Shown piece after piece: positions 1-64,000 of a stretch of 64,000 nt of DNA (position 1 is the first letter of the stretch; the number at the start of each line of letters is the position of its first letter). The notes under the pieces were generated by a model. The model ran no database searches, had not been told where the DNA came from, and saw only the letters and a program-made list of their open reading frames with translations. The stretch is from an uncultured Psychroserpens sp. (GTDB lineage Bacteria > Bacteroidota > Bacteroidia > Flavobacteriales > Flavobacteriaceae), in the NCBI RefSeq assembly GCF_947501425.1, contig NZ_CANMVN010000001.1, positions 372,001-436,000 of the forward strand. Reading direction: 5' to 3'. Both the position numbers and the translations under genes were made by a program.

Positions 1-755
1 TCTAAAAATGAATCTACACTCAGTTGTTCCGGACGTTTGCCAAATATAACATTTGCTTTTAAATTATCTGAAAGATTAAAGGTTTTTAAACTGTTTCGCA
101 ATGTTTTTCTACGTTGTTGGAAAGCGGTTTTTACAACTCTGAAAAATAGTTTTTCATCACATGGTAAAGTGAAGTTGTCTTTTCTTTTCAATACTAATAC
201 ACCAGAATCTACTTTTGGAGGTGGATTAAATACTGTTGGAGGTACAGTAAATACATATTCAGCATCATAAAAAGCCTGAGTTAATACTGAAAGTATGCCA
301 TAGACTTTAGAACCTTCTTTTGAGCAAATACGTTGTGCTACTTCCTTTTGAAACATACCTGAAAATTCAGGAATCTGCTTGCGCATTTCCAATGTCTTAA
401 AAACAATCTGAGTTGAAATATTGTAAGGGAAATTTCCTATGATTGCAAAAGGTTCATCATTGAAAATGGATGTGAGATCATATTTTAAGAAATCTTGTTC
501 ATATACTCGATCTGCCAAATTAAGGAAGTTGGCTTTTAGATACGCTACAGATTCTGTATCAATCTCAATAACATGCGTTTTAATTGGCTTTTGAAGTAAA
601 TACTTAGTTAAAACACCCATTCCAGGTCCAATTTCCAGTACGTGCTTATAGCCTTCCAGACTTAATGTGTTGGCAATCTTTTGAGATACCGACTCATCTG
701 TTAGGAAATGTTGACCTAAGTGTTTTTTTGCTTTTACTTGATAGTTATTTGCCAC
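1..755 (-). CDS. rsmA: 16S rRNA (adenine1518/1519-N6)-dimethyltransferase, C-terminus off window
   Basis: Methylates two adjacent adenines in the 3' terminal helix of 16S rRNA, using SAM, late in 30S assembly. About 251 codons are visible and the last few are lost at the window edge. The translation shows the family's N-terminal HLGQHFL at residues 12-18, the SAM-binding loop EIGPGMG at 41-47, the catalytic GNFPYN motif near 110, and RRKTLRNS near the end. I chose the GTG start because it lies one base after the stop of the DUF4286 gene and places HLGQHFL at the usual distance; no in-frame ATG is nearby. It is the last gene of a minus-strand run coming from the TPR gene. Confidence 0.95.
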
Positions 756-756
756 G

Positions 757-1083
757 TTACTTAAATTTTACAGTATACTCATCTACAATTTGAAGTTCAG
801 TTCTAAAGGCTAACATTTTATCTGCAAACTTTTTAAGACCTTCCTGACGTAGTTTATCAGCATCTTCTCTGTAATAAGCGTCTAAAGCTTCTCTGGAGTA
901 AGAACGGTATTGAATAGAATAGGTTTGTCCGCCCATGTCTTCTTCAACCAATACTTGGGATAAGGTTGCTCTGTCAAATTTTCCTGTTCCCAATACTTGA
1001 GGAATATGTTCGGTTTTCATCCATTCTAGCCACTCGGCATGAACAGTATCGTCAATATTGACTGTAACGTTATAAATAATCAT
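757..1083 (-). CDS. DUF4286 family protein
   Basis: A 108-residue cytosolic protein with the look of a dimeric alpha-beta barrel: it begins [10 protein letters not shown], has [14 protein letters not shown] near residue 18 and a central QTYSIQYRS strand. These fit the DUF4286 family, which is common next to rsmA in Flavobacteriaceae. The function is unknown and no catalytic residues are evident. Its stop is one base from the rsmA start, so the two are surely co-transcribed and probably translationally coupled. Confidence 0.85.
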
Positions 1084-1128
1084 TGTATTAATTTAACAGA
1101 TTCTGCTATTAGCACAGAATATAAATTT

Positions 1129-1641
1129 CTATAGATCTTTTGCAAATAACAGAAGTTCTTCGTCCTCTTCAAAGGGTTTTACTCTTTTTTGGTAAGATAA
1201 GCCTAATTTTTCCAACAAATTAATGGATGGTTTATTTATTGGAAGTGTAATAGCACAAAGTGTTTTGATATTAAATGTGGTTTTGGCAAGTTTTATAATT
1301 TCACTGGCAGCTTCATAACCATAACCTTTTCCATGATAGTCGGGAAGTATAGAAAACCCAATATCTACATGTTCAAGTTGTTCGCGTTTCAATAATCCAG
1401 TAGTACCAATAGCTTTTAAGTTTTCAGATTTCACCTGAATTTTATAGTAGCCGTAGTCATATAATTCGTAGCATTTTAACTGATTGTTCTGAATATAATT
1501 AGCAGCGTCTTCAACTGTTTTGATATTTCGGTCTCCAATGTACTTTAACCAATCAGGTGAATTCATTAACTCCAAGATCATTGGTGCATCATCGACTGTG
1601 ATTTTGGAAAGTATAAGTCGGTTGGTTTCGGCAATTATCAT
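1129..1641 (-). CDS. GNAT family N-acetyltransferase (RimJ/RimL type)
   Basis: 170 residues. It opens ETNRLILSKITVDDAPMILEL, typical of the RimJ/RimL-like acetyltransferases that use acetyl-CoA to modify an amino group. The acetyl-CoA pyrophosphate loop is visible as YHGKGYG near residue 104, followed by the helix EAASEIIKLA, and NKPSINLLEKLG near 140 is the usual C-terminal motif. The substrate cannot be read from the sequence. It starts five bases after the TPR gene ends and 45 bases precede the DUF4286 start. Confidence 0.88.
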   Translation of the reverse strand: MIIAETNRLILSKITVDDAPMILELMNSPDWLKYIGDRNIKTVEDAANYIQNNQLKCYELYDYGYYKIQVKSENLKAIGTTGLLKREQLEHVDIGFSILPDYHGKGYGYEAASEIIKLAKTTFNIKTLCAITLPINKPSINLLEKLGLSYQKRVKPFEEDEELLLFAKDL

Positions 1642-1646
1642 TTGAA

Positions 1647-3422
1647 TTAATTTATAGCATCACCACGTAGCATTCTGAAACGTTTTCTGGCTTCAATAAA
1701 ATAGATGCTGTCTTCATGGTTGAATATGATATGTTCGTAGAGAGCTTTAGCTTTCTCTGGCTGATTCAACTGATATTGGTAAAGTTCAGCTAAATAAAAA
1801 TGAGCATCATCTGCTAAAATTTCATCTCTGTAATTCGCAATAATATATTCGTAGCTTGTTACAGCTTTTTCGATCTGATTGGTCTTTTCATACAGTTTTG
1901 CTTGCATAAACAGGGCTTGGTCTTCTATGGTTTCACCTTTGTGTTCCGTTAGAATTTTATCTAAAAGAAAAATGGCTTCTTCGTTTTTGTTTTGAAAAGA
2001 CATCAGGTCAGCCTTAGAATATAACCTTAGAGCGGTTTGTAGTGAATCTTCATCTTTATTATCTGAAATGAGCAGTTTGAGTTCCAGAGCATCATTCGCT
2101 ATGAGTTGTGATGTAGAAGATTTTAGAATCTTTAATTGAGATTCTGCCCATTCAAAATCACCTTTGTAATAGCTTGTTTTTGCTACTTTGAATCTTGCTT
2201 CCTGAGAAATGGTACTATTCTTTAAATTAAGTTGAATTTGAGAATAATAAATCAAAGCTTCATTAAAACGCTCTTGAAATACTAGAATGTCACCTAATTT
2301 TAGTTTTACAGTGGCTTCCTGAAATGCAGAAAGTTGCAAATCCAGACTCTTTTTTAAGAAGTCACTTGCCATTTTTGGTTCATGTTTATAGAAGGCAAGA
2401 AAATCACCATAGGCAATTTGTAGAGCAATAGTTTGTTCGTATTTACCATACTGATCAAACAGTGCATTGAATTTTTTATCAATATCATCCATCTGTTTTT
2501 TTTCAGCATTATTGATTTCAATTTCAAGCATATATTGATGGGCAGTCAGCCTTGTTTCTATGTCTTGAGAATTATCTAATACAAATTCAAAAATGGAGTT
2601 AGCAATGTTATTTTGCTTTTCTTTTACAGTTGTGAGGGCAAGATCTAAAATACGACTCAGACTTTCTTGACTTCTACGATATAGAGCCTTTTCCTGTATA
2701 AAAGCTTTATTGTATTCTTTTTGTTGAATGTATAACCAACTTAGTAAATCATACCAATAAGGATCGGGTTGTGCCTGTAGTTTTTTAAGTAATATCTTTC
2801 TTAAAATTAGATTGTTTTCATTGTCTTTATTCTCTGAGACGAAATCACTAAAAGCGCGTTTGGCATTATTCAAGAAACTTGGCTTGACTTCAATGTAGTT
2901 TATATAGTTAGCAAATAATTGTTCGATATTTCCTTGTTCACCATAGATACGAGCCATTTGCATATTAAAGTTGAAATCAGGATTGAGTTCCATTCCTTTT
3001 TTATAGGTCTCTAATGCCAGGTCCAGAAGTGAATGATCCTCAAATTTTTTGGCTATTCCGTAGGTATAGCTTGGTTTTTCTTCAACTTTAAGTAAGGCTC
3101 TATTGTAGTAATCATTTGCTAGATTTATACTGTCTTTAAGTTGGTAGTTATAGCCTAGTTCCACCAAAAGTGGAGGGTAATTAATTTCTTTCATTCGTTG
3201 CTCAATCAACGCTTGAGCTTCGTCATAGCGCTCCAGTTGTTGGAAGGTCTCTATAATTTTATAGATATACTTAGAGCTTTTTTTCTTTTCGTTTAACTTT
3301 TGATATGTTAACAGTGCTTTTTCAAATTCACCACGTTTAAAATAATCGTCTGCTAATTGCTCACTCTGTGCAAAAACCAGAGAGTAACTACAAATAAACA
3401 GTAAAACTAAAAGACGACGCAT
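1647..3422 (-). CDS. Exported tetratricopeptide-repeat protein
   Basis: 591 residues. The ATG at 3422 is preferred over the TTG eleven codons upstream because it gives a clean signal peptide, MRRLLVLLFICSYSLVFAQ, directly at the N-terminus. The rest is helical with many degenerate TPR units, for example YFKRGEFEKALLTYQKL near residue 27 and FMQAKLYEKTNQIEKAVTSYEYI near 514. It probably acts in the periplasm or on the inner face of the outer membrane as a scaffold; no enzymatic domain is seen. First gene of the run leading to rsmA. Confidence 0.85.
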   Translation of the reverse strand: MRRLLVLLFICSYSLVFAQSEQLADDYFKRGEFEKALLTYQKLNEKKKSSKYIYKIIETFQQLERYDEAQALIEQRMKEINYPPLLVELGYNYQLKDSINLANDYYNRALLKVEEKPSYTYGIAKKFEDHSLLDLALETYKKGMELNPDFNFNMQMARIYGEQGNIEQLFANYINYIEVKPSFLNNAKRAFSDFVSENKDNENNLILRKILLKKLQAQPDPYWYDLLSWLYIQQKEYNKAFIQEKALYRRSQESLSRILDLALTTVKEKQNNIANSIFEFVLDNSQDIETRLTAHQYMLEIEINNAEKKQMDDIDKKFNALFDQYGKYEQTIALQIAYGDFLAFYKHEPKMASDFLKKSLDLQLSAFQEATVKLKLGDILVFQERFNEALIYYSQIQLNLKNSTISQEARFKVAKTSYYKGDFEWAESQLKILKSSTSQLIANDALELKLLISDNKDEDSLQTALRLYSKADLMSFQNKNEEAIFLLDKILTEHKGETIEDQALFMQAKLYEKTNQIEKAVTSYEYIIANYRDEILADDAHFYLAELYQYQLNQPEKAKALYEHIIFNHEDSIYFIEARKRFRMLRGDAIN

Positions 3423-3501
3423 ATTCAATAATTTATGTAAATATAACAAATGCAATTACGAGATATTGTGAATGTTTTTATAATTAATTCGTTAAAATCG
3501 T

Positions 3502-3533
3502 AAAAAAAATGCCTAAACGTGAGTTCAGGCATT
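3502..3533 (-). terminator. Rho-independent terminator, minus strand
   Basis: A stem of about 10 bp (AATGCCTGAA pairing with TTTAGGCATT, one G-U pair) is followed on the minus strand by a run of eight T. It lies downstream of the short reading frame at 3584-3701 and upstream of the TPR gene, so it closes a separate small transcript. Confidence 0.75.
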
Positions 3534-3583
3534 ACCAACCAAAATAAATGTGCTATTAATCACTATTTTTTAAAATGATTCAG

Positions 3584-3701
3584 TTATTCTGCTGTGGCTT
3601 TTTTTGTAGGTCTTGTGAGATGTCTGTATGCTTTAAAAAAAGACTTTGCTTGCCATAACAATAAGAGTTACAAGCAATACGATGCGTTTAATGTTTTTCA
3701 T
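3584..3701 (-). pseudogene. Short membrane peptide gene, apparently frameshifted at a 7-T run
   Basis: From an ATG at 3701 the frame reads MKNIKRIVLLVTLIVMASKVFF and stops at 3633 after 22 codons. Removing one T from the seven-T run just before that stop keeps the frame open and adds KAYRHLTRPTKKATAE, ending in TAA at 3584. The result would be a 38-residue peptide with a basic start, one membrane helix and a positively charged tail. The unit sits between two minus-strand terminators and so has its own transcript. It could be a real 22-residue peptide, a homopolymer error, or a slippery site; I do not recognise a family. Confidence 0.4.
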
Positions 3702-3764
3702 AATAAGTAGGTTAGTTCTTATTTGGAATACTAACTTCTCAATTATTATTAAAAAAACAAAGAA

Positions 3765-3806
3765 AAATGCTAAAAAATCGTTGAACAACGTCTTTTTTTA
3801 GCATTT
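3765..3806 (-). terminator. Terminator after serS
   Basis: A long imperfect hairpin whose outer arms are AAATGCTAAAAAA and TTTTTTAGCATTT, with CGTTG/CAACG inside. On the minus strand it is followed by a T-rich tract, 33 bases beyond the serS stop codon. Confidence 0.7.
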
Positions 3807-3838
3807 AAACGATAAATACATGTAAAATTCTTACAAAT

Positions 3839-5113
3839 TTAGATTTTATCAAATCCTGTGTATGGAATTAAAACTTCAGGTATTTGTATCCCATCTTCAG
3901 TTTGATAGTTTTCAATAATACCAGCTAGTACCCTTGGTAATGCCAAAGAGCTTCCGTTCAAAGTATGGCACAATTGAGTTTTACCGTCTTGATTCCTGAA
4001 ACGCAATTTTAAGCGGTTAGACTGAAAGGTTTCAAAATTTGAGACACTAGATATTTCCAACCAGCGATCCTGAGCTGTTGAGAATACCTCAAAATCGTAA
4101 GTTAAAGCAGCAGCAAATCCTAGATCTCCACCACAAAGCCTTAAAATTCTATAAGGAAGCTTAAGTTCTCTTAAAATATCTTTGACGTGTTCTATCATCC
4201 CCTCAAAAGCCTTATATGATTGCTCAGGATGCTCTACACGTAAAATTTCTACCTTATCGAATTGATGTAATCGATTTAACCCTCTTACATCTGCACCATA
4301 GCTACCAGCTTCAACTCTAAAGCAAGGTGTATAGGTTGTTAATTGTTGGGGTAATTGAGATAGGCTTAGTATATCGTCGCGATAAATATTAGTAGCAGGC
4401 ACCTCTCCAGTTGGAATTAAGTATAAACTAGGTTCTACATTGGTTGCATGATACATTTGACCCTCTTTATCTGGTAATTGACCAGTTCCAAAGCCAGAGG
4501 CTTCATTTACAAGGTGAGGCACTTGAACTTCGTTATAACCAGCAGCAGTATTTTTATCTAAAAAATAAGCAATCAATGCACGTTGTAATTTTGCACCTTT
4601 CCCTTTATAGACTGGAAATCCAGCTCCTGTAATTTTATTTCCTAATTCAAAATCAATGATATCTAGCTCTTTAACTAATTCCCAGTGTGGTTTTGCATTG
4701 GCGTGAAGTTTTGGAATGTCTCCTTCTTTAAAGACCTCCTCATTATCTTCGTCTGTATTTCCTGCAGGAACCGTGTGGTGAGGTATATTTGGAATTTGAT
4801 ACAAAAGCTCTGTAAGCTCCTCAGCTTTCCTATTAAGTTGGTCTTCTAAACCTTTAGAATCTTCTTTAAGTTGGGCGCCTTTTTCTTTCAAAGCATTGGC
4901 TTCAGATGCTTTTCCAGATTTATAAAGATTACCAATTTCCTTAGCAATAGTGTTACTTTCTGCTAATGTATTATCAAGTTGGGTTTGTAATTTTCTACGT
5001 TGTTCATCAAGTGTAATGACATTATCTATCATCTGAGAGGCATCCATATTTCGTTGTTGTAAACGTTCAATGACCTCGTCTCTGTGTTCTCTAATAAAAG
5101 CAACTTGTAGCAT
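3839..5113 (-). CDS. serS: Serine--tRNA ligase
   Basis: Charges tRNA-Ser, and tRNA-Sec where present. 424 residues, the normal length. The N-terminal third is the coiled-coil tRNA-binding arm, roughly residues 30-105. Class II motif 2 is visible as CFRVEAGSYGADVRGLNRLHQF near residue 264 (the usual E-AG--G-D-RGL-R-HQF pattern) and motif 3 as LNGSSLALPRVLAGIIEN near 385. TGEVP near 236 is the serine-binding TxE loop. It lies 75 bases downstream of the HTTM gene, with a 7-bp stem-loop (5135-5154) just before its start. Confidence 0.98.
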   Translation of the reverse strand: MLQVAFIREHRDEVIERLQQRNMDASQMIDNVITLDEQRRKLQTQLDNTLAESNTIAKEIGNLYKSGKASEANALKEKGAQLKEDSKGLEDQLNRKAEELTELLYQIPNIPHHTVPAGNTDEDNEEVFKEGDIPKLHANAKPHWELVKELDIIDFELGNKITGAGFPVYKGKGAKLQRALIAYFLDKNTAAGYNEVQVPHLVNEASGFGTGQLPDKEGQMYHATNVEPSLYLIPTGEVPATNIYRDDILSLSQLPQQLTTYTPCFRVEAGSYGADVRGLNRLHQFDKVEILRVEHPEQSYKAFEGMIEHVKDILRELKLPYRILRLCGGDLGFAAALTYDFEVFSTAQDRWLEISSVSNFETFQSNRLKLRFRNQDGKTQLCHTLNGSSLALPRVLAGIIENYQTEDGIQIPEVLIPYTGFDKI

Positions 5114-5134
5114 GGTATTCTTTAATTTATATAC

Positions 5135-5154
5135 ATCCTTATCACATTAAGGAT
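5135..5154 (-). repeat. 7-bp stem-loop in the serS leader
   Basis: ATCCTTA and TAAGGAT form a perfect 7-bp inverted repeat with a 6-base loop, 22 bases before the serS start. No T-run follows on the minus strand, so it is not a good terminator. It may be an RNA structure in the 5' leader or chance. Confidence 0.4.
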
Positions 5155-5188
5155 CTATTATTTTTGAAACGCCAAATTTAATGAATTG

Positions 5189-6514
5189 TCAGTTATTTTC
5201 GTCTTGATTTGGAAGTAAAATCCAATCATGATGACTAAAATGACTCCACTCTTCATTAGCCAGATCAACTTCTGGGTTGATCAATTGTTTGGACGGCTTA
5301 CCATTGACACTCACAAAAGCTCTAACATAGACTTCAATATCTACTCCTTTTTTGGCATAATCACGTTTAAGATGTTGAGCAAATTGCCAGATAAAATCTG
5401 GTTTAGAACTCAGTGATCGCTGTTGCTTTTTTGTAACATAATCATCTAGTTTAACAGGAATAACAGCTTTTGATGCTTTATCTACAACTCTAAAACTCGT
5501 TCTTGCGCTTTTTGAACGTAACATCATTCGCCAGGATAATCGGTGTCCTTCTTCAGTCCATAAAACATCTCCAGCGATAACATGATGGCGCAAAGGAAGT
5601 AGTATTTGAACAATAAAGTAGATTACAAAAACAGCTTTAAATGATTTAGCATAACGTGGTGTTTTTACCTCACCTTCGGAATAAAATATTTTTCGTTTTA
5701 AGAACAGCTTTTGTATGCTTTTAGGTTCAAAAAAGAATACTGCAAAAGCGAGTGATAAATAAGGAAATATACCAACTTGAAAAATGAATGAATTAAATAA
5801 ATGAAAGAATATAGATGCAAAAAAAGCTAGCTTACGGGTTCGTTTCCAAAGTAAAAGAGGGATGACCAATCCATCAAACAAGATTCCGCCGTAAGCCACA
5901 AAGTAATGTACCCATTTTTCTTGAAGCAGTTCTCCAACCAAAATATAATTCTGTTTGGCTTTCATGAGTAATTCAGGAACGGTCAGGTCAATCCAATCAG
6001 GATACATTTTTGCGATGGAAGCATACGTATACAGAATAAATAATTGAATAAAGAAAAACCAACGACACCAATTAGGCATTGAGTTAGTTTTAATTTCAGG
6101 ATTCTGTTTTGCATCTATGGAAGCATATCGATGTGCAGGCATTACGACCATAACCGCACTTAGGATCATTAAAAAGTAGTAATGATTATTGTAGGATGAT
6201 TTTTGCATGAAGTAGGTTCCGGCCCACAACAATGTAAAGGCTAACATGTTTATTCTGTATTTATAGCCTACCATTACAAAAATGCCACAAATAGCCATAG
6301 TTCCATAGTAAACATACATCCAAGGACCAGGGAGTGGCTGGAGCCAGTCAAAACCTATAAAATTAAACGTGAATTGTGGGTCTATAAGTGTTCTTTTAAC
6401 CCAACCCGTCAAGATGGCTCCAAAGCTTTCTAAAAAGATCAAAGCACCAAAAAACATTCTAAAAACTACAAGCGCACTATTATCGATATGTTTAAATAGA
6501 AACTTATTCATCAT
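5189..6514 (-). CDS. HTTM-domain (vitamin-K-dependent gamma-carboxylase-like) membrane protein
   Basis: 441 residues with several hydrophobic helices up to about residue 280 and a further one near 300, then a soluble C-terminal domain. The N-terminal FKHIDNSALVVFRMFFGALIF, the HHYYFL-like segment NNHYYFLMIL near 110 and FFHLFNSFIFQVGIFPY near 246 match the horizontally-transferred-transmembrane (HTTM) family, which is related to gamma-glutamyl carboxylase. The reaction in bacteria is unknown. It starts inside the last codons of ribF (11-base overlap), so the two are coupled. Confidence 0.85.
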   Translation of the reverse strand: MMNKFLFKHIDNSALVVFRMFFGALIFLESFGAILTGWVKRTLIDPQFTFNFIGFDWLQPLPGPWMYVYYGTMAICGIFVMVGYKYRINMLAFTLLWAGTYFMQKSSYNNHYYFLMILSAVMVVMPAHRYASIDAKQNPEIKTNSMPNWCRWFFFIQLFILYTYASIAKMYPDWIDLTVPELLMKAKQNYILVGELLQEKWVHYFVAYGGILFDGLVIPLLLWKRTRKLAFFASIFFHLFNSFIFQVGIFPYLSLAFAVFFFEPKSIQKLFLKRKIFYSEGEVKTPRYAKSFKAVFVIYFIVQILLPLRHHVIAGDVLWTEEGHRLSWRMMLRSKSARTSFRVVDKASKAVIPVKLDDYVTKKQQRSLSSKPDFIWQFAQHLKRDYAKKGVDIEVYVRAFVSVNGKPSKQLINPEVDLANEEWSHFSHHDWILLPNQDENN

Positions 6515-7436
6515 AGGTTTGAATAAACTTTAACGTTTGGTCTTTATCTTTTTTGAGTTGTGATTGAAGTTGCTCTACAGAGTTAAACTTTCGTTCATTT
6601 CTTAAACGGTGTAAAATCTCAATTTTTAGTGTTTTTCCGTATAAATTAGTATCAATATCAAAAAAATTAACCTCAATAGATTGTTTCTTTTCGTCAAAAG
6701 TTGGATTTGTTCCAATATTCATCATACCAAAAACAGTTTGGTCATTTATAATAGACTTGACGGCATAAACACCATGTTTCGGTATAAGTTTATAAGGTTT
6801 TTCGATATCGATATTTGCCGTTGGAAAGTCAATGGTTTTACCAATTCCTTTCCCTTTAATAACACAGCCTGTTAAAAAATATGGATACCCAAGGTAGGCA
6901 TTAGCTGTTTGAATGTCTCCATCTTTAAGCGATTGTCTTATTTTAGTCGAACTAACAGCAACATCTTTAATGTCTTGAACTGAGATTTCCTCAACTGTAA
7001 ATCCAAATTCTTTACCAAAAAGTCTAAGGTCATCAATGTTAGCAGTTCTGTTTTTTCCAAAGTGATGATCGTAACCAATAATAATGTGTTTAGCGTTGAG
7101 CTCGTCAACCAATATAGTTTTCACATAGTCATAAGCAGATAGGTTCGCAAAGTCCATGTTAAATGTTTTGATTACGAGTTGGTCTATACCAAATTTCAAT
7201 AGAATTTCTCGACGTTCTTCAATAGTATTAAGTAGTTTAATGTCAAAATCAGGTTGAATTACCATTCTGGGATGAGGAAAAAAAGTTAAAACCACCGATT
7301 TTAAGTTTTTTGATTTCCCTGTATTTATTAATCGTTGAATAATTTTTTGATGACCTATATGTACACCATCAAAAGTGCCAATGGTGATTACCGAAGCTTC
7401 ATTTATATCTGGATTAGAATTGAGATGTTGATTCAA
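6504..7436 (-). CDS. ribF: Bifunctional riboflavin kinase / FAD synthetase
   Basis: Phosphorylates riboflavin to FMN and adenylates FMN to FAD. 310 residues. The N-terminal nucleotidyltransferase has ITIGTFDGVHIGHQ near residue 17 (the HIGH-type motif) and YDHHFGKN near 120. The C-terminal kinase domain has GKGIGKTIDFPTANI near 194, with the conserved T of the PTAN motif. No in-frame ATG exists upstream before a stop, so the TTG at 7436 is the best start; this is shorter at the N-terminus than many homologues. The 3' end overlaps the HTTM gene. Confidence 0.96.
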   Translation of the reverse strand: MNQHLNSNPDINEASVITIGTFDGVHIGHQKIIQRLINTGKSKNLKSVVLTFFPHPRMVIQPDFDIKLLNTIEERREILLKFGIDQLVIKTFNMDFANLSAYDYVKTILVDELNAKHIIIGYDHHFGKNRTANIDDLRLFGKEFGFTVEEISVQDIKDVAVSSTKIRQSLKDGDIQTANAYLGYPYFLTGCVIKGKGIGKTIDFPTANIDIEKPYKLIPKHGVYAVKSIINDQTVFGMMNIGTNPTFDEKKQSIEVNFFDIDTNLYGKTLKIEILHRLRNERKFNSVEQLQSQLKKDKDQTLKFIQTYDE

Positions 7437-7661
7437 CGTTAATTTTTTTGATAAAAATAACTATAAACCCAAGACGAATGAAAAAATTAATGTCAATTAA
7501 TTTTCAAGGTTTTAGCTTCTTAGACATTTATTCATAGAATTATGATTTTAAGCACATTGTTTTAGTTAAAAACTTAATTTTTTGTTAATAAAATCATTGA
7601 TTTTCATTAGATTTGACGTCAATATTCAAAATACTTACATTTTTAACTAATAAAATCGTCT
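7437..7661. other. Divergent intergenic region ribF / metalloprotease
   Basis: 225 AT-rich bases between two divergent genes. Apart from the plus-strand promoter around 7582-7615 I see nothing firm; the ribF promoter is not recognisable. Confidence 0.5.
7582..7615 (+). promoter_or_regulatory. Promoter of the M43 metalloprotease gene
   Basis: An exact Bacteroidota -7 box, TAGATTTG at 7608-7615, with a TTTG at 7581-7584 about 23 bases upstream. The start codon follows 46 bases after the -7 box. Confidence 0.5.
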
Positions 7662-9707
7662 ATGAAAAAGAATTTTACTTTAAAATCAATTTTCGCAATA
7701 CTTATGCTTTTCTGTGTTATTAGCAGTTATTCCCAAGAACGAACTTGTGGAATGGTTGAGTATATGGAGCAGCAGATGCAGGATCCAGTTTTTGCGAAAG
7801 AATATGAGTTAAATCAGAAAAAATTTAAGGCTAGACTTCAAGAGATGTTATCTCAGGAAGATTTCAGTCAGAGAGGAGCTACAATCGTTATACCTGTAGC
7901 AGTGCATTTTCCAACAGGAAATGAAGCTGATAGAGACTGTCTGGAGGCATTGGCTCAAAACCAAATAGATATTTTAAACGCTGATTACTCAGGTACGAAT
8001 GCTGATATATCTCAATGGACTTCAGCTAGTGCAAATTATCCAGGGATAAATACTGGTTCAGCAAATATCTCATTTTGTATTGCTGTATCAAATCACCCTG
8101 TAGGTTTAGATCCAGAATTACTTGAAGGAAATCCAGCTGTAACCATTGGTTACAACTTTGGTGGAGGAACTGAAACTGATCCAGCTTGGGGAGGATATAT
8201 GAATTTCTTAATTAAGCCACTAGGAGGCGGTACCTTAGGATTTTCACCATTCCCTGGAAGTATAGCTGCAGGACAAGCGGTAACTATGAATACATTTGCT
8301 TTTGGTTCAGGAGCGGGTTGTCCAGGTTCTGGTATCGTTCCAGGAGCGCCTTTTAACTTAGGTAGAACCGTAACGCACGAATTAGGACATTTTTATAACC
8401 TTGATCATACATTTACAGGATCATGTGCTACAGATGATGGTGTTGCCGATACACCTAACATTGTCAATCCAACTTATGGTTGTCCTGCTGCTGGTAGTGT
8501 TGCCGGATGTACTGCAACACCATCTCTTACTATGAGTTATATGGATTATGTTGATGATGCTTGTATGTATATGTTTAGTGCAGGTCAAACCACCAGAGTG
8601 GATGCTTATGTTTCTGGAGTGTTACAGTCTCAACTGAAACCAAATGTTTGTACACCTGCCAGCCCAGGATTTAATCTTACAGCTAATAATAGTCCTATAT
8701 TGAGTTGTCCAACTACAGATACTCAAGCAGTATTTGATTTGACCTTTACAACAGTATCAGGATTTAATGAATCTACTACATTTTCTGCAACTGGTGCACC
8801 AGCTGGAGCAACAGTGACATTTACTCCTGGATCTTTAAGTTCAGATGGAAACTTTACAATGACTATAGGTAATTTAGGAGCAACAGCTCAAGGTGTATAC
8901 ACGATTACTGTTACTGGGACATCATCTCCAGGAAATATAGTTGAAACTGTTGATGTTGTTCTTGATAACTCATGTACAGAAATTGTATGTGATACTTACG
9001 GATCAGCGACAGGATTGAACTTGTCAATTCCAGATGGAACTGGTTTCACTGGAACTCAACCAGGTACACCACTTACTCATGTCATTAATGTGCCAGATTC
9101 CAACACAATAGAAGATATTAAGATCAACGTAGATATTTCACATACTTATATTAGTGACTTATTAGTTCTTATTACACATCCTGACGGAACAACAATTATT
9201 GATGTTTGGAATGGCGATTGTGGTAGTAATGATGACTTTGATGTAACTTTTGATGATGCAGGTGGAGTTATTAATTGTGGAAGTCCAACTACAGGTACAT
9301 TTGCACCTAATACTGCACTGAGTACTTTTTATGGCTTAGATTCACAGGGTGATTGGACCATTACTATACAAGATTTCTTCGAACAAGACACAGGTGTTTT
9401 AAATGATTGGTCTATTGAAATTTGTTCATTACAATCATTAAGCACTGAAGAGTTTTTAGTTGAAGACTTCTCAATTTTCCCTAACCCAAATACAGGTGAA
9501 TTTACAGTTAACTTAAATTCTTCGTCTAGTAATGATATCACAATTGATGTATTTGATATCAGAGGACGACGAATCTTCAATAATAGCTATGCTAATACTG
9601 CAGATTTTAGTGAAGTAGTTAGATTGAATAATGTTCAATCTGGAATGTATCTTGTTACAGTTAGTGACGGAGACAAAAAAGCTACCAAGAAAATAGTAGT
9701 AGAATAA
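7662..9707 (+). CDS. Secreted M43-type zinc metalloprotease with P-domain and T9SS sorting domain
   Basis: 681 residues. It has a signal peptide (residues 1-24, ending SYSQ), then a pappalysin/cytophagalysin catalytic domain with THELGHFYNLDH near residue 239, the metzincin HExxHxxGxxH zinc site, and the Met-turn SYMDY near 294. Next come an Ig-like region (340-435) and a proprotein-convertase P-domain (about 455-590). The C-terminal 75 residues, starting FSIFPNPNTGEF and ending KKATKKIVVE, are a type A sorting domain for the type IX secretion system. The protein should be exported and cut at the sorting domain. It is likely a nutrient-acquiring protease. Confidence 0.93.
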   Translation: MKKNFTLKSIFAILMLFCVISSYSQERTCGMVEYMEQQMQDPVFAKEYELNQKKFKARLQEMLSQEDFSQRGATIVIPVAVHFPTGNEADRDCLEALAQNQIDILNADYSGTNADISQWTSASANYPGINTGSANISFCIAVSNHPVGLDPELLEGNPAVTIGYNFGGGTETDPAWGGYMNFLIKPLGGGTLGFSPFPGSIAAGQAVTMNTFAFGSGAGCPGSGIVPGAPFNLGRTVTHELGHFYNLDHTFTGSCATDDGVADTPNIVNPTYGCPAAGSVAGCTATPSLTMSYMDYVDDACMYMFSAGQTTRVDAYVSGVLQSQLKPNVCTPASPGFNLTANNSPILSCPTTDTQAVFDLTFTTVSGFNESTTFSATGAPAGATVTFTPGSLSSDGNFTMTIGNLGATAQGVYTITVTGTSSPGNIVETVDVVLDNSCTEIVCDTYGSATGLNLSIPDGTGFTGTQPGTPLTHVINVPDSNTIEDIKINVDISHTYISDLLVLITHPDGTTIIDVWNGDCGSNDDFDVTFDDAGGVINCGSPTTGTFAPNTALSTFYGLDSQGDWTITIQDFFEQDTGVLNDWSIEICSLQSLSTEEFLVEDFSIFPNPNTGEFTVNLNSSSSNDITIDVFDIRGRRIFNNSYANTADFSEVVRLNNVQSGMYLVTVSDGDKKATKKIVVE

Positions 9708-9723
9708 TACATATATATCTAAT

Positions 9724-9756
9724 AAAAAGAGAGGCCTATTGTCTCTCTTTTTTTTT
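9724..9756 (+). terminator. Terminator after the M43 protease gene
   Basis: AAAAGAGAG and CTCTCTTTT form a stem followed by a long T-run, 17 bases beyond the stop codon. Confidence 0.8.
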
Positions 9757-9828
9757 AAACCTTCTTTAAATTGTAAGCTGTCAATTATTTAACGACTAAT
9801 CATTTTTTTAACATAAAGCCATCAACTT

Positions 9829-12800
9829 ATGAGAAAAACACTAACCCAAATTTCAACAGTTTTCTTCTTGCTCTTTGTTGTATCTACTTACGCACAAACA
9901 AGAGACTGGCAATTTATCAATCCTGATAAAGCCATTAATAAAATCGAATTACAGGTTTTAGACAACACTAATTTTAGTGTGTTTCAATTGGATATTGAAA
10001 ATTTCAAATTGAAATTGACTGATGCACCCAAGCGAAAAGCATCAAATGGACAATCAAACACGATTGTTCAATTTCCAGATGTCAGTGGAAAACTTAAACA
10101 ATACCGAGTAGTTGAAACTCAGATTTTTTCTTCTGAAGATAATGAAAATCAACATCCAGATATTAAAACTTACTTAGGATCAAGACTAGATAATTCTGGG
10201 ACAAGAGTCCGATTTAGTGTAACACCTTTAGGGTTAAATGCCATGATCACAGAACCCGGAAAAGAAAATTATTATATACAACCAGCTACCAAAGTGGCAA
10301 ATGGGCAATATTTGATATACAATCGAAATGCCAAACAAAGTCCTATGGACTCTTTCGAGTGTCTAACGGAAGACCTTAATATTCCAACGCGATCAGAGAG
10401 AACAACTCTTAATAGAGATGCTAACGATCAAGTTTTAAGAACGTTTAGAATTGCCATTTCAGTGACTCAGGAGTATACCAATTTCTGGGATGACGGAAAC
10501 AATGCTAATGGTAATAATAGAGCAGATGCACTTGCTCAAATGATTTCAACCCTCAATAGAACTAACGAAGTTTTTGAAGTAGACATGGCTATCACCTTTC
10601 AACTGGTTGATACAGCTGATGATCCTGCTCTTGATCTTATTTATTCACCAACATTTCCAGATCCTTATGGTGGAGATTTAAATGGAGATCTACAAACTAA
10701 CCTCACAGCAACGGTTGGAGAATCTGATTATGATATTGGACATTTGTTAGCTTTTGGAGGTAATAACGGTAATGCAGGTTGTATTGGTTGTGTATGTACT
10801 AATGGAAAAGGGAGTGGATTTTCATCTCATAGTTTTTTAGATAATGATGGCGGACCATATATGGCAGATTTTTTTGATATTGATTATGTACCACATGAAA
10901 TTGGTCATCAAATGGGAGCAAACCATACCTGGTCATTTGGTTCTGAGGGAACAGGAGTTAATGCCGAACCAGGAAGTGGTACCACCATTATGGGGTATGC
11001 AGGAATTACAGGTCCTGACGATATTCAAGATCATTCTGACCCATATTTTCACTTTTACAGTATTGACCAAATATTAGATAATGTGACAACTTCTCCTAAT
11101 ACTTGTGCAGTACCGACAGGGATTACGAATGATCCTCCAGTAGCCGATGCTGGAGACGATTATATCATACCACAAGGCACAGCATTTATTTTAAAAGGAG
11201 ATGCTACTGATCCTAATGGAGGTGATGTACTAACTTATACTTGGGAGCAAATTGATGATGGTGTAACTACAAACACCAATTTTGGTCCTACTAAGACAAC
11301 TGGTGCTGTTTGGAGATCAAGACCACCAAGTGTGTCGCCAAATAGATATATGCCAATTTTAGAGCGCGTTCTTGCTGGACAATTAACAGAGTCTAATCCA
11401 GTAGAGACTGTAGATAATACATCATGGGAAACGGTTTCAACAGTTGGAAGAAGTTTAAATTTCGCACTTACGGTTAGAGATCGATCTGAAGCTGGAGGCG
11501 TTGGACAAACACCTCAGTCTGATTTTGATTTTATGACAGTTACTGTCGATGGAACATCTGGACCATTTGCTGTGACATCTCAAACTTCTAATGTCATCTG
11601 GGATGCTGGTTCTACTCAGACTGTAACATGGGACGTTGCTGGAACTGATATAGGGTTAGTCAATACTCCAACGGTGAATATACTGCTTTCAATTGATGGC
11701 GGACAAACATTTCCGTTTACCTTAGCCTCTAATATTCCTAATAATGGAACAGCAGATATCACAGTACCTCAAACAGGAGACACCTCTGAAGCCAGAGTTA
11801 TTGTTGAGGGGAATAATAATATTTTTTATGCTGTGAATTCTAGTGATTTCACAATTCAGAGTTCTGAGTTTGTTATCACGTTTGATAATACTGAATTGGA
11901 TGTATGTCAGCCAGATAATGCGATATTCAATTTTACTTATAATACGTTTTTAGGATTTACTGATACGACTACATTTAGCGTTAATGGATTACCAGTGGAG
12001 GTTTCAGCAGTAATTAATCCAACTACTGCTTCAGCTGATGGTACTACAGGAACTGTCACTATAAGTGGTACTGGTAGTTTAGCTGAAGGAAGTTATCCTT
12101 TTACTTTTGAGGGGAATTCAGGAGGGATTAATCAAACTGTAGATTTAACCTTAAATGTGTTGAGTAATAGTTTAAGTTCGGCCGTATTAACATCTCCTGC
12201 AAATGGAGCTTTAGGTTTGGATGATGAAGTAGATTTAATGTGGACAGGAGATGCTAATGCACAGGACTATTTAGTTGAAATTTCAACTCAATCTAATTTT
12301 GCTAGTATTTTTGATAGTGCCACAGTTCAAAGTACATCGTATGCTGTTTCTGGGTTATCTGCTAATACACAGTATTTCTGGAGAGTCACTGCGTCTAATT
12401 TATGTGGTAATGCAAGTCCTTCAACTGTATTTAATTTTACAACTGCTAACATCATCTGCCTAACACCAAGTGCAACGGATACACCAATTGCTATTTTAGA
12501 AACAGGTAATGCTACAGATAATTACACATCTGTGATTACTATTACAGATAATGAACCTGTTACAGATGTCAATGTCACTATTAATATTGAACATACATGG
12601 AACAATGATTTGGATATCTTTTTAATTAGTCCGTCAGGAACAGTAGTAGAGCTATCTACAGACAATGGTGATGCAGGTGATGACGATTATACTAATACCG
12701 TTTTTGATCAAGAAGCGGTAACACCTATAACTAGTGGGACGTCTCCATTTACAGGAACTTTTATTCCTGAGGGAGATTTGTCTGTACTTTATGGCGAAAC

Positions 12801-13176
12801 ATCTGGTGGTAATTGGACATTATCTGTTGATGATGATTTTGGCACAGCTGATGGCGGACAAATATTAGAGTTTACTTTAGAGCTCTGTATTGAGCCAACA
12901 TTATCCGTGGAGAATGTAGGTATTGATACTATTGATTTCGGGATTTATCCAAACCCTAATAATGGATCGTTCAATGTAAAACTCAATAATGCGATCTCTG
13001 ACCGAATTGAAATTTCAGTTCATGATATTAGAGGACGAAGGATATTTAAAAATAGTTATGAGAATGATTCTAATTTTAATCAAGCCATTACATTAAATTC
13101 TGTTCAGTCAGGAATGTATTTGGTGACTGTTAAAGACGGAAATCAACAAGTGACGAAGAAAATAGTGATAGAGTAA
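9829..13176 (+). CDS. Secreted reprolysin-like (M12B) metalloprotease with FnIII, P-domain and T9SS sorting domain
   Basis: 1115 residues. Signal peptide 1-23 (ending TYAQ), then a propeptide and a metzincin catalytic domain with PHEIGHQMGANH near residue 355 and the Met-turn TIMGY near 386. PKD/Ig-like regions follow (435-770), a fibronectin-III-like module (roughly 785-880), a P-domain (890-1020), and a C-terminal type A T9SS sorting domain beginning GIYPNPNNGSF. The last 50 residues closely match those of the preceding protease, and the P-domains are alike, so the two share accessory modules although the catalytic domains differ. It lies 121 bases downstream but beyond a terminator, so it has its own transcript. 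Confidence 0.92.
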   Translation: MRKTLTQISTVFFLLFVVSTYAQTRDWQFINPDKAINKIELQVLDNTNFSVFQLDIENFKLKLTDAPKRKASNGQSNTIVQFPDVSGKLKQYRVVETQIFSSEDNENQHPDIKTYLGSRLDNSGTRVRFSVTPLGLNAMITEPGKENYYIQPATKVANGQYLIYNRNAKQSPMDSFECLTEDLNIPTRSERTTLNRDANDQVLRTFRIAISVTQEYTNFWDDGNNANGNNRADALAQMISTLNRTNEVFEVDMAITFQLVDTADDPALDLIYSPTFPDPYGGDLNGDLQTNLTATVGESDYDIGHLLAFGGNNGNAGCIGCVCTNGKGSGFSSHSFLDNDGGPYMADFFDIDYVPHEIGHQMGANHTWSFGSEGTGVNAEPGSGTTIMGYAGITGPDDIQDHSDPYFHFYSIDQILDNVTTSPNTCAVPTGITNDPPVADAGDDYIIPQGTAFILKGDATDPNGGDVLTYTWEQIDDGVTTNTNFGPTKTTGAVWRSRPPSVSPNRYMPILERVLAGQLTESNPVETVDNTSWETVSTVGRSLNFALTVRDRSEAGGVGQTPQSDFDFMTVTVDGTSGPFAVTSQTSNVIWDAGSTQTVTWDVAGTDIGLVNTPTVNILLSIDGGQTFPFTLASNIPNNGTADITVPQTGDTSEARVIVEGNNNIFYAVNSSDFTIQSSEFVITFDNTELDVCQPDNAIFNFTYNTFLGFTDTTTFSVNGLPVEVSAVINPTTASADGTTGTVTISGTGSLAEGSYPFTFEGNSGGINQTVDLTLNVLSNSLSSAVLTSPANGALGLDDEVDLMWTGDANAQDYLVEISTQSNFASIFDSATVQSTSYAVSGLSANTQYFWRVTASNLCGNASPSTVFNFTTANIICLTPSATDTPIAILETGNATDNYTSVITITDNEPVTDVNVTINIEHTWNNDLDIFLISPSGTVVELSTDNGDAGDDDYTNTVFDQEAVTPITSGTSPFTGTFIPEGDLSVLYGETSGGNWTLSVDDDFGTADGGQILEFTLELCIEPTLSVENVGIDTIDFGIYPNPNNGSFNVKLNNAISDRIEISVHDIRGRRIFKNSYENDSNFNQAITLNSVQSGMYLVTVKDGNQQVTKKIVIE

Positions 13177-13195
13177 ATCACTGAAATATATATAA

Positions 13196-13229
13196 TAAAA
13201 AGAGAGGCTAATACAGCTTCTCTTTTTTA
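13196..13229. terminator. Bidirectional terminator between M12B protease and pth
   Basis: AAAAGAGA/TCTCTTTT outer stem with GCT/AGC inside, flanked by A-run and T-run, so it can act on both strands. It overlaps the pth stop codon. Confidence 0.75.
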
Positions 13230-13895
13230 TTTGCCGTTAAATGTATTCATGGTATTACTTACTCCAGCTGTACCAAAAGATTTAATAAGTTCAATGGATT
13301 TATCTAGACGTTCGGATAGCTTTTCAGTCTCTTCACTGGTCCATTCGCCTAAGACATAATCCACTTGTCTACCTTTACTGAATTGGTCACTAATTCCAAA
13401 TCTAAACCGATTGTATTTTGTCGTTTGTAGTGTGTTTTGAATATCTCTCAACCCATTATGACCACCATCACTACCTTTTGTTTTTAGCCTTAGACTTCCG
13501 AAGGGAAGATTGAGATCATCAGTAATAATCAATACATTTTCAAGAGGTACTTTCTCCTTAGTCAACCAATACTTTACTGCTTTACCGCTTAAATTCATGT
13601 AGGTGCTGGGTTTTAAAAGAATAAATGTGCGGCCTTTGAATCTAAAGGAGGTGAGGTCACCCAGCTTTTGAGTTTCAAATTTAAGATCTTCTTTTTCTGC
13701 TAAAGCATCTAAAATTTTGAACCCTATATTGTGTCTTGTATTAGCATATTTGTCTCCAATATTGCCAAGTCCGACGATGAGAAATTTTTTCATAGGATCA
13801 GTATCATCAACATCTAAAGATGTAGAGTTCCAATTAAATAAATTACGTATAAACTTCCAGATAATTAAAGTGTTTGTGTAAAAATAAAAAAGCAT
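13227..13895 (-). CDS. pth: Peptidyl-tRNA hydrolase
   Basis: Recycles peptidyl-tRNA released during translation. The core starts MKKFLIVGLGNIG and contains the family's TRHNIGF near residue 54 (catalytic His) and KPSTYMNLSGKAV near 98; DDLNLPFGSLRLK near 129 holds the catalytic Asp and GSDGGHNGLR follows. The 222-residue frame carries a 34-residue N-terminal extension before the MKK. Its ATG lies inside the terminator hairpin of rplY, so translation may begin lower down, at 13793 (188 residues) or at a non-ATG codon in between. An extension of this sort is, as I recall, common in flavobacterial Pth. Third gene of a prs-rplY-pth series. Confidence 0.93.
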   Translation of the reverse strand: MLFYFYTNTLIIWKFIRNLFNWNSTSLDVDDTDPMKKFLIVGLGNIGDKYANTRHNIGFKILDALAEKEDLKFETQKLGDLTSFRFKGRTFILLKPSTYMNLSGKAVKYWLTKEKVPLENVLIITDDLNLPFGSLRLKTKGSDGGHNGLRDIQNTLQTTKYNRFRFGISDQFSKGRQVDYVLGEWTSEETEKLSERLDKSIELIKSFGTAGVSNTMNTFNGK

Positions 13896-13919
13896 TCTAA
13901 ATAAATAGAATGCTTTTTA
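13886..13919. terminator. Terminator after rplY
   Basis: A 12-bp stem (AAAAAGCATTCT with AGAATGCTTTTT) with an 8-base loop and T-runs on both strands, 22 bases beyond the rplY stop. The first ATG of the pth frame is within its arm. Confidence 0.8.
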
Positions 13920-13940
13920 TAATTATAGAATATATATGTT

Positions 13941-14600
13941 CTATTCTTGAGCTGGCGCATCAGCTGCTGGAGCATCTCCTCCTTCAGTTGCTGCTGCAGT
14001 TCCTTCAGCTCCTTCTTCTAATTCTTCATCTTCATCGTCATCTTCAACAATAGCAGTTCTAGCAGTTTTAATTTGTACTACAACAGTGTTGTCAGAATGT
14101 AATAAAGTGTAACCTTCACCTTCTAGTGCTGTTACATAAAGCTTGTTACCAATTTTAAGTGGTGTGATATCTGCTTCTAAGAAATCAGGTAAATTTTTAG
14201 GGAGCGCTTTCACTCTTAATTTACGTCTGTTTCTACGAAGAACACCTCCATTTAAAACGCCTCTAGACGTTCCAATAATGTGTACAGGAATGTCCATAGC
14301 AATTTCTTTGTCTTCAAATAGACGGTAGAAATCTATGTGTAAGATTCTATCTGTTACTGGGTGAAACTGGATGTCTTGTAAAACAGCATCATAAGTTTCG
14401 CCATTGTCTAAGGCAATCACAACTGTATGCGCATTAGGCGTGTATACAAGTTTTGAGAAAGCCAATTCTGGTGCAGAGAAATGCACGTTTTGGTCTCCTC
14501 CGTATAATACGCAAGGAACCTGACCAGCATTACGTAGGGCTTTCGTTGCCTTCTTGCCCACGCTTTCTCTTTGAGATCCATTGATTGTAATTGATTTCAT
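13941..14600 (-). CDS. rplY: 50S ribosomal protein L25/general stress protein Ctc
   Basis: Binds 5S rRNA in the large subunit. 219 residues: an N-terminal L25 domain beginning [21 protein letters not shown] (about 1-90), with VPCVLYGG near 29 and HIDFYRL near 110, then the TL5/Ctc-type C-terminal beta domain to about residue 185. The tail is acidic and alanine-rich ([12 protein letters not shown] then [13 protein letters not shown]). This long, two-domain form is the usual Bacteroidota version. It lies 25 bases after prs. Confidence 0.96.
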
Positions 14601-14625
14601 TTTCTGTGTTTATATTAATATTAAA

Positions 14626-15567
14626 TTACATTAAAAATTTAGAGCTAATTGATTTGTTGTAGTGTACATTATGCATGACTTCAGCAAATAAATCGGCACA
14701 ACTCAAAACTCTAATCTTTTCACTTTTTTGTTTCAGCGGAATTGAATCTGTTACAATCAATTCTTCCAGTTTAGAATTTTCAAGTTTCTTGTAAGCATCT
14801 CCAGATAAAATAGGGTGTGTACAAATAGCTCTTACGCTAAGTGCTCCTTTTTCCATCATAAGATCTGCAGCTTTCGTTAAAGTTCCGGCTGTATCCACCA
14901 TATCATCTACCAAGACAACATTCTTACCTGTAACATCTCCAATAAGTTCCATATGAGAGATTACATTAGCTTTTGCACGTTGTTTGTAGCAAATAACCAC
15001 ATCACTCTCTAAAGCTTTAGAATAAGCGTAGGCTCTTTTAGAACCACCCATATCTGGTGAAGCAATTGTGAGGTTGTCTAAATTTAAAGACTTCAAATAC
15101 GGTAAAAATATGGTTGAAGCGAATAAGTGATCAACTGGTTTTTCAAAAAATCCTTGAATCTGATCTGCATGTAAATCCATAGTGATGATTCGAGTTGCAC
15201 CAGCAGCTTCCAACATCTTTGCTACTAATTTAGCAGCAATAGGAACTCTAGGTTTATCTTTTCGATCTTGTCTTGCCCATCCAAAATATGGTAATACAGC
15301 TGTGATATGTCTGGCCGATGCACGTTTAGCAGCATCAATCATTAACAACATTTCCATTAAATTTTCAGGACCAGGATGTGTAGAACCAATGATAAAGATT
15401 CGTGTTCCTCTTATAGATTCTTCGTAAGATGGTTGAAATTCACCATCACTATACGTTGATGTAATTACATTACCTAAAGGCACACCAAAAGTGGCTGCGA
15501 TTTTCTCTGCAAGTTCTTTACTTTGTCCACATGCAAAAATTTTTGCTTCTGTTGCTCCAGTTGGCAT
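14626..15567 (-). CDS. prs: Ribose-phosphate pyrophosphokinase
   Basis: Makes PRPP from ribose-5-phosphate and ATP for purine, pyrimidine, NAD, His and Trp synthesis. 313 residues, family length. Visible are the substrate loop YSDGEFQPS near residue 40, YFGWARQDRKDKPR near 94 (ATP-binding flexible loop), DLHADQIQGFF near 131, and the PRPP-binding VVLVDDMVDTAGT near 217. It heads the prs-rplY-pth series. Confidence 0.97.
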   Translation of the reverse strand: MPTGATEAKIFACGQSKELAEKIAATFGVPLGNVITSTYSDGEFQPSYEESIRGTRIFIIGSTHPGPENLMEMLLMIDAAKRASARHITAVLPYFGWARQDRKDKPRVPIAAKLVAKMLEAAGATRIITMDLHADQIQGFFEKPVDHLFASTIFLPYLKSLNLDNLTIASPDMGGSKRAYAYSKALESDVVICYKQRAKANVISHMELIGDVTGKNVVLVDDMVDTAGTLTKAADLMMEKGALSVRAICTHPILSGDAYKKLENSKLEELIVTDSIPLKQKSEKIRVLSCADLFAEVMHNVHYNKSISSKFLM

Positions 15568-15616
15568 TGGTAATTAATTATTTAAGGTTTTTAATTCGCT
15601 TTGTTTTAACGAGGTG

Positions 15617-15624
15617 CAAATTTA
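15617..15624 (-). promoter_or_regulatory. -7 box of prs
   Basis: TAAATTTG on the minus strand, an exact TAnnTTTG match followed by CACC, 49 bases before the prs start codon. No well-placed -33 TTTG is seen. Confidence 0.45.
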
Positions 15625-15690
15625 TGAATTTATTTCAACTGAAAAAGCATAAAACCTACTATTTTTGCTAGATTGTAATAAATTATTTTA

Positions 15691-15698
15691 TAATTTTG
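15691..15698 (+). promoter_or_regulatory. -7 box of tRNA-Leu
   Basis: TAATTTTG matches TAnnTTTG exactly and ends 12 bases before the tRNA. A TTTG lies 23 bases upstream at 15664-15667. Confidence 0.5.
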
Positions 15699-15710
15699 CA
15701 GTCCTAATTT

Positions 15711-15792
15711 GCTCAAGTGGCGGAATTGGTAGACGCGCTGGATTCAAAATCCAGTGACTTCGGTCGTGTGGGTTCGATTCCCACCTTGAGTA
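15711..15792 (+). tRNA. tRNA-Leu (anticodon CAA)
   Basis: An 82-base class II tRNA. The acceptor arms GCTCAAG and CTTGAGT pair (first pair G-U), the anticodon stem CTGGA/TCCAG encloses TTCAAAA giving anticodon CAA, the long variable arm is GTGACTTCGGTCGTG, and the T loop is GGTTCGATTCC. No CCA is encoded. It reads UUG codons. Confidence 0.95.
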
Positions 15793-15798
15793 CGAATA

Positions 15799-15945
15799 CA
15801 TCATCAAAGGATGAAAATACAAGCGAGTTTCAAAATGAAGCTCGCTTCTTTTTTGAAATATAGAGAGGTGTTTTCTTTGATGATGTTCAAAGCGACGCTT
15901 TGGGAACAACGAACAAAGTGAGTTAATCCCACTTTGAGTACAAAT
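15799..15945 (+). repeat. Palindromic block with a partial copy of the tRNA-Leu 3' end
   Basis: Behind the tRNA lie an 11-bp inverted pair CATCATCAAAG (15799-15809) / CTTTGATGATG (15875-15885) around the terminator, a perfect 15-bp palindrome CAAAGCGACGCTTTG (15888-15902), and TCCCACTTTGAGTACAAAT (15927-15945). The last matches the tRNA's own 3' end TCCCACCTTGAGTACGAAT (15779-15797) at 17 of 19 positions. It could be a tRNA remnant or an old attachment-site copy. Confidence 0.55.
15821..15854 (+). terminator. Terminator after tRNA-Leu
   Basis: AAGCGAG/CTCGCTT stem extended by TTTC/GAAG, followed by a T-run, 28 bases beyond the tRNA. Confidence 0.8.
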
Positions 15946-15999
15946 GCCCTTAACACTAACGTTGGAAGCTTTTTTATTTTTCAAATCAATTAAATCCTG

Positions 16000-16007
16000 T
16001 AACTTTG
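16000..16007 (+). promoter_or_regulatory. -7 box of the HupE/UreJ-like gene
   Basis: TAACTTTG, an exact TAnnTTTG box, ends 23 bases before the ATG at 16031. It lies inside the longer open frame that begins at 15944, which argues for the downstream start. Confidence 0.5.
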
Positions 16008-16030
16008 GTTCAACCCAAATAAAAAACGCT

Positions 16031-16621
16031 ATGATTGACAATGTTCTGTCAAATTTTCAAGATGGAGTCTTCCATGTGCTTCATCTAAACGCCTACGACC
16101 ACATCTTATTTTTAATCGTACTCGTTATCGCCTATCTATTTAATGATTGGAAACGTGTATTGTTGTTAGTAACAGTGTTTACCATTGGTCACTGTATTTC
16201 ATTGGCATTAACAACTTACGACATTATCAGAGTCAATGTAAAATTGGTGGAGTTTTTAATTCCGTTAACCATTTTAGTGGTGGCCTTATTCAATGTGTTT
16301 ACAGCAGGAAAAAAATCACATGGCACTAAAGTCGGACTCCTATTTTTTGCAACGCTGTTTTTTGGTTTGATTCACGGATTAGGATTTGTAGGTGCTTTTG
16401 AACAAATGATTTCATCTTCAGAAAGTAAATTATTAGCACTTTTAGAAATCGGACTTGGGATTGAAGTTGGTCAACTTATTGTGGCTTTTGTAGTCCTATT
16501 TTTGAGTTTTCTGTGTCAAACCATTTTTAGATTTTCTAAACGCGATTGGGTCATGGTCATTTCGGCTATTGTGGTTGGATTTATCTTACCAATGCTTATT
16601 CATCATGAATTATTATCCTGA
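16031..16621 (+). CDS. HupE/UreJ-like membrane protein
   Basis: 196 residues with about six hydrophobic helices. The N-terminus has GVFHVLHLNAYDHILFLIVL, with the histidines and HILF motif of the HupE/UreJ family, then FTIGHCISLALT near residue 53 and FGLIHGLGFVGAF near 115. These motifs resemble metal-permease-like proteins found with hydrogenase or urease genes, but no such enzyme genes are nearby, so nickel or cobalt transport is only a guess. The start at 16031 is supported by the -7 box at 16000. Confidence 0.85.
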   Translation: MIDNVLSNFQDGVFHVLHLNAYDHILFLIVLVIAYLFNDWKRVLLLVTVFTIGHCISLALTTYDIIRVNVKLVEFLIPLTILVVALFNVFTAGKKSHGTKVGLLFFATLFFGLIHGLGFVGAFEQMISSSESKLLALLEIGLGIEVGQLIVAFVVLFLSFLCQTIFRFSKRDWVMVISAIVVGFILPMLIHHELLS

Positions 16622-16710
16622 AATTAGAATCCCAACGTAAGATTTGATAAAACTTTAACGAAATGTAAACAGCCCATACAATTCTAACCTTTTATCTTCG
16701 TTAAACTGAA

Positions 16711-17550
16711 ATGAGCAATTTTTTATTACGCAGATTTATTGTCACGAAGAGATTATTCCTCTTACTATCACTCATATTAGTATCCTGTTTTCAAGGAAAT
16801 GAATACAAGACTGAACTTGAAGCTTATGTAGATGAAGATATTAGGATTAATAAGAATAGAAAAGAATACGAAGTATCTGCTCTGGAGGTTTTGGCAGAAG
16901 AAAAGCCGCAAGAGTTTGAAATAATGTATAAAGAAGCTAAAAATATTAATTTTCTTGTTTCTGAATTTGAAAGTTTTGTACTGAAATCAGAATCTATTGA
17001 TTCAATTAATCTAAAATTAAATTTTTTTAAAGAAAATATCTCTACGCTCAATTTGAAGCAATTCAGAATGTTAAACGAAGAGTTAGATTTACAATCATTA
17101 ACGAGATTATCAGAGAAATATAAGCTTTTGAGTAAGTTAAAAAGTATAAGCTTTGAAAGATATAACATATTAAGATCTATAGGGTGTGATTTGTCTGGAA
17201 TATCAAGCTATAGAACTAAAATGTTAGCATCCAGATTAAATGATAGTGTAGTTGTATTAAATGTTTTTAGTAGATTATTAAAGCAATACAACACCAATGA
17301 AGATGATTTATCTCTAAATGTTACTATAAATCAAAATATGAAAGCAAATACTTTTATTGGTTTACATATAAAACCAATCACTAGTTATATGGCTTATCTT
17401 GTAAAATCAAGGTCTGATACACTTTTTGTAGATGCAATTCTAAGAACAAATGAAAGGGCTAAGCTTGTAATTGCAAAGAACTCATCATATATTTATGTTG
17501 GTGAATTAAAAGAATTTGATGAACATTATTTAGAGGACTATTTTAAATAA
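16711..17550 (+). CDS. Predicted lipoprotein of unknown function
   Basis: 279 residues. It begins with basic residues and a hydrophobic stretch ending in the lipobox LILVSC, so Cys30 or so would be lipidated. The mature part is rich in charged helices to about residue 190 (for example LSEKYKLLSKLKSISF), then looks like a small beta domain. I recognise no family. It is more AT-rich in codon use than its neighbours, and could be strain-specific. In-register hexamers TTAACG (16655) and TAAACA (16666) precede a TATCTTCG box at 16693. Confidence 0.65.
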   Translation: MSNFLLRRFIVTKRLFLLLSLILVSCFQGNEYKTELEAYVDEDIRINKNRKEYEVSALEVLAEEKPQEFEIMYKEAKNINFLVSEFESFVLKSESIDSINLKLNFFKENISTLNLKQFRMLNEELDLQSLTRLSEKYKLLSKLKSISFERYNILRSIGCDLSGISSYRTKMLASRLNDSVVVLNVFSRLLKQYNTNEDDLSLNVTINQNMKANTFIGLHIKPITSYMAYLVKSRSDTLFVDAILRTNERAKLVIAKNSSYIYVGELKEFDEHYLEDYFK

Positions 17551-17581
17551 ATCTAGGATGAATAAAAAGCATTCAAAATAA

Positions 17582-18013
17582 ATGCCTAAAGACAAACAAT
17601 TACGATACGACAAAGCCTACCTTAGAATAGCGAAAGAATGGGGTAAATTATCCCATTGCAAGCGTAAACAGGTTGGCGCACTTATTGTAAAAGATAGAAT
17701 GATCATATCCGATGGTTACAATGGTACACCAACTGGTTTTGAGAATTACTGTGAAGATGACAAAGGTTATACCAAATGGTATGTATTGCATGCCGAAGCT
17801 AATGCGATATTAAAAGTAGCGTCGTCAACACAATCTTGCAGAGGAGCAACATTGTATATCACCTTATCACCTTGTAAGGAATGCAGCAAATTGATTCATC
17901 AGGCTGGAATCGTAAGAGTGGTGTATCATGAAGCCTATAAAGACTGCTCAGGAATAGAATTTTTAGAAAAAGCTGGAATTGATCTGGCACTTATAGAAGA
18001 TGTAACTGTATAA
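17582..18013 (+). CDS. dCMP deaminase family protein
   Basis: 143 residues, zinc-dependent deaminase fold. The proton-shuttling and zinc-binding HAEANAI is near residue 70 and the second zinc motif LSPCKECSKL near 95; NGTPTGFENYCED near 47 is characteristic of the dCMP deaminase / ComEB branch rather than tRNA or cytidine deaminases. It would convert dCMP to dUMP for dTTP synthesis. Its stop overlaps the start of the S41 protease (TAATG), so the two are translated together. Confidence 0.9.
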   Translation: MPKDKQLRYDKAYLRIAKEWGKLSHCKRKQVGALIVKDRMIISDGYNGTPTGFENYCEDDKGYTKWYVLHAEANAILKVASSTQSCRGATLYITLSPCKECSKLIHQAGIVRVVYHEAYKDCSGIEFLEKAGIDLALIEDVTV

Positions 18014-19644
18014 TGGCATTTGAAAAGAAATACATACCACTTATTGTTGGTGTTGCGATAGCAGCTGGTGTTTTTATTGGCGGAAAGTTGAATTTCTCTG
18101 ATACCTCTGATCGTTTGTTTACGTCTAACAGCAAAAAAGACAAACTCAACCGACTCATAGATTATATTGATTATGAATATGTGGATGAGGTCAATACCGA
18201 TAGTATTGTAGATGTCACTGTTAATGGTATTCTCGATAATCTAGATCCGCATTCTACTTATATTCCTAAAAGCGAATTAGAACGGGTTACCAATAATATG
18301 AAAGGTGATTTTGTTGGCTTAGGTGTTAATTTCTATACCTATAATGACACAATTACAGTGATTAGAACTATTGAAGGCGGACCAAGTGAAAAAGCTGGTA
18401 TAAAAGCTGGAGACAGAATTTTAACTGCTGATGGCGATTCTATCTTCGGAAAAGAATGGAGTAACAGAGATATTATCAATAAACTGAAAGGAGAAATCAA
18501 TTCAAAAGTTAAACTTTCAGTCTATAGAAAAGGTGAGGACGACATATTAAAGTTTACGGTTAAACGTGATGTGGTTCCTATTAAGAGTGTTGACGCAGCT
18601 TATATGCTCACTGATAAATTAGGCTATATTAAGATCAACCGTTTTGCAGAGTCCACCTATAAAGAATTTAAAAAGGCATTAGATCAATTGCAAGATCAAG
18701 GCGCTACGCAATTGGCATTGGATCTTCGAAATAATCCTGGTGGATTTTTAGGTATTGCTGAACAAATTGTAGACGAATTCCTAGAAGATGACAAATTGAT
18801 TTTGTTCACTAAAAATAAAAAGGGTAGAGTGGAAAAATTCTATGCGACCAAACGCGGTGATTTTGAAGAAGGCGAAGTCTATATTCTTATCAATGAAAGT
18901 TCAGCTTCTGCCAGTGAAATTGTAGCAGGTGCACTTCAGGATAATGATAAAGGAACCATCGTAGGAAGACGAAGCTATGGTAAAGGTTTGGTGCAACGTG
19001 AAATGTCTCTTGGTGATGGTAGCGCAGTGAGATTAACAGTTTCAAGATATTACACACCAACTGGACGCTCTATCCAACGACCATATGATAATGGTAAAAA
19101 TTCCGACTACTATAATGATTACTACAAACGTTTAAGCAGTGGAGAATTAGAGAATCCTGAAAGTATTGAAATTGCCGATTCTTTAAAGTTTAAAACTCCA
19201 GAAGGCAAGGTAGTATATGGTGGAGGTGGTATCATTCCTGATATTTTTGTGCCATTAAATACATCGCATCAAAATGAAACGCTTAATTATCTGAAACGTA
19301 GAGAGTATATCAGCAATTTTGTGTTTATAGAACTGGATAAAGACCGAAGTATCTACGACGGTGTAGAAGCTGAAGACTTCATAGAAAATTTTGAAGTTAG
19401 TGATGATATTGTGATCAAGTTTCAGGATTATATCAATGAGAAAGAGCGCACCAATATTACTTTTGTAGCTTACCATGATCAAATGCGCCGACTCATAAAA
19501 TCAGAATTAGCCGAACAGCTCTATGGAAGTAATGTTGCTGAAAAAATTCTAAATGAGACTGATGATATGATTGAAGAGGTAATTCTTTTAAGTCGCGGTG
19601 ACGAGCTTTTTGAAACGGAACCTTCCGAAGGCCAAGAGGATTAA
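18013..19644 (+). CDS. S41 family C-terminal processing protease (PDZ domain)
   Basis: 543 residues. One N-terminal membrane anchor (PLIVGVAIAAGVFIGGKL), then a short helical domain, a PDZ domain (about 95-185, GGPSEKAGIKAGDRI) and the S41 tail-protease core. The catalytic Ser lies in INESSASASEIVAGAL near residue 298 and the Lys in GRRSYGKGLVQ near 322. It acts in the periplasm on tails of damaged or precursor proteins. It begins within the stop of the deaminase gene. Confidence 0.94.
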   Translation: MAFEKKYIPLIVGVAIAAGVFIGGKLNFSDTSDRLFTSNSKKDKLNRLIDYIDYEYVDEVNTDSIVDVTVNGILDNLDPHSTYIPKSELERVTNNMKGDFVGLGVNFYTYNDTITVIRTIEGGPSEKAGIKAGDRILTADGDSIFGKEWSNRDIINKLKGEINSKVKLSVYRKGEDDILKFTVKRDVVPIKSVDAAYMLTDKLGYIKINRFAESTYKEFKKALDQLQDQGATQLALDLRNNPGGFLGIAEQIVDEFLEDDKLILFTKNKKGRVEKFYATKRGDFEEGEVYILINESSASASEIVAGALQDNDKGTIVGRRSYGKGLVQREMSLGDGSAVRLTVSRYYTPTGRSIQRPYDNGKNSDYYNDYYKRLSSGELENPESIEIADSLKFKTPEGKVVYGGGGIIPDIFVPLNTSHQNETLNYLKRREYISNFVFIELDKDRSIYDGVEAEDFIENFEVSDDIVIKFQDYINEKERTNITFVAYHDQMRRLIKSELAEQLYGSNVAEKILNETDDMIEEVILLSRGDELFETEPSEGQED

Positions 19645-19699
19645 TCCAATATTAGTAAGCTTAAGACTGCATTTTGTAATTTATCTAGTATGAAATGTA

Positions 19700-20302
19700 T
19701 TATACTTTATCGTGAACCTTGGTATGCTTTCCGTTATTCCAAAGTGTTAAGATATCAGTAGCAACTTGTGCACCACTTCCTGATGCAATAGCAAACTGAC
19801 TTCGCCAACCCGCTAGAGTTCCAGCTACATACAGTCCATTATCAACAAGATGATCCTGATTTTTTAACCAGATGCGATCTTTTTCAATTACCGCTCTTGG
19901 ATGTGGCTCAATGTAATCTTCGAGTCCTTTTATAGTCATTAGACTTGTATAGCCTACTGCAATCACAACGAGTTCCGATTGATATACATTTTTATTAGTT
20001 GTAACGATAAAGTGGTGTTCAGATCGTATGACCGAAGTCACCTTTTCTTTCTCTATCTGTTCAACATGAGGATATAACGTATCAAGTTGAGCTTTACCAT
20101 TGTTTAAAATATCAGCACCTAAGGTGCCAGGAGCGAGGCCAAGCACATTATTAAATAAAGCATTTTGTAAATGCGAGGTCTTTTGATGCATGATAATGCC
20201 AATACGCTTATCTGAGGCAAAAGGTTTAAACTTTGCTGAACCTAAAACCAAAGCACATGACATGCCAGCCGCTCCACCACCAATAATTAGAGCGTTATAC
20301 AT
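19700..20302 (-). CDS. Small FAD/NAD(P)-dependent oxidoreductase
   Basis: 200 residues. The N-terminal dinucleotide fold is clear (LIIGGGAAGMSCALVLG, residues 5-21) and the FAD-closing motif VDNGLYVAGTLAGWRSQFAIASGSG lies near 155, as in the thioredoxin reductase family. It is much shorter than thioredoxin reductase (about 310): it lacks the NADPH-domain insertion and the CxxC pair, so it cannot be that enzyme. Substrate unknown. Its ATG overlaps the stop of the upstream 67-residue membrane protein. Confidence 0.8.
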   Translation of the reverse strand: MYNALIIGGGAAGMSCALVLGSAKFKPFASDKRIGIIMHQKTSHLQNALFNNVLGLAPGTLGADILNNGKAQLDTLYPHVEQIEKEKVTSVIRSEHHFIVTTNKNVYQSELVVIAVGYTSLMTIKGLEDYIEPHPRAVIEKDRIWLKNQDHLVDNGLYVAGTLAGWRSQFAIASGSGAQVATDILTLWNNGKHTKVHDKV

Positions 20303-20505
20303 TAGTCGCGACCTTTTAGTTTGTTATCTACGCGTTTAGATAATCGTAAGATCTGTAGTAATGCAATGGCACAAAGAGATGCAAATATGGTGATCAAGGC
20401 AACAATACTCTGACCTTCAAAAAGATTGTCAAAATCAAGCATTCTTGCATTGTAAACAATAAGTCCTAATGCAACAATAGTAACTAAAATGGTGAAATAT
20501 TTCAT
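20302..20505 (-). CDS. Small two-helix membrane protein
   Basis: 67 residues: two hydrophobic segments (ILVTIVALGLIVYNARML and IVALITIFASLCAIALLQIL) joined by an acidic stretch, with a basic C-terminus. No family recognised. It sits 19 bases after marC and overlaps the oxidoreductase start by one base. Confidence 0.7.
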   Translation of the reverse strand: MKYFTILVTIVALGLIVYNARMLDFDNLFEGQSIVALITIFASLCAIALLQILRLSKRVDNKLKGRD

Positions 20506-20524
20506 CTGTTCTTATCTTATATAA

Positions 20525-21118
20525 TTACGCAAGTTCAAAAAGCGCTTTAATATTGTGAGCAAATAATTTTACTGCAATTGCCAACAAGATCACACCAAAT
20601 ACTTTACGGATAATATTAATCCCGTTTTGACCGATCATGCGTTCAATTCTTGCAGATGTTTTTAAGACTACAAAGATAATGATAACATTCAGTATAACGG
20701 CAATAATAATATTTTCAATTCTGTACTCTGCTCTTAGTGATAGTAAGGTTGTTAAGCTACCAGGACCTGCAATAAGAGGAAAGGCTAATGGAAATACAGA
20801 AGCAGTCATTGCTGCATCTTCATCTTGCTTATATAATGTAATACCTAAGATCATTTCTAAAGCAATAAAGAACAGGATGAACGCTCCAGCAACAGCAAAA
20901 GAGTTTACTCCTACACCAATAAGGGATAAAATGGTTTTTCCTATAAATAAGAATACAACCATAATCACACCTGCTATAATCGAGGCTTTTTCACTTTGTA
21001 TATGTCCTACTTTTTTTCGTAAATCGATGATAATAGGAATATTTCCAATAATATCAATTACAGCAAATAATACCATAAATGCTGTAAATATTTCTTTAAA
21101 ATTTAATTGAATGTCCAT
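20525..21118 (-). CDS. MarC family integral membrane protein
   Basis: 197 residues and six predicted helices. It has IDIIGNIPIIIDL near residue 20 and AFPLIAGPGSLTTLLSL near 110, the two repeat signatures of MarC/YchE proteins, whose function is still unsettled (not antibiotic resistance, despite the name). The ATG at 21118 is preferred to the TTG three codons upstream; a TAnnTTTG box ends 16 bases before it. Confidence 0.9.
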   Translation of the reverse strand: MDIQLNFKEIFTAFMVLFAVIDIIGNIPIIIDLRKKVGHIQSEKASIIAGVIMVVFLFIGKTILSLIGVGVNSFAVAGAFILFFIALEMILGITLYKQDEDAAMTASVFPLAFPLIAGPGSLTTLLSLRAEYRIENIIIAVILNVIIIFVVLKTSARIERMIGQNGINIIRKVFGVILLAIAVKLFAHNIKALFELA

Positions 21119-21134
21119 AATTTCCAATTTTCGG

Positions 21135-21142
21135 CAAAAGTA
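21135..21142 (-). promoter_or_regulatory. -7 box of the MarC gene
   Basis: TACTTTTG on the minus strand, exact TAnnTTTG, 16 bases before the ATG at 21118. No clear -33 element. Confidence 0.45.
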
Positions 21143-21188
21143 GGTCTTTAATACAGATATATAACATTATTAAATCGTAAAGTTTAAC

Positions 21189-21196
21189 TATTTTTG
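21189..21196 (+). promoter_or_regulatory. -7 box of the DUF3109 gene
   Basis: TATTTTTG, exact TAnnTTTG, 27 bases before the ATG at 21224. No clear -33 element. Confidence 0.45.
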
Positions 21197-21223
21197 CTGG
21201 CAGCATTTTTAGTGTAAAAACGT

Positions 21224-21790
21224 ATGTTTCAGTTAGGAAAAACAATAGTTTCAGAAGATATCATAGAAAAAGACTTTGTGTGTAATTTATCGGCATGCAA
21301 AGGCGCTTGTTGTATCGATGGCGATGCTGGAGCTCCTTTGGATAACGATGAGGTTCAGATCTTAAAAGAGATTTATCCTAAGGTGAAACCTTTTTTACGA
21401 CAAGAAGGAATAGAAGCCATTGAGAAACAAGGCACTCATATTACAACAGATTTTGGCGATTTTGAAACACCGTTGATCAATGGAGCTGATTGTGCCTATG
21501 TTATTTTTGATGATAAAAAAACTGCGCTCTGCGGAATTGAAGAAGCATACAATCAAGGTGAGATCTCATGGAAAAAACCAGTGTCTTGCCATCTCTACCC
21601 TATTCGTGTTAAAGACTACTCTGAATTTTCTGCAGTCAATTATGATAAATGGGAGATTTGTGATGATGCCTGTGCCTTAGGTAAAGAATTACAAGTGCCT
21701 ATCTATAAATTTGTTAAGGAAGCTTTGATTCGAAAGTTTGGAGAAGATTGGTATTCTGAGTTGGAAAAAGTGGCTGAAAATTATCGCTAG
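21224..21790 (+). CDS. DUF3109 family cysteine-rich protein
   Basis: 188 residues. The N-terminal CNLSACKGACCIDGDAGAPL near residue 25 is the signature of DUF3109; further cysteines occur at ADCAY, CGIEEAY, CHLYPIRV and CDDACALG. The pattern suggests a metal or Fe-S site like that of the related YkgJ/CxxCxxCC proteins, but the function is unknown. It is preceded by its own promoter box. Confidence 0.88.
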   Translation: MFQLGKTIVSEDIIEKDFVCNLSACKGACCIDGDAGAPLDNDEVQILKEIYPKVKPFLRQEGIEAIEKQGTHITTDFGDFETPLINGADCAYVIFDDKKTALCGIEEAYNQGEISWKKPVSCHLYPIRVKDYSEFSAVNYDKWEICDDACALGKELQVPIYKFVKEALIRKFGEDWYSELEKVAENYR

Positions 21791-21910
21791 ATTTTTATAG
21801 CTCCAATCACACACAATTTTTAACCACCTATACATTAGTGTTTTACATATACACAATTCTTGTGTAATTTGAAGGTTTTCAGACTATTAATTCTTAAACC
21901 TTCAAAAACA

Positions 21911-22618
21911 ATGAAAACGCAACACATTACAAAAATTACTCTTTTCCTAGCATTTTTTGTCTTTTTCAATAATGGCTATGCGCAAAAAGCATCTAAGGTT
22001 CAATTGCCTTCCAATTATGAGTTTAACTATATCTACAAACTTAAAATGACCCATAAAAAAGGTGACATGACCTTTGATTATTATTTAAAAGAAGGTGCCA
22101 AGTACTTTGGGTTTGATTCTGCGGAAATGAGCAAAGCCAATCCAGATGCGAAAGTATTTATGGTTATGGACAATGATCTTGGAATTACAGCTATGTTTAT
22201 GGAAATGATGGGTAAAAAAGTAGTTCAGAAGACCAAATTAAAGGGTTCAGACTTTAAAGATGACACAGACAATAGTAAATATAATTTTAGTAAAATAGAC
22301 TCAAAAACCATTTTGGGTTATGCATGTGAAGGTTTTGTAAGTGAAAATGATGAGGTTAAAATCACCTTTTATATCACTGATGAAGTTCCTGTAAGTTTTA
22401 ATCAGGTTTGGGGTGTTAACAAGAAGAATATTCCAAAAGGGTTTAATCCTGCTTGGATGAAAAAATATGAGGACAATGGTCTCATGATGGAGATGATTTT
22501 TGTGGATAAAAAGAAATCTAAAAACAATATGACCATGCAGTGTACAGGATTGGATAAAACCGATTTTTCAATAGATACTTCTAAATATGGTTCTATGATG
22601 TCTGCTTTTGGTGGATAA
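21911..22618 (+). CDS. DUF4412-domain exported protein
   Basis: 235 residues from the ATG at 21911, which gives a proper signal peptide ending GYAQ; an upstream start at 21860 would add 17 odd residues. The mature part has FNYIYKLKMTHKKGDMTFDYYL and later CEGFVSENDEVKITFYITDEV, typical of the DUF4412 beta-fold found in periplasmic Bacteroidota proteins. It is rich in Met and Lys. Function unknown. It abuts the histidine kinase gene tail to tail without a gap or terminator. Confidence 0.8.
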   Translation: MKTQHITKITLFLAFFVFFNNGYAQKASKVQLPSNYEFNYIYKLKMTHKKGDMTFDYYLKEGAKYFGFDSAEMSKANPDAKVFMVMDNDLGITAMFMEMMGKKVVQKTKLKGSDFKDDTDNSKYNFSKIDSKTILGYACEGFVSENDEVKITFYITDEVPVSFNQVWGVNKKNIPKGFNPAWMKKYEDNGLMMEMIFVDKKKSKNNMTMQCTGLDKTDFSIDTSKYGSMMSAFGG

Positions 22619-24607
22619 TTAAGCCGTTTGTAAAATTGAGGAACGCGTTGGAATATCCACTATAACTTTTGTCCCAATAGCTTTTTGTTGATCGTCATAA
22701 AGATCCTCAATAGAAATATTATAGTCGTTGGTATAGCTTTTAGAAAAGTTGGTTAATCTGGCTTTTGTGATGGCGATACCAACAGATTTTCGTTTGAGTA
22801 GTTTGTCTCTGTTAATTTTATCAGCTTCAACCCTTCCTATGCCATTATCGGTTATTGAGATGGTTACCGAATCCTCTTTAGTTCTGTAAACATGAAGTTC
22901 AATTGTTTTCTTGCCTTCTTTTTTTGAAGACAATCCATGCCAAAGTGCATTTTCTAAAAAGGGCTGCAATACCAATGAAGGGACTTTAATATTGGCTGTA
23001 TTGATCACATCATCAACAATAATCTCAAAATCTATTTCATTAGAGAATCTGATGTTTTCAATATTCATATACAACTTCATGGTTTCTAATTCGTCTTCTA
23101 AAGAATTCTCTTTTTCTGTAGAAGCTACCAGAATCTTCCTGATAAGTTTAGAAAATTTATTGAGGTAATACACCGCATTTTCCTTTTCGTTGTTAATGAT
23201 ATACAGCTTTATGGAGTTTAAAGAATTAAAAATAAAATGCGGATTCATCTGACTGCGAAGCATGTCCTGCTCTAAAGTCAATATTTGTTTTTCCTGTTGT
23301 AATTGACGGTTTCGGTATAATGAAACCAATACACCCACAATAATAGCCAGAGCAAGCATGGAGTACCAAAAAATCTTTTTGTTGCGCTCCAGTTTAGATT
23401 TTACAATTTGGTTTTCACTGGCTAGTGCTTTGATTTCTTTATTTTTTGCTTCATTTTCATATTGAATAATAACATCGTTCACATAGCGCAGATTTCGGTC
23501 ATTATTAATGGTTTTTTCTATGTCAACAGATTCTTTATAATGGGTATAGGCTAATTGGTAATTACCAGTTTCATTATATAACTCTGAAAGCCGCTTGTCG
23601 GCTTCAACAATAGACAGGTTAAGGTTGTATTGCTTCGCAACTTCTAGTCCGCGCTTTAAATTTTTTTCCGAAGCATTGAGTTCGCCCATTTCTTTTTGAG
23701 TCCAACCTAAGTTGATAAATGACGAGGCAATGTAAAACTGATCTCCAATCTGTAGTGCCTTTTCTAAAGCTTTTTCAATGATAACTTTAGCATCGGTATA
23801 TTTTCGTTGTTTGATATACACTTGACCGATACTGTTATAACAAATCACACGACCTAAATTAGAGTCGATCTGTTCATTGTATTCCAAAGACAACTTATAA
23901 TTTCGAAGTGCATTCTCCAAATCACCTTGCGCTTCGTAAGCATAACCAATATTTTGGTAATTGATGGCTAATCCTAATCGGTTACCAGATTTTTTCTCAA
24001 TAACTAATGACTTCTGAAATTGTTTTGATGCCAATTCATATTGCTCTAAAATGAGATAGATATTACCAATACTATTTTGTGATACCGCTATATTATAGGA
24101 AATGGTTTCAGAAGGATTTTCAACAGAACGTGCTATGTCTAATGCTTTAGAGTGAAAATCTAAAGCTGGCTTTACAAGGTCCATTCTTCGATAGGCAACA
24201 CCTATATTATTTAAACTAACAATTTTTAGTTCGGTATTATTAGCTTCATCTGCTACAGTCTTAGCGTCTTCATGTGTTGATATAGATTGCTCATAATAGG
24301 AAACATTTCTGTAAATAACGCCTAGTGCATTAAGAGCGTAACTCTCACCTTCTAAATAGTTGTTTGCTTTTGAAACGCTTATCAAACGCTTCATTTTAAT
24401 GCTATCACGTGTATGATCTCTTATAATGGAGTCTATACTGGCATATTGAATTGGCTTTGACGAGATTAATGTGCTGAGGGTTTTTTCAAATTCTGAAATG
24501 GGATCATCCTGGCTATAAGATCTATTGGAACTTAAAAAACACAAGAGGAGAAGTGCTAAAAAAGCAATAGTTGTTACTTTGTTTGTATGAGATTTGAGAC
24601 GTTTCAA
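22619..24607 (-). CDS. TPR-containing LytS-type sensor histidine kinase
   Basis: 662 residues: signal peptide, a periplasmic array of TPR repeats (about 90-370, such as AINYQNIGYAYEAQGDLENALRNY), one membrane helix near 395 (IFWYSMLALAIIVGVLVSLY), then a His_kinase domain with QMNPHFIFNSLNSIKLYI near 445 (phospho-acceptor His in NPHFIFN) and a HATPase with DNGIGR near 585. The start is TTG at 24607, one base after the LytTR stop; no internal ATG gives the signal peptide. It forms a two-component pair with the upstream regulator. Confidence 0.9.
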   Translation of the reverse strand: MKRLKSHTNKVTTIAFLALLLLCFLSSNRSYSQDDPISEFEKTLSTLISSKPIQYASIDSIIRDHTRDSIKMKRLISVSKANNYLEGESYALNALGVIYRNVSYYEQSISTHEDAKTVADEANNTELKIVSLNNIGVAYRRMDLVKPALDFHSKALDIARSVENPSETISYNIAVSQNSIGNIYLILEQYELASKQFQKSLVIEKKSGNRLGLAINYQNIGYAYEAQGDLENALRNYKLSLEYNEQIDSNLGRVICYNSIGQVYIKQRKYTDAKVIIEKALEKALQIGDQFYIASSFINLGWTQKEMGELNASEKNLKRGLEVAKQYNLNLSIVEADKRLSELYNETGNYQLAYTHYKESVDIEKTINNDRNLRYVNDVIIQYENEAKNKEIKALASENQIVKSKLERNKKIFWYSMLALAIIVGVLVSLYRNRQLQQEKQILTLEQDMLRSQMNPHFIFNSLNSIKLYIINNEKENAVYYLNKFSKLIRKILVASTEKENSLEDELETMKLYMNIENIRFSNEIDFEIIVDDVINTANIKVPSLVLQPFLENALWHGLSSKKEGKKTIELHVYRTKEDSVTISITDNGIGRVEADKINRDKLLKRKSVGIAITKARLTNFSKSYTNDYNISIEDLYDDQQKAIGTKVIVDIPTRSSILQTA

Positions 24608-24608
24608 A

Positions 24609-25343
24609 CTATAGTTTTTCTAAAAAGTCAGATTTGCGTTGTCTTGCAACAGGAATTTTATGATTAGACTCCATAATGACGTAACCTTCGCTTTTGATAA
24701 ACTCTTTAATTTTATTCAAGTTAATAATAAATGAGTTATGTATCCTAAAGAAATAGTGTTGAGGAAGAATGGCATCCACTTCTTTAAGCTTTTTAGTGAT
24801 GACAATATTTTGTTGTTTTGATGTTACTATGGTACTGTAGTTGCCATCAGACTCAACAAATAAAATATCATCTATATCTAGGAATATAAGCTTACCATCT
24901 GTATTTATAGTGATTTTCTTTTTATCAAATTTCTCGTTAAAACTAACTAAGACCTCTTCTATCTTTGAAGAGTTGACTAATCTGCTATTAAATTTTTTGA
25001 TTTTTTTGATAGTATCTTGTAGGTCGTCAGTGTCTATGGGTTTCAATAGGTAATCAATAGCCTCGTGCTTTAGAGCTTTAATAGCGTATTCATCATAAGC
25101 AGTGGTAATCACTACAGCAAAGTCCTTGTTTGATAATTTTTCCAGAAATTGAAAGCCATCCATTGTAGGCATCTGTATATCAAGAAATAAACAGTCAGGA
25201 GTATTCGTATTTAAATAGGTAATAGCCTCCTCTGGATTAGAAAAGGTTTCAATAATTTCGATATCGTTACTAAAATTTGTGAGTTCCCATGAAAGACCTT
25301 GAATGGCTTTTGGTTCGTCATCAACTATTACTGCTTTAATCAT
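24609..25343 (-). CDS. LytTR-family response regulator
   Basis: 244 residues from the ATG at 25343. Receiver domain 1-120 with acidic DDEP near 8, phospho-acceptor in CLFLDIQMPTMDGF near 53 and the T/K switch residues (VITTAYDEYAIKALKHEA, KPID). The LytTR DNA-binding domain fills 140-244 with FVESDGNYSTI and FFRIHNSFIINLNKI. It would be phosphorylated by the TPR kinase immediately downstream. The -7 box ends four bases before the ATG, suggesting a leaderless mRNA. Confidence 0.93.
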   Translation of the reverse strand: MIKAVIVDDEPKAIQGLSWELTNFSNDIEIIETFSNPEEAITYLNTNTPDCLFLDIQMPTMDGFQFLEKLSNKDFAVVITTAYDEYAIKALKHEAIDYLLKPIDTDDLQDTIKKIKKFNSRLVNSSKIEEVLVSFNEKFDKKKITINTDGKLIFLDIDDILFVESDGNYSTIVTSKQQNIVITKKLKEVDAILPQHYFFRIHNSFIINLNKIKEFIKSEGYVIMESNHKIPVARQRKSDFLEKL

Positions 25344-25347
25344 ATAC

Positions 25348-25355
25348 CAAATATA
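25348..25355 (-). promoter_or_regulatory. -7 box of the LytTR regulator, leaderless geometry
   Basis: TATATTTG on the minus strand matches TAnnTTTG exactly and is separated from the ATG at 25343 by four bases, so the transcript should start at or next to the start codon. Confidence 0.5.
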
Positions 25356-25366
25356 AAAGATAATAC

Positions 25367-25383
25367 AATACAATGATTGTATT
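25367..25383. repeat. 17-bp palindrome upstream of the LytTR promoter
   Basis: AATACAAT-G-ATTGTATT is a perfect 8+1+8 palindrome whose near edge is 12 bases upstream of the -7 box, the place of the -33 region. It is a candidate operator. Confidence 0.45.
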
Positions 25384-25613
25384 ATGTATAGTTAGCACAA
25401 TTTCCTGTGTAAAGTGTTTTAAAGTATGTATTGACTTAAATGTTTGAATATTGTTTTACCAGTTATACACTATTTCTTACCAACCATACAAATTGAAACT
25501 TTAGGCCGCATATTTTTTTTCATATTTGACATGAGATTAAGGTGACCAACCAATTAATAGAAAAAAATAGGGTGATCGTGGGGATTCACTATTTTGATTA
25601 AACGCTATTAATC

Positions 25614-25648
25614 ATAAAAAAGTCAGGTGTAATCCTGACTTTTTTTTA
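25614..25648 (+). terminator. Orphan terminator 1
   Basis: AAAAAAGTCAGG pairs with CCTGACTTTTTT around a 6-base loop, with a T-run after it. No gene lies upstream on this strand, so it ends an unannotated RNA. Confidence 0.75.
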
Positions 25649-25715
25649 GCCTTATTGTCATGTAACAAAACTTCATATTAGTAAATAGTTTAGTTAGTTT
25701 AGTTAATTATTAGGG

Positions 25716-25749
25716 TAAAAAAAGAGAGCTTTCGGCTCTCTTTTTTTTA
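25716..25749 (+). terminator. Orphan terminator 2
   Basis: AAAAAAAGAGAGC pairs with GCTCTCTTTTTTT around TTTCG, strong stem and T-run, 67 bases after orphan terminator 1. Confidence 0.75.
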
Positions 25750-25887
25750 TTGTCTTTTGATGCTTTTTTTTGAAACAATATTTTGCAGTAAACATCACTT
25801 GTGGCTAATTTTTTAATAGGATTATACTTACGTTTTTTAATTAAATTATAATTTTATAAATAATTGAATATCAAATAGTTGAAATTA

Positions 25888-25935
25888 TTTTTAACAATTC
25901 TTTGATTTTTTTATCAAATCTTTAATTGTTAAAAA
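25888..25935. repeat. Nested AT-rich palindrome upstream of nrdB
   Basis: Outer arms TTTTTAACAATT / AATTGTTAAAAA (12 bp, perfect) enclose inner arms TTTGAT / ATCAAA. It is centred about 140 bases before the nrdB start and could be a regulatory site or RNA structure. It does not resemble the NrdR box I know. Confidence 0.5.
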
Positions 25936-26053
25936 CTTGTTGAAAAGCTTTCCAAAAAAACATCAAAATATCTCATACATTTTTCAATCTTTGTTAGTCC
26001 CAAATCACACTAAATTTTTCAGCTAATTTTTAATTTTAAAAAAACCAATTAAT

Positions 26054-27043
26054 ATGTCTCAAGTTGTAGAACCAATTTTGCAAGAAAACAAAGATAGATT
26101 CGTGATTTTCCCTATCCAACATCATGATTTATGGGAATGGTATAAAAAGTCTGAAGCGAGTATGTGGACGGCAGAAGAGATTGATTTACATCAAGATATA
26201 ACAGATTGGACAGAAAAACTAACTGATGATGAACGTTACTTTATCAAGCATGTTTTAGCGTTTTTTGCTGCAAGTGATGGTATTGTTAATGAAAATTTAG
26301 CTGAAAACTTTGTGAATGAGGTACAATATAGTGAGGCTAAGTTTTTCTATGGGTTCCAAATTATGATGGAAAACATTCATAGTGAAACCTATTCATTATT
26401 AATTGATACCTATGTAAAAGACGAAAAGGAAAAAGCAATGCTTTTTAATGCTATTGAAACCTTTCCTGCCATTAAAAAGAAAGCTGATTGGGCATTGAAA
26501 TGGATTGAGTCTCCAAGTTTTGCTGAACGTTTGATTGCTTTTGCAGCAGTAGAAGGTATTTTCTTTTCAGGTTCTTTTTGCTCAATATTTTGGTTGAAAA
26601 AACGTGGTTTGATGCCAGGTTTGACGTTTTCTAACGAATTAATTTCTCGTGACGAAGGAATGCACTGTGATTTCGCAGTACACTTACATGAAAACCATTT
26701 AATTAATAAAGTGCCAAAAGAGCGTATCAAAGAAATTATTGTTGATGCCTTAAATATTGAAAGAGAATTTATCACTGAGTCTCTTCCAGTAAGTTTGATT
26801 GGTATGAATGCTAAGCTTATGTCTCAGTACTTAGAGTTTGTAACCGACGGGTTACTTGCAGATTTAGGATGTGAAAAAGTGTATAATACAGCAAATCCTT
26901 TTGATTTCATGGATATGATTTCACTACAAGGAAAAACAAACTTCTTCGAAAAACGAGTGTCAGAATATCAAAAAGCTGGTGTTTTGAACAAAGAGGAAGA
27001 AGAAAATAAATACGATTTCGGTTCAGATAGCTTTGATTTCTAG
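26054..27043 (+). CDS. nrdB: Ribonucleoside-diphosphate reductase, beta subunit (class Ia)
   Basis: Carries the diiron centre and tyrosyl radical for class I ribonucleotide reductase. 329 residues. The metal ligands are seen as DLHQDITDW (Asp), [31 protein letters not shown] (Glu and ExxH), EGIFFSGSF (Glu) and [17 protein letters not shown] (ExxH). The radical Tyr fits HSETYSLLI near residue 115. The C-terminal end [11 protein letters not shown] is the NrdA-binding tail. It is followed by nrdA, 209 bases later. Confidence 0.97.
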
Positions 27044-27207
27044 AACCAAATCATAAATCAAAAACATAATTTTAATTGGCTTAACATTTCAGCAGTCACC
27101 AGACTACAGAACAAATAAATGTGGCCAGTTTTAATTTCAGAATAAAACCTAATAATTAATTCATTGCTAATCAGCTCCCTAGCTAATTAGTAAAAGCTAA
27201 CTAACCC

Positions 27208-27234
27208 TTTTTCTGAATGGTAGCTTCAGAAAAA
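27208..27234 (+). repeat. 10-bp hairpin in front of nrdA
   Basis: TTTTTCTGAA and TTCAGAAAAA pair perfectly around a 7-base loop, ending 18 bases before the nrdA ATG. There is no T-run, so it is not a terminator. It may protect or pause the mRNA between nrdB and nrdA and set their ratio. Confidence 0.5.
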
Positions 27235-27252
27235 CTAAAAAAAGTGTAACGT

Positions 27253-29730
27253 ATGTATGTAGTAAAAAGAGACGGAAGAAAAGAGCCGATAATGTTCGAC
27301 AAAATTACGGCGAGAGTTCGTAAATTATGTTATGGACTTAATGAACTTGTAGATCCAATTAAAGTGGCTATGCGAGTTATTGATGGTTTATATGATGGTG
27401 TAACCACAAGTGAACTGGATAATTTAGCAGCAGAGCAAGCAGCAACAATGACGACTGCTCATCCAGATTATGCAAGATTGGCAGCACGTATTTCTGTATC
27501 TAACTTACACAAAAACACTAAAAAGACCTTTAGTGAGGTCATGACAGATCTCTATACATATGTCAACCCGAGAACTAATAAAAAAGCACCATTATTAAGT
27601 GATGAAGTGTATAAAGTCATCATGGATAATAAAGATAAATTAGATTCTTCTATTATCTATAACCGCGATTTTGGATATGATTACTTTGGATTTAAAACTC
27701 TAGAACGCTCATACCTTTTAAAATTAAATGGAAAAATTGCTGAACGTCCACAACATATGTTAATGAGAGTATCTATTGGTATTCACCTTAACGATCTGGA
27801 TGCTGCAATTGAGACGTATGAGTTAATGTCTAAAAAATACTTTACACACGCTACACCTACATTATTTAACTCTGGTACTCCAAAACCTCAGATGTCATCT
27901 TGTTTCTTATTAACTATGAAAGATGATAGTATTGATGGTATTTACGATACATTAAAGCAAACAGCAAAAATCTCACAATCTGCAGGTGGAATAGGATTAT
28001 CTATCCATAATATTCGTGCTACAGGAAGTTATATCGCTGGAACAAACGGAACAAGTAATGGTATTGTGCCAATGCTAAAAGTATTTAATGATACTGCACG
28101 TTATGTAGATCAAGGTGGAGGAAAACGTAAAGGAAGCTTCGCTATGTACATAGAACCATGGCATGCAGATATCATGAGTTTCTTAGACCTTAAGAAAAAC
28201 CATGGTGCCGAAGAATTACGTGCTCGTGACCTGTTCTACGCGATGTGGATGCCAGATCTATTCATGAAACGTGTTCAGGAAGATGGACAATGGACTTTAA
28301 TGTGTCCTAACGAATGTCCAGGATTATGCGATGTGCACAGTGAAGAATTTGAAGCACTATACACTAAATACGAAGAACAAGGTAAAGGACGTAAATCAAT
28401 TAAAGCACGTGAGCTTTGGGAGAAAATCTTAGAGTCTCAAATTGAAACAGGAACGCCTTACATGTTGTACAAAGATGCAGCTAACCGTAAGTCGAATCAG
28501 AAAAATTTAGGAACCATCCGTTCTTCAAATTTATGTACTGAGATCATGGAGTACACCTCTAAAGATGAGGTAGCGGTTTGTAACCTGGCGTCAATTGCAT
28601 TACCAATGTTTGTTAAAAATGGTGAGTTTGATCATAAAGAGTTATTTAGAATCACAAAGCGTGTGACTAAAAACTTAAACAGAGTTATCGACAGAAATTA
28701 CTATCCTGTTAAAGAAGCTGAAAACTCAAATTTCCGTCACAGACCAGTTGGTTTAGGTGTGCAAGGATTAGCTGATACCTTTATCAAACTGCGACTACCA
28801 TTTACTAGTGATGATGCTAAAAAATTAAACCAAGATATTTTTGAAACCTTATACTATGCTGCTGTAACTGCAAGTATGGAAGAGGCTAAAGCAGATGGTC
28901 CTTACGAATCTTATGAAGGATCTCCAATTAGTCAAGGTGAGTTCCAGCATAACCTTTGGGGAATTAAAGATGAAGAATTAAGCGGACTTTGGGATTGGGC
29001 TAAACTACGTAAGCAAGTTGCAAAACATGGTGTGCGTAACTCATTATTAGTAGCGCCAATGCCAACAGCATCAACATCACAAATTCTTGGAAATAACGAA
29101 TGCTTCGAGCCTTACACCTCTAACATTTATACACGTCGTGTATTATCTGGTGAGTTTATTGTAGTGAACAAGCATTTATTAGAAGATCTTGTAGACCTCG
29201 GGCTTTGGGATGAAAATCTTAAGAATGAGATCATGCGTGCAAACGGATCTATCCAACATGTAGATGCTATCCCACAGGATATTAAAGAGCTTTACAAAAC
29301 CGTTTGGGAGTTAAGTATGAAAGATATTATTGATATGTCTCGTCACAGAGGATATTTCATTGATCAGTCGCAGTCGCTCAACCTATTTATGGAAGGTGCT
29401 ACTATGGCTAAACTAACTTCAATGCATTTCTATGCATGGAAGAGCGGATTAAAAACAGGAATGTACTACTTACGTACAAAGAGTGCCGTAGATGCTAAAA
29501 AAGTAACAATTGCCAATACGTCAAAAGCACAACCTGTAGCTAAAACTCAGGAAACTGTAGTTGAAAACGTGGCTCAGAAACAGCAAAAAGCTGCAGAAAC
29601 AGCTGCAAAATTTGCAAAACAAACTACAGACAAAGTAGAAGTAGAACCCATGAGTCCTGAAGAAATGAAAGCATTAATTGCTCAGGCTAAAGAAGCCGAA
29701 GGTGATGATTGCCTGATGTGTGGTTCTTAA
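27253..29730 (+). CDS. nrdA: Ribonucleoside-diphosphate reductase, alpha subunit (class Ia)
   Basis: Reduces NDPs to dNDPs. 825 residues: an N-terminal ATP-cone (1-95, [17 protein letters not shown]), which provides dATP feedback, then the barrel with the first active Cys in [10 protein letters not shown] near residue 217, NLCTEI near 430 with the second Cys, and the catalytic N-x-C-x-E equivalents. The C-terminal redox tail ends DDCLMCGS, after a roughly 80-residue Ala/Lys/Glu linker ([20 protein letters not shown]). Paired with nrdB; terminator follows. Confidence 0.97.
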
Positions 29731-29746
29731 TAATTAAGTGTTATAT

Positions 29747-29787
29747 GTAAAAAGCCTCTCAATAGAATTATTGGGAGGCTTTTTTTG
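29747..29787 (+). terminator. Terminator after nrdA
   Basis: A 16-bp stem AAAAAGCCTCTCAATA / TATTGGGAGGCTTTTT (one T-G pair) with a T-run, 17 bases past the stop. Confidence 0.85.
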
Positions 29788-29812
29788 TTGAATAGATTGA
29801 GAATGTTTTTAT

Positions 29813-29851
29813 TTTACATTAAATTTACATTGCGTTAAACTTCTATTAACA
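29813..29851 (+). promoter_or_regulatory. Pho-box-like array upstream of the Na/Pi cotransporter
   Basis: Four hexamers at exact 11-bp steps: TTTACA (29813), TTTACA (29824), TTAAAC (29835), TTAACA (29846). The spacing and sequence are those of PhoB/PhoP-type boxes. The last ends four bases before the ATG, too close for an ordinary activated promoter, and I see no TAnnTTTG box here, so the mode of action is unclear. Confidence 0.5.
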
Positions 29852-29855
29852 CTTA

Positions 29856-31613
29856 ATGACTTACGGTCTTTACGATATTTTACAGCTTATAGGCGCTTTA
29901 GGTTTATTCCTTTTTGGAATGAAGGTGATGAGTGATGCCTTGCTGAAATTAGCAGGAAACAAACTACGATCTATTTTAGCATCCATGACCTCCAATCGTG
30001 TATTTGGAGTGATTACAGGATTTTTTATCACCTCAGTTATTCAATCCTCTTCGGCTACTACCTTAATGGTGGTAAGCTTTTCTAATGCAGGTTTATTGAC
30101 ACTTGTTGAATCTATTAGTGTCATCATGGGAGCTAACATAGGAACGACGATTACAGCCTGGCTTATTACAATTCTAGGATTTAAAGTGAGTATGAGTACC
30201 ATGGCATTGCCTTTAGTTGGATTTGGGTTCTTATTTACATTCTCTAAGAAAAAGAACCTTGGTCATTGGGGAAACTTCATCATTGGATTTGCACTGCTTT
30301 TTATTGGTCTTCAGTTTTTAAAAGATGCCATGCCTGATATAAAAAGTAACCCTGAACTCCTTGAATTTTTAAGTCGCTATACTGATCTCGGATTTTTATC
30401 CGTGTTATTATTCTTATTAATTGGTACCATACTAACTGTAGTCATCCAGTCGTCGAGCGCCACAATGGCCTTGACCTTAATCATGACTGCTGAAGGATGG
30501 ATTCCTTTCGAATTAGCTGCAGCTATGGTATTAGGTGAAAATATTGGTACAACCATAACTGCAAATTTAGCAGCATTGGTAGCGAGTTTTAAAGCGAAAC
30601 GAACAGCAAGAGCCCATTTGGTGTTTAATATCATAGGTGTTATTTGGGTGCTTATTCTTTTTTATCCTTTTTTACGATTTGTAGGATGGCTAAGTGAAGC
30701 CTTAGGCTCAGAATCACCATATGTAACAGCTGCAGCAATTCCAGTAGCCATATCCTTATTCCATACCGCATTTAATATCATCAATACCTTTGTGTTGATA
30801 TGGTTTATCAAACCTATTGCACATTTGGTAGAGAAAATAGTACCAGAACGTATAGAGTCAGAGTTACAGGTGGATGAACCAAAATTTATAACAAAAGATG
30901 TTTTAAAATATCCTGAAACTGCGATTTCTGCGCTTCAAAATGAATCAAAATATTTATTTAAAAAGACCATTTTTGAAATTGTTGCACATGCTTTAAATAT
31001 CCATAGAACAGACATCAAGTCTGATGAGAAACTCAAAAGAGTCATTAAAAAATCGAATGTACTTTTTGATCTCAATGTTCGTGAGGAATATATCAGAAAA
31101 GTAAAAAGTATTTACGGACAGATCATTAGTTATGCTACGAAAGCTCAAAGTGGGCTTGATTTAACCGAACAACAAAATGGACAGATTAGTCAGGTTAAAG
31201 TGGCTAATCGGAAAATGGTTGAGATCATTAGAGATGTGAGTGAATTAAGTCGAAATATTACCTTGTATCTCAATTCTGATAATAAGCATATCAAGAAAGA
31301 GTATAATAAGTTGCGTAAGCGAGTAGCAAAAGTATTGCGAGTTATTCATTTGTTCAGAACTGAAAAAGATAATGAGTCGTATTATAAAACCCTAAAAAAA
31401 CTAGAACAGGAGGCACGAGCTAATAAATACAGAGACAACTTAGAGCTTGATGCTATCATAAGAAAAGATCTCATTACAGTTGATATGGCGTCCTCACTCG
31501 TGAATGATACCGATAATGTGAATGATATCATCAAAAACTTAATTAGTGTAGCAGCATTGCTCTATGGTAAAAAAGATACGCTGTTAGAAAATGGAAACTC
31601 GCCTAATTCGTAA
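29856..31613 (+). CDS. Na+/phosphate cotransporter (NptA/PNaS family) with PhoU-like tail
   Basis: 585 residues. The transport half has two inverted repeats with the QSSSATT signature (IQSSSATTLMVVSF near residue 62, IQSSSATMALTLIM near 197) and the ANIGTTITA/ ENIGTTITA segments that follow each. About eight helices end near 330. The C-terminal 230 residues are soluble helices resembling PhoU. It imports phosphate with sodium at the inner membrane. The gene is preceded by four in-register TTAACA-like hexamers. Its end overlaps the convergent DUF6503 gene by 11 bases. Confidence 0.93.
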   Translation: MTYGLYDILQLIGALGLFLFGMKVMSDALLKLAGNKLRSILASMTSNRVFGVITGFFITSVIQSSSATTLMVVSFSNAGLLTLVESISVIMGANIGTTITAWLITILGFKVSMSTMALPLVGFGFLFTFSKKKNLGHWGNFIIGFALLFIGLQFLKDAMPDIKSNPELLEFLSRYTDLGFLSVLLFLLIGTILTVVIQSSSATMALTLIMTAEGWIPFELAAAMVLGENIGTTITANLAALVASFKAKRTARAHLVFNIIGVIWVLILFYPFLRFVGWLSEALGSESPYVTAAAIPVAISLFHTAFNIINTFVLIWFIKPIAHLVEKIVPERIESELQVDEPKFITKDVLKYPETAISALQNESKYLFKKTIFEIVAHALNIHRTDIKSDEKLKRVIKKSNVLFDLNVREEYIRKVKSIYGQIISYATKAQSGLDLTEQQNGQISQVKVANRKMVEIIRDVSELSRNITLYLNSDNKHIKKEYNKLRKRVAKVLRVIHLFRTEKDNESYYKTLKKLEQEARANKYRDNLELDAIIRKDLITVDMASSLVNDTDNVNDIIKNLISVAALLYGKKDTLLENGNSPNS

Positions 31614-32325
31614 GCGTGTCGGTTCCTAAATAGCCATCATCTTTATTGTAATACCAGGCTCTTATTTTTGGCATTTTTATACCATTGATCGTCGTGGTTT
31701 CCGATAACAGAATATACTCTCCAGAATCTGGTTGAATTGCTCCATTCTCATCAGTTTTAAAAAACTGATAGATTTCCATAGCATAGGTTTCAGGATCAAA
31801 ATAGAAGAACCAGACATCGCTACCTGTGGTTTTATCGTATGAGGCTTTAAGTACGAGATAGTCTTTTCCTTTAAAAGTTTTGCGTTCTACGTTGTTATCA
31901 ATAATAGTTCCCGGATCTTTTAATTTCATAGGTAATCCATAAAGGTAGGTGTAGTAATTTTTATAAAGCGTTGCTCTTTCTTTAGTGAGATTGTATTGCT
32001 TGATCTCTTGGTCTGAAGGCTGATCATTTCCAAAGAGCCCTCTAGTGAACGTAGATTTATCTAAAGTTAATGTCGTGGTCACAGAATCACGAGTGGCTTT
32101 AACCTGAAAAAATTCTTTCGGTAAGTTGATGGTGATATGACTGTCGCGAGTAGAATTATTAGGCGTACTCATAGTCACAAATAGCTCTCCATTAAATGTT
32201 GACCAATTTTGATTTGGATCGTGGTGTTTGATCGCTTTTTCAAGAAGCGCATTGCCAGTTAGATCCTGAGCAATGACAAACTGAAAACTGATAAGACCAA
32301 TAATAACCGTTGCTAGAATTTTCAT
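31603..32325 (-). CDS. DUF6503 family exported protein
   Basis: 240 residues from the ATG at 32325, giving signal peptide MKILATVIIGLISFQFVIAQ. The mature protein has LLEKAIKHHDPNQNWSTFNGEL and SDVWFFYFDPETYAMEIYQF, with the beta-strand pattern of LolA/outer-membrane-lipoprotein-sorting-like folds; the DUF6503 assignment is from memory of flavobacterial homologues. Function unknown. Convergent with, and overlapping, the Na/Pi gene. Confidence 0.75.
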   Translation of the reverse strand: MKILATVIIGLISFQFVIAQDLTGNALLEKAIKHHDPNQNWSTFNGELFVTMSTPNNSTRDSHITINLPKEFFQVKATRDSVTTTLTLDKSTFTRGLFGNDQPSDQEIKQYNLTKERATLYKNYYTYLYGLPMKLKDPGTIIDNNVERKTFKGKDYLVLKASYDKTTGSDVWFFYFDPETYAMEIYQFFKTDENGAIQPDSGEYILLSETTTINGIKMPKIRAWYYNKDDGYLGTDTLTN

Positions 32326-32356
32326 AGAGATCAATTTAGAACACGAAGTTACACTA

Positions 32357-32385
32357 TTTGATTTAATTGGAGAATGTTATATTTG
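32357..32385 (+). promoter_or_regulatory. Promoter of the RDD gene
   Basis: TTTG (32357-32360), a 17-base spacer, then TATATTTG (32378-32385), an exact TAnnTTTG box. It lies within the first codons of the longest open frame and so shows that translation starts downstream, at 32412. Confidence 0.65.
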
Positions 32386-32411
32386 GGACTCGACTTACTG
32401 ATCTACTACTT

Positions 32412-32915
32412 ATGAATCAAATTAAATACACTGTTGGCAAAGATGTCTTAGCGACTAAAGGGCTTCGTTTTGCAAATTATATTATTGATTACCTCCTTCA
32501 ATTTGGATTAGGTTTTGCTATCGGATTTGTACTTGGTATCATCGCTGAAATGACTGGAAATTATGGATTGATTGAATTTTTATTTGAATCCGGAACCATT
32601 ATGGATTGGATCTTTGGCTACATTGTGATGTTGATTTATTACACAACTTTTGAAACCTTAACTGGCCGTTCTATTGGAAAATTTATAACCAATACAAAAG
32701 TGGTTCTACATGATGGCTCAGATCCTACGTTTAATGAAATTTTGGTACGTTCTTTATGCCGTATGATTCCATTTAATGCATTTTCATTTTTGGGTGAAGA
32801 TGGAAAAGGATGGCATGATTCAATATCTAAAACGTATGTTGTACATGTTGAAAAATTTAAAGCGAAAAAAGAAACTTTGGAAGGTTTAGAAGAGATAGGT
32901 AGAATAGGAGAATAA
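32412..32915 (+). CDS. RDD family membrane protein
   Basis: 167 residues. GLRFANYIIDYLLQFGLGFAIG near residue 14 holds the R and D of the RDD domain (RFxNYxID), and TGRSIGKFITNTKVV near 95 and VRSLCRMIPFNAFSF near 118 are the other conserved blocks. Three helices. RDD proteins are of unclear role, some acting in Na+/H+ antiport. Start set by the promoter at 32357-32385; the TTG 45 bases upstream is inside it. The chrA gene follows after 11 bases. Confidence 0.88.
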   Translation: MNQIKYTVGKDVLATKGLRFANYIIDYLLQFGLGFAIGFVLGIIAEMTGNYGLIEFLFESGTIMDWIFGYIVMLIYYTTFETLTGRSIGKFITNTKVVLHDGSDPTFNEILVRSLCRMIPFNAFSFLGEDGKGWHDSISKTYVVHVEKFKAKKETLEGLEEIGRIGE

Positions 32916-32926
32916 CAGAAAGTAAA

Positions 32927-34060
32927 ATGTCATTACAAAATAAAAGATTAAAAGAAGTTGCTTTAGTTTTTTTTAAATTGGGTTGTTTCGCTTTTGGTGG
33001 CCCAGCAGCTCATATAGCAATGATGGATGATGAAATTATCGCAAAGCGAAAATGGATGTCCAGAGAACATTTTCTGGATCTTATGGGTGCAACCAATTTA
33101 ATTCCAGGGCCAAATTCAACCGAAATGACCATGCATTGTGGTTTTGAGTATGCAGGTAAAAAAGGGCTTTTTGTAGCAGGTATATGTTTTATTTTTCCAG
33201 CAACAGTTATTACTGCAATCCTGGCGTATCTCTATGTTAAATATGGAAACTTACCCGAAGTAGAGCCTTTTATTTTTGGAATTAAACCTGCAGTACTTGC
33301 AATTATTGCCTCAGCTATATTGAAGTTAGGTGAAAAAGCTGTAAAAAGTAATGAGTTAATTGTACTAGGGGTTTTGGTTTTAACTGCTAGCTTGTTAGGT
33401 ATCAATGAAATTTTAGTACTGTTTTCAGCAGGTATTATAGGAGTTATCTACTTTCAAACAAAGTCTAAATTTAAATCACGTTTAAATAGTTTCAACCCTT
33501 TAATTGGTTTGACAATTTTTAATAGCGTATTGACCAAGGTGTCCAGTGTAAAAATATTTTTGGTATTCTTAAAAGTTGGCGCAATATTATACGGAAGTGG
33601 TTATGTGTTATTTGCATTTTTAGATGCTGAATTGGTGTCAAGAGGTTGGCTTACAAGAGCAGAACTTATTGATGCTATAGCTGTTGGACAATTCACTCCT
33701 GGTCCCATATTATCAACATCAACATTTATTGGATACCAGCTATCTGGTTTTACTGGAGCTCTGGCAGCAACAGCGGGAATATTTTTACCATCATTTTTAT
33801 TTGTTTTGATTTTGAACCCCTTCATCCCTAGAATGAGACAATCTAAACTGTTCAGATATTTTCTGGATGCCGTTAATGTAGCAGCAGTAGCTTTAATGCT
33901 TGCGGTACTTTTTGTTATGTCCAAAGAAACATTAGTGAATTGGCAATCTGTAGCAGTTGCTCTGGTGTCTGTCTACTTAGTATTCGGAACTAAACTAAGT
34001 TCTATTTGGACGATTGTAGTAGGTTCAGTTCTGGGATATATTTTGATTAGCTCATTTTGA
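32927..34060 (+). CDS. chrA: ChrA family chromate transporter
   Basis: 377 residues, two homologous halves of about six helices each. FFKLGCFAFGGPAAHIAMMDDEI near residue 15 and MGATNLIPGPNSTEMTMHCGF near 50 are the first-half CHR motifs; the second half has GSGYVLFAFLDAEL and DAIAVGQFTPGPILSTSTFIGYQ. Family members expel chromate, a sulfate analogue; the real substrate here may be another oxyanion. It is co-transcribed with the RDD gene. Confidence 0.92.
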   Translation: MSLQNKRLKEVALVFFKLGCFAFGGPAAHIAMMDDEIIAKRKWMSREHFLDLMGATNLIPGPNSTEMTMHCGFEYAGKKGLFVAGICFIFPATVITAILAYLYVKYGNLPEVEPFIFGIKPAVLAIIASAILKLGEKAVKSNELIVLGVLVLTASLLGINEILVLFSAGIIGVIYFQTKSKFKSRLNSFNPLIGLTIFNSVLTKVSSVKIFLVFLKVGAILYGSGYVLFAFLDAELVSRGWLTRAELIDAIAVGQFTPGPILSTSTFIGYQLSGFTGALAATAGIFLPSFLFVLILNPFIPRMRQSKLFRYFLDAVNVAAVALMLAVLFVMSKETLVNWQSVAVALVSVYLVFGTKLSSIWTIVVGSVLGYILISSF

Positions 34061-34093
34061 ATATCATTCTTTAAGCGCCGAACTAATAGAGTA

Positions 34094-34123
34094 TAAAAAA
34101 AGCGACCATATGGTCGCTTTTTA
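34094..34123. terminator. Bidirectional terminator between chrA and the PiT gene
   Basis: AAAAAGCGACCATATGGTCGCTTTTT is nearly a perfect palindrome (AAAAAGCGACCA / TGGTCGCTTTTT) with T-runs on both sides, between two convergent genes. Confidence 0.85.
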
Positions 34124-34141
34124 AACGTATATTGATATGCT

Positions 34142-36553
34142 TTATTCAGTAGGCTTATTTGGCGCTGCTGACTCATCATTTGCATCAGTTGGTTCATCTG
34201 AATCTGGAGTCGTTGTCGTTGACTCATCACTTAAAGTCGCTGATTCTGATTTATTTTGAATAGCTGGCTCATCATTTGAATCAACAGATTCATTTACAGT
34301 TGCTGGTTCAACAGAACTGTCATGAGCACTGTGATACTCATCCAATAAACTCATTGTAGCATTCATTAGATCTTTAGTCTCCAGAAGAATACTAAAATAT
34401 AAAGTTGTATTCTTTGGGCTGGATTCTTCATTACGTGTGCGAGCTACCTGCGTTTGAATTTTTTCTTTCACTAAGTCATAAACCACTTTCTTTTCGTTTA
34501 GAATCGTCCCAATTTCTTCGAATGACTCAGATTTGAAGGCTTTTTCAGTATCGCTAAATAAAACTTCTAATTTATCATCGATTTGCTTTAACTCTTTGAT
34601 CTGACTCAGTTTTAATTTCTTGTGATTATTGTTGATGTGTTTATGACTCACTTTAGAAATATATTCTAAAGATTGAGACATATCCTGTAAATAGCCTAAT
34701 ATATTGATATAAAAGTTACTAGCACCAACACTTGACTCGTCAAGATTTTTAATGAAATAGAAAATGTTATCACGTAAAACATCAATTTCGTTAGATAGCT
34801 TCACAACTTGTTTTTTACTTTTATTTAGTATAGCTAAATCTTGTCTGGCAAGACCTACAATAGAGTTGGAGTAAATTCTATTTGTACGTTTAACAACTTT
34901 AGAAATATTTTTTGCACTTTGATGAATCACACCCTGTACAGAACTGATCTCTTCTGATGTTGTCAAACTATCTTCATCAACAACCTTATTAGATTTTTTC
35001 TTATGAGATGTGTAGTTTCTATATAATAAGATCACAGTTAATAGTAGTAAAATTGGAATAATTACACTTGGATTCCAGTTAATAAGAAAAACTACAGTAC
35101 CTGCCGCAATAAATGCTCCAATTGCAGTACCAAACCATCCACCAATCACATTTAATACACCAGCTACTCTGTAAACAGCACTTTCTCTTCCCCAAGCACG
35201 ATCGGCTAGAGAAGTACCCATAGCCACCATAAAAGTCACATAAGTAGTAGATAGTGGTAATTTCATTGATGTTGCAATAGCAATCAATACACCAGCTACC
35301 ATTAAGTTTACAGACGCTCTGATCATATCGAATGCAGGAGCCTGAATACTTTGATCTTTAGTCATAATAACATTAGGTTTCTCAAAGCTTTTACCTATAC
35401 TTTCTTGTACTGATTTTGGGATAATGATACTAAAATATTCAGATAATTGTGTTGTTCCTTTTACAACTGCTCTTGAAAGTCTATTTGGCTCAAATTTCTC
35501 GTGCGTGTCACCTTGACGAGACAAGCTAATTTCTGTTTCAGCAACTGTTTTAGCTTTCTTAGAAAACCAAAGCGTTACGACCATAATCGCACCAGCAATA
35601 AATAATAAGAAGGGTTCTGCTGGTACTTTTCTGTCAAGTACATCCATCGACATTGTGACGTCCATTCCACCAGCTACCCATGCTTCATAAGAATGATAAG
35701 CCGCCATAGGTACACCAATGAAGTTTACTAAATCATTACCAGAGAAAGCTAAAGCCAATCCAAAAGTACCAATAGCAATAACCACTAACAATACAGTTTT
35801 CTTTGTTATTTTTTCAAAAATAAAAGAGAATAAAGTCCAAAAAACAAAGCTTCCCAGTATGATGTATATTTCGTTACCTTCAAGAAGACCTTTAAGATCA
35901 CTGTAGTATGGTGTACCCTTAAGCCCTTTTAGAAATATAAAATAAGTAATAGCAGTTAATGCTACACCGCCAAATACTATTCCGAAATTTTTTATTTTAT
36001 TCTCATAATTAAAAGTGAAAATAAGTCTTGAAACCCATTGCACTAAAGCGCCTACCGTAAAAGCAATGAGTACAGATAAGAGAATACCACTGATGATTTT
36101 TGTAGCAGACTCTGTATCTATGTAGTTTGTCAAATCAGCAAACGATTGATCTTCCAAATGACTAATTTTTATCAATGCCATAACTACTGCAGCTCCCAAT
36201 AAATTGAATACAATAGAAACAGTTGTAGACGTTGGTAATCCCAGTGTGTTAAAGAAATCTAATAATAGAATATCTGTGATCATCACTGCCATAAAGATGA
36301 GCATGATTTCGCCAAACTCAAATTGCGCAGGTACAAAAATTCCTTTTCTAGCCACTTCCATCATTCCACTCGAGAATACAGCTCCAATGAAGATTCCTAA
36401 ACTAGCTACAATCATTATTGTTCTTAATGAAATTGCTTTAGAGCCAATAGCGGAGTTCAAGAAGTTGATTGCATCATTACTAACACCTACAACTATATCA
36501 GCTACAGCTAATACAGTAATGGCGATCAACATAAATAAGTAAATATTATCCAT
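34142..36553 (-). CDS. PiT-type inorganic phosphate transporter with PhoU-like domain and acidic tail
   Basis: 803 residues. The N-terminal two thirds is a PiT (PHO-4) permease: VGVSNDAINFLNSAIGSKAI near residue 22 and LGLPTSTTVSIVFNLLGAAV near 103, with the paired second half LPLSTTYVTFMVAMGTSLADRAWG near 425 and helices up to about 510. A cytosolic helical region (540-735) resembles PhoU. The last 60 residues are disordered repeats of DEP/DES units ending DESAAPNKPTE. It moves phosphate with a cation at the inner membrane. The porin gene lies 79 bases upstream, on the same strand. Confidence 0.92.
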   Translation of the reverse strand: MDNIYLFMLIAITVLAVADIVVGVSNDAINFLNSAIGSKAISLRTIMIVASLGIFIGAVFSSGMMEVARKGIFVPAQFEFGEIMLIFMAVMITDILLLDFFNTLGLPTSTTVSIVFNLLGAAVVMALIKISHLEDQSFADLTNYIDTESATKIISGILLSVLIAFTVGALVQWVSRLIFTFNYENKIKNFGIVFGGVALTAITYFIFLKGLKGTPYYSDLKGLLEGNEIYIILGSFVFWTLFSFIFEKITKKTVLLVVIAIGTFGLALAFSGNDLVNFIGVPMAAYHSYEAWVAGGMDVTMSMDVLDRKVPAEPFLLFIAGAIMVVTLWFSKKAKTVAETEISLSRQGDTHEKFEPNRLSRAVVKGTTQLSEYFSIIIPKSVQESIGKSFEKPNVIMTKDQSIQAPAFDMIRASVNLMVAGVLIAIATSMKLPLSTTYVTFMVAMGTSLADRAWGRESAVYRVAGVLNVIGGWFGTAIGAFIAAGTVVFLINWNPSVIIPILLLLTVILLYRNYTSHKKKSNKVVDEDSLTTSEEISSVQGVIHQSAKNISKVVKRTNRIYSNSIVGLARQDLAILNKSKKQVVKLSNEIDVLRDNIFYFIKNLDESSVGASNFYINILGYLQDMSQSLEYISKVSHKHINNNHKKLKLSQIKELKQIDDKLEVLFSDTEKAFKSESFEEIGTILNEKKVVYDLVKEKIQTQVARTRNEESSPKNTTLYFSILLETKDLMNATMSLLDEYHSAHDSSVEPATVNESVDSNDEPAIQNKSESATLSDESTTTTPDSDEPTDANDESAAPNKPTE

Positions 36554-36576
36554 AATTTTTAAATCTAAATAGTTTG

Positions 36577-36621
36577 CAAATATCTTTATACAATTTCGGT
36601 AGAACGTTACCTTATTGTTAT
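36577..36621 (-). promoter_or_regulatory. Possible promoter and weak Pho-like box of the PiT gene
   Basis: On the minus strand, ATAACA (36616-36621) and GTAACG (36605-36610) are 11 bp apart; the next register position (36594) is degenerate. Nine bases further is GATATTTG (36577-36584), one mismatch from TAnnTTTG. The geometry equals that at the beta-helix lipoprotein, but the sites are weak. Confidence 0.3.
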
Positions 36622-36632
36622 GTTTTTATTGC

Positions 36633-37835
36633 TTAAAAATGAAAATCAAATCCTAGTCTAAAGGTAATATTATCTTCATTTCCATCCAGAGTAGTATAAC
36701 TAATATCAGACTGCACCTTTAATTTATGACCAACAATAAATTTATTAAAACCCAACGTGTATTGGTCAGAAGGTAAAACACCTGTTACACTTTCAAAGTC
36801 TACAGTTGTAAAACGAGCTGCAATTTCATAATTGCTTTTGAATAAATAACCAGCTTGTAAATTTAAAGCATTACCTGTTAAAACAATATCTCCTGTTGGT
36901 GTAACACCATCGGCTTCTGTAGCTACAGGGTCGTCTGCTGTTCGTTTGGCATATTCTCCCATAAAAGAGAATCCGTTGTATTTAAATACAGCATCTGCAA
37001 AAATAGTAGTTTGATCTGTCTCGTAAATCGTTCCATCGGTTCTGATCATGTAATCACCAGCAAAACCTCTTTCTCTAACGGCATCTTGGTTATAGTTATA
37101 AGTAAAACCAAGCATAAGTTTTGGTGTTTCTTCACGCTTTAGATCAGAATGGCTGTAATCTCCTTTTGACTTAAAAGTGCCAAAAGGTAAAAACTCAATA
37201 CGAGCTGTATATTGAAGACCACCTTCGTTACCTTCAGTAACATTTCGACCTTCACCTTGGGATAAGGATAGTTTTTCACGCATTAAAAAATCATTACCTA
37301 ATTTGGTTTTATGACGTAGCTGAACACCGAGATCACGATCTATATTAAAACGACTGTTTAATAGTGAACGGTCTATTAATTGTAAGTTTCCTGAAGATAC
37401 CACACGCTCTACATTTCCAGGCAACTTAGTTTGTCCAGCCCAAAGCTCCCAGTTTTCTGCAAAATTCCACATCAGAACGGCATCTAATATATAACGTGGT
37501 GTGTTTCGGTTAAATTCATTGGCACCTGAGATATCTCTGTTTGATAATCCCAACTCAATTTTATATCTAAGTTTTTTGCTGTAAGCATAACCATCAAACT
37601 TCAAACGAGCACGTCTCACAATAAAATTATGTTCAGGGCTTTCATATTGATTTCCATCATAATCCCAAGATGAAATGGAACGAACCTGAAAACGTGGTGC
37701 AAATTTAATGCTGAAAGAACTGTCTTTTGCTGTGAAGTTGATTAAACCTTTTCCGAAAGATGTATCACTAATTTCTTGAGAGAATGAATACGATACAACG
37801 CACAATAGTAGCGCTAGGGTAAATTTTGATTTCAT
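36633..37835 (-). CDS. OprO/OprP-family phosphate-selective porin
   Basis: 400 residues. Signal peptide 1-19 (SYSFSQ), then FTAKDSSFSIKFAPRFQVRS and RRARLKFDGYAYSKKLRYKIEL near residue 70, the start of the phosphate-selective porin (porin_O_P) barrel. Alternating beta strands continue to the terminal FRLGFDFHF, whose last Phe is the outer-membrane insertion signal. It should let phosphate or polyphosphate enter the periplasm. Being directly upstream of the PiT gene supports a shared role. Porin_O_P proteins in Bacteroidota are not all phosphate-specific. Confidence 0.9.
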   Translation of the reverse strand: MKSKFTLALLLCVVSYSFSQEISDTSFGKGLINFTAKDSSFSIKFAPRFQVRSISSWDYDGNQYESPEHNFIVRRARLKFDGYAYSKKLRYKIELGLSNRDISGANEFNRNTPRYILDAVLMWNFAENWELWAGQTKLPGNVERVVSSGNLQLIDRSLLNSRFNIDRDLGVQLRHKTKLGNDFLMREKLSLSQGEGRNVTEGNEGGLQYTARIEFLPFGTFKSKGDYSHSDLKREETPKLMLGFTYNYNQDAVRERGFAGDYMIRTDGTIYETDQTTIFADAVFKYNGFSFMGEYAKRTADDPVATEADGVTPTGDIVLTGNALNLQAGYLFKSNYEIAARFTTVDFESVTGVLPSDQYTLGFNKFIVGHKLKVQSDISYTTLDGNEDNITFRLGFDFHF

Positions 37836-37858
37836 TAATTTATTAGTTTTTGTCGCTG

Positions 37859-37903
37859 CAAATAACCAATTTTAATATTAACTGAATGTTTCCTAATGTT
37901 TAT
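37859..37903 (-). promoter_or_regulatory. Possible promoter and Pho-like box of the porin gene
   Basis: On the minus strand ATAAAC (37898-37903), GAAACA (37887-37892) and TTAATA (37876-37881) are at 11-bp steps, followed after nine bases by GTTATTTG (37859-37866), a partial TAnnTTTG match, 23 bases before the ATG. Confidence 0.35.
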
Positions 37904-37919
37904 CTTTTTAAGATTTTTC

Positions 37920-37951
37920 AAAAAAAAAGACTGCTTTATAAAAAAGCAGCC
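37920..37951 (-). terminator. Orphan minus-strand terminator upstream of the porin
   Basis: CTGCTTT/AAAGCAG stem plus a flanking G-U pair, followed by C and nine T on the minus strand. No annotated gene lies upstream on that strand. Confidence 0.7.
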
Positions 37952-38111
37952 TCATTAGAATTCATAATCATTTAGTCGACAAAAACTAATTCAATTATAT
38001 GAAATACTAATTGTGTTCTGAAACACACTGCAAATATGGGCATGCTAGGTAATTTAAATGTAATGTCAATATTATATAATTATTAACTTATAAATATGCT
38101 ATGTTAAGGTT
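37920..38111 (-). ncRNA. Candidate Pho-controlled small RNA, about 190 nt
   Basis: A minus-strand unit defined by its ends. Upstream is the hexamer array at 38136-38185, oriented toward it, and TATTATTG (38118-38125), one mismatch from TAnnTTTG, ten bases after the last half-site. Downstream is a good terminator at 37920-37951. The span has no frame longer than about 11 codons (MIMNSNEAAFL before the terminator). It ends just before the porin's own promoter, so it is more likely a separate RNA than a leader. Expression has not been shown. Confidence 0.4.
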
Positions 38112-38135
38112 ATAAACCAATAATAAAGAGCTTAT

Positions 38136-38185
38136 TAGTTATCTAATGTTAATTTAATGTTACGTAAATGTTTGAATATTGTAAA
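38136..38185 (-). promoter_or_regulatory. Pho-box-like array, minus orientation
   Basis: On the minus strand, at exact 11-bp steps: TTTACA (38180-38185), CAAACA (38169-38174), GTAACA (38158-38163), TTAACA (38147-38152), and a weaker TAACTA (38136-38141). It overlaps the -33 element of the divergent MORN-like gene promoter. Confidence 0.5.
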
Positions 38186-38201
38186 CTTTTATTTAACTTT
38201 G
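38171..38201 (+). promoter_or_regulatory. Promoter of the MORN-like gene
   Basis: TTTG (38171-38174), a 19-base spacer and TAACTTTG (38194-38201): a perfect match to the Bacteroidota TTTG-N19-TAnnTTTG promoter. The start codon is 37 bases beyond. Confidence 0.7.
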
Positions 38202-38238
38202 ATGTTACAGTGTTATATAAATCCCAAATTCAGAAATT

Positions 38239-38595
38239 ATGAAAAAGATATTTGCAATACTATTACTACTAAGCGTGACTTTTACTTTTGCACAGGAAAA
38301 ACCTAAAGTAGAGTTAAACAAGGATGGAGACCTTACAGTTGCCACATATTATCATGATAACGGGCAAGTAGAACAGCAAGGGACTTTTAATCAAGAAGGA
38401 CAGTTGCATGGTGTTTGGACAAGTTACGATGCCAATGGAAATAAAGTCATGGTTGGAAATTATGTAGATGGTAAGAAAACAGGAAAATGGTTATTTTGGT
38501 CTGGTAATGTGTTAAGAGAAGTAGATTATGTAGATTCAAAGATTACCAGTGTAAGCGAGTGGACTGATAAAGTACAGGTTGCCCTAAATAATTAA
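38239..38595 (+). CDS. Small exported MORN-like repeat protein
   Basis: 118 residues: signal peptide 1-19 ending TFAQ, then two to three repeats of the kind GQLHGVWTSYDANGNKVMVGNY and GKKTGKWLFWS, the YwqK/MORN variant pattern (GxxxGxWxxY). Often annotated as YwqK-type antitoxin or membrane-binding protein, names without evidence of function here. It has a perfect promoter overlapped by a Pho-like array, so it may respond to phosphate. Confidence 0.8.
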   Translation: MKKIFAILLLLSVTFTFAQEKPKVELNKDGDLTVATYYHDNGQVEQQGTFNQEGQLHGVWTSYDANGNKVMVGNYVDGKKTGKWLFWSGNVLREVDYVDSKITSVSEWTDKVQVALNN

Positions 38596-38629
38596 ATACT
38601 ACTAATCAATAGTATAACCCTATTATAAT

Positions 38630-38663
38630 TAAAAAGCTCTCATAATGTATGAGAGCTTTTTTG
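38630..38663. terminator. Bidirectional terminator between the MORN-like and TonB receptor genes
   Basis: AAAAAGCTCTCATA / TATGAGAGCTTTTT, a perfect 14-bp stem with a 3-base loop and T-runs on both strands, between convergent genes. Confidence 0.85.
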
Positions 38664-38685
38664 TAGACTAATTCAAAATTTGTGT

Positions 38686-41514
38686 TTAAAATTTGTAAGA
38701 ATATCCTAGTGAAATTTCTGTACCAGGTTCTCTCAGAGAAAAGATTTGATCTTCTGCTCCAAATGATACATAATCACTTTGTCTAACGCTATTCAATATG
38801 TTTGATACTTTGAAATCTATTGAAGAGTTTCTATTTTCTCCAAAAGCTTTATTAAATGTAAAATTTAAACTATTGAATGGCTTAGTGTATACATCAGGCA
38901 CTAATCCAATACCTACAACTTCTAATGTCTCTCCCTGAACGTTAAAAAACAAACCAGTTTGTAATCCAAGATCATTATTACTATAATCAAAACCAACATT
39001 TATAAGATAAGGTGCTTGTCCTTGAAGATCTCTTTCTCGTTCTATACGTTCTCCATCTCTGGCTGCCAATTGTCTACTTTCAAATTCACCATCAGACATC
39101 GTTAGCTCAGATTTGATAAACGATACATTAGCGTTAAATTTCAGGTTGTTTAATCCTTCTGTGATGAATCCTAAACGTTGTCTTACTTCAAACTCAACAC
39201 CATAAACATTGGCATTACCTAAGTTAGCTACAGTTAATTGCGTAGGTGCTTGTAAAAAGAAAGACTGCTCTATCGGGTCTTTAAAATCTTTATAAAACCC
39301 ACTTACCGCAAACATTTGTCCGTTATCTCCAAAACGCTCATATCTTAAGTCAAAGTTATTGACATAAGTTGGAACCAGATTTAGATTACCAATAAATAAA
39401 CGACTGGTAATTGGATCAAAAATTTGCGCTACAGAAGCTTCTTTAAATGATGGTCTGGCAGTTGTTCTAGAATAAGACGTTCTAAGGTTTGAGTCATCAT
39501 TAATTGAATAAATCAAGTTAGCTGACGGGAAGAAGTCATATTCATCCAGAATAAGTTCTCTGTCAAATTGAGTTTCGTTATCCTGTCCAGTATAGAATGA
39601 ATTAAAAAATTCAGTTCTTATTCCTAAAACGGTTTTTAATTTCTCACTGACATTAAATTCTGCGGAAAAGTAACTAGCTGCTATAACTTGCTCTCCTTCA
39701 TAAGCATCATTTGGATTAAACTGATCTCCAAATACTAAAAACGTTCCTGAGTCAGTTGTTGGGTTCCATATGTTTTCAGGAGCTAATAATTGATCTACAT
39801 CACCATTAGCAATAAATGAGTCATCCCCTTGAATATTAAAGGTGTAATCATCTGTACTGAAATCTCTAAACTTGTAAGTATATGCAGCACCAAACTTTAA
39901 CTTTGCTGATCTCCCAAGAAAATCAACTGTTTTGTCTAAATCTACTTTTCCAGACCAACTCTCTTCAATAAGATTTCTCCATAATTGAATTGGGAAAGTA
40001 GATGCACTCGGACTTACAAAGAACTGACCTTCACCAGATTGTTGTAAAGGTGTAATTCTATGATCTTTATCCATCACCTTAGAAAATGTTGGAGCGATTT
40101 TCCATTCTAAGTTGAATGCATTTTCATCATCACTTAAACGATGCTTTCCGCTAACCAATAGATTAGTTATTGAACGCTCAGTATAAGTTAATGAATTTTT
40201 TATTAATGGCTCTAAACCTCCACCAACACCATCTTGTGATATGTCCTGATCAAAAAAACCAGCAGTGGATTCACCGTTTTGAATATGTAAAAAGTTTGCT
40301 TTATACTTTGACTTATCAGTTTTGTAAGTCAACCCTAACATACCATTTAATATAACGTTATTAATACCTTCAGAACCACGAGAATCCAATACAAAGTTTA
40401 GATTATTATTAGATGAATCTGAAAAGTCTTTTACCCATGCACCATCATTTCTATTTTCATAAAAAGTGGTTGTGTTCTTATAGGAGAATGAAGCTTGGTA
40501 TCCAATTTTGTCATCACCAATATCATACTGATTACCTAATGTAAATCCAAAATCAAAGTTCATAGCACTTTGTTCTTGTTTAGCTTGTAGCTCTTTCTGA
40601 AATCTATTAGTTAAAGATGTAAGTAGCAATTGATTATCAAAAGTACCAGGAATTTGTTGGTATCTGTTAATTGGCAAGTTTCGTGTACCATCATCAAAAC
40701 CTAAGAAATCCGTATCACTTCCAGTATAGGTTAAATACTTGTCATTAAAGTGCATATCAGGATTATACCCAGAACCTAATGAAATGGTATATTCTGCTTT
40801 TGTTGGGAAATCTTTAGTAACAATATCCACAATACCTCCAGTGAAATCTGCAGGATATTCTGCTGAAGCCGATTTTAATACAATCACATTATCTAAAATG
40901 TTTGTTGGAAATAAATCCATCTGGATAGTATTTCGATCTGGATCTAAACCAGGAATATCAATACCATTTAATATAGATTTTGTGTAGCGATCACCAAGAC
41001 CACGTACGTATACGTATTTTCCACCTTCAATAGATACGCCTGGAACACTTTTTACAGCGCTTGCAAGGTTACTGGCACCTGTACTTTTTATGGCTTGAGC
41101 TGAAAGACCGTCTAATACGACAACAGATTTCTTTTGTAAATCTAAAACAGCATTTTCAGTATTTCGTTTCACTGAAGTTGTAATAACAACAGTATCAAGT
41201 GAGTTAGTTTTTAAAGTCACATCAAGTGTTACCACTTGTCCAGCTTCTACAACAACCTCAGTAATTTCTTGAGTAGCATAACCAACGTAAGAAAACACTA
41301 AAGTATAAGTTCCTGGTTCTAATTCTAAAGTATACTTTCCGTCAAAATCAGAATTTGTACCTGTTGTTGTGCCTTTCACTAAGATATTAGCAAAAGCCAT
41401 AGGCTCTACGAACTCTCCGTCAATTACTGTACCTGAAACTGTTCCTTTCTGAGCATTAATAAAGCCAATGGCAAATACCAGCAGTATTAATAGAGAGAAT
41501 GTCTTTTTTTTCAT
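38686..41514 (-). CDS. TonB-dependent outer-membrane receptor
   Basis: 942 residues. Signal peptide 1-21, a carboxypeptidase-like regulatory domain (about 22-105, GTVSGTVIDGEFVEPMAFANILVKG), the plug (about 115-245, SVVVLDGLSAQAIKSTG and KYVYVRGLGDRYTKSILNG), then a 22-stranded barrel ending EISLGYSYKF. It is not a SusC: it lacks the extended SusC motifs and its partner is no SusD. It lies 94 bases downstream of the beta-helix lipoprotein gene on the same strand, with an internal hairpin and another in-register hexamer array. The substrate is unknown; the setting points to a phosphorus compound. Confidence 0.93.
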   Translation of the reverse strand: MKKKTFSLLILLVFAIGFINAQKGTVSGTVIDGEFVEPMAFANILVKGTTTGTNSDFDGKYTLELEPGTYTLVFSYVGYATQEITEVVVEAGQVVTLDVTLKTNSLDTVVITTSVKRNTENAVLDLQKKSVVVLDGLSAQAIKSTGASNLASAVKSVPGVSIEGGKYVYVRGLGDRYTKSILNGIDIPGLDPDRNTIQMDLFPTNILDNVIVLKSASAEYPADFTGGIVDIVTKDFPTKAEYTISLGSGYNPDMHFNDKYLTYTGSDTDFLGFDDGTRNLPINRYQQIPGTFDNQLLLTSLTNRFQKELQAKQEQSAMNFDFGFTLGNQYDIGDDKIGYQASFSYKNTTTFYENRNDGAWVKDFSDSSNNNLNFVLDSRGSEGINNVILNGMLGLTYKTDKSKYKANFLHIQNGESTAGFFDQDISQDGVGGGLEPLIKNSLTYTERSITNLLVSGKHRLSDDENAFNLEWKIAPTFSKVMDKDHRITPLQQSGEGQFFVSPSASTFPIQLWRNLIEESWSGKVDLDKTVDFLGRSAKLKFGAAYTYKFRDFSTDDYTFNIQGDDSFIANGDVDQLLAPENIWNPTTDSGTFLVFGDQFNPNDAYEGEQVIAASYFSAEFNVSEKLKTVLGIRTEFFNSFYTGQDNETQFDRELILDEYDFFPSANLIYSINDDSNLRTSYSRTTARPSFKEASVAQIFDPITSRLFIGNLNLVPTYVNNFDLRYERFGDNGQMFAVSGFYKDFKDPIEQSFFLQAPTQLTVANLGNANVYGVEFEVRQRLGFITEGLNNLKFNANVSFIKSELTMSDGEFESRQLAARDGERIERERDLQGQAPYLINVGFDYSNNDLGLQTGLFFNVQGETLEVVGIGLVPDVYTKPFNSLNFTFNKAFGENRNSSIDFKVSNILNSVRQSDYVSFGAEDQIFSLREPGTEISLGYSYKF

Positions 41515-41530
41515 ATTTAGTTTATTATCT

Positions 41531-41566
41531 AAACAACTGCTTGTTTTAAGGAACTAGCAGTTGTTT
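41531..41566 (-). repeat. 11-bp stem-loop between lipoprotein and TonB receptor genes
   Basis: AAACAACTGCT pairs perfectly with AGCAGTTGTTT around a 14-base loop. No T-run follows on the minus strand. It may tune the ratio of lipoprotein to receptor mRNA. Confidence 0.5.
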
Positions 41567-41589
41567 ACATTATATTAAGTAAGGTTTAA
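41562..41589 (-). promoter_or_regulatory. Pho-box-like array before the TonB receptor
   Basis: On the minus strand TTAAAC (41584-41589), TTAATA (41573-41578) and TAAACA (41562-41567) at exact 11-bp steps, 48 bases or more before the receptor start. No good -7 box follows at the expected place, so it may be non-functional. Confidence 0.35.
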
Positions 41590-41608
41590 CTTGTTGATAG
41601 GAGAAGAA

Positions 41609-42877
41609 TTAAAATCCTAATCCACCAGCTGTATTAGCAAAGGTCCATGCTAACTCTGAAGTTGTAGCTCCAACTGTATTAGCACCTTCAGCAACGGCAC
41701 TTGCAGTAGATCCAAAACCAGTAACCATTACATTTTCAGCTTTATTAACGAAAATACTTGTAACATCTGTAACACCAGTAGGTAAAACAATTTCCCAAGT
41801 CCCAAAAGTTAATAATCCGTTATTGTAGTTGGTAGCAACACCATCGTTATCTAATTCTACATCAGAAGAGTCTTTAAACCCAAAAGCATAAACATTATTT
41901 GTAGTTCCTGTTGCTCCACTTCTGTAGTCAGCGTATTCACCATTTTCAGTGGTAAGGTTACCAATAATAGTGGCATTTTGTAGTAGGAATGATCCAGTTG
42001 CAGATCCTTCAGGACCATCGATTTCGAATGCATGATCTGAGAAATCTCCTAATACAACAACAGCATTGTCAATAGTACCTGAGTAAGCTTGATCAATATC
42101 TAAAGCGTCATCTCCCTGAGCCCAAACTAATAAGTTTGAAGCGTTAACTGTTCCTCCAAAAAATTCGATACCATCATCAACATTAGCAACAACTTCTACA
42201 TTGTTGATTACTGTTCCGTTTCCAACTCCACCTAAAGTCAGACCGTTGATTTCGTTTCCTTCACCAATTAAGGCACCTCCGTGTCTTATAGATACGTATG
42301 ATATAATACCCGAATTATCAGCAGCATCTGCACCACCATATAATCCGAATGTATCATCTGCAGGAATTCCTTCAATTTGTGCTTCAGTAATGTCACCTGA
42401 AAAAGAACATGGTGCATTCCCTAAAACAATTAAACCACCCCAAAGACCTCTGTCATTTTGATCTAAATTTGTACCAGCAGTTTCACCACAAAGAATATTA
42501 TCACTTGTAGATGTAAAAATAATTGGCTCTGTCGCAGTTCCAACAGCATTAATTTTTGATCCTCTTGCAATAATTAAAGCAGAAGCTAAAGATCCTGTTC
42601 CTGGAGATCCTTTAATGATTGTTCCAGCTTCTATAGTTAAAGTCGCACCATTGTCTACAACTACTTTTTGATTGAGTTGATAGATATTATCATTTGTCCA
42701 TGTGACATCTGAAGTAATAGCTCCGGTTATAGCAACTATTGGACATTCTTCTCCACCACCACCAGGGTTCTGGATAATAGTAGTTTCTTGAATAATAATT
42801 GGAGTGTCATCGTCTTTAAAACATCCAGTAAATACAAGTGTAGAAGCGATCAATGCAGTTAGTACTAATTTTTTCAT
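41609..42877 (-). CDS. Beta-helix lipoprotein, partner of the TonB receptor
   Basis: 422 residues. The lipobox LVFTGC places the lipidated Cys at 19, followed by an acidic linker. From about 60 it is a right-handed parallel beta-helix: short repeated turns such as NQKVVVDNGATLTIEAGTII, KINAVGTATEPIIF and GNGTVINNVEVVANVDDGIEFFGG. No catalytic site is apparent. Lipoproteins of this kind commonly accompany flavobacterial TonB receptors and probably bind the ligand at the cell surface. A five-position 11-bp hexamer array and a -7 box precede it. It is the first gene of the two-gene unit. Confidence 0.82.
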   Translation of the reverse strand: MKKLVLTALIASTLVFTGCFKDDDTPIIIQETTIIQNPGGGGEECPIVAITGAITSDVTWTNDNIYQLNQKVVVDNGATLTIEAGTIIKGSPGTGSLASALIIARGSKINAVGTATEPIIFTSTSDNILCGETAGTNLDQNDRGLWGGLIVLGNAPCSFSGDITEAQIEGIPADDTFGLYGGADAADNSGIISYVSIRHGGALIGEGNEINGLTLGGVGNGTVINNVEVVANVDDGIEFFGGTVNASNLLVWAQGDDALDIDQAYSGTIDNAVVVLGDFSDHAFEIDGPEGSATGSFLLQNATIIGNLTTENGEYADYRSGATGTTNNVYAFGFKDSSDVELDNDGVATNYNNGLLTFGTWEIVLPTGVTDVTSIFVNKAENVMVTGFGSTASAVAEGANTVGATTSELAWTFANTAGGLGF

Positions 42878-42923
42878 GATATTCTTTATTAAATAGTTTT
42901 TTTGTTTAGTAATAATGATGGTG

Positions 42924-42990
42924 CAAAGAAAGCTGCATAATGTAAAGTTTAGGTTAATACCACATTAAACCTAAATCATAAAACCGTTAA
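42924..42990 (-). promoter_or_regulatory. Pho-box-like array and promoter of the lipoprotein/TonB receptor unit
   Basis: On the minus strand, at exact 11-bp steps: TTAACG (42985-42990), ATGATT (42974-42979, weak), TTAATG (42963-42968), TTAACC (42952-42957), TTTACA (42941-42946). Nine bases later comes TTTCTTTG (42924-42931), one mismatch from TAnnTTTG. The array replaces the -33 element, as in PhoB-activated promoters. The lipoprotein ATG is 46 bases further. Confidence 0.55.
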
Positions 42991-43081
42991 GGGAGTATTA
43001 TGTGAAAAGACACTTTTTTGTGAATAGGAAACATTAAATTAACATTGAAAAAGTCTATCTTGCAGCTGTTAAAATTATGGT

Positions 43082-44425
43082 ATGAACTGGGAACAATTAC
43101 TCTCTTTAAAGCGATATGGAGATACACACAAGCGTTTGAGAAAAGAACAAGACGAAACACGATTAGGATTTGAAGTAGATTATGATCGTATTATTTTTTC
43201 TTCGGAATTTAGAAGCCTTCAGGATAAAACTCAGGTGGTTCCTCTATCCAAAACCGATTTTGTTCATACGCGATTAACGCATAGTTTGGAAGTTAGTGTT
43301 GTTGGGAGATCTTTAGGACGAAAAGTGGGTCAGAAGCTTCTTGAAAAACATCCGCATCTTAGAGATGTTCATGGGTATCAAATCAATGATTTTGGTGCTA
43401 TAGTTGCAGGAGCAGCGTTAGCTCATGATATTGGAAATCCACCTTTTGGTCATTCGGGAGAGAAAGCTATTGGTGAGTTTTTTAAAGCAGGTGAAGGTCG
43501 CTATTTTGAAGATCAACTTACCAAAAAACAATATGAAGATCTATGCAGTTTTGAAGGTAATGCCAACGGATTTAAAATATTAACCGAAAGTCGTCAAGGT
43601 CGTGTTGGCGGACTGCGTTTAAGCTATGCCACATTAGGTGCGTTTACGAAATATCCAAAAGAATCCCTTCCGAAGAAACCTACAAATCATATTGCTGATA
43701 AGAAGTATGGCTTTTTTCAAAATGATAAAACGGTTTTTGAAGATATTGCTCAAGACTTAGGATTGGTAAAACGAGGTGATGCTTCCGATGTCAGTTATTG
43801 TAGACATCCTTTGGTGTATCTCGTAGAAGCTGCTGATGATATTTGTTATACTATTATTGATTTTGAAGATGGAATCAATCTCGGACTCATTCAAGAGGAA
43901 TATGCACTTGAATACCTCATTAATTTAGTGCGAGATTCGATACAAACAAAAACCTATAACGCTCTTGAAAGTACCCAAGACCGATTGAGTTATCTGAGAG
44001 CCTTAGCAATAAATACACTTATTAATGAAGCGGTAGACATCTTTATGACGCATGAAGAAGCGATATTGTCTGGAGAATTTCCTAAAGCCTTGATGGATTA
44101 TAGTGCTTATGAAGCTCAGATTAAAGATATCATCACCTTAAGTATCAAAAATGTATACCAATCTACGGAAGTCGTTAATAAAGAAATTGTAGGTTATCGC
44201 GTGATTAATGAACTCTTAAGTGTGTTTACTAAAGCGGTCACAAACAACCTAAAGGGTGAGTTATCTAATTTTGATCGGTTAATTCTGAAATCTATAAAGC
44301 CGCATGTCGACTTAAACAATGAAGCGCTTTATAACAGTCTACTTTCTGTATGTTTTTATGTATCTAAAATGTCTGATAGTAATGCCATGATGACCTATCA
44401 AAATTTAAAGGGTAATCATCTATAA
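43082..44425 (+). CDS. dgt: Deoxyguanosinetriphosphate triphosphohydrolase-like protein
   Basis: 447 residues. Cleaves dNTPs, typically dGTP, to the nucleoside and triphosphate. HD-superfamily metal ligands are visible: RLTHSLEVSVVGRSLG near residue 65 (His), AHDIGNPPFGHSGEKAI near 118 (HD), EGNANGFKIL near 161, and EAADDICYTIIDFEDG near 250 (Asp). EFRSLQDKTQVVPL near 45 is the family's N-terminal mark. It is divergent from the lipoprotein gene. Confidence 0.93.
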   Translation: MNWEQLLSLKRYGDTHKRLRKEQDETRLGFEVDYDRIIFSSEFRSLQDKTQVVPLSKTDFVHTRLTHSLEVSVVGRSLGRKVGQKLLEKHPHLRDVHGYQINDFGAIVAGAALAHDIGNPPFGHSGEKAIGEFFKAGEGRYFEDQLTKKQYEDLCSFEGNANGFKILTESRQGRVGGLRLSYATLGAFTKYPKESLPKKPTNHIADKKYGFFQNDKTVFEDIAQDLGLVKRGDASDVSYCRHPLVYLVEAADDICYTIIDFEDGINLGLIQEEYALEYLINLVRDSIQTKTYNALESTQDRLSYLRALAINTLINEAVDIFMTHEEAILSGEFPKALMDYSAYEAQIKDIITLSIKNVYQSTEVVNKEIVGYRVINELLSVFTKAVTNNLKGELSNFDRLILKSIKPHVDLNNEALYNSLLSVCFYVSKMSDSNAMMTYQNLKGNHL

Positions 44426-44595
44426 ATCAATTTAATATCAAATTTAGGTTACGTCGATATTAAATTTGTTGATATACCTGTTGATAATTATCTTTCATAT
44501 CAGGAAAAACCTCACTAAATAAGTATGACCTTTAATGCCAAAGTAGGGAATTTTTAAAGTTCTCTTTATTTATTTTATGCATTTCATCGATTAAA

Positions 44596-44626
44596 TTTGT
44601 ATTTAAACGATAATTGACTATATTTG
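44596..44626 (+). promoter_or_regulatory. Promoter of the 59-residue membrane peptide
   Basis: TTTG (44596-44599), exactly 19 bases, then TATATTTG (44619-44626): a perfect match to the Bacteroidota consensus, 26 bases before the ATG. Confidence 0.7.
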
Positions 44627-44652
44627 TTTAACCATAATCTTTTAAACCTACA

Positions 44653-44832
44653 ATGATGAGAAAGAACATACTTGGAGCTGCTGTTATTTTTTTCGTAACG
44701 CTAGCATTTTTATTAATGATAGATGATATTACGAGTAATGGAAATCATGAACCACAAACTACAAGTCAAGTTGAGGTTTACGACCAGAACAATCAGCCAG
44801 ATATTGCTACTTTAGATGAAGACGAGCAATAG
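44653..44832 (+). CDS. 59-residue single-span membrane protein
   Basis: Starts MMRKNILGAAVIFFVTLAFL, one basic residue pair then a single hydrophobic helix to about residue 23, followed by a hydrophilic, acidic tail of 36 residues ending LDEDEQ. A perfect promoter directly upstream makes it a real gene. Its last 26 bases overlap the end of dxs on the opposite strand. The helix could also be an uncleaved signal peptide. No family recognised. Confidence 0.7.
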   Translation: MMRKNILGAAVIFFVTLAFLLMIDDITSNGNHEPQTTSQVEVYDQNNQPDIATLDEDEQ

Positions 44833-46591
44833 AATTAAACAACATATTTAAACTTTCAGCATCAATCTTAACCGATTGATGTTGTTGTTTTACAGAAGCA
44901 TGTTCTATAAACGTATCTGGAATTCCTAAGGCTTGTATTGGAATGGTATAATCATGCTTTGCAGCAAATTCTAAGACTGCACTTCCAAATCCGCCAGCTA
45001 TCACGCCATCTTCCAGGGTTACAATATACTCGTGAGTTTTGAAAATAGAATGTAATAACGTCTCATCTAGAGGTTTTACAAACCGCATGTCATAATGAGA
45101 AATCATCTCACTTACCTCGCTTTTAGCAATGGCTTCTTCTGCATTATTGGCCATAGTACCAATAGATAACACAGCAATTTTATGTCCTTTTTTAAGTTCT
45201 ACACCTTTTCCAATATCAATTGTTGAAAAGGGTTGTTTCCAGTTTATCATGCGTCCGCGACCTCTTGGATATCGAATGGCGATGGGATGATTTAAACCTA
45301 GCTGAGCCGTATACATGATGTTTCGTAATTCAACTTCATTACGTGGTGCAACAATAATCATATTTGGAATGCACCTTAAATAGGCCAAATCGAACACACC
45401 ATGATGTGTGGCACCATCTTCACCAACCAGACCTGCACGATCCAAACAAAAAATGACAGGAAGATTTTGAAGCGCTACATCGTGAATCACTTGATCATAG
45501 GCACGTTGTAAAAATGTAGAGTAGATATTACAAAACGGAATCAAGCCTTGAGTTGCCATTCCTGCGGCTAAGGTGACTGCATGTTGTTCGGCAATACCAA
45601 CATCAAACGCACGATCGGGAATTTGTTCCATCATATATTTTAAAGAACTTCCCGTTGGCATTGCAGGTGTAATTCCTATAATATTGGTATTGGTTTTAGC
45701 CAGTTCCACAATGGTATGTCCAAATACATCTTGAAATTTCGGAGGCTCTTGCTCAGTGGCAGATTTGGCATAAACTTCACCAGTACGAGCATCAAATTTA
45801 CCAGGAGCATGATATTTCACCTGATCAACTTCGGCTTGTTTTAGTCCTTTCCCTTTGGTGGTAATGACATGCAAGAACTTTGGTCCTTTGACAGTTTTTA
45901 AGCGTTCTAATTCTGAAATTAAAGCCTTAAGATCGTGACCATCTATAGGTCCGGAATAATCAAAATTCAAGGCTTCAAAAATATTGTCTTGTTTCTCTTT
46001 TCCTTTTTTAACGTTGGTCAAATATTGTTTTAAAGCACCAACACTGGGATCGATACCAATGGCATTATCATTTAAAACTACCAATAAGTTAGCATTAGTA
46101 ACACCAGCATGATTAAGACCTTCAAAAGCCATTCCGCTAGCAATGGAGGCGTCGCCAATGACAGCAATATGATGTTTATCTTCGCCTTTTAGTTGGGAAG
46201 CGATGGCCATACCTAAGGCTGCCGAAATTGAGGTTGAGGAGTGCCCAACACCAAAGGTATCGTAGTCACTTTCCTCACGTTTTGGAAAACCACTGATGCC
46301 ACCTTCCTGTCTGTTGGTATGGAAAATATCTTTTCTGCCTGTTATAATCTTATGACCATAAGCTTGATGTCCTACATCCCAAATGAGTTGATCTTTTGGT
46401 GTATTGAACACATAGTGCAACGCCAAGGTCAATTCTACAACGCCTAAACTAGCCCCTAAATGGCCTTCTTTTGTGGCTACAATATCAATGATAAACTCAC
46501 GCAACTCTTGAGCGAGTTGCGGCAGTTGCTCCTGATCTAATTGTCTCAGATCTTTTGGGAAATTGATATGGTCTAATAGTGGATTTTGCAC
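44807..46591 (-). CDS. dxs: 1-deoxy-D-xylulose-5-phosphate synthase
   Basis: First step of the MEP isoprenoid pathway: pyruvate plus glyceraldehyde-3-phosphate, with TPP. 594 residues. HLGASLGVVELTLALHYVF near residue 42, the TPP motif IGDASIASGMAFEGLNHAG near 144 with NDN near 173, and the transketolase pyrimidine domain with DVGIAEQHAVTLAAGMA near 334 (catalytic Glu) and GEDGATHHGVFDLAYLR near 391. GTG start at 46591, with a TAnnTTTG box only four bases upstream. Slightly short for the family (about 620). Confidence 0.96.
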   Translation of the reverse strand: MQNPLLDHINFPKDLRQLDQEQLPQLAQELREFIIDIVATKEGHLGASLGVVELTLALHYVFNTPKDQLIWDVGHQAYGHKIITGRKDIFHTNRQEGGISGFPKREESDYDTFGVGHSSTSISAALGMAIASQLKGEDKHHIAVIGDASIASGMAFEGLNHAGVTNANLLVVLNDNAIGIDPSVGALKQYLTNVKKGKEKQDNIFEALNFDYSGPIDGHDLKALISELERLKTVKGPKFLHVITTKGKGLKQAEVDQVKYHAPGKFDARTGEVYAKSATEQEPPKFQDVFGHTIVELAKTNTNIIGITPAMPTGSSLKYMMEQIPDRAFDVGIAEQHAVTLAAGMATQGLIPFCNIYSTFLQRAYDQVIHDVALQNLPVIFCLDRAGLVGEDGATHHGVFDLAYLRCIPNMIIVAPRNEVELRNIMYTAQLGLNHPIAIRYPRGRGRMINWKQPFSTIDIGKGVELKKGHKIAVLSIGTMANNAEEAIAKSEVSEMISHYDMRFVKPLDETLLHSIFKTHEYIVTLEDGVIAGGFGSAVLEFAAKHDYTIPIQALGIPDTFIEHASVKQQHQSVKIDAESLNMLFNSIARLHLK

Positions 46592-46595
46592 ATTG

Positions 46596-46603
46596 CAAAA
46601 ATA
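46596..46603 (-). promoter_or_regulatory. -7 box of dxs, leaderless geometry
   Basis: TATTTTTG on the minus strand, exact match, with four bases before the GTG at 46591. An ATG two bases upstream is in another frame. Confidence 0.5.
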
Positions 46604-46613
46604 CGAGAATTAA

Positions 46614-47519
46614 TCACTCTTCAATAACAAAAGTAATAGGTAAATTATAAGTGAGTGCTACGTGCTGGTCATTGTACTTTGCAGGACTAAATTGTGGTAG
46701 TAAACTAATAACTCGTTTTGCTTCTTTTTCAAACTGTTGGTGTGGTGCTCTAACTTTTATAGCACTCACCTGTCCGTTCTTGTCAATGGTGAACTGTGTA
46801 TTGATGCGTTGTCTGCCCTTTAACCCTAAATCTCCTTGAGGAACTTTAAAATTAGCGATAACGAAGTCATGTAACCTATCCGTAAAATATGTTTTGATGT
46901 CTTTTCCTGAAAGATCTTTAGGAGCGTCTATAAAATTTGGCTTTTCATCTACAGAATGCCATGACATGGGTTGATTCGGATTTACTTCTTCTACAATCAT
47001 TATACCTTCTACCATAACAATATCTCCCATGACTGGAATTGTAGGCGTTTTAGATGTTTTTACAATAAGGCTATCTGTCTTTTTGGTCGAAGTAGAATTA
47101 GCCGAAGAATCGATGGCTTGCTCAACTCTAGTTTTGGTCGAGTCTATTGCCTGTTCAATAATCTCCACACTATCTATTTTTTTAGTTTGTCCTTTCTCAT
47201 CAGAACAGCTCAATAGCGAGGTTCCCATAGCTAGTAATAAGGCGACTAAGAAGAGTTTATGAAACGGCATTCGTTGTTCAAATACTGTGTCATAAATCTT
47301 TAAATTAATAGTATCTAATTGCGATTTTTTGATGTGTCCGCAAATGCGTTGGTTCTTGTTGAAATGAATAAATTCCTGTACTTCGGAAGTTGACATTGCC
47401 GTAAAATCGACAACCGTTTTTGAGCAGGATTGACAAAATCGTCCTTTCACGTTAGGTGTCATATCAGACCAGTTCTCGTGACATGGTTTAGGAATAGAGA
47501 GTGCATAGCGTGGTTTCAT
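46614..47519 (-). CDS. Membrane protein with N-terminal cysteine motif and C-terminal TonB-like domain
   Basis: 301 residues. N-terminal cytosolic part with CHENWSDMTPNVKGRFCQSC (residues 13-32) resembling a small zinc-binding motif, then VVDFTAMS and a further Cys. A single helix near 87 (KLFLVALLLAMGTSLLSC) leads to a charged, Ser/Thr/Lys-rich linker and, from about 205, a TonB C-terminal domain (INTQFTIDKNGQVSAIKV and LPQFSPAKYNDQHVALTYNLPITFVI). Its role could be energy transduction or membrane signalling; only the C-terminal fold is firm. Confidence 0.75.
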   Translation of the reverse strand: MKPRYALSIPKPCHENWSDMTPNVKGRFCQSCSKTVVDFTAMSTSEVQEFIHFNKNQRICGHIKKSQLDTINLKIYDTVFEQRMPFHKLFLVALLLAMGTSLLSCSDEKGQTKKIDSVEIIEQAIDSTKTRVEQAIDSSANSTSTKKTDSLIVKTSKTPTIPVMGDIVMVEGIMIVEEVNPNQPMSWHSVDEKPNFIDAPKDLSGKDIKTYFTDRLHDFVIANFKVPQGDLGLKGRQRINTQFTIDKNGQVSAIKVRAPHQQFEKEAKRVISLLPQFSPAKYNDQHVALTYNLPITFVIEE

Positions 47520-47598
47520 AGTTGATAAGTTTCTTGAATAGCATCAAATGTCTTGCCATGTTTGGAACGAATTCATTAAGAATTGTATTTTTACAACT

Positions 47599-48048
47599 AT
47601 GGAAAACCCGTTTGACGACACCTATTTTATGAAGAAAGCCTTGCAAGAGGCCGAAGACGCTTTTGAAAAAGGAGAGATTCCTGTTGGCGCTGTGGTGGTC
47701 ATCAACGATCGAATAATTGCACGAGCCCATAATTTGACGGAGTTGTTAAATGATGTTACAGCGCATGCCGAAATGCAGGCCATTACGGCTGCTGCCAATT
47801 TTTTAGGCGGAAAATATCTTCAGAATTGTACCTTGTACGTGACCTTAGAGCCTTGCCAAATGTGTGCTGGCGCTTTATATTGGAGTCAGATTTCTAAGAT
47901 TGTTTATGGTGCAAGAGACAAGGAACGTGGTTGTATTGCTCTAAAAACCAAATTACATCCAAAGACTAAAATGGTTGGAGGTATTCTGGCAGATGAAGCC
48001 TCTGAATTACTGAAACGATTTTTTATTCAGAAACGAAATTTGAATTGA
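47599..48048 (+). CDS. tadA: tRNA-specific adenosine deaminase (nucleoside deaminase)
   Basis: 149 residues from the ATG at 47599. Deaminates A34 to inosine in tRNA-Arg(ACG). HAEMQAI near residue 57 (zinc His and catalytic Glu) and EPCQMCAGAL near 87 (zinc cysteines) with IPVGAVVV near 25 fit TadA better than guanine deaminase, though the latter is not excluded. The frame is open further upstream, to 47548, but a TATTTTTA box at 47586-47593, five bases before this ATG, makes the shorter form likely and suggests a leaderless transcript. Confidence 0.9.
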   Translation: MENPFDDTYFMKKALQEAEDAFEKGEIPVGAVVVINDRIIARAHNLTELLNDVTAHAEMQAITAAANFLGGKYLQNCTLYVTLEPCQMCAGALYWSQISKIVYGARDKERGCIALKTKLHPKTKMVGGILADEASELLKRFFIQKRNLN

Positions 48049-48057
48049 AAAATCCTT

Positions 48058-48240
48058 GATTTGTCATACTGAACTTGTTTCAGTATTTCTCGCGTTAGCG
48101 ATTGAACGGTCTGTTTGAGCTCTCCTCCTTCGTGCTATGCACTTCGGAGGAAGCGAGTAGTGAAAGCGCAGTGCTACGTAGCTTTTCAGCCTCTTTAGCC
48201 ACTACGGCGAAGTAGGCTAGCGAAGTAGTAAACGCCCAAA
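48058..48240. repeat. GC-richer intergenic repeat block
   Basis: Starts with GTCATACTGAACTTGTTTCAG, which contains the small inverted pair CTGAA/TTCAG and, as I recall, is a widespread intergenic motif in Flavobacteriaceae. It continues with CTCCTCCTTCG / CTTCGGAGGAA and several GTAG/AAGTAG units. Base composition differs from its surroundings. No reading frame is supported. Confidence 0.5.
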
Positions 48241-48247
48241 ATAAAAC

Positions 48248-48280
48248 ATAAAAAAAACGCCTAACTTTCGTTAGACGTTG
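48248..48280 (-). terminator. Terminator after the cold-shock gene
   Basis: ACGTCTAAC / GTTAGGCGT stem (one U-G) closed by a GAAA tetraloop with eight T after it on the minus strand. Confidence 0.8.
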
Positions 48281-48301
48281 AAACTGTATAAAGTATATCT
48301 C

Positions 48302-48493
48302 TTAGAGAACTTGCACATTAGCGGCAACCATCCCTTTTCTTCCTTCTTCTTCTGTGTACTCTACATTATCGCCTTCGCGTAACTCAACACCATTAAGGTT
48401 TGATACGTGTACGAAAATGTCTTTTCCTGTTTCGTCGTTGGTAATGAATCCAAATCCTTTTGAATCATTGAAAAATTTAACTGTTCCAGTCAT
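48302..48493 (-). CDS. Cold-shock domain protein
   Basis: 63 residues from the ATG at 48493. MTGTVKFFNDSKGFGFITND with RNP1 (KGFGFI) and RNP2 (DIFVHVS) shows an OB-fold single-stranded nucleic-acid chaperone. The upstream 18 codons of the open frame are excluded because a TACATTTG promoter box lies in them. Near-minimal length. Confidence 0.95.
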   Translation of the reverse strand: MTGTVKFFNDSKGFGFITNDETGKDIFVHVSNLNGVELREGDNVEYTEEEGRKGMVAANVQVL

Positions 48494-48521
48494 TGTAAAA
48501 AAATATATGTTAATTAAGCTA

Positions 48522-48529
48522 CAAATGTA
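48522..48529 (-). promoter_or_regulatory. -7 box of the cold-shock gene
   Basis: TACATTTG on the minus strand, exact TAnnTTTG, with TTTG 15 bases upstream (48545-48548). It leaves a leader of only about 25 bases, short for a cold-shock gene. Confidence 0.45.
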
Positions 48530-48639
48530 CGCTATAAAATAATGCAAAGTGTTAATTAATTGTAATATTTTAAATTATTGAAAATTAATGAGTTGAAATC
48601 AGGCTTGAAAATCGTTTTTAATATAGTAGCTAAAACTGA

Positions 48640-48876
48640 CTAATATTTTTTGTCTTTTTGGTTGTCACGCATCTTTTCCAGATTTTCCTGAGTGAGCATG
48701 TAGTCTTTGATGTCTCTGTCTTTCCAGCGATGATAAATAAACAGTGGGAATACAACAAGAAACAAACCCAAAACTCCAAAGCCTATGAGTTTTTCTGAAT
48801 AATCTACTTCTAGCAGAAATCCGCAAACGATACTTGCTAATGAGGCTAAAAATGCTAAAAAAATAATGTACTTCAT
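48640..48876 (-). CDS. Small two-helix membrane protein
   Basis: 78 residues: two hydrophobic segments (IIFLAFLASLASIVCGFLL and LIGFGVLGLFLVVFPLFIYH) and a charged C-terminal tail (ENLEKMRDNQKDKKY). Likely co-transcribed with the ClC gene, which ends 22 bases upstream. Related proteins occur widely in flavobacteria; function unknown. Confidence 0.72.
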   Translation of the reverse strand: MKYIIFLAFLASLASIVCGFLLEVDYSEKLIGFGVLGLFLVVFPLFIYHRWKDRDIKDYMLTQENLEKMRDNQKDKKY

Positions 48877-48898
48877 GTGTAAAATACCTCTAGTAAGA

Positions 48899-50677
48899 TT
48901 AGGATGTAAAATTAATCAATTCGCGCCTGTAAGCCGTTAATAATTTAGATTTTGACACAAAACCGTAGTATTTTCCATCTTTTATGACTGGAAGATTCCA
49001 AGCACTTGTATCCTGAAATTTCTTCATGACGCCTTTCATAGAATCGGTTTCATAATGGATATGCTCTGGTGGATTATGCATAAATGTTTCTACGGAAGTG
49101 GTCTCATAAAGTGATTGGTCAAACATAACAGTTCTGATATTATCCAATAGAATAATACCAACCAAACGATGATTTTCATCTACTACAGGAAAGAGATTCC
49201 GACTCGATTTAGCCACACCTTGATGCAACATATCACCTAATGACATATCAGGTTTTAAAATGGTGAAGTCTTGCTCGATAACACTATCTAATTTCATCAA
49301 GGTCAATACCGATTGGTCTTTATTGTGTGTGAGTAAAGCGCCTTTTTCGGCGAGTTCTTTCGTATAAATGGTATGGTCTACTGCATTTTTTGTAATGATG
49401 AACGACATAGATACAGTAATCATTAAGGGGACGAACAATTGGTATCCACCTGTTATTTCAGCAATCAAGAAAGTAGCGGTTAATGGTGCATGAAGTACAC
49501 CAGCGATCAATCCAGCCATACCAATTAAGGTGAAATTAGATTCGGATACCTGAAAACCCAATCCGATATTATTGATCACCTTGGCCACAACATTACCTAA
49601 AGCACTTCCCATGACCATGGTTGGAATGATAATTCCACCTGCTCCACCAGCAGCAAAAGTTGTTGTCATGGCAACCGCTTTAAAAATAGTAATCCCAAAA
49701 AGTAAAGCAATCACCACCCAAATATTGTCTAAGTGATCATCAAAAGGGGTGTTTCCTAAAGCGTGTAAATGATTGCCGCTTAGGAGATCATTAATAAATC
49801 CGAAACCTTCACCATAGAGAGGAGGAATAAAATAAAGCATGACACCAATGGCTAATCCGCCAACAATGAGTTTTTGACCATTAGTTTTAAAACGTTCAAA
49901 AAACTTATATACAGCAAAATATATCTTAGAGAAATAGATCGAAGCGATTCCAGTACCTATACCTAAAATGATAAAAAATAAAGTATCGCTAAGCACAAAT
50001 GGTTGTGACACGTTATAATTGAACAACACACCATTACCAACAAAGAAATAGGACGTTAATACTGAAGACACTGATGCTATGAGTAAAGGTAACAACGATG
50101 CAAAAGTAAGATCTAAACTAAAGACTTCAACTGCAAAAATGATAGCTGCAATTGGCGATTGAAATATAGAAGCGATAGCACCTGCAGCAGCACAGCCAAT
50201 AAGTAAGGTTCTTGTTTTTCGATCCACATGAAACAACTGACCAATATTAGAGCTTACTGCCGAAGCCGAAGCAATAGCAGGTCCAAGTAGTCCAACCGAT
50301 CCTCCAAAACCAGCAGTTAAAGGTGCAGTGATCATTGGCAGATAAATCTTGCTGCGTTTCAGGAGTCCGTCTTTTTTCGATAAGGAAAATAAAATGCTTG
50401 GAATGGCATGTTCTACAGATCGTTTGGAGACATATTTTACAAATAGATAGACCAACCAAAGTCCGATTACTGGTAAAATGAAATAAATACTATTTCGGGA
50501 AACGATCGCTAAATGATCTAAGACCCATTCAATACCATACGTTATATTCTTTATGGTTACAGAGACTAAACCAGATAGAAGTCCGATAAGTATGGCTAAT
50601 AAAAATACGAAGTTTTTTTGCGATATGTATTTATACCGCAAAATGAGTAAGCGTTTAATAACCTTTTTGATTGGCAT
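48899..50677 (-). CDS. ClC-family chloride channel/antiporter with CBS pair
   Basis: 592 residues. ClC core (about 20-430) followed by two CBS domains (about 455-590). FGGSVGLLGPAIASASAVSSNIG near residue 125 is the N-helix selectivity motif; FAAGGAGGIIIPTMVMGSALG near 343 is the second. In most ClC antiporters the first motif is GREGP, whose Glu gates and carries the proton; here that position is Leu. That could make it a channel or change its coupling. Preceded by aspS across a terminator. Confidence 0.92.
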   Translation of the reverse strand: MPIKKVIKRLLILRYKYISQKNFVFLLAILIGLLSGLVSVTIKNITYGIEWVLDHLAIVSRNSIYFILPVIGLWLVYLFVKYVSKRSVEHAIPSILFSLSKKDGLLKRSKIYLPMITAPLTAGFGGSVGLLGPAIASASAVSSNIGQLFHVDRKTRTLLIGCAAAGAIASIFQSPIAAIIFAVEVFSLDLTFASLLPLLIASVSSVLTSYFFVGNGVLFNYNVSQPFVLSDTLFFIILGIGTGIASIYFSKIYFAVYKFFERFKTNGQKLIVGGLAIGVMLYFIPPLYGEGFGFINDLLSGNHLHALGNTPFDDHLDNIWVVIALLFGITIFKAVAMTTTFAAGGAGGIIIPTMVMGSALGNVVAKVINNIGLGFQVSESNFTLIGMAGLIAGVLHAPLTATFLIAEITGGYQLFVPLMITVSMSFIITKNAVDHTIYTKELAEKGALLTHNKDQSVLTLMKLDSVIEQDFTILKPDMSLGDMLHQGVAKSSRNLFPVVDENHRLVGIILLDNIRTVMFDQSLYETTSVETFMHNPPEHIHYETDSMKGVMKKFQDTSAWNLPVIKDGKYYGFVSKSKLLTAYRRELINFTS

Positions 50678-50691
50678 AGATTAAATCTACT

Positions 50692-50721
50692 AAAAAATCC
50701 TGCACTAGGGCAGGATTTTTA
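50692..50721 (-). terminator. Terminator after aspS
   Basis: AAAAATCCTGC / GCAGGATTTTT, 11-bp stem with T-run, 3 bases beyond the aspS stop codon. Confidence 0.85.
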
Positions 50722-50723
50722 AT

Positions 50724-52478
50724 TTATGATTTTAAGTTGAGTTTCAAACTTAGCTCTGCCAATTGCTCATCGTCAATTGGAGCAGGAGCGTCAATCATTA
50801 CATCTCGACCATTATTATTTTTTGGAAACGCTATAAAATCACGAATGGTCTCTTGACCACCAAGAATCGCAACCAATCTATCCAAGCCAAAAGCTAAACC
50901 ACCATGTGGAGGTGCTCCATATTGAAAAGCATCCATTAAGAATCCAAATTGTGCTTTTGCTTCTTCAGGAGTAAATCCTAAATAGTCAAACATTAAGGCT
51001 TGCGTAGCTTTATCATGAATACGGATAGAACCACCACCAATCTCATTTCCGTTAAGAACAAGATCATAAGCATTAGCTTTTACAGCTCCAGGATCGGTTT
51101 TCAATAACTCTATCTGTCCAGGTTTAGGTGAAGTGAAGGGATGGTGCATCGCATGGTAGCGTTCAGTATCTTCATCCCATTCTAATAATGGGAAATCCAT
51201 TACCCATAGTGGTGCAAACTCATCTGGTTTACGTAAACCTAAGCGTTCTGCCAATTCCATACGTAAAGCACTGAGTTGTGCTCTTACTTTATTGGTGTTT
51301 CCAGAAAGTACACAAATGAGATCTCCAGCTTTTGCTCCAGTGAATTCTGCCCATTTGGCAAGATCCTCCTGATCGTAAAATTTGTCTACTGAAGACTTAT
51401 ATGTTCCATCGTCATTACATCTACAATATACCATTCCTAAAGCACCAATTTGAGGACGCTTTACCCAATCGATTAGTTTGTCAATCTCTTTTCTAGTGTA
51501 ACTATTTCCACCAGGAACTGCAATTCCAACCACTAATTCAGCAGAATTGAATACATTAAAATCTTTATGTTGAGCTACGGTATTTAGTTCTCCAAATTCC
51601 ATCCCAAAACGGATATCTGGTTTATCATTTCCGTAGAGACGCATGGCATCATCATAAAGCATTCTAGGGAATTTATCGACTTCAACACCATTAACTTCTT
51701 TTAGTAAATGACGAGTTAAGCCTTCAAAAGCATTAAGTATATCTTCTTGTTCTATGAATGCCATTTCGCAGTCAATCTGAGTAAATTCAGGTTGTCTATC
51801 TGCACGAAGATCTTCATCTCTAAAGCATTTTACAATCTGGAAATACTTATCCATTCCACCTACCATCAATAACTGCTTGAAGGTTTGAGGTGATTGTGGA
51901 AGCGCATAAAACTGACCTTCATTCATACGTGATGGTACTACAAAATCACGAGCACCTTCAGGTGTAGATTTTATTAAATATGGTGTCTCTATTTCGATAA
52001 ACCCTTCATTAGACAGATAGTTTCGCACTTCCTGAGTTACTTTGTGTCTGAAGATCAAACTATCTTTTACAGGGTTACGACGAATATCTAAATAGCGATA
52101 TTTCATTCGTAATTCTTCACCACCATCAGTCTCATCTTCAATAGTAAAAGGTGGCAATTGCGCTTCATTTAAAATGGTTAATTCAGATACTAGGATCTCA
52201 ATATCACCAGTAGGCATATTTGGATTTTTAGAGGCACGTTCAATAACTTTTCCTGTTACTTGAATAACGAATTCGCGACCTAACTCCTGCGCTTGTTTCA
52301 TCATGTCTTTAGATGTGCGCTCTTCATCAAATACCAATTGTGTGAGTCCGTAGCGATCTCTTAGATCGACCCAAACTATAAACCCTTTATCACGAGATTT
52401 TTGAACCCAACCCGCAAGTGTAACTTCTGTATTGATATGTGATGCTCTTAGTTCACCACAATTATGACTTCTGTACAT
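50724..52478 (-). CDS. aspS: Aspartate--tRNA ligase
   Basis: 584 residues, bacterial type. N-terminal OB anticodon domain (1-105), class II motif 1/2 region with RYLDIRRNP near 131, [14 protein letters not shown] near 195, and [22 protein letters not shown] near 215; the bacterial GAD insertion lies at about 290-420; motif 3 is [15 protein letters not shown] near 530. Whether it charges only tRNA-Asp cannot be told here. Confidence 0.98.
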
Positions 52479-52529
52479 AGTAAATATTTAAAAAACTTCG
52501 CCTTTGCTCAAGCTTGGGCGATAAAGGTG

Positions 52530-52537
52530 CAAATTTA
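52530..52537 (-). promoter_or_regulatory. -7 box of aspS
   Basis: TAAATTTG on the minus strand, exact, followed by CACC as at prs, 51 bases before the aspS ATG. Confidence 0.45.
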
Positions 52538-52559
52538 GTGAAGTTAACCGATTATTAAA

Positions 52560-52592
52560 ATGAAAAAGCCATAACATTTGTTATGGCCTTTC
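52560..52592 (-). terminator. Terminator after the RND efflux operon
   Basis: GGCCATAAC / GTTATGGC stem, short loop, T-run on the minus strand, about 80 bases beyond the RND stop. Confidence 0.7.
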
Positions 52593-52668
52593 CTGCTATT
52601 AATCAAACCTTTTCTAATTCCCTAAAAGGCTCGTGTTACATAGATAAAATCTATGTGTATTGTTAGTA

Positions 52669-55600
52669 TTAACTTTCAATTGCAGTATCTACATTAAAGC
52701 CATCTTCTTGTATAGTTAGTTCAGAAGTGTTTGCACCTCTCATCCACATTTTAAAACGTGTCACTAAGTAAAATAGGATAGGAACTACGACCAAGGTTAA
52801 GAATGTTGCAATAAATAATCCGTAGATTACGGTCCAGGCTAGTGGTCCCCAAAATATTACGTTATCACCACCAACATAGATGTTAGCATCAAACTCACTA
52901 AATAGTGTAAAGAAGTTAATATTTAATCCTGTTGCTAATGGTATCAATCCTAAAATGGTTGTAATAGCTGTTAATAATACTGGACGTAGACGCGCTTTTC
53001 CACCTTTGATAATGGCTTCAAGCAGATCACTATTTTCAAGATATTGGTCCTCATCAAGGTTGCGTGCAATCTTTTTCCTATCCAGAAGTAGTTGTGTATA
53101 ATCTAAGAGTACCACACCGTTATTTACTACAATTCCAGCTAAGGAGATAATTCCCATCATGGTCATCATAATCACGAATGCTTTTCCTGTAATAATCAAT
53201 CCTCCAAATACACCAATTAAACTGAGAAAAATAGCCAGCATAATAATACCTGGTTTAGATATTGAATTAAACTGAAATATCAGCAGAAAGAAAATGAGTC
53301 CGAGACCAATAAAAAACGCCGACATTAAAAATGCCATTTGTTTATTTTGTTCTTCTATCTGTCCTGTAAAATCAATTTTCACATTATCAGGTTTCCCATC
53401 GAAGGATTTCATTTCATTCTGAATTTCAGAAACAATAGCACCTGCATCAGTGTATCCTGCGGCTAATGCGGAATACACCGTAACCACTCGTTTTACATCT
53501 TTATGTTTAATAGCACTAAATCCTGAAGAGTTGCTCTGACTTGCCACAGCAGATACTGGAATTTCCTTGATCTGGCCAGAAGCCATGTCTCTAAACGTGA
53601 TCTTCTGATTAAAAATGGCGCTTTTATTGTAGCGGTTCTCTTCGTTGAATCTTACATAAATATCATAATCGTCACCACCTTCTTTGTAAATTCCAGCTTT
53701 GGCTCCAAATATTGAGTTTCTCAGTTGTTGACCCACCTGACCAGAAGTGATGCCTAATTCACCAGCTTTTTTACGATCTACATTAACTTGCATGGAAGGT
53801 TTCGAACGGTTCACATCAATTTTCAATTCCTCAATTCCCTGAATATTTTTGGTATTGATAAAATCTCTCATACGTTCGGCAGTGGCAATTAACTCTTCAT
53901 AATTTTTACCTTCTAATTCAATGTTAATTGGATATCCTGCAGGAGGACCAACGGCATCTTTTTCTACGGAAATGGCAACACCTGGATAAATACCATCGAG
54001 GTCATTCTGAATTTTTTTCAAGAGTTCATTGCTATCGGCACCTTTTCGATACTTGTACTCACGCATGGTTGCTGTGATCTTTCCTCTGTGTGGCATTTCG
54101 GCAGCTGAACCTCCATCAGTTTGAGGGTTTCCAGCACCTTCACCAACTTGCGATACAGCACTTTCAGTTAAGAAATTATAATCGCCATTCATGTAAGCAT
54201 CATCATTAATGATTTTGTACATACGCGACTCTATATCTTTAGTTATTGCATTAGTTTTTTCTATATCAGTACCTTCTGGATATTCGATATATGCAATGAT
54301 CTGGTTAGGCGTATTATCTGGAAAGAATTCTACTTTTGTACGCTGACTTCCAACAGAAGCTCCAAAACCACCAAATGCAACAAATAATAAAATTACTGTA
54401 GCTACAGTTATAAAAATTGGACGTTTGCCAGATAGAGCAGCTCTTAATGTTTGCTCATAAAAATTTTCCAACTTAGGCAAGGTTTTCGTTTGAAAACTAT
54501 TAGCCCAGTTTCTGAGGAATAATCGATATAGCCAAAGTAAAACAACGGTAAATACCATGACTGAACCTAATCCTCTATAAGAACCTCCAAAGAATAAAAT
54601 CAACAAACCAATAACGCCTAATATGATAGATATTTTGATGATTTGTTGCAATGGCATTTCCTTATCTTCGATAGTCATGTATTGCGATACTAAAACCGAA
54701 TTAAAAAATATGGCCACAAAGAGAGACGATCCTAAAACAACAGACAAAGTAACTGGGAAATAGATCATAAATTGTCCCATCACACCAGGCCAAAGTCCGA
54801 GAGGAATAAAAGCAGCTACTGTTGTTGCAGTAGAAATGATAATAGGAAAAGCGATTTCTCCAATTCCTTTTTTGGCAGCTTCCACTCTGGACATGCCTTC
54901 TTCCTGCATCAAACGATAAACATTTTCAACAACTACAATTCCGTTATCTACTAACATCCCAAGTCCCATAATTAATCCAAACAGAATCATAGTATTCATG
55001 GTATATCCTAAGAGGTTTAGAATCATTAAGGACATAAACATCGACATAGGAATGGCAAATCCAACAAATAGTGCATTTTTAAATCCTAAGAAGAACATTA
55101 ATACAGTTACAACTAAGATAATTCCGAAGATGATATTATTCACAAGGTCATCTACCTGACCAATCGTTTTTTCTGATTGGTCATTGGTAATGGTGACTTT
55201 TAAATCGGCTGGAAATACATTCTTTATGGCATCATCAACCATTACCTGTATTTTTTCTGCAGCATCTACCATGTTTTTTCCTGCTCGTTTTTTAACATCA
55301 AGCATCACAACAGGGTCACCAAATTCTCTGGCATAGGTAGTTTTATCTTCATCTTTGAACGTGACTTTTGCAATATCTTTTAGGTAGATTGGATTATCAC
55401 GTTCACTTTTAACCACAAAGTTCTCTAATTCTTTAGGGTCTTCAATTTCACCAAGTATTCTTATGGTTCGTCGTTGTCCACTAGAAATTAGATTTCCTGC
55501 AGACATGGTCATGTTCTCGTTACTGATGGTATTGATGATGTCATTAAAGCTTACTTGTGCAGCCATCATTTTATAAATGTCTACGGCAACTTCAACCTCT

Positions 55601-56193
55601 TTGTCCTGAGCACCTCTAATATCAACTTGTTTGATTTCAATTAAACTTTCTATCTCATCTTCAAGATATTCGCCAAAGTCTTTAAGGACATCAACTGGGT
55701 AATCTCCCGAAATATTAATATTAAGAATTGGAATCTCTTCAGACATACTCAAGTCAAACACATTGGGCTCCACTTTTGCACCATTAAATGTTGGCCAGTC
55801 TTCGCTAGCGGTTTCAGAATCGACTTCATCTTTCACTTTTTGCTTTGCTGCTTCAACAGAAATGTTTTCATCAAACTCCACAATAACAATGGAGTAATCT
55901 TCTTGAGAAGTTGAGGTGATCTCAACTACATTACTTACCGTTTTTAACTTATCCTCAATAGGATCGGTAATTAGTTTTTCAATATCTTCGGCTGTATTTC
56001 CTGGATAAATAGAACTAATGTAAATTTTAGTTTCTTTTATTTCAGGGAAATTTTCACGAGGCATACTAAAGTAAGCTCCAGCACCCAAAATTAGAATCAG
56101 GGTAATCAATACATACATCGTGGTTTTATTATTGATGGCCCAGGACGACAGTATAAATTCTTTATCTACTTTTTTCTTCTTTTTCTCAGTCAT
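52669..56193 (-). CDS. RND-family multidrug/hydrophobe efflux permease
   Basis: 1174 residues, AcrB-like inner-membrane pump. The proton-relay segment in TM4 reads MGLGMLVDNGIVVVENVYRLM near residue 408, so the second of the usual two aspartates is Asn. FPIIISTATTVAAFIPLG near 449 and MTMMGIISLAGIVVNNGVVLLDY near 1042 are the other family marks. It is about 130 residues longer than AcrB, mainly through an inserted hydrophobic stretch with two possible helices near 520-560. Last gene of tetR-tolC-adaptor-RND. Confidence 0.93.
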   Translation of the reverse strand: MTEKKKKKVDKEFILSSWAINNKTTMYVLITLILILGAGAYFSMPRENFPEIKETKIYISSIYPGNTAEDIEKLITDPIEDKLKTVSNVVEITSTSQEDYSIVIVEFDENISVEAAKQKVKDEVDSETASEDWPTFNGAKVEPNVFDLSMSEEIPILNINISGDYPVDVLKDFGEYLEDEIESLIEIKQVDIRGAQDKEVEVAVDIYKMMAAQVSFNDIINTISNENMTMSAGNLISSGQRRTIRILGEIEDPKELENFVVKSERDNPIYLKDIAKVTFKDEDKTTYAREFGDPVVMLDVKKRAGKNMVDAAEKIQVMVDDAIKNVFPADLKVTITNDQSEKTIGQVDDLVNNIIFGIILVVTVLMFFLGFKNALFVGFAIPMSMFMSLMILNLLGYTMNTMILFGLIMGLGMLVDNGIVVVENVYRLMQEEGMSRVEAAKKGIGEIAFPIIISTATTVAAFIPLGLWPGVMGQFMIYFPVTLSVVLGSSLFVAIFFNSVLVSQYMTIEDKEMPLQQIIKISIILGVIGLLILFFGGSYRGLGSVMVFTVVLLWLYRLFLRNWANSFQTKTLPKLENFYEQTLRAALSGKRPIFITVATVILLFVAFGGFGASVGSQRTKVEFFPDNTPNQIIAYIEYPEGTDIEKTNAITKDIESRMYKIINDDAYMNGDYNFLTESAVSQVGEGAGNPQTDGGSAAEMPHRGKITATMREYKYRKGADSNELLKKIQNDLDGIYPGVAISVEKDAVGPPAGYPINIELEGKNYEELIATAERMRDFINTKNIQGIEELKIDVNRSKPSMQVNVDRKKAGELGITSGQVGQQLRNSIFGAKAGIYKEGGDDYDIYVRFNEENRYNKSAIFNQKITFRDMASGQIKEIPVSAVASQSNSSGFSAIKHKDVKRVVTVYSALAAGYTDAGAIVSEIQNEMKSFDGKPDNVKIDFTGQIEEQNKQMAFLMSAFFIGLGLIFFLLIFQFNSISKPGIIMLAIFLSLIGVFGGLIITGKAFVIMMTMMGIISLAGIVVNNGVVLLDYTQLLLDRKKIARNLDEDQYLENSDLLEAIIKGGKARLRPVLLTAITTILGLIPLATGLNINFFTLFSEFDANIYVGGDNVIFWGPLAWTVIYGLFIATFLTLVVVPILFYLVTRFKMWMRGANTSELTIQEDGFNVDTAIES

Positions 56194-56214
56194 TTTGGTT
56201 GTGTTTTTTGTAGA

Positions 56215-57390
56215 CTAGTTAGTTTCTAATGTGATGACCTTTACTTCTTGTCCATCTTTTACACTTCTGGCGCCTTCTTGAATAATTTCATCTGAATTTG
56301 ACAAGCCAGAGAGCACTTCAATATTGTCGCCTTGCGTTTTGCCAGTAGTGATAATGGTGCGTTTTGCAGTGGCTTTATCTTCAGACTTATCTGAAATGGT
56401 ATATACATATTGCTCGCCTTGTGCATTTTCTGAAATGATACTCAACGGAATTAAAATGGCTTTTTCATTGGTGTAATCATTGATTTTCAATTTTGCCGTA
56501 AGATTTGGTTTGATGTTTTTATTTCCGTTTGGTATGGCCACTTCTACTTTAAAGGTTCTATTCGCTGGATTTATAAAACTACCAGCCTGACGAACTTTTG
56601 CTTCCATACTTTTTCCTAATACCGGAAATTCTACTTCTACCATTTTACCTTCTGTTACATTGGTAATGTAGCTTTCTGGAACATCAGTTTCAATATACAT
56701 TTCATCTAAGTTTACAATTCTAAATAATTGAGATTGTCCAGGAGCTACAACACTTCCTTGCTCTGTAATAACATCATCTATAGTTCCTGAAAAAGGGGCT
56801 TTAACTAACGTTCTGGCAACTTGCTGTTGTAATTGTCCAACAGCTTTTTGTTGTGCTTCATAATTAGATTTAGCTTGTAAATATTGAATTTCACTTCCTA
56901 TATTTTGTTCCCATAAACGCTTTTGACGTTCAAAAGTGGTTTTTGCCAGATCTGCCTGGATCTGTAATTGAGAAACTTGCTGACTTAATCCGCCATCATC
57001 AATTTTTGCTAAGGTTTGTCCTTTTCTCACCTTTTGACCTTCCTTTACAAAAACATTAGTTAGAATACCTGAGTATTCTGGATAGATCACTAAGTTTTTC
57101 TTGGTGTCAACACTACCTTGTAATTCAACAAAGTGTGTAAATACAGTTTCTTTTGCAGTAAAAGTGGTGATTAATGGAATTTTTTCTTGTGGGTCTAATT
57201 CTTTGATCTTAGCACTTAATTCTTTTAACTGCTGAGACAATTCCTGTTGTTGCGCATCAAGTTGCGTTTTCTTTTGACGAATTTGCTCCAAATCATTAGA
57301 AGCAATAATATCTTCTACACTTTGTGTTTTCTTATTTCCGCAGGAAACAACAAATAGAGTGATAAAAAATAAGGTTACAATATATTTCAT
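56215..57390 (-). CDS. RND efflux periplasmic adaptor (membrane fusion protein)
   Basis: 391 residues. Lipobox LFVVSCGNKK puts a lipidated Cys at 17. A coiled coil (about 28-68, EQIRQKKTQLDAQQQELSQQ) precedes the barrel-sandwich domain with GILTNVFVKEGQKVRKGQTL near 107, the hairpin 135-200, and VKAPFSGTIDDVITEQGSVV near 195. It bridges the RND pump and TolC. 12 bases after tolC and 21 before the pump. Confidence 0.93.
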   Translation of the reverse strand: MKYIVTLFFITLFVVSCGNKKTQSVEDIIASNDLEQIRQKKTQLDAQQQELSQQLKELSAKIKELDPQEKIPLITTFTAKETVFTHFVELQGSVDTKKNLVIYPEYSGILTNVFVKEGQKVRKGQTLAKIDDGGLSQQVSQLQIQADLAKTTFERQKRLWEQNIGSEIQYLQAKSNYEAQQKAVGQLQQQVARTLVKAPFSGTIDDVITEQGSVVAPGQSQLFRIVNLDEMYIETDVPESYITNVTEGKMVEVEFPVLGKSMEAKVRQAGSFINPANRTFKVEVAIPNGNKNIKPNLTAKLKINDYTNEKAILIPLSIISENAQGEQYVYTISDKSEDKATAKRTIITTGKTQGDNIEVLSGLSNSDEIIQEGARSVKDGQEVKVITLETN

Positions 57391-57402
57391 TTGGCAATTT
57401 TT

Positions 57403-58746
57403 TTAGTTGTTGATTGGTTTATTTAATACAGTTTCAAGTTCAGCTTTGGTATTGATAACATCTAGCATGGCTTGAATAAATTCTTGTTGAGCTGTATATA
57501 ATTGTGTTTGTGCTTGTCTAAGTTCAAAGCTTGAGCCTACACCTTCGAAGAATTTAGTTTGATTTTTTTGTTCAATTCGTTCAGCGAGGTCTAAGTTTTG
57601 TTTTTTATTATCGTAGTCTTCAACAGCAAATTTGAAATTACTTTTTGCAGTTGCTATTTCAAGATTTAGTCGTTGTTCAGTTTCCGTGAGGTCATCTTTA
57701 GCTTTTTCAAGATTTATTTTAGCGCGTTGAGTTGCTGCACTTCGTTTACCTGAGCTGAAAATAGGAATGTCTAAGTTTAGTCCAAATAAAGATGCACCAA
57801 ACCATTTTGTATTGCTATCAAGGAATACAAACTCATTATCAAATGCTGTATAACTTCCATTTATAAAGGCGTTAAGTGTTGGCAAAGCTCTACTTTTTTC
57901 AAGTTTCACCATCAACTCTTTAGCTCTTGTGTCATTTTCTGCAATCTTGTAATCTATAGTAGTTGAGACATCGTTAGCTTCATCTAAAATATCCATTGTT
58001 ATATTTCTCATAGCTAGAGATTCTAGATTATCGGTTAAAGAGATTTCTGTATCAAAATCGATTCCTAAAGTGATATTTAGCATTTGATAGGCAATCTTCT
58101 TAAGTCTGTTGACATTATTAAGATTACTCTTTACATTGGATAAAGTAATTTGAAGTTGTTCAACACTCTCTTGTTCTTCTAGTCCGTTTTCATAAATTTT
58201 ATTGGTCTCGAAGAGGTTTTTTTCTAAAACTTTCAGGTTTTTCTCAAGGATGATGATATTTTCTTCTGCAAGTAATACATTTCCGTAAGCGTTAATAACA
58301 GCTTTTCTTACCTCAAGATCAGTTTTTACTTTGGCATTTTCTGAAATTTCTAAGAATACTTTAGCAGACTGTAATCCAACAATATAAGACCCATCAAAAA
58401 GCATTTGATTTAAAGTCGCTGTTGCTGAAGCACTTTGTTTTGTTCCAAATATAACTTCTGCAAATTCACCTGGATTTCCTCCAAAAAATTCTGCTGGAAT
58501 TACAGATACTTGCTGTTTTAAGAAGTTTTGATAATTGATATTAGTATTTAGTTGAGGTAAACCTGTTGCAGTAGTTTCCCATTTTTGTTGTTTGGCAGCT
58601 TCGATATCTCGAGCAGCATTTTTTGCTTGTCTGTTATTTTCTAATGCATAATCTATAGCTTCTTGCAATGTAAAGCTAGAAGGTGTGTTTTGGGTAAATC
58701 CCAAACTAAAACACATTAGTAACAGTATGATTGGTAAATGTTTCAT
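57403..58746 (-). CDS. TolC-family outer-membrane efflux protein
   Basis: 447 residues, signal peptide 1-18 (ending GFTQ). Two homologous halves of long helices with FTLQEAIDYALENNRQAKNA near residue 25 and FKFAVEDYDNKKQNLDLAERI near 370, as in OEP/TolC proteins. It forms the outer-membrane duct of the pump encoded downstream. Six bases after tetR. Confidence 0.93.
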   Translation of the reverse strand: MKHLPIILLLMCFSLGFTQNTPSSFTLQEAIDYALENNRQAKNAARDIEAAKQQKWETTATGLPQLNTNINYQNFLKQQVSVIPAEFFGGNPGEFAEVIFGTKQSASATATLNQMLFDGSYIVGLQSAKVFLEISENAKVKTDLEVRKAVINAYGNVLLAEENIIILEKNLKVLEKNLFETNKIYENGLEEQESVEQLQITLSNVKSNLNNVNRLKKIAYQMLNITLGIDFDTEISLTDNLESLAMRNITMDILDEANDVSTTIDYKIAENDTRAKELMVKLEKSRALPTLNAFINGSYTAFDNEFVFLDSNTKWFGASLFGLNLDIPIFSSGKRSAATQRAKINLEKAKDDLTETEQRLNLEIATAKSNFKFAVEDYDNKKQNLDLAERIEQKNQTKFFEGVGSSFELRQAQTQLYTAQQEFIQAMLDVINTKAELETVLNKPINN

Positions 58747-58752
58747 TTAAAT

Positions 58753-59355
58753 TTATGATTGATTGTGTATGAAATTATTAAGTATTGTCATTCCTTTTTC
58801 TGAGACGATAGCACGTAAGTGATACTCCAGATAGCTTTCCATGAGATAATTCATATTGTATGTTTCAGTAGGGAAAAACATATTGTCTTTAATACCAGTC
58901 ATACCTGTAAAATACATACGTGATATAAAGTCAACATCTATTGATTTTCTAAAAACACCTGTTTCAACACCATGATTTAAACTGTCTTTAACAGATTGAT
59001 GCATTTTTTCAAATTGTTTGTATTTAAGAACATCATATATCTGCGGGTAATATTTTTTAAGTTGATACTGAGGTGATGACTTTTCATTTTTCAAGTGATG
59101 CATCACAAACATCTTTATTGAATATAGTTCTTCAATTGGGTTAGGTGCATTATCACAAATGGAATCAATACCATCACAAATAGTATCAAATAGATTGAAT
59201 GTTACCGCTTCAACTAACTTTGTTTTATTCTTAAAGTGAACATATATCGTTTTTTTGGAAATGCCCATTTCGGTAGCAATGTCGTCCATTGTAACACTTT
59301 TAAACCCTAGGTTTAGAAATAATTCAGCCGACTTATGTATAATTTTATCTCTCAT
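58753..59355 (-). CDS. TetR-family regulator of the efflux operon
   Basis: 200 residues from the ATG at 59355. MRDKIIHKSAELFLNLGFKSVTMDDIATEMGISKKTIYVHF is a TetR helix-turn-helix (GISKKTIYVHFKNK near 37-50), followed by a ligand-binding helical domain of its own kind. It is the first gene of the operon it should control. The inverted repeat at 59377-59406 lies on its promoter. Confidence 0.9.
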   Translation of the reverse strand: MRDKIIHKSAELFLNLGFKSVTMDDIATEMGISKKTIYVHFKNKTKLVEAVTFNLFDTICDGIDSICDNAPNPIEELYSIKMFVMHHLKNEKSSPQYQLKKYYPQIYDVLKYKQFEKMHQSVKDSLNHGVETGVFRKSIDVDFISRMYFTGMTGIKDNMFFPTETYNMNYLMESYLEYHLRAIVSEKGMTILNNFIHNQS

Positions 59356-59364
59356 AATCAGGTG

Positions 59365-59395
59365 CAAAGATATGTATGGAAACTTTAAAAACAAA
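59365..59395 (-). promoter_or_regulatory. Promoter of the tetR-tolC-adaptor-RND operon
   Basis: On the minus strand TTTG (59392-59395), exactly 19 bases, then TATCTTTG (59365-59372): a perfect match, 9 bases before the ATG at 59355. Confidence 0.75.
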
Positions 59396-59406
59396 AATAG
59401 TTTCCA
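59377..59406. promoter_or_regulatory. Candidate TetR operator
   Basis: TGGAAACT (59377-59384) and AGTTTCCA (59399-59406) form a perfect 8-bp inverted repeat 14 bases apart. The -33 TTTG of the operon promoter lies in the spacer, so a bound dimer would block transcription. Confidence 0.6.
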
Positions 59407-59411
59407 AAGTT

Positions 59412-59439
59412 TTAATGTTTTTTTAACATTGCGTTAAAG
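59412..59439 (+). promoter_or_regulatory. In-register hexamer array before the prenyl synthase
   Basis: TTAATG (59412), TTAACA (59423) and TTAAAG (59434) at exact 11-bp steps. The same kind of array stands before phosphate genes, but this gene has no evident link to phosphate, which warns that the motif may be broader. Confidence 0.35.
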
Positions 59440-59466
59440 TGTTGTGGTTGATTTATCCATTTGCAT

Positions 59467-59474
59467 TATTTTTG
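59467..59474 (+). promoter_or_regulatory. -7 box of the prenyl synthase, leaderless geometry
   Basis: TATTTTTG, exact TAnnTTTG, four bases before the ATG at 59479; TTG at 59448-59450 is 16 bases upstream. The TTG at 59461 that extends the frame lies at the box and is not the start. Confidence 0.55.
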
Positions 59475-59478
59475 CACA

Positions 59479-60453
59479 ATGCAGAATATTCAATCTTACC
59501 ACAGTGCTTTTTTAGAACATCTTGAAGCGTTTGTTCAACCTAAAGAACCTGAAACACTTTATGAGCCTATCCACTATATTTTACAGCTTGGAGGAAAACG
59601 TCTAAGACCAATATTAACGTTGATGACAGCTGAAATTTTTGGATGTGATTACAAAAAGGCACTCAATGCTGCATTGAGCGTTGAGGTATTTCATAATTTT
59701 TCTCTGGTACATGACGATATTATGGATGATGCACCTTTGAGACGTGGTCAGGATACTGTACATGAAAAGTGGGATGTCAATACAGGAATCCTTTCAGGAG
59801 ATGCTATGTTGATTATGGCATATCAGCTATTCGAGAATTATGACTCAAAGGCCTTTCAGGATCTAGCTAAATTATTTAGTAAGACAGCATTAGAGGTATG
59901 TGAAGGTCAGCAATACGATGTTGATTTTGAAACTCGGGACGATGTGACCATTCCAGAATATCTTAAAATGATAGAATATAAAACTGCAGTTCTTGTAGGA
60001 GCAGCCATGAAAATGGGAGCTATTGTAGCTAATGCATCTAAGGAATGTCAAAACTCTATTTATGACTTCGGGAGACACCTAGGAATTGCATTTCAATTAC
60101 AAGATGATTATTTAGACGCTTTTGGGGATCCTGAAACTTTTGGGAAACAAGTTGGAGGTGATATTATTGAGAATAAAAAAACGTATCTCTATCTCAAAGC
60201 ACTAGAATTTTCAAATGAAGATGATAAGTTACAATTAGAGTATCTCTATGGGATTAGTCCATCTGACCCATCAGATAAAATAGATACAGTTAAACAATTA
60301 TTTGTGTCTAGTGGTTCAGCAGAGGCTACCAAAAAAGAAATTGAGACTTATACAATTAAAGCCTTTTCTGTTTTAGATGCGATTAAAATTTCCGAAGAAA
60401 ATAAAGCCGCTTTAAAAGCTTTTGGAAATGACTTAATGAAACGCAATGTCTAA
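59479..60453 (+). CDS. Polyprenyl (farnesyl/geranylgeranyl/longer-chain) diphosphate synthase
   Basis: 324 residues. LGGKRLRPILTLMTAEIFG near residue 39, the first Asp-rich motif LVHDDIMDDAPLRRG near 77 (DDxxD), and the second LAFQLQDDYLDAFGD near 206, with KQVGGDIIENKKTYL following. These place it among trans-prenyltransferases that add isopentenyl units to an allylic diphosphate. Product chain length cannot be judged with certainty. The downstream hypothetical gene overlaps by eight bases. Confidence 0.93.
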   Translation: MQNIQSYHSAFLEHLEAFVQPKEPETLYEPIHYILQLGGKRLRPILTLMTAEIFGCDYKKALNAALSVEVFHNFSLVHDDIMDDAPLRRGQDTVHEKWDVNTGILSGDAMLIMAYQLFENYDSKAFQDLAKLFSKTALEVCEGQQYDVDFETRDDVTIPEYLKMIEYKTAVLVGAAMKMGAIVANASKECQNSIYDFGRHLGIAFQLQDDYLDAFGDPETFGKQVGGDIIENKKTYLYLKALEFSNEDDKLQLEYLYGISPSDPSDKIDTVKQLFVSSGSAEATKKEIETYTIKAFSVLDAIKISEENKAALKAFGNDLMKRNV

Positions 60454-60799
60454 ACTACCCACTACTTTTGAGAGTTTAATTACTGAGGCCGAACGTTTAA
60501 ATCTCTATAAAAAACTCATAAAGCAAGTCAATAAAGACTTTTTATTAGCTAATATCGATCTAGATTTTGAAGAAGATATTTTGCCTTCTAGTTTGAAATA
60601 TCTACTTCATGAAGTGATTTATAAATTGATACAAGAAAAATTTGCTGATTATCTCAATCTGCTCTACATCATAGATGTTTCCGAAGCTAAAATAAAACAA
60701 CTTGATGGTAATGATACTTTAAAACTCTCTGAGCAGGTTACGTTTTTAGTATTGCAACGTGAATGGCAAAAAGTATGGTTTCGAAATACTTATTCTTGA
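60446..60799 (+). CDS. Conserved flavobacterial hypothetical protein
   Basis: 117 residues, mostly helical, acidic in the middle (NIDLDFEEDILP), with LKYLLHEVIYKLIQEKFADYLNLLYIIDVSE and a C-terminal QREWQKVWFRNTYS. No catalytic motif. Its start overlaps the prenyl synthase stop by eight bases, which indicates coupled translation. Homologues at this place occur in relatives, as I recall; function unknown. Confidence 0.72.
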   Translation: MSKLPTTFESLITEAERLNLYKKLIKQVNKDFLLANIDLDFEEDILPSSLKYLLHEVIYKLIQEKFADYLNLLYIIDVSEAKIKQLDGNDTLKLSEQVTFLVLQREWQKVWFRNTYS

Positions 60800-60825
60800 G
60801 GATACACATTTAAAGCTTCTTGAGA

Positions 60826-61368
60826 TTAAAAGAAGACTCTTACAAAAGGCATCCAAGGATCTGCATAAACACTTTTATCTCTATCATAGAGAACATCATA
60901 GCGCATTCCAAAAATGACATTATTAGTTCTGTATCCTAATCCTACAAATAGTGCTGGAACCCAGTAATTACGATCCTGAAACGCATTGTTGTCAAAAGTT
61001 TGATTGACATTGAGTTGCTCAAACTCACCAGAGACCTGTAGTTCTTGAATTGGATTATATAGACTAATAACACTGGCGCCTAATATGGTAGATTTAAAAA
61101 AGTCTCTTTGCTTATTATATGTGCCATTAAGCCCCAATCCTAGAGCAAAATCAGGATTAAATTGATAGATAGCACTAGGAGCCAAAGTACCGCTAAAAAA
61201 ACCATCTCCAAAACTCAATCCAATCCCACCACCAAATCTCACATTTTTCCAAAAGGTATCATTACTATTCTCATTAGTGTTGGTTTGCGAAAATGAGACC
61301 ATTGAGAAATTTATAAAAATCACCAAAACCATTAGGGTTTTGATTTTAAAAAGACTTGAAAATTTCAT
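60826..61368 (-). CDS. Predicted outer-membrane beta-barrel protein
   Basis: 180 residues from the ATG at 61368. It has a signal peptide (ending VSFSQ), then about eight amphipathic strands (RFGGGIGLSFGDGFFSGTL, FALGLGLNGTYN, ELQVSGEFEQL, VPALFVGLGYRTNN), and a terminal aromatic residue (FVRVFF) typical of barrels. No function recognised. It is convergent with the small hypothetical gene and divergent from sucA. Confidence 0.75.
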   Translation of the reverse strand: MKFSSLFKIKTLMVLVIFINFSMVSFSQTNTNENSNDTFWKNVRFGGGIGLSFGDGFFSGTLAPSAIYQFNPDFALGLGLNGTYNKQRDFFKSTILGASVISLYNPIQELQVSGEFEQLNVNQTFDNNAFQDRNYWVPALFVGLGYRTNNVIFGMRYDVLYDRDKSVYADPWMPFVRVFF

Positions 61369-61436
61369 ATTCAAAAATTTGCGTTAAATAACATCTATAA
61401 ATATAACAAAACCACTACTAATTTTAGTAAATGTTG

Positions 61437-61444
61437 TATTTTTG
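61437..61444 (+). promoter_or_regulatory. -7 box of sucA
   Basis: TATTTTTG, exact TAnnTTTG, 39 bases before the sucA ATG. No matching -33 TTTG. Confidence 0.45.
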
Positions 61445-61483
61445 TCTAAATTTTGTTGAAGCGAAAACGACTTACACCATATA

Positions 61484-64000
61484 ATGGATAAATATTCCTT
61501 TTTAAACGCAGCACACACAGCATACTTTGCTGATTTATACGAACAATACCTAAAAAATCCAGATTCTGTAGAACCAAGTTGGAGAGCCTTTTTTCAAGGT
61601 TACGATTTTGGTAGTGAAAGTTATGGAATACAAGATGACATTGTAGATGGTGTTTCCACGCAAATTCCAGAACACGTACAGAAGGAGTTTCAGGTAGTGA
61701 AATTGATTGATGGTTACAGAAATCGAGGACATTTATTTACCCGAACCAATCCGGTTAGAGAACGTAGAAAGTACTCGCCAACCTTAGCTATTGAAACGTT
61801 TGGTCTGTCACAAAGTGACATGGATACCGTGTTTTCAGCAGGAGAAATTATTGGTATTGGGAAATCGACCTTAAGAAATATTATAGGACATCTAGAACGT
61901 ATTTATTGTGATTCTATCGGTGTTGAGTATATGTACATTAGAAAGCCCGAGGAGATTGAATGGATTCAAAATAAGTTGAACATTAATGATAATCAACCTC
62001 AGTTTTCTGCTGAACAAAAAAAGCACATTCTAAAAAAATTAAATGAAGCGGTATCTTTTGAAAGCTTTCTACACACAAAATATGTTGGTCAGAAACGATT
62101 TTCTCTAGAAGGTAATGAGTCGCTTATTCCTGCCTTAGATTCGCTAATTGAAAATGCTGCAAATCATGGTGTTAAAGAATTTGTTATGGGTATGGCGCAT
62201 CGTGGTCGTTTAAGTACGCTGACAAATATCTTCGGAAAATCTGCCAAGGATATCTTTAGTGAGTTTGATGGAAAAGATTATGAACAAGAAGTATTTGATG
62301 GTGATGTAAAATACCATTTAGGATGGACGAGTAATCGTGTGACAGATGGTGGAAAGAAAATTAACCTTAACATTGCTCCAAACCCATCTCATTTAGAGAC
62401 TGTTGGTGCTGTTGTAGAGGGAATAGCAAGAGCAAAACAAGACGAAAAATATAGTGATAATCCATCACAAGTCTTACCAATTGTAGTGCATGGAGATGCA
62501 GCAATTTCTGGTCAAGGTTTGGTGTACGAAGTCGTACAAATGGCCAAGCTTGATGGTTATCGAACTAATGGTACCATCCATATTGTAGTTAATAATCAAA
62601 TTGGATTTACAACCAATTATCTAGACGGAAGATCAAGCACATACTGTACAGATGTTGGTAAAGTAACCCTATCTCCTGTAATGCACGTTAATGCTGATGA
62701 TGCTGAGGCAGTGGTTCATGCGATGTTATTTGCACTTCATTTTAGGATGAAATTTAGACGTGATGTATTTATTGATCTTCTCGGATACAGAAAATATGGG
62801 CATAACGAAGGTGATGAGCCACGTTTTACACAACCTAAATTATATAAAGCGATCTCTAAGCACCAAAATCCAAGAGATATATATGCTGAAAAGTTAATTG
62901 CTGAAGGTGTAATCAATAAAGACTATGTCTCCGAATTAGAAAAGCAGTATAAGGATAAGCTTGAAGAAAAATTAGAAGATTCTCGTAAAGAGGACAAAAC
63001 AGTGATCACACCATTTATGCAAGATAAATGGGTCGATTTTCAGACGGTTGTGGAGGATAAAATGATGCAGCCTGTTGATACTACTTACTCTAAAGAAGGG
63101 TTAGAAAAAATAACTAAAGTAATTTCAACATTACCTGAGAATAAAAAATTCATCCGTAAAATTGAGCGTTTGGTACAATCACGTCAAAAAATGTTTGATG
63201 AAGATAAACTAGACTGGGCAATGGCAGAGCATCTGGCTTACGGAACTCTATTGGAAGAAGGTTACGATGTTCGTATTTCTGGTCAGGATGTAGAGCGAGG
63301 TACGTTCTCTCATCGACATGCTGTAGTGAAGGTGGAAGATAGTGAAGAGGAAATCTTACTGCTCAATCAAATTAGTGAAAATCAAGGTCAGTTCTATATA
63401 TATAATTCCTTACTATCAGAATATGGTGTTGTAGGTTTTGATTATGGGTATGCTATGGCGAGTCCGAAAACTTTAACTATATGGGAAGCACAATTTGGCG
63501 ACTTCAGTAATGGAGCACAGATTATGCTAGATCAATATATTTCAGCTGCTGAAGATAAATGGAAGCTACAAAACGGATTGGTCATGTTATTACCTCATGG
63601 TTATGAAGGTCAAGGAGCAGAACACTCTTCTGGACGTATGGAGCGTTATTTACAGCTTTGCGCTAAGGACAATATGTTTGTCATGGATTGTACAACACCT
63701 GCAAACATGTATCATTTGTTACGTAAACAAATGAAAGCAGAGTTTAGAAAACCTTTAATTGTATTTACACCTAAGAGTTTGTTGCGCCATCCATTGGTAG
63801 TGTCAACTGTTGATGAGTTTGCTAATGGCAGTTTCCAAATGGTTATTGATGATGCTACTGTAAAAGCAGATAAAGTCAAAACATTAGTTTTCGTTACAGG
63901 TAAGTTTTACTATGATTTGCTTGAACAACGGGAAGAGCTGAAAAGAGATGACGTAGCCTTGGTAAGAGTAGAACAACTATTCCCATTACCAGAAAAACAA
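61484..64000 (+). CDS. sucA: 2-oxoglutarate dehydrogenase E1 component, 3' end off window
   Basis: 839 codons are visible. It decarboxylates 2-oxoglutarate with TPP in the TCA cycle, passing the succinyl group to the E2 partner. SFLNAAHTAYFADLYEQYLKNP at the N-terminus is the E2-contact segment, RFSLEGNESLIPALDSLI near 206 and MGMAHRGRLSTLTNIFGK near 235, HGDAAISGQG near 336 (TPP-binding GDA) and the transketolase half with QGQFYIYNSLLSEYGVVGFDYGYAMA near 635 follow. The ATG at 61484 gives the family N-terminus. sucB would be expected just beyond the window. Confidence 0.96.
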   Translation, partial: MDKYSFLNAAHTAYFADLYEQYLKNPDSVEPSWRAFFQGYDFGSESYGIQDDIVDGVSTQIPEHVQKEFQVVKLIDGYRNRGHLFTRTNPVRERRKYSPTLAIETFGLSQSDMDTVFSAGEIIGIGKSTLRNIIGHLERIYCDSIGVEYMYIRKPEEIEWIQNKLNINDNQPQFSAEQKKHILKKLNEAVSFESFLHTKYVGQKRFSLEGNESLIPALDSLIENAANHGVKEFVMGMAHRGRLSTLTNIFGKSAKDIFSEFDGKDYEQEVFDGDVKYHLGWTSNRVTDGGKKINLNIAPNPSHLETVGAVVEGIARAKQDEKYSDNPSQVLPIVVHGDAAISGQGLVYEVVQMAKLDGYRTNGTIHIVVNNQIGFTTNYLDGRSSTYCTDVGKVTLSPVMHVNADDAEAVVHAMLFALHFRMKFRRDVFIDLLGYRKYGHNEGDEPRFTQPKLYKAISKHQNPRDIYAEKLIAEGVINKDYVSELEKQYKDKLEEKLEDSRKEDKTVITPFMQDKWVDFQTVVEDKMMQPVDTTYSKEGLEKITKVISTLPENKKFIRKIERLVQSRQKMFDEDKLDWAMAEHLAYGTLLEEGYDVRISGQDVERGTFSHRHAVVKVEDSEEEILLLNQISENQGQFYIYNSLLSEYGVVGFDYGYAMASPKTLTIWEAQFGDFSNGAQIMLDQYISAAEDKWKLQNGLVMLLPHGYEGQGAEHSSGRMERYLQLCAKDNMFVMDCTTPANMYHLLRKQMKAEFRKPLIVFTPKSLLRHPLVVSTVDEFANGSFQMVIDDATVKADKVKTLVFVTGKFYYDLLEQREELKRDDVALVRVEQLFPLPEKQ

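Follow-up and report, generated by a model that had tools for sequence, protein, structure and literature searches.

The window, i.e., the whole 64-kb stretch of DNA analysed here, carries on its minus strand a lipoprotein gene followed downstream by a gene for a TonB-dependent receptor, and the lipoprotein gene is preceded by a series of short direct repeats:

42941 to 42990, minus strand: five-unit array with an 11-bp period, proposed PhoB box (from sequence, orthologue alignment, period and phase)
42931 to 42924, minus strand: -7 box TTTCTTTG of the lipoprotein promoter (from sequence and aligned promoters)
42996 to 43001, minus strand: sixth unit ATAATA, upstream of the array and in register with it (from sequence and orthologues)
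41609 to 42877, minus strand: lipoprotein of 422 aa, beta-rich predicted model, no Pfam match
38686 to 41514, minus strand: TonB-dependent receptor of 942 aa, with CarbopepD_reg_2, Plug and barrel

On the minus strand the array reads TTAACG (42990-42985), ATGATT (42979-42974), TTAATG (42968-42963), TTAACC (42957-42952) and TTTACA (42946-42941), the unit starts being exactly 11 bp apart, and nine bases separate TTTACA from TTTCTTTG. The hexamers, the spacing and the gap described in the sequence-only reading are therefore all exact, and the array contains the at least two direct repeats at an 11-bp period that are expected of a Pho box. TTTACA is the least conserved unit in the aligned promoters (53-77% per column), and in the alignment of orthologous promoters it is not recognisable in those labelled Winogradskyella. 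The position of the sixth unit is kept in the orthologues, at 84-95% in four core columns.

Other genes of the window also have arrays before them:

38239 to 38595, plus strand: MORN-repeat protein gene
38194 to 38201, plus strand: candidate -7 box TAACTTTG of the MORN gene
38142 to 38185, minus strand: array of four units, the strongest in the window at 23-24 bits, before the MORN gene and reversed (matrix and profile R1)
38043 to 38086, minus strand: array between the MORN and porin genes, 19.4 bits, then CATATTTG
37871 to 37903, minus strand: three-unit array directly before the porin gene, 12.2 bits, then GTTATTTG
36633 to 37835, minus strand: porin of the Porin_O_P family
36600 to 36643, minus strand: weaker array before the PHO4 gene, 13.1 bits, then GATATTTG
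34142 to 36553, minus strand: phosphate transporter of the PHO4 family, 803 aa
29813 to 29856, plus strand: array reaching the start codon of the Na+/Pi cotransporter gene, 21.7 bits
29856 to 31613, plus strand: Na+/Pi cotransporter

The array of the MORN gene carries TGTTA on the coding strand, the reverse of most promoters here. Among 66 MORN loci, the offset of the TAnnTTTG-type box is 19 in 36 loci, 8 in 10, 18 in 7 and 30 in 2; the MORN genes of two relatives have a promoter of the same kind as that at 38142-38201. At the Na+/Pi cotransporter gene, three units were equalled in 3 of 1000 shuffles. This array leaves no space for a -7 box ahead of the start codon and might mark repression or a misplaced start codon. 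On the plus strand, two ACATT units 11 bp apart (43028-43049) precede the dGTPase gene; they were equalled in 81 of 1000 shuffles, which is not significant alone, and an exact 11-bp ACATT repeat is present in 20 of 72 loci. A gene for a TonB C-terminal protein (46614-47519, minus strand) also lies near the receptor/lipoprotein unit.

Strength and conservation of the array

Array strength was scored with a matrix from which the window and 15 near relatives had been left out, so that 63 of the 79 rows were used. The five units reach 18.9 bits. When the intergenic region was shuffled, 1 of 2000 sequences did as well, and when the whole window was shuffled, 1 of 60; four units reach 13.5 bits and are equalled in 12 of 2000 and 22 of 60, respectively. 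Within the window alone, the array is modestly above chance, which is suggestive rather than decisive. Since it is locally convincing but unremarkable against 64 kb, the case for it rests on conservation. These figures leave slight room for a different explanation, namely that the repeats form a constitutive A+T-rich upstream promoter element whose periodicity is incidental: all units are A+T-rich, and four of them do not exceed chance when the whole window is shuffled.

The own genome (3.7 Mb) was scanned at E<=10 with a profile of the array, R1, built in part from orthologous lipoprotein promoters. The three best matches all fall in this gene cluster (E 5e-5, 2e-4 and 0.28). The array at 42941-42990 is absent from the 50 matches at this threshold, so the copy before the lipoprotein gene is a weak match to the profile. 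Retrieval of 30 of the 50 matches showed several to be intragenic or to precede unrelated genes. A simpler search of the own genome, with four TTAAC units and three mismatches, was too crude, yielding five matches of which one lies at the Na+/Pi cotransporter gene and the rest are mixed. Contig C10 holds a further 28-bp match to the region, which overlaps an ORF start and was taken as chance.

Genome contigs searched with the lipoprotein gene yielded 193 related loci, and the analysis went on with the 80 best. Their titles are mostly Flavobacteriaceae or Flavobacteriales, and the closest, labelled Psychroserpens, is 89% identical. The promoters were aligned by anchoring on the -7 box; 79 could be used, i.e., that of the window and those of 78 of the 80 loci, as L064 and L075 lack the start. 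In this alignment identity averages 90% over the 20 core columns (from 43% to 99%, with -46 the only one below 60%), compared with 57% over the 36 spacer columns, 13 of which exceed 60%, notably TTT at -52 to -50. The conserved cores are TAAC at -69, -58 and -25, T-n-A-C at -47 and TAAT at -36. TTTG of the -7 box is present in 79 of 79 promoters, but the same box is the anchor of the alignment. The sequence-only reading had made its proposal depend on conservation of the array in orthologous upstream regions, and such conservation is what the core and spacer values display, in promoters that are related by descent and whose counts are not independent.

Scores above 17 bits were reached by 188 arrays across the 80 loci (982,637 bp): 72 stand before the lipoprotein gene, 95 between the MORN gene and the next gene (porin or PHO4) and 21 elsewhere. 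None of the 188 is labelled as lying inside a window-matched gene, both promoter labels having been assigned first, which argues against a merely A+T-rich element. Most of those found elsewhere (17 of 21) precede a gene for a small secreted protein between dgt and the lipoprotein gene. This gene lies near position 5200 in L028, L034, L045 and others, where it has its own array, and in L034, the one example tested, its product has CarboxypepD_reg domains. Gene order is widely shared, with the receptor found in 79 of the 80 loci, dgt in 73, MORN in 69, PHO4 in 64 and the porin in 35, these counts being limited by contig ends and by the 6-kb flank. A relative of the lipoprotein is encoded by 106 of 196 sampled genomes of the order.

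Arrays at pstS and other genes

The array was also sought at other genes with a matrix trained on lipoprotein promoters only, at a threshold of 14 bits and a shuffle p<=0.05. For pstS, 20 genes whose products exceed the PstS family cut-off in the order were taken, one of which (L209) was dropped for its short upstream region. The pstS check called for by the sequence-only reading was passed: 15 of the 19 promoters score above 14 bits and 17 of 19 reach p<=0.05, compared with 19 of 171 other genes of the fetched loci above 14 bits (Fisher 7e-10). As 46 of these 171 genes also reach p<=0.05, the shuffle test is lenient. The array-bearing pstS genes are spread over several families of the order.

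The 19 high-scoring comparison genes are themselves informative. Phosphate genes and relatives of the receptor/lipoprotein pair account for twelve of them. The pair is represented by three receptors and two lipoproteins; the others are two Porin_O_P porins, the PhoB of L141, PstC-type proteins of L222 and L223, a porin-like protein of L218 below the cut-off, and the PstS of L209 that had been dropped, the assignments in L223 and L209 being made by sequence or position only. Two encode OmpR-type regulators whose identity as PhoB is not clear (L140 and L150). The remaining five (L130, L207, L216, L219 and L221) belong to loci fetched for PstS or the lipoprotein, and L130, L207, L216 and L221 have no Pfam match.

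The companion check on phoX turned out otherwise. Arrays had been expected at PhoX-family promoters, but 0 of 30 exceed 14 bits and 9 of 30 reach p<=0.05, so that sharing with the classical phosphate genes, a mark of a Pho box, is seen at pstS and fails at the PhoX family; some of the upstream regions of the latter may be based on wrong start codons. In a phylum-wide sample of PstS genes, 4 of 29 exceed 14 bits (L236, L250, L253 and L262, with GC of 0.40-0.43) and 6 of 29 reach p<=0.05. Of the 25 misses, 21 come from loci with a GC content of at least 0.50, where the A+T-rich matrix is by itself sufficient to account for low scores.

In two relatives of the same family (G148 and G124), R1 gave 51 matches, of which 30 were retrieved and 18 inspected, with 2 of the 18 flagged inside genes. 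The best match in each of them stands before a MORN_2 protein, and further ones precede a receptor gene beside phoB, a DUF47-PHO4 pair and a GH1 glucosidase gene. At the GH1 glucosidase genes of two relatives (L268 and L275; GH1 by Pfam for L268), a TTAAT-type array is followed by AATTTG.

Period and phase bear directly on what kind of element the array is. At a period of 11 the pstS promoters reach 14.1 bits on average for their best four-unit core score; periods 7-10 and 12-16 give 1.7-5.1, and the opposite strand gives 7.5 bits at period 11. The spacing between the last unit and the -7 box equals 3 modulo 11 in 11 of 15 pstS, 76 of 77 lipoprotein, 31 of 32 porin, 40 of 45 PHO4 and 12 of 16 small secreted protein promoters, the denominators being the scorable promoters among 19, 78, 35, 64 and 21, respectively. 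The pstS count weighs most in this comparison because related promoters are not independent. Both the lipoprotein and the pstS promoters thus display the fixed position relative to the promoter core that is typical of a Pho box. With period 11 as the only one to score in an independent promoter set, and with the phase mostly fixed, a constitutive A+T-rich element appears highly improbable.

The PhoBR system and the receptor/lipoprotein pair

The own genome encodes four Trans_reg_C proteins, i.e., PhoB and three others, and the PhoB/PhoR pair that a Pho box requires is present on contig C10, where the regulator and its histidine kinase stand alongside a GT28 gene. Own PhoB is 68-80% identical to the PhoB proteins encoded beside lipoprotein/receptor homologues in L159, L163, L166, L168 and L169. 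Conceivably, the array could serve another OmpR-family regulator that uses 11-bp direct repeats and answers a different signal, the phosphate genes sharing the box by co-regulation. Tandem repeats are used by many OmpR-type regulators, the genome has several candidates, and arrays above 14 bits stand before the regulator genes L140:2692-3354 and L150:2628-3302, near lipoprotein homologues, the L140 product being only 33% identical to own PhoB. However, the pstS genes of several families in the order are preceded by the same box, as are the PhoB gene of L141, whose product is 70% identical to own PhoB, and the receptor gene beside phoB in the two relatives. Control by such a different regulator is therefore considered unlikely.

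Conservation, the pstS promoters, the period of 11 and the phase lead to the view that the array is most likely a flavobacterial Pho box, and very probably a putative docking site for PhoB in flavobacteria. On these comparisons of sequence we regard it as highly probable that PhoB, via PhoR, would turn on the lipoprotein/receptor genes and nearby genes at low phosphate. The earlier proposal of a PhoB/PhoP-type box over the -33 region gains strong support from the orthologues, pstS, period, phase and the PhoBR pair, and the same comparisons strongly favour the phosphate-starvation control that it had put forward. According to this model, when phosphate is short PhoR would phosphorylate PhoB, whose molecules, arranged head to tail, would occupy the 11-bp TTAAC-type units across the -33 region and, in fixed phase to the -7 box, would recruit RNA polymerase. 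The lipoprotein gene and the downstream receptor gene, presumably transcribed jointly, would be switched on, as would the nearby porin, PHO4 and MORN genes, and receptor and lipoprotein may capture phosphate or organic phosphorus at the outer membrane.

How PhoR would perceive phosphate is a separate matter. In the own genome, no match to PhoU (TIGR02135) and no PstS above the family cut-off were found, and in a regulon without detectable PhoU or PstS, PhoR would have to sense phosphate by another path. It is possible, although rather doubtful, that a PhoBR regulon of this kind exists here and perhaps in many relatives, in which TTAAC arrays in either orientation drive a receptor/lipoprotein-porin-PHO4 route and PhoR senses phosphate otherwise, possibly via the receptor unit. 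The apparent absence of both PhoU and PstS makes phosphate sensing by PhoR a testable question. Between own phoB and the gene for a lamin-tail-domain protein lies an array of three units (17.6 bits) that points at the lamin-tail gene; three units were equalled in 1 of 1000 shuffles and four in 20 of 1000.

The predicted model of the lipoprotein (pLDDT 89.6) has many strands. Its matches among solved structures, which are distant (best E 4.6e-4; TM below 0.5 among the 50 matches listed), are mostly beta-helix proteins with pectin-lyase-like and tailspike folds, and this supports a predicted beta-helix protein. A phmmer search of the lipoprotein against solved structures gave chance-level matches only. 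A SusCD/PusCD label was rejected, as the lipoprotein lacks a Pfam match and TIGR04056 scored 54.5 bits against a cut-off of 368. Both members of the pair are present in 79 of the 80 loci.

Import of a phosphorus compound by the pair would fit its surroundings. Alternatively, the pair may be under phosphate control and yet anchor or display a surface activity, such as a phosphatase helper, a role suggested for ElpS, or take up a glycan, a reading that we rate as a substantial possibility, if somewhat short of even. The resemblance of the predicted lipoprotein model to pectin-lyase-like and tailspike beta-helices is consistent with it, glycan binding or hydrolysis has been proposed by the F. johnsoniae authors (PMC8115612), and ElpS of Caulobacter crescentus, a phosphate-starvation surface lipoprotein, has been linked to alkaline phosphatase activity (PMC2996285). 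Against such a role speaks the synteny with a phosphate-type porin (35 of 80 loci) and with PHO4 (64 of 80), some of the loci being cut short.

Comparison with known systems

Among known Pho boxes, the PhoP sites of B. subtilis are TTAACA-like, and the PhoB box of E. coli has an orientation opposite to the repeat direction in most promoters here. The array differs from the E. coli box in its core, TTAAC instead of CTGTCAT; the E. coli box consists of tandem 11-nucleotide direct repeats (PMC4415409) and lies about 10 bp upstream of the -10 (PMC1906773). The cyanobacterial Pho box, which SphR/PhoB binds ahead of pst and phosphatase genes, has been described as CTTAACCT in at least three direct repeats built on a TTAA(C) core, each 8-bp unit being followed by a 3-bp linker to give an 11-bp period (PMC1906773), and changing any TTAA core lowers or abolishes PhoB binding (PMC11126600). 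Direct repeats, core and period are shared with the array, and on sequence grounds the flavobacterial array is most likely close to this box. Unlike the cyanobacterial box, it has up to six units, is phased to the Bacteroidota -7 box TAnnTTTG and stands here before outer-membrane receptor/lipoprotein genes. PhoB/SphR binds near-identical repeats in cyanobacteria, the Flavobacterium counterparts of the pair are induced at low phosphate, and PhoB would presumably bind the array here. In B. fragilis, PhoB binds a 512-bp pstC promoter fragment, for which the account consulted gives no box sequence (PMC3547664), and putative Pho boxes are marked in plcP clusters of marine bacteria, likewise without their sequence in that account (PMC4796936). 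Within the open-access literature, to which the search was confined, no Pho box sequence from flavobacteria came to light. A defined box would make the phosphate regulon readable from the genomes and metagenomes of abundant marine bacteria.

As for the pair itself, the sequence-only reading had taken it for a possible new uptake system, but its kind has already been described as PUSIV/FII of Flavobacterium johnsoniae, in which a TonB receptor and a pectin-lyase-fold lipoprotein lie beside phoBR and both genes are strongly induced at low phosphate, with transcript changes of 8.02 and 9.91, respectively, that are log2FC in the text of the report and only FC in the table heading (PMC8115612). In the same report, OprP of this cluster is not induced (FC -1.3), while PhoX is strongly induced at 12.5 (PMC8115612). 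As in Fjoh_0545/0546, to which it is likened by published description, the pair here joins a TonB receptor to an adjoining lipoprotein without a Pfam family and with a pectin-lyase fold, in our case by predicted model. Unlike Fjoh_0545/0546, it adjoins porin and PHO4 genes and lies on contig C1, phoBR being on the separate contig C10; phoBR is found with a GT28 gene in F. johnsoniae as well (Fjoh_0541, 0543 and 0544; PMC8115612). Homologues of the pair do lie beside phoBR in L159, L163, L166 and L168, and beside PhoB in L169, their lipoproteins being 31-49% identical to that of the window. In L159 the order of lipoprotein, receptor, PhoB, PhoR and porin repeats that of Fjoh_0546-0542 (PMC8115612), with a porin match in L159 that is truncated where the stretch ends and falls slightly short of the cut-off. 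The FI-FIII lipoproteins are related to Caulobacter ElpS (31-36% identity; PMC8115612), which the lipoprotein of the window resembles, by published description, in being a surface lipoprotein.
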